This document shows, in pieces, positions 1 to 23,950 of a stretch of DNA of 23,950 nt. The position numbers were made by a program, and so were the translations under genes. How positions within the stretch are numbered: the first letter of the stretch is position 1; each line of letters opens with the position of its first letter. This DNA is from Chromera velia. Its lineage: Eukaryota > Sar > Chromeraceae. The notes below the pieces were generated by a model. The model was not told where the DNA came from and searched no databases. It saw nothing but the letters and a program-made list of their open reading frames with translations. The DNA lies in NCBI GenBank assembly GCA_018398765.1, contig JAHBMJ010001996.1, positions 1 to 23,950 of the forward strand, read 5' to 3'.

Positions 1-651
1 CCCCCCCCCCCTCAAAATAAAAAAATGCATTATGCGAGTGCGTACGATCTCAGGGCCTCTCAGTTGATCTCAGCAGAGCTGAGCTGCCTCCTGAAGCGAT
101 ATTAACTTTTATATATATAAGAGCTAGTATGCTATATATGCTATAAGTTGTATGCATCTATATCTATGCATATAACAGAATATTCATAAATCTAATTATG
201 AATCTAGGTACTATCTAAGATATAAATAAAACATATAGCATGATATTAGCACCAAATGTTCAAAAGTTTTTTTAGATGATTAACTTGTGAATTTAAGTTC
301 AGATTCAAAGCTTTTTTTGCATATTTAAGGCTGTATCAAGACATTCTCATATGCACTGCTGCATGAAATAGTGACGGTCATAATTGAAGTCACGGTGAAG
401 TGATTGCAACTGATTCGTCGAGAGCCTGATTAGTAACTAAATTTGCAAGAAGTAGCAAGAAGAACGGTATACGCACTACGATCACACTGCCAGTGTGTCG
501 CAGTGGCTGTGCTGCGAAGATACAGAGTGTGTTTTTTTGGCAGCAGATCGTGGTTAATTGTGGTGGGTACCATTGTTTATAAGCACTTCGTACAGGCACC
601 CGCATGCAGGCAGGTCACAGCTTTTCGGATTGCCGGAGCAGCCTGTGGGTT
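1..651. other. AT-rich 3' flank of the kinase/ligase gene
   Basis: The stretch opens with a run of 11 C and continues as AT-rich DNA to about 420, then becomes more GC-balanced up to the stop codon of the minus-strand gene. Short open frames here on both strands have no recognisable motif and are probably chance. The 3' UTR of the minus-strand gene should lie in the right-hand part; I saw no clear AATAAA on that strand close to the stop. Confidence 0.5.
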
Positions 652-3466
652 TCAAAGAAAGTCGAGGTCGCCATTCTCTAATCCGAACTCCCGAATCATT
701 GCATCGTCGTCAGCAAACAGACCCCCCCCTCTCCCTGCTCTCCCAACCTGCATCCCTGGCCCTGGCATCATCGGCATCCCCCCAAGCATCTGCTGCATGA
801 CCACCTGCTGTTGCTGTGGCTGCGGTTGTTGCTGCAGTAGCTGTTGAAACCTCAGTTCTTGCTGCTGCACTCCGTGCATCACTTGCGGTGCATAAAATTC
901 CTGCACCTGGGGCTGCGCCGGCTGGAAAGGGAATCCAGGAACTCCAACTCCCCCTACAGCACCCCCTTGCACATTTCCACCTGCTAGCAAGGGATTCTGC
1001 TGGTTGATCAATCGATCGTACGCTTCTCGCTGTTGGGCCATTATTCGATCGATCACATCCTCCACCCCACCTCCAGGATAAGGGTCTGCACCTCTGAGAT
1101 GACCCCTGAGAGGGCCCACAAGGGCTTCTCCTTGGAGGTCTAGTATGTATCTGCCCCCCCCACCAACCTCCACTCTCCTCCTGTCAGCCTCATTGTCCTC
1201 AGGCACCTGCACTTCTGGAGCGCAGGGTTGGTGGTCGTCCCCGGGTCTCTCTGGCTGTTGTTGTGCTTCTGCCAGGTGCTGCCTGACAGTTGCGTCGATT
1301 TCAAGCTGCTCAGCGATCTGCGGCTCGTCTCTGCGAACCTCTTCCAGAAAGGCGCGGATCTTCACTCTGAGCTCGGGCACATGGGCGGCTTCAAGTTCTT
1401 CTCGGGACACGAAGAAAGAGGGTCTTTGTGGGTTGTGGGGGCACGCGGCCACGTGCGCATGACATGCCTGGTTGTCTTCACATCGCTGCAGACACAGGGC
1501 ACAGAATTTGCCCCCACATGTGCATGTGACCGCTGCACAGCCCTCAAACACAAACATCCGACCGCAACAAGGCGCAGTGACGAAGAAATTCAGCACCTCG
1601 GTCTCGATGCGACGGCGGTACATCCCTAACAATCCCTCCCTCTCCACCTCTGTTCGCACCCGTCCTTCCACCTCGGCCTCGATGCGGTCTCTCTGAGAAC
1701 GATCGCGCTCTTCCAGAAAACGCGCATAGGTCCCATCAGAGCACAACAACGCAATTGTCCGTTGACTGTACGCACCGTCTCCCTCACACCCGTGTCCCTT
1801 CATTGCACACTCAATCTTCAATTCTCCGTCTCCCTCTATCTCTATACCCGCCTCCAGTCTGTCCTTCACGTGGTCATCGAAGCAGTCCCGACAGAGGAAG
1901 TGGCCAGGATCACCCTGAGGGCACTCAGCACCCTCATCCACAGGGAAATCGTCAACACACCTCAAGCAAGTCAGCTTTCTTCCGTCTCCACCATCATCCC
2001 CAGCAGGCGGGGGATCTGCGGCGGCGGCGGGTGTGGGGGTTGCTGCTGCTTTGTGCGCCTCCACTGCCTCTTTGGCAAGGACTGCTTCTCTGGCGGTGCG
2101 GAGTCTCTCGAGCTCTTTGCGGTATTGCTCGGCGTCAGGTCTTGCAGCATCTGCCTGCCTCTCCATCTCTCTCAATGTGTGCAGAGCAGAGAGGACAGAC
2201 ACACGCGGGCGTCTCCGCAAGTCCTTCGCAAGGCAGCGGAGACAGAGCTCAGCGAATTCTCTTGCAACCTCAGGCTCCCACATCCCGGCACGCGAGTCGG
2301 CGTCCTGAGGCCCTAGGCGATGTTCCAGCGGGGGGGCGTCGGGGTCGTCTGCGTAGAGGTCTTCTCCTGCGTAGTGTTTGACTAGGTCTTTTTGAGGCGG
2401 GTTCTGTGTCTGTCCTGTGAAGAGCTCCAAGAGGAGGACCCCCAGGGAGTAGACCTCACTCGCAGGGGTGAAGACTCGTTCTGCTGCGTATTTTGGACAC
2501 ATGTAGCCCTGAGTGCCCACCTGTGAAGAAAAATTGAGATAATTTGACAAAAGACAGTGTATGTAAGGGAGTCAATATCGCGATCCCGAGGCTGGGTGCA
2601 AAGCACAAGTGTGTGTTCGAAAATCAGCTGGGGTAGGCTGTGCCAGGATATCACGCGTTTCGACATACCCTCGCGTATACGCACGTACATGCCACATTCA
2701 GAAAAAAACGGAAAACCCACCGCGAAGGCTCCAGTAGTGACGTGGTGACCAGCCTGTGCGTCTGGGACCAGGCGAGCGAGGGCCCAATCAGTCAGCATGG
2801 GCTTCAGTGCCGTTGTCAGGACAACATTCTCGGCTTTGATGTCTCTGTGGAGCACGGGGGGGCTATTGTTGTGCAGAAAGGAAACCGCAGCGAAGACCTG
2901 GAAGAGCAGGGGAAAGACAGAGCTGCGTAAAACAAGATTCAAGATGGAGATATATGAAAAGCTGAATGAGACAAGAGGTAGGAGACGGCTGCACCTACCT
3001 GACGTGCAATGGAGAGGCGTTCTCTCCATGTGAGCACCTTTGCCTCCTCCTGATGTGCCAAAAGAGATGCCAAGTCACCTCTGTGGCCTAGGGAGGTGAC
3101 CACAAGTGCATAGAGCTCCTTCGTCCCTCGTTTCTCCCTACTGCACACGCCAAGGATCCTGCATAGGTTCGGGTGATGTCGGGGAAGCGCACGAAAAGCG
3201 GCAGTTTCCTGTTCAATTGTCTTCAGCAACTCCTGTCTCTCGCCACACTGCGGTTCGAATTTCCGTAAGTCCAGGACCTTCACAGCAAACAGGAACTGCA
3301 GGCGTGCGTCAATGCCCTTGTATACAGTACCAAAGCCGCCAGACCCGATGACACGGTCTGGCGAGAACTGCAACGTGCACTCCTCCAGGTACGCCAGGGG
3401 AATGGAGTCCTGGAACTCCCCGGCCTTCAATTTCTCCGCAACACCCCGAAAGTCCGTCTCTGCCAT
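652..3466 (-). CDS. Protein kinase fused to RBR-like (RING1/Rcat) E3 ligase
   Basis: Three exons (3466-2999, 2897-2721, 2520-652) encode 837 residues. The start is ATG 3466; the longer open frame upstream has no earlier ATG. Both introns are phase 0 (donors GTAGGT and GTGGGT) and rejoin kinase subdomains VIa and VIII correctly. Residues about 38-330 form an RLK/Pelle-like Ser/Thr kinase: glycine loop GSGGFG (41-46), Lys63, probable helix-C Glu87, HRD at 173-175 with Lys177 and Asn180, DWA instead of DFG at 193-195, and CPK instead of APE at 223-225. A charged coiled-coil-like stretch follows (about 330-372). Cys400, 403, 415, His422, Cys425, 428, 453 and 460 resemble RING1. Residues 533-575 resemble an RBR RING2, with Cys543 at the catalytic position (EGC before TCTCGG). 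No clear C6HC IBR lies between them; the linker is helical and charged. The C-terminus is Gln/Pro/Gly/Met-rich (about 725-812) with an acidic tail. Expected activities are protein phosphorylation and ubiquitin transfer, inferred from domains only. The kinase call is strong, the ligase call moderate. Confidence 0.85.
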
Positions 3467-3775
3467 TGCAGTATTCAGACTGTCAAGAAGGGGACAAGAG
3501 GGCAGGAAGAGGCTCACGAAATTCACTGCTGCAGGTCTTTAGGGAACCTGGTGCACTGCCGGGGACAATGGCTGCTGCAGAACTGCAACTTGTGCGGAGA
3601 CCCTGTTAGACCCTGTATAAGCTGCGGCATTCACTCTTCATGCAGTTGTTTTTGCCTGACCTTTGCTGCATGCATGCATGCCGCGTGCAAGAGGCATCGC
3701 AAGGGGTATACGCGCGGTTACACGCGCGATGCACTTCTGCCGTGTGGGCCCGCGTCCTTTCTTGCAGGACGTACG
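3467..3775 (-). promoter_or_regulatory. Probable 5' UTR/promoter of the kinase/ligase gene
   Basis: This is the only spacer between the start codon at 3466 and the palindromic element at 3776, so the 5' UTR and core promoter probably lie here. The distal part is rich in CGCG and TGCATGC motifs (about 3665-3735). I recognise no TATA box or named site. Confidence 0.3.
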
Positions 3776-4227
3776 TATACCAAGACCAACTCAATTTGGC
3801 AAACCCATACAGCCAATTACGATTGTAATTGCAAGTGTGAAAAATATTTTTATCGCGCAAACAGTTTTTTGAGACTTGCAACATGTTTTTGATAATATTC
3901 GTGAAGTCTGTGCAAATTTTCAAGTTCGTACGCGCGACCAATTACGTTTGCAAAAGATTACAAAAAATATGAAAATTCAAAATCGGACTCAATTTGATTC
4001 TCAATTTTTTGGGTTTCCGGGGCCGCCCGGCTTTAAATTTTCATATTTTTGGCAAACATAATCGGTCGCGCGTACGTACAAACTTGAAAATTTGCACAGA
4101 CTTCACGAATATTATCAAAAACATGTTGCAAGCCTCAAAAGACTATTTGCATGATAAAAATATTTTTCACATTTGTAATCGCATTATCGCAATCGTAATC
4201 ATGCCAAATTGAGTTGGTCTTGGTATA
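3776..4227. mobile_element. Palindromic MITE/foldback element with TA-flanked termini
   Basis: The left arm (3778 to about 3983) and right arm (about 4033-4225) are imperfect reverse complements over nearly their whole length. The ends match exactly: TACCAAGACCAACTCAATTT on the left is mirrored at 4206-4225. Inside, the arms share AAAAATATTTTT, a CACGAATATTATCAAAAACATG-type block and the GTACGCGCGACC block. A loop of about 50 bp with a GC-rich core (GGGGCCGCCCGG) separates them. A TA dinucleotide sits outside each end (3776-3777, 4226-4227), as expected for a Tc1/mariner-type TA target duplication, although TATA at each border makes the exact edge ambiguous. There is no transposase frame, so the element is non-autonomous. 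Superfamily assignment is inference. Confidence 0.8.
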
Positions 4228-5875
4228 GGTAGGTGTTAGGTTGTTAGGTGAGGACCGTTAGGTGTTCAGTAGGTGGGGACCACAGGGTACATGGTGTAAG
4301 ACCTGTAGGTGCTCAGATACTATCAGATACCGCGGCTTTTACTGCCTTTTTGGCAGTAATGGCTTTCGATCATTTTTGCATTGAATGCATATCGTTTTAT
4401 GTCATCTGTTTCATTTATATTATGACCGGATTTTACCTTTTCACCTTAGCTGAATACACAATAATACACAATTGTGGTTCGATCTGATTAAAAATTTCTG
4501 TATGTGGCTTTCAATGACTTTCATTCACATTCACGCCTTCCTTTGCTTACTGTTGCATTAAAAGCGATCACAGGGTCCTACACACAAAACCTCAATCAAA
4601 AAATTACAGGGTCTTCTCGCGTAAGTATAATTGATGCATTCAATCTAATCAAATCTGTTAAACACGTTTTATAAGTCTGTTTGATACGCTGTCTACTACA
4701 CTACAGTCTAGTACGCTGTAGTTTTATGTACTGACCATTATAAGTTATACTACATTCTAAGCTGTATTCAGATTATAAAAATATTAAGATCATTTTGCGT
4801 CAGACAAAGCTACTAGCAAAGCCACTAAGTACTACATGCAAGTGTATAGCTTACCATAGTGACGCCTTTAATTCACATTTTATGTAGTAAACCACAACCT
4901 TCCCAGGTCTGCAGCCTGAACCGCGGGGAGTACCTCAGGTTGGAAGATAAATTAATCTTATTTGATCCTATGTAAGTTATCAAAATATATAAATTGAATA
5001 TAAATTCACGAATAAACTAGCGAATAAGTCTACTTCAATATTAATTAATTTCTTCCCAAATTCATTGTTTTTTAAACTAATCTTAGTTTTTAGCACAACT
5101 TTTTACTATTCAAAGTTTTTTTTCTGTAAATATTAAATAAAAACACATGTTTTTTAGTGAATGGTTCAGTTTTTGATCCATTCCAAGTCCCATTCCACAG
5201 ATATCATGATTAATGATGTAAAGCATTCGGCTAGGCATCCGGCCTTGCACGCTGCTATGATGTTGGGAGTGAAGGGAAACCTAGAAGGAAACCCCCATCG
5301 ATCGCTAGATCAATCGACTTTTTCTTTCAGAGTGCCCGAAGCGTGTGGGAGATAGGAAGAATACAGAATTTTCCATTCTGTCTGCAAGAGCAAGACGAGG
5401 CGTTAGGCTAGGTGCAAACCAATTCGAACTTAGGGGGAAAGGCGAATCGAATTGAATCGACTCAAATCAACTTCCAGTCACGGTGAGTGGTCTACTCATC
5501 CGTCTTCTCTTTCATTGTCTCATTCATTCAACAAACAAATCAATTTTGCTCCCCTGCAGACCCCCAACCGCCCCCCCCGTGTGCCCCACTTTTCACTGCC
5601 ATCCATTTGCGTGCACTTTCCGTGCACACAAAGATTCTTGAATTGACGCACGCCCGGACCCCTCATCCCTCAATCAAATTGAGGACAAGGAAGAGGGAGG
5701 AAGCAAAGAAGGGATGGATGGTTCGTGAGAAAAAGGAAAAATTATCTCAAAGAAAGAAAAGGGCGAAAAAGGCAGTAAAGAGGGACAACGAAAAAAGGAC
5801 AGAATACAAGTATAGAATAAATAGGTGAGAAGAAGGTATCACGAACGAATGAGAGGCTGAGAGGCCCGATGCAGT
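4228..5875. other. AT-rich intergenic region
   Basis: Just right of the palindromic element is a short degenerate GTTAGGTG-like stretch (about 4228-4285). AT-rich DNA follows to about 5160, then mixed sequence, and an A/G-rich tract on the plus strand (about 5680-5830) just beyond the stop codon of the next minus-strand gene. Open frames of 60-115 codons occur here but have no motif, no good splice context and a low-complexity composition. I see no gene. Confidence 0.5.
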
Positions 5876-8800
5876 TTATGACATCGAGACCGTCAATTGT
5901 ACGTTGTCCCACTCAGACGTGCTCTGAGCAACCAGCACGTGCCCACTGCCTTGTCTCGTTGCCCCTGCCCCCGCCCCCAAATCCATACCAAAGGACCCTC
6001 CTCCTATGGAGTCCTGTCGAAGTTGGGGACGCGCGGTTGGCGATGCCGCCGCCGACTGCGGTGCATTGGACCCCGTCTCCGACATTGATTTCATCGCCAC
6101 CGCCGCCCTTCCGAGTGAATCTGAGCTTTCAGACAAACAAAACTTGAAAGCCTGCGCGAACGGCCTCGGACCGTTGTCGGCCCCCAAGTGCAGAAGATGA
6201 CTGCCCTCGGCCTCGCTGTTGCCCCCGAAAAAGTCGGCCTCTGTCAACCCCCCCGCCGCCACAGGCATGAACAGATCCCGTGCCCTCCACTCAGCAGTAA
6301 CAAGGGACTCTCTCAGGGCGTCGCTTTCCTTGGAAAAGAAGACCAGCTGCGTGTATACAGTCAAACAAACGTAATGGATGAACACACACGCAGAAGCAAA
6401 CTCCATGTCCGGGTGTTCATGGAACGTTGATGTCTCAAGAAAGGGGAGTTCGATCCTCTTTGGGTATATAGAGAGACGCGTAAGAGAAGAGGGTGGGAGC
6501 GAAGCCGAAAGGATGATTCCAAGGAGGGAAGGGAGGGTGAAGCAACCAAGCAAGCAAGCAGGTAAACACACTCATGAACATAGACATGCCCAGCCCCCCA
6601 CAGTCATCCAGACATCAGCCGCTTCCTCAGGGATAGGAAGCAGCCTTGATTGAATTCAGGCACACTTGCCTCAAAACTCTATTCAGCCCTCCGGAAGGGA
6701 CTAGGGCTCTCACAAGAAACCAACAAAAACAACGGAGGACTGCATGGATCAGTACTGCAGCAAGAACAACCGAGGGAGGACGGCCTAGCTCGGTTGATTG
6801 TCTGACTGACTGACCCACGTACCTCTGCATTGGGAAAGTTGGCGTGCAGTGCCGCCTCGAGGAGCTTCAGTTTCCACGCAGGGGGGGGGTTGGAGACGTT
6901 CAGGCTGTGATTGTCAAACACGAACGTCCAGGCAGTGTGCTCCGCTCTGCAGATGGCAAAGCAGACGCAGACTGTCACTCAAGCAGGTAGGCAATCAAGC
7001 AAAAGGACAGACGTAAAAGCAATTCCTTTTTCGACAGGCTTGTTGAATACAAGAGATTTGACTACACGGGACAGGGGAGAGAAAAAAGGTACAACAGCAA
7101 AAGACGGGGGGGGGGCTTCTTCCGAGGCAAACAAAGCAGGATAAATCGAATGCGCTACGAAAAGAGGATGCGAAGGGCGAGATCAAGAGCTTGCAGGAAG
7201 GGAGAAAAATGGATGATGTTACAGCCTGCATGGGAAGGAGCAAGCGGAGAGCCTGACCGACCTAACATGACACTCCCCTGCCATCAGTACAGGTTCCGTG
7301 GGTTCGCACAGGAACGCATGGCGGCACACATCTGCAGTCTCCCTCATGCATAAGCACGAAGGGATGTAAAATATCGATCCAACGAAAACAGGAAGGGTTG
7401 AGGGGAGCGTGTTCGACAAAAAGTGCTCTCGAAATCGTAAACGTCTCTTTTCTTTCAGTTAAGTCTTCCAGGCTGGTATGTAGCAACACAAGGGAAAAGG
7501 GAGAGACGTTCGAAAAAAACGTGGGGGGGGGAGGGAGGAAAGACAGAAAGGACAGACACGTTCAAAAGAGAAGCAACGACTGCAGAAGAATCGAAGCAGA
7601 CAGCCACACAATACAGAAACGGACAGACCTTCAAAAGGCACGGCATCATAGTCGAAGAGCGACAGAGTCCCGGTGCTCTTCAACACATACGCAAAGTGAC
7701 GGAGCCTTTTGCTCACTCGACGTCCGTACTTCAGAAGACGGAAGAAGTCTTGCGCTGCAAGGACGAAATAAAACAGAACAGACCAGAACAGGAGTAAACA
7801 GATAGAGAAGCCTGTTTGCACGTGTACTTGTATGGTTCTATTTGCTGCTCCTATCTGACTCCCCTTCAGGTCAACAAATAAACCACAGCTCCGAAAAATC
7901 TGGGTCGATACACAGAACAGAACGGAAAAGAAGACGATGCACGGCCACAAACCCATTCATTCACTCCCACTCTGTCTCGTTCATCCGATAAGGCCACAAC
8001 GTCTTTCTGCTCTGTCTGTTTGATATCTTCTGTAGGAGAAATAACTTCTGTCCCTTTCCAAGTATTTCACTCACCCCCTGAGACGACGACCTTGTGTGCC
8101 TTCTCTGACGGTACCTCCTTCCTCGCAGCCTCCACGGCCTTCCGCACCAAAGCCACAGGGGGCGCCTGTGCAGCCTCTGGGGAGCACAGGGGACGGGCCA
8201 AGTTGGCAAACAGCTCCTTCGCAAACTGCAGAAAGAACAAGTTCAAAAAAAAAAAAAATCAAACGAAGCGATGACTGCCAGCGGCTGACTAAAGCATCCA
8301 CGCATGCTCCACAGGTCCGTCAAGAATGCCAGAAGAGTGTTTCAACTTCGTTGCAAAACTGGTCTTGTGCTTGCCTCCTAGACGAGAAAAAAAAGAAGGA
8401 AGAAAGAAAGAAACGGCCGATCGACCCATTACTTCCCACCACATTCCCGCCTACCTCAGCCAATCAAGTTAAGAAAGCGGAAGCCCTGATAAAGCATGTA
8501 TGCTTTCACATACGGAGTGACTGAGCGGTGGAAGACTTGTCACATGCATTGTCAAAGAGTAACATGCGCACATTTTTTAAAAAAAAAAAACGACGTCGAC
8601 TGACACAGAGGTCGATTTCTATGGCCTCTGCCTCGATGATGGCTGTGGAGGGTGTCAGTGCCGTTCCCTCCTGCTCCTTCAATCGGCGCAATTGAGAGAC
8701 GGCCTCCATCAGACGCGTGTGCTTCGTGCGGGCAGAGCAGCTGGTAGGGGGTCTGGGTCCGGTTCTCCACGTACCGTTCAGGGTGATCACGAAGGATTCC

Positions 8801-9700
8801 CCCCCCTTCTTTCCCGTCAACGACAAAGCCTCCCCCTCGATCACCGCATTCTCCTCAAGGGACCGTTCGGACACCGCAATTTCTTCATCCTTCTCGAGGA
8901 CGGCCTGCAGAAAAACACAAATGCACTCAGTGTCTGTACAGTCGGGCAAACAAGAAGACAGCCAGTGAACCGTGCAGAGAAGCAGCGTTTTGTCGTACAG
9001 GCAGGCAGTCCGACGGAGGGGGTGAGAGGAAGCACAGGGCCAATCTGGACGGAGCAGCTGCACGCAACTCAGAGATTTGGGTGCTGTGGAGACCAAGAGA
9101 GTGGACGAAGCACACTTCCTGCAGCTGCTTTACGTTCTGCGCGTACTTTCCTTCGCTCTACATCCCCACTCAGCAAAGGAAGTGTTCCACCCCCAAACAG
9201 AAGAATTTCTCTCTCAAGGTAAACAGCCAAGAGCACTGGTCCAGTTCATTGCGCACCCACTTACCAGTCGGAGGGTCGTCTCCCCCGAGTACACAAACCC
9301 GAGGTCATCCGCACTCTGTATTCCCTCGGTGGTCTCTGAAATCGCGGCCGTGTATTCCTTCTTAACCCCACTCTCTGGACCTCCGCAGAGGGCAACTCGG
9401 ACGAACGCGTCTTCCTTTCTTGCACCGGACTCCTGTGAACACAGACAGATAGACATGAGTTGGAGGGTACCGAAGCGATACAGAAGAGACAGAAGGGGAG
9501 AAGCCTTGGAAGAGCAAGCTGACCTTCTTACTTCCCTCTGATGTCTGTCGGAAACCGCTCAGAGAGAGAAAGAAGAGAGAAAAGGTGTTGTCCCTCGTGA
9601 AGGGAATCAACCTCTCATTCAAGTCGCGCGGCTCTGAAACGTCCTCAGCAGACACAGAGATCGGGACCGAATCTGCCGGGGCACTGATTTTTATTTCCAT
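5876..9700 (-). CDS. Unidentified 528-residue protein, C2-like and GOLD-like segments
   Basis: Eight exons join in frame: 9700-9524, 9432-9265, 8904-8605, 8225-8075, 7754-7629, 7331-7262, 6946-6823 and 6346-5876 (TAA). Donors are GTCAGC, GTAAGT, GTCAGT, GTGAGT, GTCTGT, GTCGGT and GTACGT; every acceptor ends in AG, mostly after a pyrimidine tract. I do not recognise the family. Residues about 40-145 have a beta-rich C2-like pattern (KEDAFVRVAL, TTLRLAVLEKDEEI). Residues about 185-265 look helical and charged. Residues 267-372 include LFDYDAVPFEDVCRHAF and WTFVFDNHSLNV; the latter recalls the GOLD-domain FDN motif. The tail (about 440-528) is Ser/Gly/Ala-rich and probably disordered. There is no signal peptide and no convincing membrane span. 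A cytosolic lipid- or membrane-associated role is only a guess. The first donor (GTCAGC, 9523) is the weakest choice; a nearby GTAAGA would break the frame. It is divergent from the methyltransferase gene. Confidence 0.68.
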
Positions 9701-10312
9701 CTCGTCGCACCTCGAAAGATCTGCTTATTTCCTCTTGTGATGCAACACGTCGGCCTGCACTCAATCAGACGCGTTGCAGGAAATGCCAGTGTGTCGCAAC
9801 AGCTGATTTCGAAGCTGTGTGGGGAGGCCAGACCGATAGAGAGAGGGTCTCCTCAAATGGTCAGGGCTTTCCCTACAGATTGGTCGAGGCACGTCCCACT
9901 GCAGCTCGCGTCGAGACGAGTGACTCTGGGATACTGCGGGGACACTCCGTTCTCATCTGCCGTCGTGCATGTGCAGTACCTCGGTCAGTTTGCATGAACA
10001 GCTAGTGGATCATTAATTGATCGAATCCACAATCTGAAAGGTTGAATCCGGAAGACACGCGTCGAAAGAGAAACGGGCAGACTGAGCTTTCGCAGAGTGA
10101 CAAAATTATGCCGGCCGGGGCAAAATCTTCTCTGCACGCGGGCGCAAAGCGCGCGCACACGCAATGCATGATCCTGTCAGGAAAAATTTAGCGCATGCAG
10201 AAATGAACCGTTTAACCGGCCACACCATGCATTCGCATCTCAACAACAAAAGCTTCAAACAAGCGAGGGGAGTTCCGGAGCCCTCACAGAATCACGAATT
10301 GATCTTGCTGAT
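9701..10312. promoter_or_regulatory. Probable bidirectional promoter region
   Basis: This 612-bp gap lies between two divergent start codons (ATG 9700 on minus, ATG 10313 on plus), so both promoters and 5' UTRs probably fall here. It holds a GC-rich patch with GGCCGGGGC and GCGCGCGC (about 10110-10160) and a near-palindrome, GATCATTAATTGATC, at 10009-10023. I can name no binding site. The open frames across it have no recognisable content. Confidence 0.4.
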
Positions 10313-13300
10313 ATGCGGTGCTTTCACCACAACACGCTTCCTTGCCGTCTCCCGCCCCTCCTAAAACGTCGCCGAGAGGAGACGGCACTACTCTCCCGCC
10401 GTTGCCTCCAGACTGCACTCTCCGCACATGTGCGTCGGGACGACCCATACAGAAGGCCCACGCTGAAGCTGAGACCGAAGTGCGACCGTCATTTGCTTAG
10501 AGGCTCGTCATGGGTGTGGCAGTCAGACATTCAAAATCACGGTGGGTCGAGATTACATGCCGTCTCCCTGTCTCTTCGTCTAGAGAACCCACTGCGGCCA
10601 TTCGCGCGCCACATGTGCATATCCAAAGGTGCCGGCATCCCATTTTTTGCATTTGCGCGCCCATTCAACAATTGAGCAGACCTTTCCATCAAGTGTGTGT
10701 CCAAGCGTTCCTTATATGAACGTTCCTGAGTGCAGGGGACCTCCAGCGTCACTCCCCTTGTCTTGTGAACGTAGAGAGTGCGGATGGAGAGGACCGAGGG
10801 GTTGCGACGTACAACCGCAACTCATCGATTGCAGCCAGGTGCGTGCAGGGAATCTTGTCAACGGATTTCGTTGTCAATGAGAAGGAGTGAAGAGCGTAGA
10901 AGAAGCGGGAAGCGTGCGCTACACAGAAGCGTGTCAGCATGGAAATGTAATAGCCGACTTGGAGGAGAAAGACGTTAAGCGATGGCAAAGGCCAGGCAAA
11001 TGTCCTTCGAAAACTTCTTCCATGATCTGCGTGCGCTGCCAGTGCCACTCACTGTACATACACACTCTGTCTGGATACGCCCGGCCTGTCTTCCTGTCTG
11101 TCTGTGCAGCGGGTAGACAGTCAACTCTTACCACTTGAGCCAGTGAGAAGAAGAGATAAAGTACTGGCAAGAGCAAGGCCTCCCCACTTTTCTCTCCTGT
11201 GTCCCGTCTACGTAGCTATTTTTGCTTCCCCCATCTGACGAAACATGCACTTTGGAAGCTGCTCCCTCGACGTATGTCCATGTTTTTGTTTTTCTTTTTC
11301 GTGTGCGAACGACTACGTGTGCCTTCAGGCTTCTTTCCCATGAAAGATTCGTGAGGATCGATGAGGCTTTCTTCTTTGACGTCCTCCAGAGAGCACTCAA
11401 ATTCAGACAGCGGTGCTTCCCAGAGCCCTTCTACAGGCAAGTCTTTGCCCCTCCCTCTCCGTCTTTGGTCTCTGTAGCAAACCAATCTGAGCTATCTACT
11501 GACAATGGGTGTCCCCTCCGCCCACTTGCGGAGAATGGAGAGATATCTGTCTGAAAAAATCGCCAAAAGCTTAACGCTGCTGTATCTCCACCATTGCTGT
11601 TCGCAACAAGACGGCGCGACCAGTGACTCCCTCTCTTCACTCACACGCACGATCTCTCTTTCTGCGTCGATTGCGTTCGAAACTTTCAATGGAGTGGTAT
11701 GTGCGTGCAACCAGAGCCATGCAATCTTCTCATTCCTCATGAATTCAGGCTTATCCATAAAAACCTGGCAGACTGTATTCATCCCTCCGTTTTCATCTAC
11801 ACTTGCACTTGCATGTTTGATTTGGGCATTTAAATAACCCAACATGGGGGAGACACTCGTCCTCGGTGTGCGTGCAGACTCATCCATGCCGAGGCAGATG
11901 GACTCCCTGGGGTTGTCATTGACAGGTCAGCAGGAGTAAGAGGGAAAGAAGGAAGACGAAGGGCCGGGGGACTGACCGTCCAGTCATGAAGATCAACTGG
12001 AGGGAAGGGGTGAGGAGAAGACCACGACCTTCTTGGCTGTCTTGCGGTATGTCTTGCTGTATCCTTTCTGTATCTTCCGCGGGGGAGCTCTCTCTGTATG
12101 GCAGTTCTCATTCCTCTTTCTCGGAGTGGTCCGGCGAGTGTGCATGGATCTGTTGTCGTTCCCCTCGTTCCCTCCTCCCTTGTCCTTTGTGAAGGTACGG
12201 CGACGAGGTGAGCATGATGATCAACTCTGCTGGGATGGACGGTCTGTCGGCTTCTCTTATCAGGGCAGTAGATGAGTGCCTCAAACCTCGAGTCATTGTC
12301 CTCAGGTCCGCCGATTTCCTGTTTCTTGTATGATCGTCCTTTTGTTCACTCAATTACGAGCGAGAGGAAAGTTCTGATGGGCGGTGGAAAAAACCGCTGA
12401 AAGCCTCCCAGTCGTGCATGCTTTTTAAGGATCTGAGTGCACAATTGACGCACGCAAAGAGGATCTGAGTGCACGATTGACGCACGCAAAAGGGATCTTA
12501 GTGCACAAGAAAGCAGACCCTCCATTTAGAAACGAAGAAGCGGGGCGAAGGTCAACAATGAAACAGGAAGACGAAGAAAGAAGGACTCATGGGGAAGAAG
12601 AAAGGAAAGCTCACACTTGCTCAAAGCTGCTGATTTCGCTTCCTTTCTTCCTTCCTGTATGCCTGCCTTCTTTTCCATCCTGTCTGTCCTATGCCCCGCC
12701 TGCAAGAACGCAATTTCAGACAGATAGCATTTTGATTTCAGCAGGAATGACATGAAGGAGCTTTGCCGTGCCTGCAGGAACGACAGTCCAGTACGAAAAC
12801 TTGAGAAGCTTCCTCTGACAAAAGAAGTTTGTAAAGGTATTTGGGGACGGAAGAGGTGGGGAGGTTGTTTGAGTTGGTGACTGGCTGGAGTCCCATTGTT
12901 TCGGCACCCCCAGTCTGGAGCTCTGTGCAGGAGGGGAGTTCTGATTTTCAAATTCATCTGTAGGTAAGGGTGTGTGTGCCTTTCCTAGAGAAAAGAAGTT
13001 CGCCCGAGTAATCTTTCTTTGAAAGCTGTTTGTCGCCGTGCGTGCAGGACAATATGCGGGTGCCACAGAAGTCCGAGAGAATGGATGTTCCTTTTTGGTC
13101 AGTTTGACTCGTGTGCCTGTATGTGTGTGCTACCATAAGATGATAGGTTCGGCAATGACTCTCTCGCAGCCTGGTGGCGTTTGATGTGGATCACATGAAT
13201 TCATGAATTGACGAAACCAGCAGTATGCCGTTGCAAAATCGAAACGTCTTTTGATGTGATGTGAAGTGGGATGCACGTTCATATGATGATCGAGAGTGAG

Positions 13301-15382
13301 TGAGTGAGTGAGTACATGCAGGTCGACCTTTTGGAGGGGCAGAAGACCGGGTGGTACTTCGACCAGAGAGACAACAGGGCTCTCCTGACAGGATACGCGG
13401 AGGGGAGAGACGTCTTGGGTGGGTAGAATGATTCTGCCCTTCTCTTTCGAACGTTCAGAAAGTTCCTGTTCTGACGCGATAGGTGGAGGGAAAATGGAGG
13501 GGAGAGGTATGCTGAATCAGAGGACTGCGAAATGTGAAACAAGAACTCAAGCATTTTTGTATTCCGTTTGTATGAATTGAATGGGCATCCAAACTTTCAT
13601 GCAGACCTATTTGCATACACGGGAGGTTTTGGAATTCAAGCGGCGGCGTACGGAGCCTCCCAGGTGACCTGTGTGGACTCGTCGGCCCCCGCGGTCAACT
13701 TCTGCAAACAGAACGCAGCCCTGAATGCAGTAGCCTCGAAGGTCGGTCGGTCGGTCGCAGTCTTGTAGGAGTGCGTGCTTGGGTAGATGCTTTTCTGACA
13801 ACTACCTACAAAGACTGACGACGATCACGCTTCGTTCTCCTGGTCTCGCGGGATAGATAGTCCATTTTGAATCAGCTTCCGTGGCGTAGATTTGAAGAGT
13901 GATATGCTGGGCTGCTAATCTTCCAGAAGCCGGGAGGGCGGCAGAGTATTTTCCGGGCTGAATGAAAGATCATTCCAAAAGAGCGGTGGGGTTCCTTTCC
14001 GTGTTCACACGTGCATTCAAAAATCATGGGCTCCGTTCATGGCGTTCATGGGTGTACGTGCAGGTGCGTGTGGAAAAAAGCTGTGCATTTGGGTGGCTTG
14101 AGAAGGCAACGGGCACGAGCTATCACAAGTTGAAGGAGCAGAGGAAGGAAGAGAGACGCAAAAGGGCAGCTGCAGTAAGCGGAGCTCTGTGGTCTTCAGA
14201 CGATGAGGAAGAACAAGAAGAGGAAGAGAGAAAGCCTGAAGGAAAGGGTAGGAGGTCACGGGAGTCTTCTGCCTTTGTTGACTCAGAGGTATCGGAGATA
14301 CAGGAACCGAAAATAGATTATGAAGAGCGGAGAAATTTCAGCGCAAACAGTGGAGGGACGGTTCAAGGAATCCGCAAAGAGAGTGAAGAGGAATCTATGG
14401 AGCATCAAGAGATTCAAGGGGGAGAGATGGAAGACTTCAGGACACCCGAAGCCGTCGCTCCACAATTCGATTTGATCGTCATCGATCCCCCTCCAATGGC
14501 CCGGCATGTCAATCTTGTCTACTCAGCCTTGCCGCGGTTGCGGCGCCTGGTTGCAGAGGTCAGCATGTGTGCTTCTCTTTTACATTGCAGGGAGTATGTA
14601 GAGATGACCCTCTCAAATCACCGACCTCTGTGCATAGGCGTCCTGGCCCCCACTGAGAGTGGCTGCGGTTTGCAAACATACCGAAATACACGTACACCCA
14701 AACGGAGGGAAATTCAGGCTGACCAGCTGTCCCACTTCCCGCGCTTGCGAACATCTTGCGTCTTTTTTTTTTTTCTGGTCGTAAAGTGGGGGTGTGAAAG
14801 GACAAAAAGACACTTTGACCATCCATCTGTCCGACGCACGCAGGCGTCTCTCCTTCTCCGGGAAGATGGGGTCCTCTTCGTGTCCTCCTGTTCCAGGGCC
14901 ATTGATGCCAGGACGCTTCTTGCATGCGCACAGCGGTCCGTAACGGCCTTGTGGGTTTCTAGCTTCGGAAATTGAAACGTTTCTACTCTGCTCCTCACGC
15001 GCGAATTAAATCAATTTTTGTCGATTTGATACTGGACGTGCCTCTTGTTTTTTCTAAATTACAATGAGCAAATCGTCAGTGTTGACTTCAGGGGCTCATC
15101 AGGGAGCACCGTTTTCAATTCACACAGAGCCAGGCAGCACTTTTCTGCGTAAGTTTTCTGTTTCTCCAGTTTCATAGAAATTGTCGCTTTTTCATGCCAA
15201 TAACAAAGAGACGCAATTCCCTGAGGCTCTTTTTCTTTCTGTCTGTCGCCAACAGCGGTGTGGCTGTTGCAGGGCGGCGGTGTCAGCTGATAGCCCAGAG
15301 CGGCGCCTCCCCCGACCACCCCGTGCATCCGTCGATACCTGAGACTTCCTATTTGTCCGCCCTCACCCTCCGCGTATTTTGA
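10313..15382 (+). CDS. RlmI-type rRNA (cytosine-5)-methyltransferase
   Basis: Twelve exons join in frame: 10313-10541, 10736-10838, 11329-11436, 11878-11925, 12195-12305, 12778-12836, 13048-13097, 13322-13418, 13605-13741, 14064-14558, 14844-14935 and 15256-15382 (TGA), giving 551 residues. The protein follows the RlmI family end to end. A PUA domain (about 50-112: [23 protein letters not shown]) leads into the DEAFF...[19 protein letters not shown] linker and then [22 protein letters not shown] motif I is [10 protein letters not shown] (269-278), motif IV is [10 protein letters not shown] (449-458), and SSCS holds the expected catalytic Cys495. The [22 protein letters not shown] ending matches the family terminus. 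Bacterial RlmI makes m5C in 23S rRNA using S-adenosylmethionine. The first 40 or so residues are rich in Arg and hydroxyl/hydrophobic residues, suggesting organelle import (inferred). Odd features are a charged insertion at about 332-447, one GC-AG intron, and several GTC donors. The exact start is the least certain point. Confidence 0.93.
11437..11877 (+). other. GC-AG intron of the methyltransferase gene
   Basis: The upstream exon ends CTTCTACAG and the intron begins GCAAGT, the usual form of a GC donor. The next exon starts after GTGCGTGCAG. Joining them restores EPFYR followed by [11 protein letters not shown], exactly as the RlmI family requires. No GT donor near 11437 gives that product in frame. 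Confidence 0.85.
12429..12510 (+). repeat. 32-bp tandem repeat, about 2.5 copies, intronic
   Basis: Two nearly identical 32-bp units (12429-12460 and 12461-12492) begin GGATCTGAGTGCAC and end in GACGCACGCAAA plus two bases. A partial third unit (12493-12510) begins GGATCTTAGTGCACAAGA. The array lies inside the fifth intron of the methyltransferase gene (12306-12777). Confidence 0.9.
12745..12777 (+). other. Alternative in-frame acceptor segment (33 nt)
   Basis: Two acceptors with similar downstream sequence precede the sixth exon: TTTCAGCAG before GAATGAC at 12745, and CCTGCAG before GAACGAC at 12778. They are 33 nt apart, so either gives an open product. The inner one matches the RlmI family spacing ([13 protein letters not shown]); the outer one would add 11 residues beginning NDMKELC. 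Confidence 0.5.
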
Positions 15383-17587
15383 AGTCAAAGTGCGGGGGTA
15401 CAGCTTGTAAGCCTGAGGCGCGTAGCGCTATGCAGAATCGGTGGGTATTCATGATGCGCGTCATGCGCCCTAGTACACGCCTCTCATGATAGTGGCATTC
15501 AAGTTGGTGTGTCAAACCTCTAAGACGTGGTCGATTACGGTGTTTTGAAGCCTCTGTCTTTCAACCATAAACCTGAAATTGAAGTAAACTCTGCCGCCGT
15601 GCCTGAATATTAACGGGGAAATAACGGGGGGCCATCGGTAGGACCATCAGATTCTAATTACAATAAATTTAATTAAGATATCGATTTTGTTATATAAGTA
15701 GAGGATCATTTAAACTATGAATTAATATCAATTAAACATTACTATAAATTGAGACCTCATGCTAGATCTCACGCTGTTAGCCTGTTACTATATAAACTTT
15801 AAACAAATCAAAAAATTATAATTCATTTATAAGAGAGTATAACATTCATTTATAAGAGAGTATAACATAGCATAGATTGTAGGTTTAATTAAAAATTATG
15901 TTTGGAGAGAAATTAAGCCTTAAATAAAGCCCTAAACCTGCGTATACCCTGCAAAAAATGTTAGAAATTAAAAGTCATGAGACTCATGGATCTAGCATCT
16001 AAGAAGTTCAACTTGTTTAAAAAGTGATAGAAAATTTAAAGTGATAGAAAAGTGGAGTCGCAGGCACGCATCAACAATTTTTAAAGTAGGTCGATCTTAA
16101 AGATTATTTTAAGGCCCCTGACTCTGAGACCTACTAGTAAGCCCCTCATCCTAGCCTCTTAGCTCTCTATTATACCTGTTGTACAAAAAAATTGAAACCA
16201 CTTGGTATGTATACTCAACATAGCCCAACGGTCACAAGTTTGACAGTCTGACATAGTTTGGAAGTGCATAGGCCGCAAAGCCACATCTAGCCGCATCGCT
16301 GGCGCGGACGATTTGATTGGCCACACTGCAGACGCAGACGAATTTGATTAGCTGTTATGAATGGTGAGGCTAGAGGGATAGAACTGGGGGACTCTGAGAG
16401 TCTGAGGTCAGACGAGAGTCATTAATCTTAGCATAAAGTAACGATCAATCTAGATAGCACTTCGAATTAATTATTGGAACTCACTTTTCATATTGCATGA
16501 ACAGAATATTTCCACTTTCATCTAGTACTTTCATATTGTATTTTATAAAGCTGTGCCGTAGGTGTGGACAAATTTGAACGTTCTCTTTTCAAGTGGCTCG
16601 TAGTGTCAGGGCCGGAGGTGGGGGGTATATATATAGCCTAAAACTCACAGTTACACCCCCTCCTAAAGAGATGGTGGAGGATGGTAGAGGGAGCGCATAG
16701 CCCTCCCCCACCTTAAAGTCAAGTTTAGACAGCATGAGTGGAAGAGACTCCTGAACAGAAGAAAAGACTGCATGTATGCATGCATGCTCCATTACGCTCT
16801 ATGCTACTCTATGTTGTATAGCCCTATCATGGCCCGATTTATGGGCCCCCAATGGCATGCATATGCAAAACAACAGAAGATCTGACGCACGTAAACGCAC
16901 GCTAACGTACGAATGACCCCAAAAAGCGTGAAATTCATCCCTTTCGAATAAGCGTCCCTCAAACTTTCCGGTGTTTTCCAATACCTTCCGAGGCCTTCTT
17001 TTTGACCAAAGCTGCTGTATCCATAGTCTCTTATGGCGGCTAGTGGCGGCAGTCTTCAGAAAACATGCAGTTCAATAATGAAAAAGGCCGGTGGAAGTGG
17101 TTCTGCACATATAATGGTGACATATCTCCCTCGAGAGTTTAGAATTCTTTCTCTGAGAAAATTCTCTTGGCCACAAGATTCGAGATAATCATCCACAAAA
17201 GTTGAGTGCATGTATCACGAGACTTTAATTTGCTCTCTTGTACTCTCTTGCAAGCGCGCGGCACTTGCCCATGTTGAGCTGTTTTGTAAGTGTTCCACTA
17301 TGCTTAGCTATGCTTTAAGGGGTCATATGCCGAAAACCTTAATTAATTCTAATTAATTTCATTCAAAAAACCTGAGGAAAGAGAGAAAGTCAAGAAAACA
17401 ATTGCATGGGAAGTGTTCCTTTGCCAGTGCCAGGGCTATTGCTGCGGCGTACTGCGGCACAGGCACCGAGGGACACTGACGGCGATTGGGAGTAAATGGA
17501 GAACCTAAATGGAGAACCTAAGTTTTGAAACTAAACTTCTAGATGTAAATTGATGACCATTAAATTCCATTCAAAAAGTGGAACAAA
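15383..17587. other. AT-rich intergenic region
   Basis: The block from about 15650 to 16060 is very AT-rich. The rest is mixed, with a GGTGGGGGGTATATATATAG patch near 16617 and TGCATGC-type alternating stretches near 16770. Minus-strand frames of about 60-67 codons near 16589-16981 have no motif and no splice context. I see no gene. Confidence 0.5.
15821..15866 (+). repeat. Exact 23-bp tandem duplication
   Basis: Positions 15821-15843 and 15844-15866 are identical (each begins ATTCATTTATAAGAGAG). The duplication lies in AT-rich intergenic DNA; a recent replication-slippage duplication is the simplest explanation. Confidence 0.95.
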
Positions 17588-17712
17588 TTAAAAGATGGGG
17601 GGGCGTTCATCACTGACACGCGGGCGTACATCACCCGCGCGTGCATCACCCGCGTGCATCACTCTGAGACACCGATACATGTATGCATGTGATGAACGTG
17701 CTGCATGTTTCT

Positions 17713-17788
17713 GATGTATATACAATGCGATGTATATACAATGCATACTGTCTCTAAACCAGCCATGCATACTGTCTCTGAACCAGCC
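17713..17788 (+). repeat. Two adjacent short tandem duplications
   Basis: GATGTATATACAATGC occurs twice in tandem (17713-17728, 17729-17744). A 24-bp unit starting ATGCATACTGTCTCT then occurs twice (17741-17764, 17765-17788) with one difference. Just to the left, ATCACCCGCG-type units also recur (about 17628-17660). Confidence 0.9.
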
Positions 17789-17947
17789 ATCATGATGCAT
17801 CAGTCAGGAATCTTGTTGTATTTTATGACTCATCGCAGCAACAGCGAGAGAGAAGACTTAATATCTGATGGACCTCTGTGTGAGTGCTGCAGTCATTTGC
17901 CGTCTGATTCGTTCTTGAACTGACTATATATGTACACTGTATACTGT

Positions 17948-18083
17948 TCTTGTTTTTTCTGACTCCTCCTCTCACCTGAGGGTCCGGGTGCTGACGAGCG
18001 ACTCTTGTTCTTTCTGATCACCACTCATCTGGGGGAGTGCTGACAAGCGATTCTTGTTTTTTCTGATCACCTCTCATCTGGAG
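17948..18083 (+). repeat. Degenerate repeat of about 50 bp, three copies
   Basis: Three units start at TCTTGTT(T/C)TTTCTGA near 17948, 18003 and 18052, each followed by a CTC(A/T)(C/T)CTG-type stretch. The last two share GTGCTGACRAGCGA at their junctions. They lead directly into the 423-bp array, whose own units carry GATTCTTGT-type sequence, so they may be its degenerate edge. Confidence 0.7.
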
Positions 18084-18084
18084 G

Positions 18085-20590
18085 AAGAACATGAGTAAGT
18101 GAGTGGGTAAGTGAGTGAGTGGGATGTGAGTGAGTGAGTGAGTGTGTGAGTGAGCTTAGTCTAAGAACGTAAGCCCCCTTTTCCCTCTTTGCTGCGACCT
18201 GCTTGTGAGTGGGTGAGGGAGACCCTGAGTAACTATGTGATGGACGCATGCCCTCAAACGCACACTGACCATGCAGAGAGAACAGACAACGCCAACCAGA
18301 AGCACCTACCCCTGAATCCACGAACGCAGCAAAGAAGTAAGAATGAGGCAACAGACTAAAGTGGATTCTTGTCTGAAGTGTGAGTGCGTGCAGGAGAACC
18401 TAGCTAGTAGGGGAGATCACGACTGATTGCAGAAGTGATGAATGCATATGAACGCTATCTTCTCTTCTTGTCTGCCATCAGCATGGCCTGAGAGTAAATG
18501 GGGAAGAACATGAGTAAGTGAGTGGGTAAGTGAGTGAGTGGGATGCGAGCGAGTGAGTGAGTGAGTGCGTGAGTGAGCTTAGTCTAAGAACGCAAGCCCC
18601 CTTTTCCTTCTTTGCTGCGACCTGCTTGTGAGTGGGTGAGGGAGACCCTAAGTAACTATGTGATGGACGCATGCCCTCAAATGCAAACTGACCATGCAGA
18701 GAGAACAGACAACGCCAACCAGAAACACCTACCCCTGAATCTATGCACACAACAAAGAAGTAAGAATGAGGCAACAGACCAATGTGGATTCTTGTCGGAA
18801 GTGTGAATGTGTGCAGGAGAACCTAGCTAGTAGGGGAGATCACGACTGATTGCAGAAGTGATGAACGCATATGAACGCCATCTTCTCTTCTTGTCTGCCA
18901 TCAGCATGGCCTGAGAGTAAATGAGGAAGAACATGAGTAAGTGAGTGGGTAAGTGAGTGAGTGGGATGCGAGCGAGTGAGTGAGTGAGTGCGTGAGTGAA
19001 CTTAGTCTAAGAACGCAAGCCCCCTTTTCCCTCTTTGCTGCGACCTGCTTGTGAGTGGGTGAGGGAGACCCTGAGTAACTATATGATGGACGCATGCCCT
19101 CAAACGCAAACTGACCATGCAGAGAGAACAGACAACGCCAACCAGAAGCACCTACCCCTGCATCCATACACACAACAAAGAAGTAAGAATGAGGCAACAG
19201 ACCAATGTGGATTCTTGTCTGAAGTGTGAGTGTGTGCAGGAGAACCTAGCTAGTAGGGGAGATCACGACTGATTGCAGAAGTGATGAACGCATATAAACG
19301 CCATCTTCTCTTCTTCTCTGCCATCAGTATGGCCTGAGAGTAAATGAGGAAGAACATGAGTAAGTGAGTGGGTAAGTGAGTGAGTGGGATGCGAGCGAGT
19401 GAGTGAGTGAGTGCGTGAGTGAGCTTAGTCTAAGAACGCAAGCCCCCTTTTCCCTCTTTGCTGCGACCTGCTTGTGAGTGGGTGAGGGAGACCCTGAGTA
19501 ACTATATGATGGACGCATGCCCTCAAACGCAAACTGACCATGCAGAGAGAACAGACAACGCCAACCAGAAGCACCTACCCCTGCATCCATACACACAACA
19601 AAGAAGTAAGAATGAGGCAACAGACCAATGTGAATTCTTGTCTGAAGTGTGAGTGTGTGCAGGAGAACCTAGCTAGTAGGGGAGATCACGACTGATTGCA
19701 GAAGTGATGAACGCATATGAACGTCATCTTCTCTTCTTGTCTGCCATCAGTATGGCCTGAGAGTAAATGAGGAAGAACATCAGTAAGTGAGTAGCTAAGT
19801 GAGTGAGTGGGACGCGAGCGAGTAAGTGAGTGAGTGCGTGAGTGAGCTTAGTCTAAGAACGCAAGCCCCCTTTTCCCTCTTTGCTGCGACCTGCTTATGA
19901 GTGGGTGAGGGAGACCCTAAGTAACTATGTGATGGACGCATGCCCTCAAACGCAAACTGACCATGCAGAGAGAACAGACAACGCCAACCAGAAACACCTA
20001 CCCCTGCATCCATGTACACAACAAAGAAGTAAGAATGAGGCAACAGACCAATGTGGATTCTTGTCTGAAGTGTGAGTGTGTGCAGGAGAATATAGCTATA
20101 TAGTAGGGGAGATCACGACTGATTGCAAAAGTGATGAATGCATATGAACGCCATCTCCTCTTCTTCTCTGCCATCAGCATGGCCTGAGAGTAAATGAGGA
20201 AGAACATGAGTAAGTGACTGCATGAGCAATCGGGTGAGAGATGAACGCACTCTTCTCTTTGTTTCTGCAATCAGCATGGCATGAAAGTGAGTGAGGAAGA
20301 ACATCAGTAAGTGAGTGCGTATGTGAGTGAGTGAGTGAGTGAGTAAGTGCAGTATAAGAACGCAAGCTCCCTTTTGCGTCTTTGCTGCGACCTGCTTGTG
20401 AGTGGGTGAGGGAGACCCTGAGTGACTGTGTGATGGACGCATGCCCTCAAACGCAAACCGCCCGCAAACTGACCAACATGCACAGACAACGCCAGCGAGA
20501 AGCACCAAATCCCGCATCCAGAAACCAAAGAAATAAAAATGAGGCAAGAGACCAACGTAGATTCTTGTGAATATGTGCAGGAGAACCTAT
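18085..20590. repeat. Satellite-like tandem array, about 423-bp period
   Basis: The landmark ATGGCCTGAGAGTAAATG recurs at 18483, 18906, 19329, 19752 and 20179, spacings of 423, 423, 423 and 427 bp. A diverged partial copy precedes it (18085-18482). A short unit of 97 bp and a diverged last copy follow (20179-20275, 20276 to about 20590). Each full unit has a (GAGT)n-like block of about 80 bp, then GAACGCAAGCCCCCTTTTCC, a unique-looking middle, GTGTGCAGGAGAACCTAGCT, and a pyrimidine-rich stretch ending in CCATCAG. The two central copies (18906 and 19329) differ at only about five positions by eye, while the outer copies are more diverged, as expected of an array homogenised by unequal exchange. 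Each unit has open frames on both strands; I do not regard them as genes. Confidence 0.95.
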
Positions 20591-21740
20591 ATATATATAT
20601 ATATGTATCGTACTAATTTATATATAGGATCGAGTGCATGCAAAAGAGTTTGATGCATTCGATCATCTTACTCCCAAAAAAATTTTTCGCGCCTGCAGCG
20701 CACCAAAATTTTATCGGCCCGCTCGTAGGAATTTTGTCCCAGCCCGGAACTAGCTAGGTTTGCCTTTGAGACGCGGGCGTACACCGTCGACCATACACCG
20801 TGCAGAGGCTATGTGAGATACGACCCGGCGCTCTAGAGAGCGCTCAGAGGGCCAGGTCGGCGCAAAGCACACCGGCTTCAGAGACGGTCTTCCCGGCTTC
20901 AGAGAGCCGGGAATTGCAACATGCATGCAAGAATAAAGAAAATGCAGAGAGCCGGGAAGCCAGGTACATGCATCGCCCTTCGTACATGCATGAAACAGAC
21001 AAATGACCTTCACATATGTATACAAGGAGGGTAATCGAGTAGCCATGTAGTTCGCTTAATTGATTGCTTAGAGGCTCCATGCACTGCAGACTCCCGCTGA
21101 TGGAACGGATTTGCACCAACAACGTCGTCTGCTCAGACTCCATGCTGCAGACTCCCACATGCATTATACTGCCGTCTATCAGCGAACTTTGCCGTACAAA
21201 TAGTCATTGAGTGAGAAGAGGTGTCAATAAGCATGCTTCATCTGGCAGACGCGGGCTAGCAGCCGACTTTTTTTTTCTGTCGGGGTCTCAAACTGAACCC
21301 CGCTTCGAGTCCAAGACAGTTTTGCATGCATGTCTTAATTTTCAACCTGCGGAGCACCTGGACTGCTGCGACTTCCTTCCGTCAGTCAGTCACAGAGCTT
21401 GCACGCAAGCGCCAGCGCCGCTGGGCACTGTTGCTGGTTCTGCCACGTGCTCCAATGGCCTGTTTCCTCGCATTCCTTCCTGCATGCCGCACGTTCTCCA
21501 GACGGAACTTGTGGATATATATGGATATGTATATTTATGTATAGCTAAGCAGGGCGGGCAGGGTGGTGGGTTGGATGCAGGCAGAATCAATGGATGAATG
21601 GATGGATCAACAGACGGACGGACGGACGGACGGATGGATGGATGGATGGATGGATGGATGGATGGATGGATGCATGGATGGATGGACTCTTTTTCTCTCT
21701 CTGTCTGTCTGTCTGCCTGCCTGTCTGTCGTGCAGGCCGC
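20591..21740. other. Intergenic or upstream-intron region with hairpins
   Basis: After an (AT)n patch (about 20589-20605), the region holds a perfect 6-bp stem GCGCTC/GAGCGC around TAGA (20828-20843) and a perfect 8-bp stem TCCCGGCT/AGCCGGGA with loop TCAGAG (20891-20912). AGAGAGCCGGGAA recurs near 20945. A GGAT-type microsatellite and a pyrimidine tract ending GTGCAG lie just before 21736. The tract looks like a splice acceptor, so an earlier exon of the next gene may lie in this region, but I could not identify one. Confidence 0.5.
21611..21686 (+). repeat. (GGAC)n/(GGAT)n microsatellite
   Basis: Tandem GGAC units change into GGAT units, with one interruption (GCAT near 21672). The run is followed directly by a (GTCT)/(GCCT)-rich pyrimidine tract up to the GTGCAG at 21730-21735. 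Confidence 0.95.
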
Positions 21741-22181
21741 ATGACTGAGCAAAGAGGCCGAACTCCCCAGCAGTGGCGGTGGTGTCTGGCACGGTATACA
21801 CAACACAAGTCGAACTGCTGGGTCATCGCAGGAAAGAAGTACAAGCCTCCAAAGAACGGATTGCATGGCCCTGCTGTTGAAAGTATTGAGAAATGCCCGC
21901 GTCATCAGTTGGGAACATCCCACCAGTGCGAATGCAAGCCCGAGGCATATTGCTTAATTGATCTGGTGGAGGCTCAAGAAGCTGCAGAAAAAAGCCGTCC
22001 AACGGCAGAGTCCGAAAAGCCAGTTCGAGGGCCAATGGACTGTTTCGTCTTGTCGCAAAGGCAGAACCCGGAGGGATCACCGCCGGCGGGGATGCGCCTG
22101 AGATCGTCTAGTACAGGAGGCTTGCCGAAAGATCTCTGGGTTTGTCTCTTTTCTTCACATTGTGTGTATGGTCAACGTTGC

Positions 22182-22214
<33 letters not shown>

Positions 22215-23637
22215 GGGGATGAGATGAATGATTGATATAGCACGATTGATTTGCAACGGACTCTTCGCCGGCATGGGTCAAGCCATGACCGAGTAAGAGT
22301 AAGGCCGATTGTTAATCATTGATCCATAGACCAACCCAGGAATAGAAAGTAGTCGACAGCGTACATCATTAGTGACTGAATGACATGTCCATATTTCTGT
22401 AACTGCAGGAAAAACATGTCGACGAACAAGGTTTTCTGAAGGGGGTTTTGAGCCGATTCTCCATCCCGAAAGATTGTCCGGGATTTTCCACAGCAGGCTG
22501 GGTTCGAGGGCAAGTCTTGGGCGAGTCTGCTTTTAAATTGATTCAACTTGCAGTTCTCCGCCACCAACAGAAGACGCTGGACCCGGGAAAGTCGAAAAAA
22601 GATCAGATGGGTTTGGGTGAGCATCTTCCGGACATGATCATTCGCCGATCAGAGGTGCTCCGCAATAAAGAAGGCGCGGGAATTCCAGATGTGGAAGATC
22701 ACAAAGCTCCTGATGAAGTGATCTGTTTCAACATTGGAAAGGCCCCCTGGAGAGACCTCTGTGGCCCAAATGGGCCGAACTGCCCGAAGTGCGCGTCTGC
22801 TATGACGGTGAATGGACCATCACAAAAAGGTGCGAAACTATTGCTTGGTAAGTTCCTGCCTGCAAAGCTACTTCCTTGTAGGTCTGTCTGTCTGTCTGTC
22901 TGTCTGTCTTGCTCTGTACATGCATGTGTAGAAAGGAAAAGGCAGGTTTTGAGATTAGAATGAAGAAGAACAGATTTTCTGTCTTATCTGTCTGTCTATT
23001 TCTCTATCAGGCTGGCTATCAGCCTTCCTGGTGCCTCCTTGTTGTCACTGTGTCCTTTGCGTCATAAACTGCCCTCTTGATCTCTATGTGTTTGTCTCTC
23101 TGTTTGTGTTCTAACTGAGTATGCAGCCTCGGGCCCCGCCAAGGCAGTTCTTGGTACAAGAATGAGGTGTTCTCACTGCTCTCACGTGTGTGATTCCACG
23201 AACAAGAATTTCATAAAAGCCCAGGAACCTGCACTTCAGCGAGCTCTCCCTTTCCTTCCAAAGGGAGGAGGGCTGATTGACAGACCAACCACCAAGCAGT
23301 GCCTCTCATTGCTGATCAAACACGGCCAGAAACCGACGGCCTTGGCGAGGCAATTCGTGGCAACGAACCTCTCGGAAGCACAACGGCATCTCTCTATGTT
23401 CCTTGATGAGTTTATGCTTTTCAGGTGAGACCGGGCGCATGGCAGTCAGTGACACCTTCTGTGCCTGTAAAAATGGTTATCTTTCCAGCCATATCCATCA
23501 ATCCAACCACCTGTAGCTCAACTTTTTGAACCGTGCTCTGCGCTGCCTGGAGTCTTGCATAGGAGTATCCCACATCAAATGTCTTTCTTTCTTTCTTTTT
23601 TTTATTCTTTCTTTCTTTTTTTCTTTCTTTCTTTCTT

Positions 23638-23674
<37 letters not shown>

Positions 23675-23950
23675 AGAGACCAGAAGACGCAGGAGGGACG
23701 GTCACCAAAGACATAAAGGGAGAAAGAGCTTGAGCAGCTGGCCGACGCCTTAAGGCAGGGATCCGTGAAAGTCAGAATCCCAAGCCTTGATGAGCTGCCT
23801 CTCGCAAGGATGTCTGCGGACAGCCTGCGAAACATGTTTGTCGACCTAATCTTGACAGACCTCAAGAAATACGCTGATGCCAACCAGGCAACGATTTTTG
23901 GGAAGATCTTGAAGGGGGACGCGACTTTTGTGGTTCAACTAAAGAACGGA
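21741..23950 (+). CDS. Zinc-ribbon protein resembling transposon-linked DUF6729 (partial)
   Basis: Exons 21741-22139, 22409-22847, 23127-23424 and, less surely, 23719-23950 join in frame; the gene runs off the window. The start is uncertain. ATG 21741 follows a strong acceptor (GTGCAG, 21735), so an earlier exon may exist. Exon 1 carries a Cys/His cluster (C52, H55, H61, C63, C65, C71). Exons 2-3 hold PWRDLC...CPKC (Cys258/Cys261), then [16 protein letters not shown] (Cys294/Cys297) and [14 protein letters not shown]. That order of two CxxC pairs, a GP-hydrophobic-G strand and a P-F-x-P segment is how I remember DUF6729, which occurs in eukaryotic transposon proteins. Exon 4 begins [13 protein letters not shown]. 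It needs the acceptor at 23718, after an in-frame TAA at 23714-23716; the stronger acceptor at 23676 instead ends the protein after 13 residues. A transposon-derived origin is inference. Long microsatellites lie in all three introns. Confidence 0.65.
22183..22214 (+). repeat. (TGAT)8 microsatellite
   Basis: Eight perfect TGAT units lie in the first mapped intron of the zinc-ribbon gene. Confidence 0.95.
22882..22909 (+). repeat. (GTCT)7 microsatellite
   Basis: Seven perfect GTCT units lie in the second mapped intron of the zinc-ribbon gene, 34 bp after its donor. Confidence 0.95.
23582..23670 (+). repeat. Pyrimidine tract: (TTCT)n then (CT)15
   Basis: An almost unbroken pyrimidine run of 89 bases is made of TTCT/TTTC units and then 15 CT units, ending just before GTGCAG (23671-23676). 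It is the strongest polypyrimidine tract in the window and lies in the third intron of the zinc-ribbon gene. Confidence 0.95.

Follow-up and report, generated by a model that had tools for sequence, protein, structure and literature searches.

A predicted Chromera velia protein joining an RLK/Pelle-type kinase to two Cys/His-rich domains

Kinase and ubiquitin signalling usually connect through separate proteins. KEEP ON GOING (KEG) of Arabidopsis has an N-terminal RING together with ankyrin and HERC2-like repeats, MEKK1/MAP3K1 has a kinase domain, and the RBR E3 ligase RNF216/TRIAD3 carries a BRcat between its RING1 and Rcat and has no kinase. KEG is described as a RING E3 and a protein kinase domain in one polypeptide (PMC5385374), MEKK1 as having a PHD zinc domain with E3 activity (PMC13008643), and RBR enzymes as RING1-BRcat-Rcat proteins with the catalytic Cys in the Rcat (PMC3940038). 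The main text of a survey of plant RBR proteins divides them into four subfamilies (Ariadne, ARA54, Helicase and Plant II) and contains no word beginning “kinase” (PMC2904391). In a paper on the Phytophthora infestans kinome neither “RING” nor “zinc finger” occurs as a whole word, and the entries seen in its domain table include zinc domains of other kinds, FYVE and ZF-B, on kinases (PMC3019232). No kinase–RBR fusion was found in the literature searched, from sources available in part, which does not prove that none is in print.

We considered a gene from Chromera velia (contig JAHBMJ010001996.1) that an earlier note had read as a receptor-like-type kinase joined to an RBR-like ubiquitin ligase module. 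The window, meaning the whole stretch of DNA analysed, is 23,950 nucleotides long. In the explanation that we find the most probable, though well short of certain, one spliced gene encodes a kinase–E3 candidate made up of an RLK/Pelle-type kinase, a RING-like domain and a second zinc domain, with no transmembrane segment.

The gene and its kinase domain

Rebuilding the gene at 652-3466 on the minus strand gave three exons encoding 837 residues and one stop. Exon 1 (2999..3466) begins with the ATG at 3466-3464 and encodes residues 1-156, including the kinase N-lobe, the G-loop and K63; exon 2 (2721..2897) encodes residues 157-215, with the HRD D175, N180 and the sequence DWA at the DFG position; and exon 3 (652..2520) holds residues 216-837 and the stop, so that a single open frame runs from the C-lobe of the kinase through both Cys-rich domains to the end of the tail. 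Both introns are predicted from the sequence and are of the GT-AG type in phase 0, intron 1 (2898..2998) running GTAGGT...CCAG after CAG and intron 2 (2521..2720) running GTGGGT...ACAG after GCG, so that each exon ends at a codon boundary. The splice sites chosen are consensus GT-AG pairs, and among the combinations listed others keep the frame too. The exons, the introns and the protein length given previously were all reproduced. The C-terminal tail (residues 581-837; 655..1425) contains Q-rich runs and is without a family match in Pfam.

Exon 3 runs for 622 sense codons without a stop, compared to a longest open run of 290 in 300 composition shuffles of the same stretch. Since it encodes the C-lobe of the kinase as well as the Cys-rich parts, their joining is independent of splicing, and the idea that kinase and zinc parts are separate genes was ruled out. 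The fusion is predicted from genomic sequence, and a wrong prediction or assembly might in principle have merged two genes, but the C-lobe (residues 216-335) and the Cys-rich parts follow one another uninterrupted in a frame of a length that makes a wrong join unlikely. We therefore regard such an artefact as very improbable.

Directly upstream of the gene lies a long imperfect inverted repeat (3769-4234) that resembles a foldback element, with arms of 105 nt at 3828-3932 and 4075-4179 (92% complementary), arms of 33 nt at 3769-3801 and 4202-4234 (94%), and shorter pairs inside. Elsewhere in the window, exons of an RlmI-like rRNA methyltransferase are dispersed over 10316-15000 on the plus strand. 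Among them, 13322-13420 and 13607-13741 hit methyltransferase models of NCBIfam with best E-values of 1e-7 and 1.1e-7 (the latter RlmK/L) and the RlmI model with 5.9e-5 and 5.9e-6, all of these matches being far below whole-protein cut-offs; there is also a trace of PUA_3 at 10316-10672 (E=0.011), and near 14484 the motif DPPPMAR. A tandem repeat at 18081-20217 has a unit of 423 bases in 5.1 copies with 95% matches, and at least five minus-strand frames within it, of 82-98 residues, begin MPHSYFF. The window holds at least one gene with introns; a tRNA search of it found none and an Rfam search gave no match.

The kinase domain (residues 37-322; 2200..3358, minus strand) spans both introns and is matched by Pfam Pkinase PF00069 with E=6.4e-34 and by PF07714 (PK_Tyr_Ser-Thr) with E=6.1e-27. 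A sequence search of the PDB gave 2072 matches at E<=0.001, of which the best 60 are mostly RLK/Pelle kinases and include ScRIPK, PBL2, BIK1, BRI1, BAK1 and the animal IRAK1/IRAK4, with an EGFR entry in the fourth row. Because these best matches are mostly RLK/Pelle, assignment to that group is supported, and together with the Pfam result it bears out the claim of a receptor-like-type kinase. A full receptor, with a transmembrane segment and an N-terminal extracellular part, is not what hydropathy indicates: windows along the 837 residues showed no transmembrane-like or N-terminal hydrophobic stretch, the highest 19-residue mean (1.39) lies within the kinase, and the first 60 windows are at most 0.84.

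The kinase had also been credited with all main landmarks, and this holds for the catalytic Lys (K63), the HRD motif (H173-R174-D175), the Asn (N180) and the metal-binding Asp (D193). It does not hold for three other positions in the translation: DFG is replaced by DWA (D193-W194-A195; 2781-2789), APE by CPK (C223-P224-K225; 2491-2499), and the helix-F Asp by E237 (2455-2457), all on the minus strand. These three changes leave catalytic activity plausible but not assured. The domain could instead have weak kinase activity or, as a pseudokinase, none, and act as a sensor or scaffold in a protein that works mainly through zinc domains, which would be compatible with any of the readings below. 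DWA, the K225 in place of the APE Glu and E237 point in this direction, but the four retained catalytic residues and the strong Pfam score speak against it, and we think it rather doubtful.

The first Cys/His-rich domain and the linker

A RING1-like set of Cys and His had been noticed at residues 400-460 (1786..1968, minus strand), and it stands. Eight predicted ligands (C400, C403, C415, H422, C425, C428, C453 and C460) follow RING spacing, C-x2-C-x11-C-x6-H-x2-C-x2-C-x24-C-x6-C, with a C415-x6-H422 gap larger than is usual for a RING, and they are in frame with the kinase. Scored against a profile of seven RBR RING1s, the segment 396-495 reaches 19.7 bits, a value attained by none of 2000 full shuffles and none of 2000 shuffles with Cys and His fixed. 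True RBR RING1s, each left out in turn, score 14.6-65.5 bits on this profile and ten ordinary RINGs 5.8-20.0. On an ordinary-RING profile the domain scores 9.2-11.9 bits compared to 25.3-52.0 for true members left out. Pairwise alignment ranks the RNF216 RING1 highest with 68, a score against the RNF216 RBR equalled by 0 of 1000 full and 1 of 1000 Cys/His-fixed shuffles, followed by ARIH1 (56) and HOIP (51), while the best of ten ordinary RINGs is RNF4 (48) and the remaining four RBR RING1s give 36-46; unequal fragment lengths give the longer RBR RING1s an advantage in this ranking. The profile shuffles, the ordinary-RING control and the pairwise ranks together suggest that residues 400-460 are RING-like beyond chance and lean, without proof, to the RBR kind.

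The profile search that the earlier note had proposed for the zinc region brought no Pfam RING, IBR or RBR model to the cut-off for either domain, and the 187-residue region as a whole had no Pfam match. The trimmed RING segment gave seven rows below cut-off, headed by DUF7685 (0.078), level with zf-RING_2 (0.079), and including zf-RING_14 (0.2) and zf-RING_5 (0.29). NCBIfam had no match at E<=1 for either domain. Searching the PDB by sequence gave eight matches for the RING1 segment (E 0.8-1.7), namely seven fluorescent proteins and RNF4, and only two unrelated matches for the zinc region (E 1.3-2.4).

Between the two domains, at the position of the BRcat in an RBR, lies a charged and probably helical linker (residues 476-532; 1570..1740, minus strand), in which 24 of 57 residues are charged and there is neither a Cys nor a His. 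Residues from about 480 to 519 are mostly helical (pLDDT 57-87), within an otherwise poor AlphaFold model of 390-595. As a BRcat requires zinc ligands of its own, there is none here, and the linker is ruled out as an IBR. With the BRcat/IBR that should separate RING1 from Rcat absent, we do not file the protein as an RBR, and this classification was dropped. The proposal that a charged helical linker had replaced the IBR is right as to the charge and the lack of a zinc domain; that an IBR was formerly present is inferred.

The second Cys/His-rich domain

The second domain (residues 533-575; 1441..1569, minus strand), which is Rcat-like or RING-like by profile and pairwise scores, contains C533, C534, C543, C548, C550, C555, C558, C562, C568, H569, H571 and C575. 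Alignment to RNF216 places Cys543 (codon 1537..1539, minus strand) at the catalytic position, should the domain be an Rcat. The stretch EGC-x2-V-T-C-x-CG-x2-F-C-x2-C aligns with RNF216 EGCNRMSCRCGAQMCYLC, the pattern common to both being EGC-x4-C-x-CG-x3-C-x2-C, and the RNF216 entry 8eb0 carries Ala at the Cys aligned with Cys543, which fits a catalytic role of that Cys in RNF216. The RING2/Rcat-like set described before, with its Cys543, is thus present, except that C533 and C534, its first pair, stand side by side and not as C-x2-C.

One possible, though doubtful, reading is that of a reduced RBR, in which ubiquitin would go by way of RING1 from an E2 to Cys543, in an Rcat of the RNF216/RNF14 type, and from there to the substrate, a helix would replace the BRcat, and the fused kinase would exert control. 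Consistent with this, the two best pairwise fragments for the second domain are Rcats, RNF14 (65) and RNF216 (64), the RNF216 RBR score of 64 being equalled by none of 1000 full shuffles, and the first domain, nearest to the RNF216 RING1, has C-x2-C-x11-C and H-x2-C-x2-C in common with it. Residues 396-583 as a whole score 77 against the RNF216 RBR (0 of 1000 full and 7 of 1000 Cys/His-fixed shuffles). On an Rcat profile of 11 members the second domain scores 8.4-8.6 bits, the upper value reached by 0 of 2000 full and 3 of 2000 Cys/His-fixed shuffles, compared to 3.6 on a BRcat profile (4 and 21 of 2000, respectively); these profile scores are rough. However, true Rcats left out in turn score 23.6-63.6 bits on the Rcat profile, which leaves the second domain among known BRcats (4.9-17.9) and ordinary RINGs (4.4-17.5). 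Against this reading there are also the 28 of 1000 Cys/His-fixed shuffles that equal the RNF216 score, the CC pair, the lack of a BRcat as a defining part of RBRs, and a pairwise score for the ordinary RING CNOT4 (59) that is near the best Rcats and is followed by the RNF144A Rcat (58) and the best BRcat, that of RNF14 (52). The earlier description of an RBR-like module with a catalytic Cys543 is possible without being demonstrated: the second domain beats shuffles on the Rcat profile, but its score there is one that ordinary RINGs and known BRcats also reach.

Alternatively, and also tentatively, both could be zinc domains of an ordinary sort. The second would then be a RING, either C4C4 or degenerate, or else a purely structural zinc fold, Cys543 would be a zinc ligand or a bystander, and the chain would act, if at all, as a RING-type scaffold E3. 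Of six PDB sequence matches to the second domain the CNOT4 RING ranks best, though without significance (E=0.22); it has the same C-x-CG-x3-C-x2-C, and four of the ten ordinary RINGs outscore the second domain on the Rcat profile. The adjacency of C533 and C534 would leave the first zinc site one standard ligand short, which Cys543 could supply. In contrast, the EGC ahead of the C-x-C pair is as in RNF216, and on the ordinary-RING profile the second domain scores 2.4-7.9 bits, far from the true members; true Rcats are also low there (-5.3 to 15.4), so the score counts against an ordinary RING and not for an Rcat. Pfam IBR gives E=1.7, below cut-off. An Rcat at this position is possible, not established.

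Structure prediction was another check that had been proposed. The single-sequence AlphaFold models of residues 390-595 (mean pLDDT 41.8) and 505-590 (52.3) were too poor to use for the zinc parts, and Foldseek of the latter against the PDB gave 212 matches at E<=10 and none at E<=0.001. A search for the same domain order elsewhere brought no relatives from phage, viral or prokaryote collections, an absence that says little, given this scope. As a protein, the zinc region had no match in phages, nine pattern stretches in viral contigs and 133 stretches in prokaryote genomes, none a relative. Five DNA patterns for the second domain gave 0, 7, 12, 0 and 0 loci in viral contigs. The 12 came from a relaxed form of a pattern that fits the window's own loop (one match in the window, none by chance in 100 shuffles); the others, like the pattern behind a single prokaryote locus (an 81-codon stretch, no relative), go back, in whole or in part, to a putative algal/protist motif, to which this loop does not conform exactly. 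The 19 viral loci, read in frame at one matched position each (the first, for the one locus with two), have frames of 5-111 codons and by eye are no relatives.

A kinase–E3 candidate among known systems

In the single-chain kinase–E3 candidate that we favour, the order along the chain is RLK/Pelle-type kinase, RING-like domain, charged helical spacer and second zinc domain. The predicted Cys/His ligands would bind zinc and the RING-like domain would bind E2~ubiquitin, while the kinase might either label the substrate on which its own ligase domain acts or regulate the ligase through autophosphorylation, a mechanism that has been suggested for KEG. The second domain could help ubiquitin transfer, whether by forming a thioester at Cys543 or in a purely structural role, as a zinc domain. 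One protein may in this way both phosphorylate and ubiquitinate its targets. Of the coupling of phosphorylation to ubiquitin transfer that had been proposed for this chain, the pairing of kinase and RING-like domain in one polypeptide remains, and an RBR mechanism is possible, unproven. By analogy, the protein could be a one-polypeptide counterpart of PINK1–parkin, with the kinase fused to a stripped RNF216-like transthiolation ligase (RING1, helix and Rcat, no BRcat), which we consider unlikely; if true, it would show that the BRcat can be done without and that direct coupling of a kinase to a thioester-forming E3 is possible.

With an RLK-type kinase and a BRcat-less, two-part zinc module in one chain, it would become possible to test directly the coupling of kinase to ligase, and how few domains suffice for RBR-type transfer. 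Should the second domain be only structural, the protein would join KEG and MEKK1 as one more of the kinase–RING sort, and its importance would be modest.

The closest solved kinase domains, among the best 60 of the 2072 matches, are those of RLK/Pelle kinases such as ScRIPK, PBL2, BIK1, BRI1 and IRAK4, and the top match has the same GTQGY activation segment, but DWA, CPK, E237 and the lack of a transmembrane-like stretch set this protein apart. CNOT4 shares the C-x-CG-x3-C-x2-C spacing of its C4C4 RING with the second domain, which differs in its extra EGC, its C-terminal Cys/His and its CC pair. RNF216 is the nearest of seven RBR RING1s and, after RNF14, the second of 11 Rcats, though the overall similarity is weak. 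MEKK1 differs in domain order and kinase family, and its zinc domain is described as a PHD; the likeness is a kinase and an E3-active zinc domain in one protein. Unlike in KEG, the kinase here comes first and is RLK-like, and two zinc domains follow it, separated by a helical spacer. In our best reading, this kinase–E3 candidate belongs to a general kind already represented by KEG and MEKK1, and its arrangement is new.
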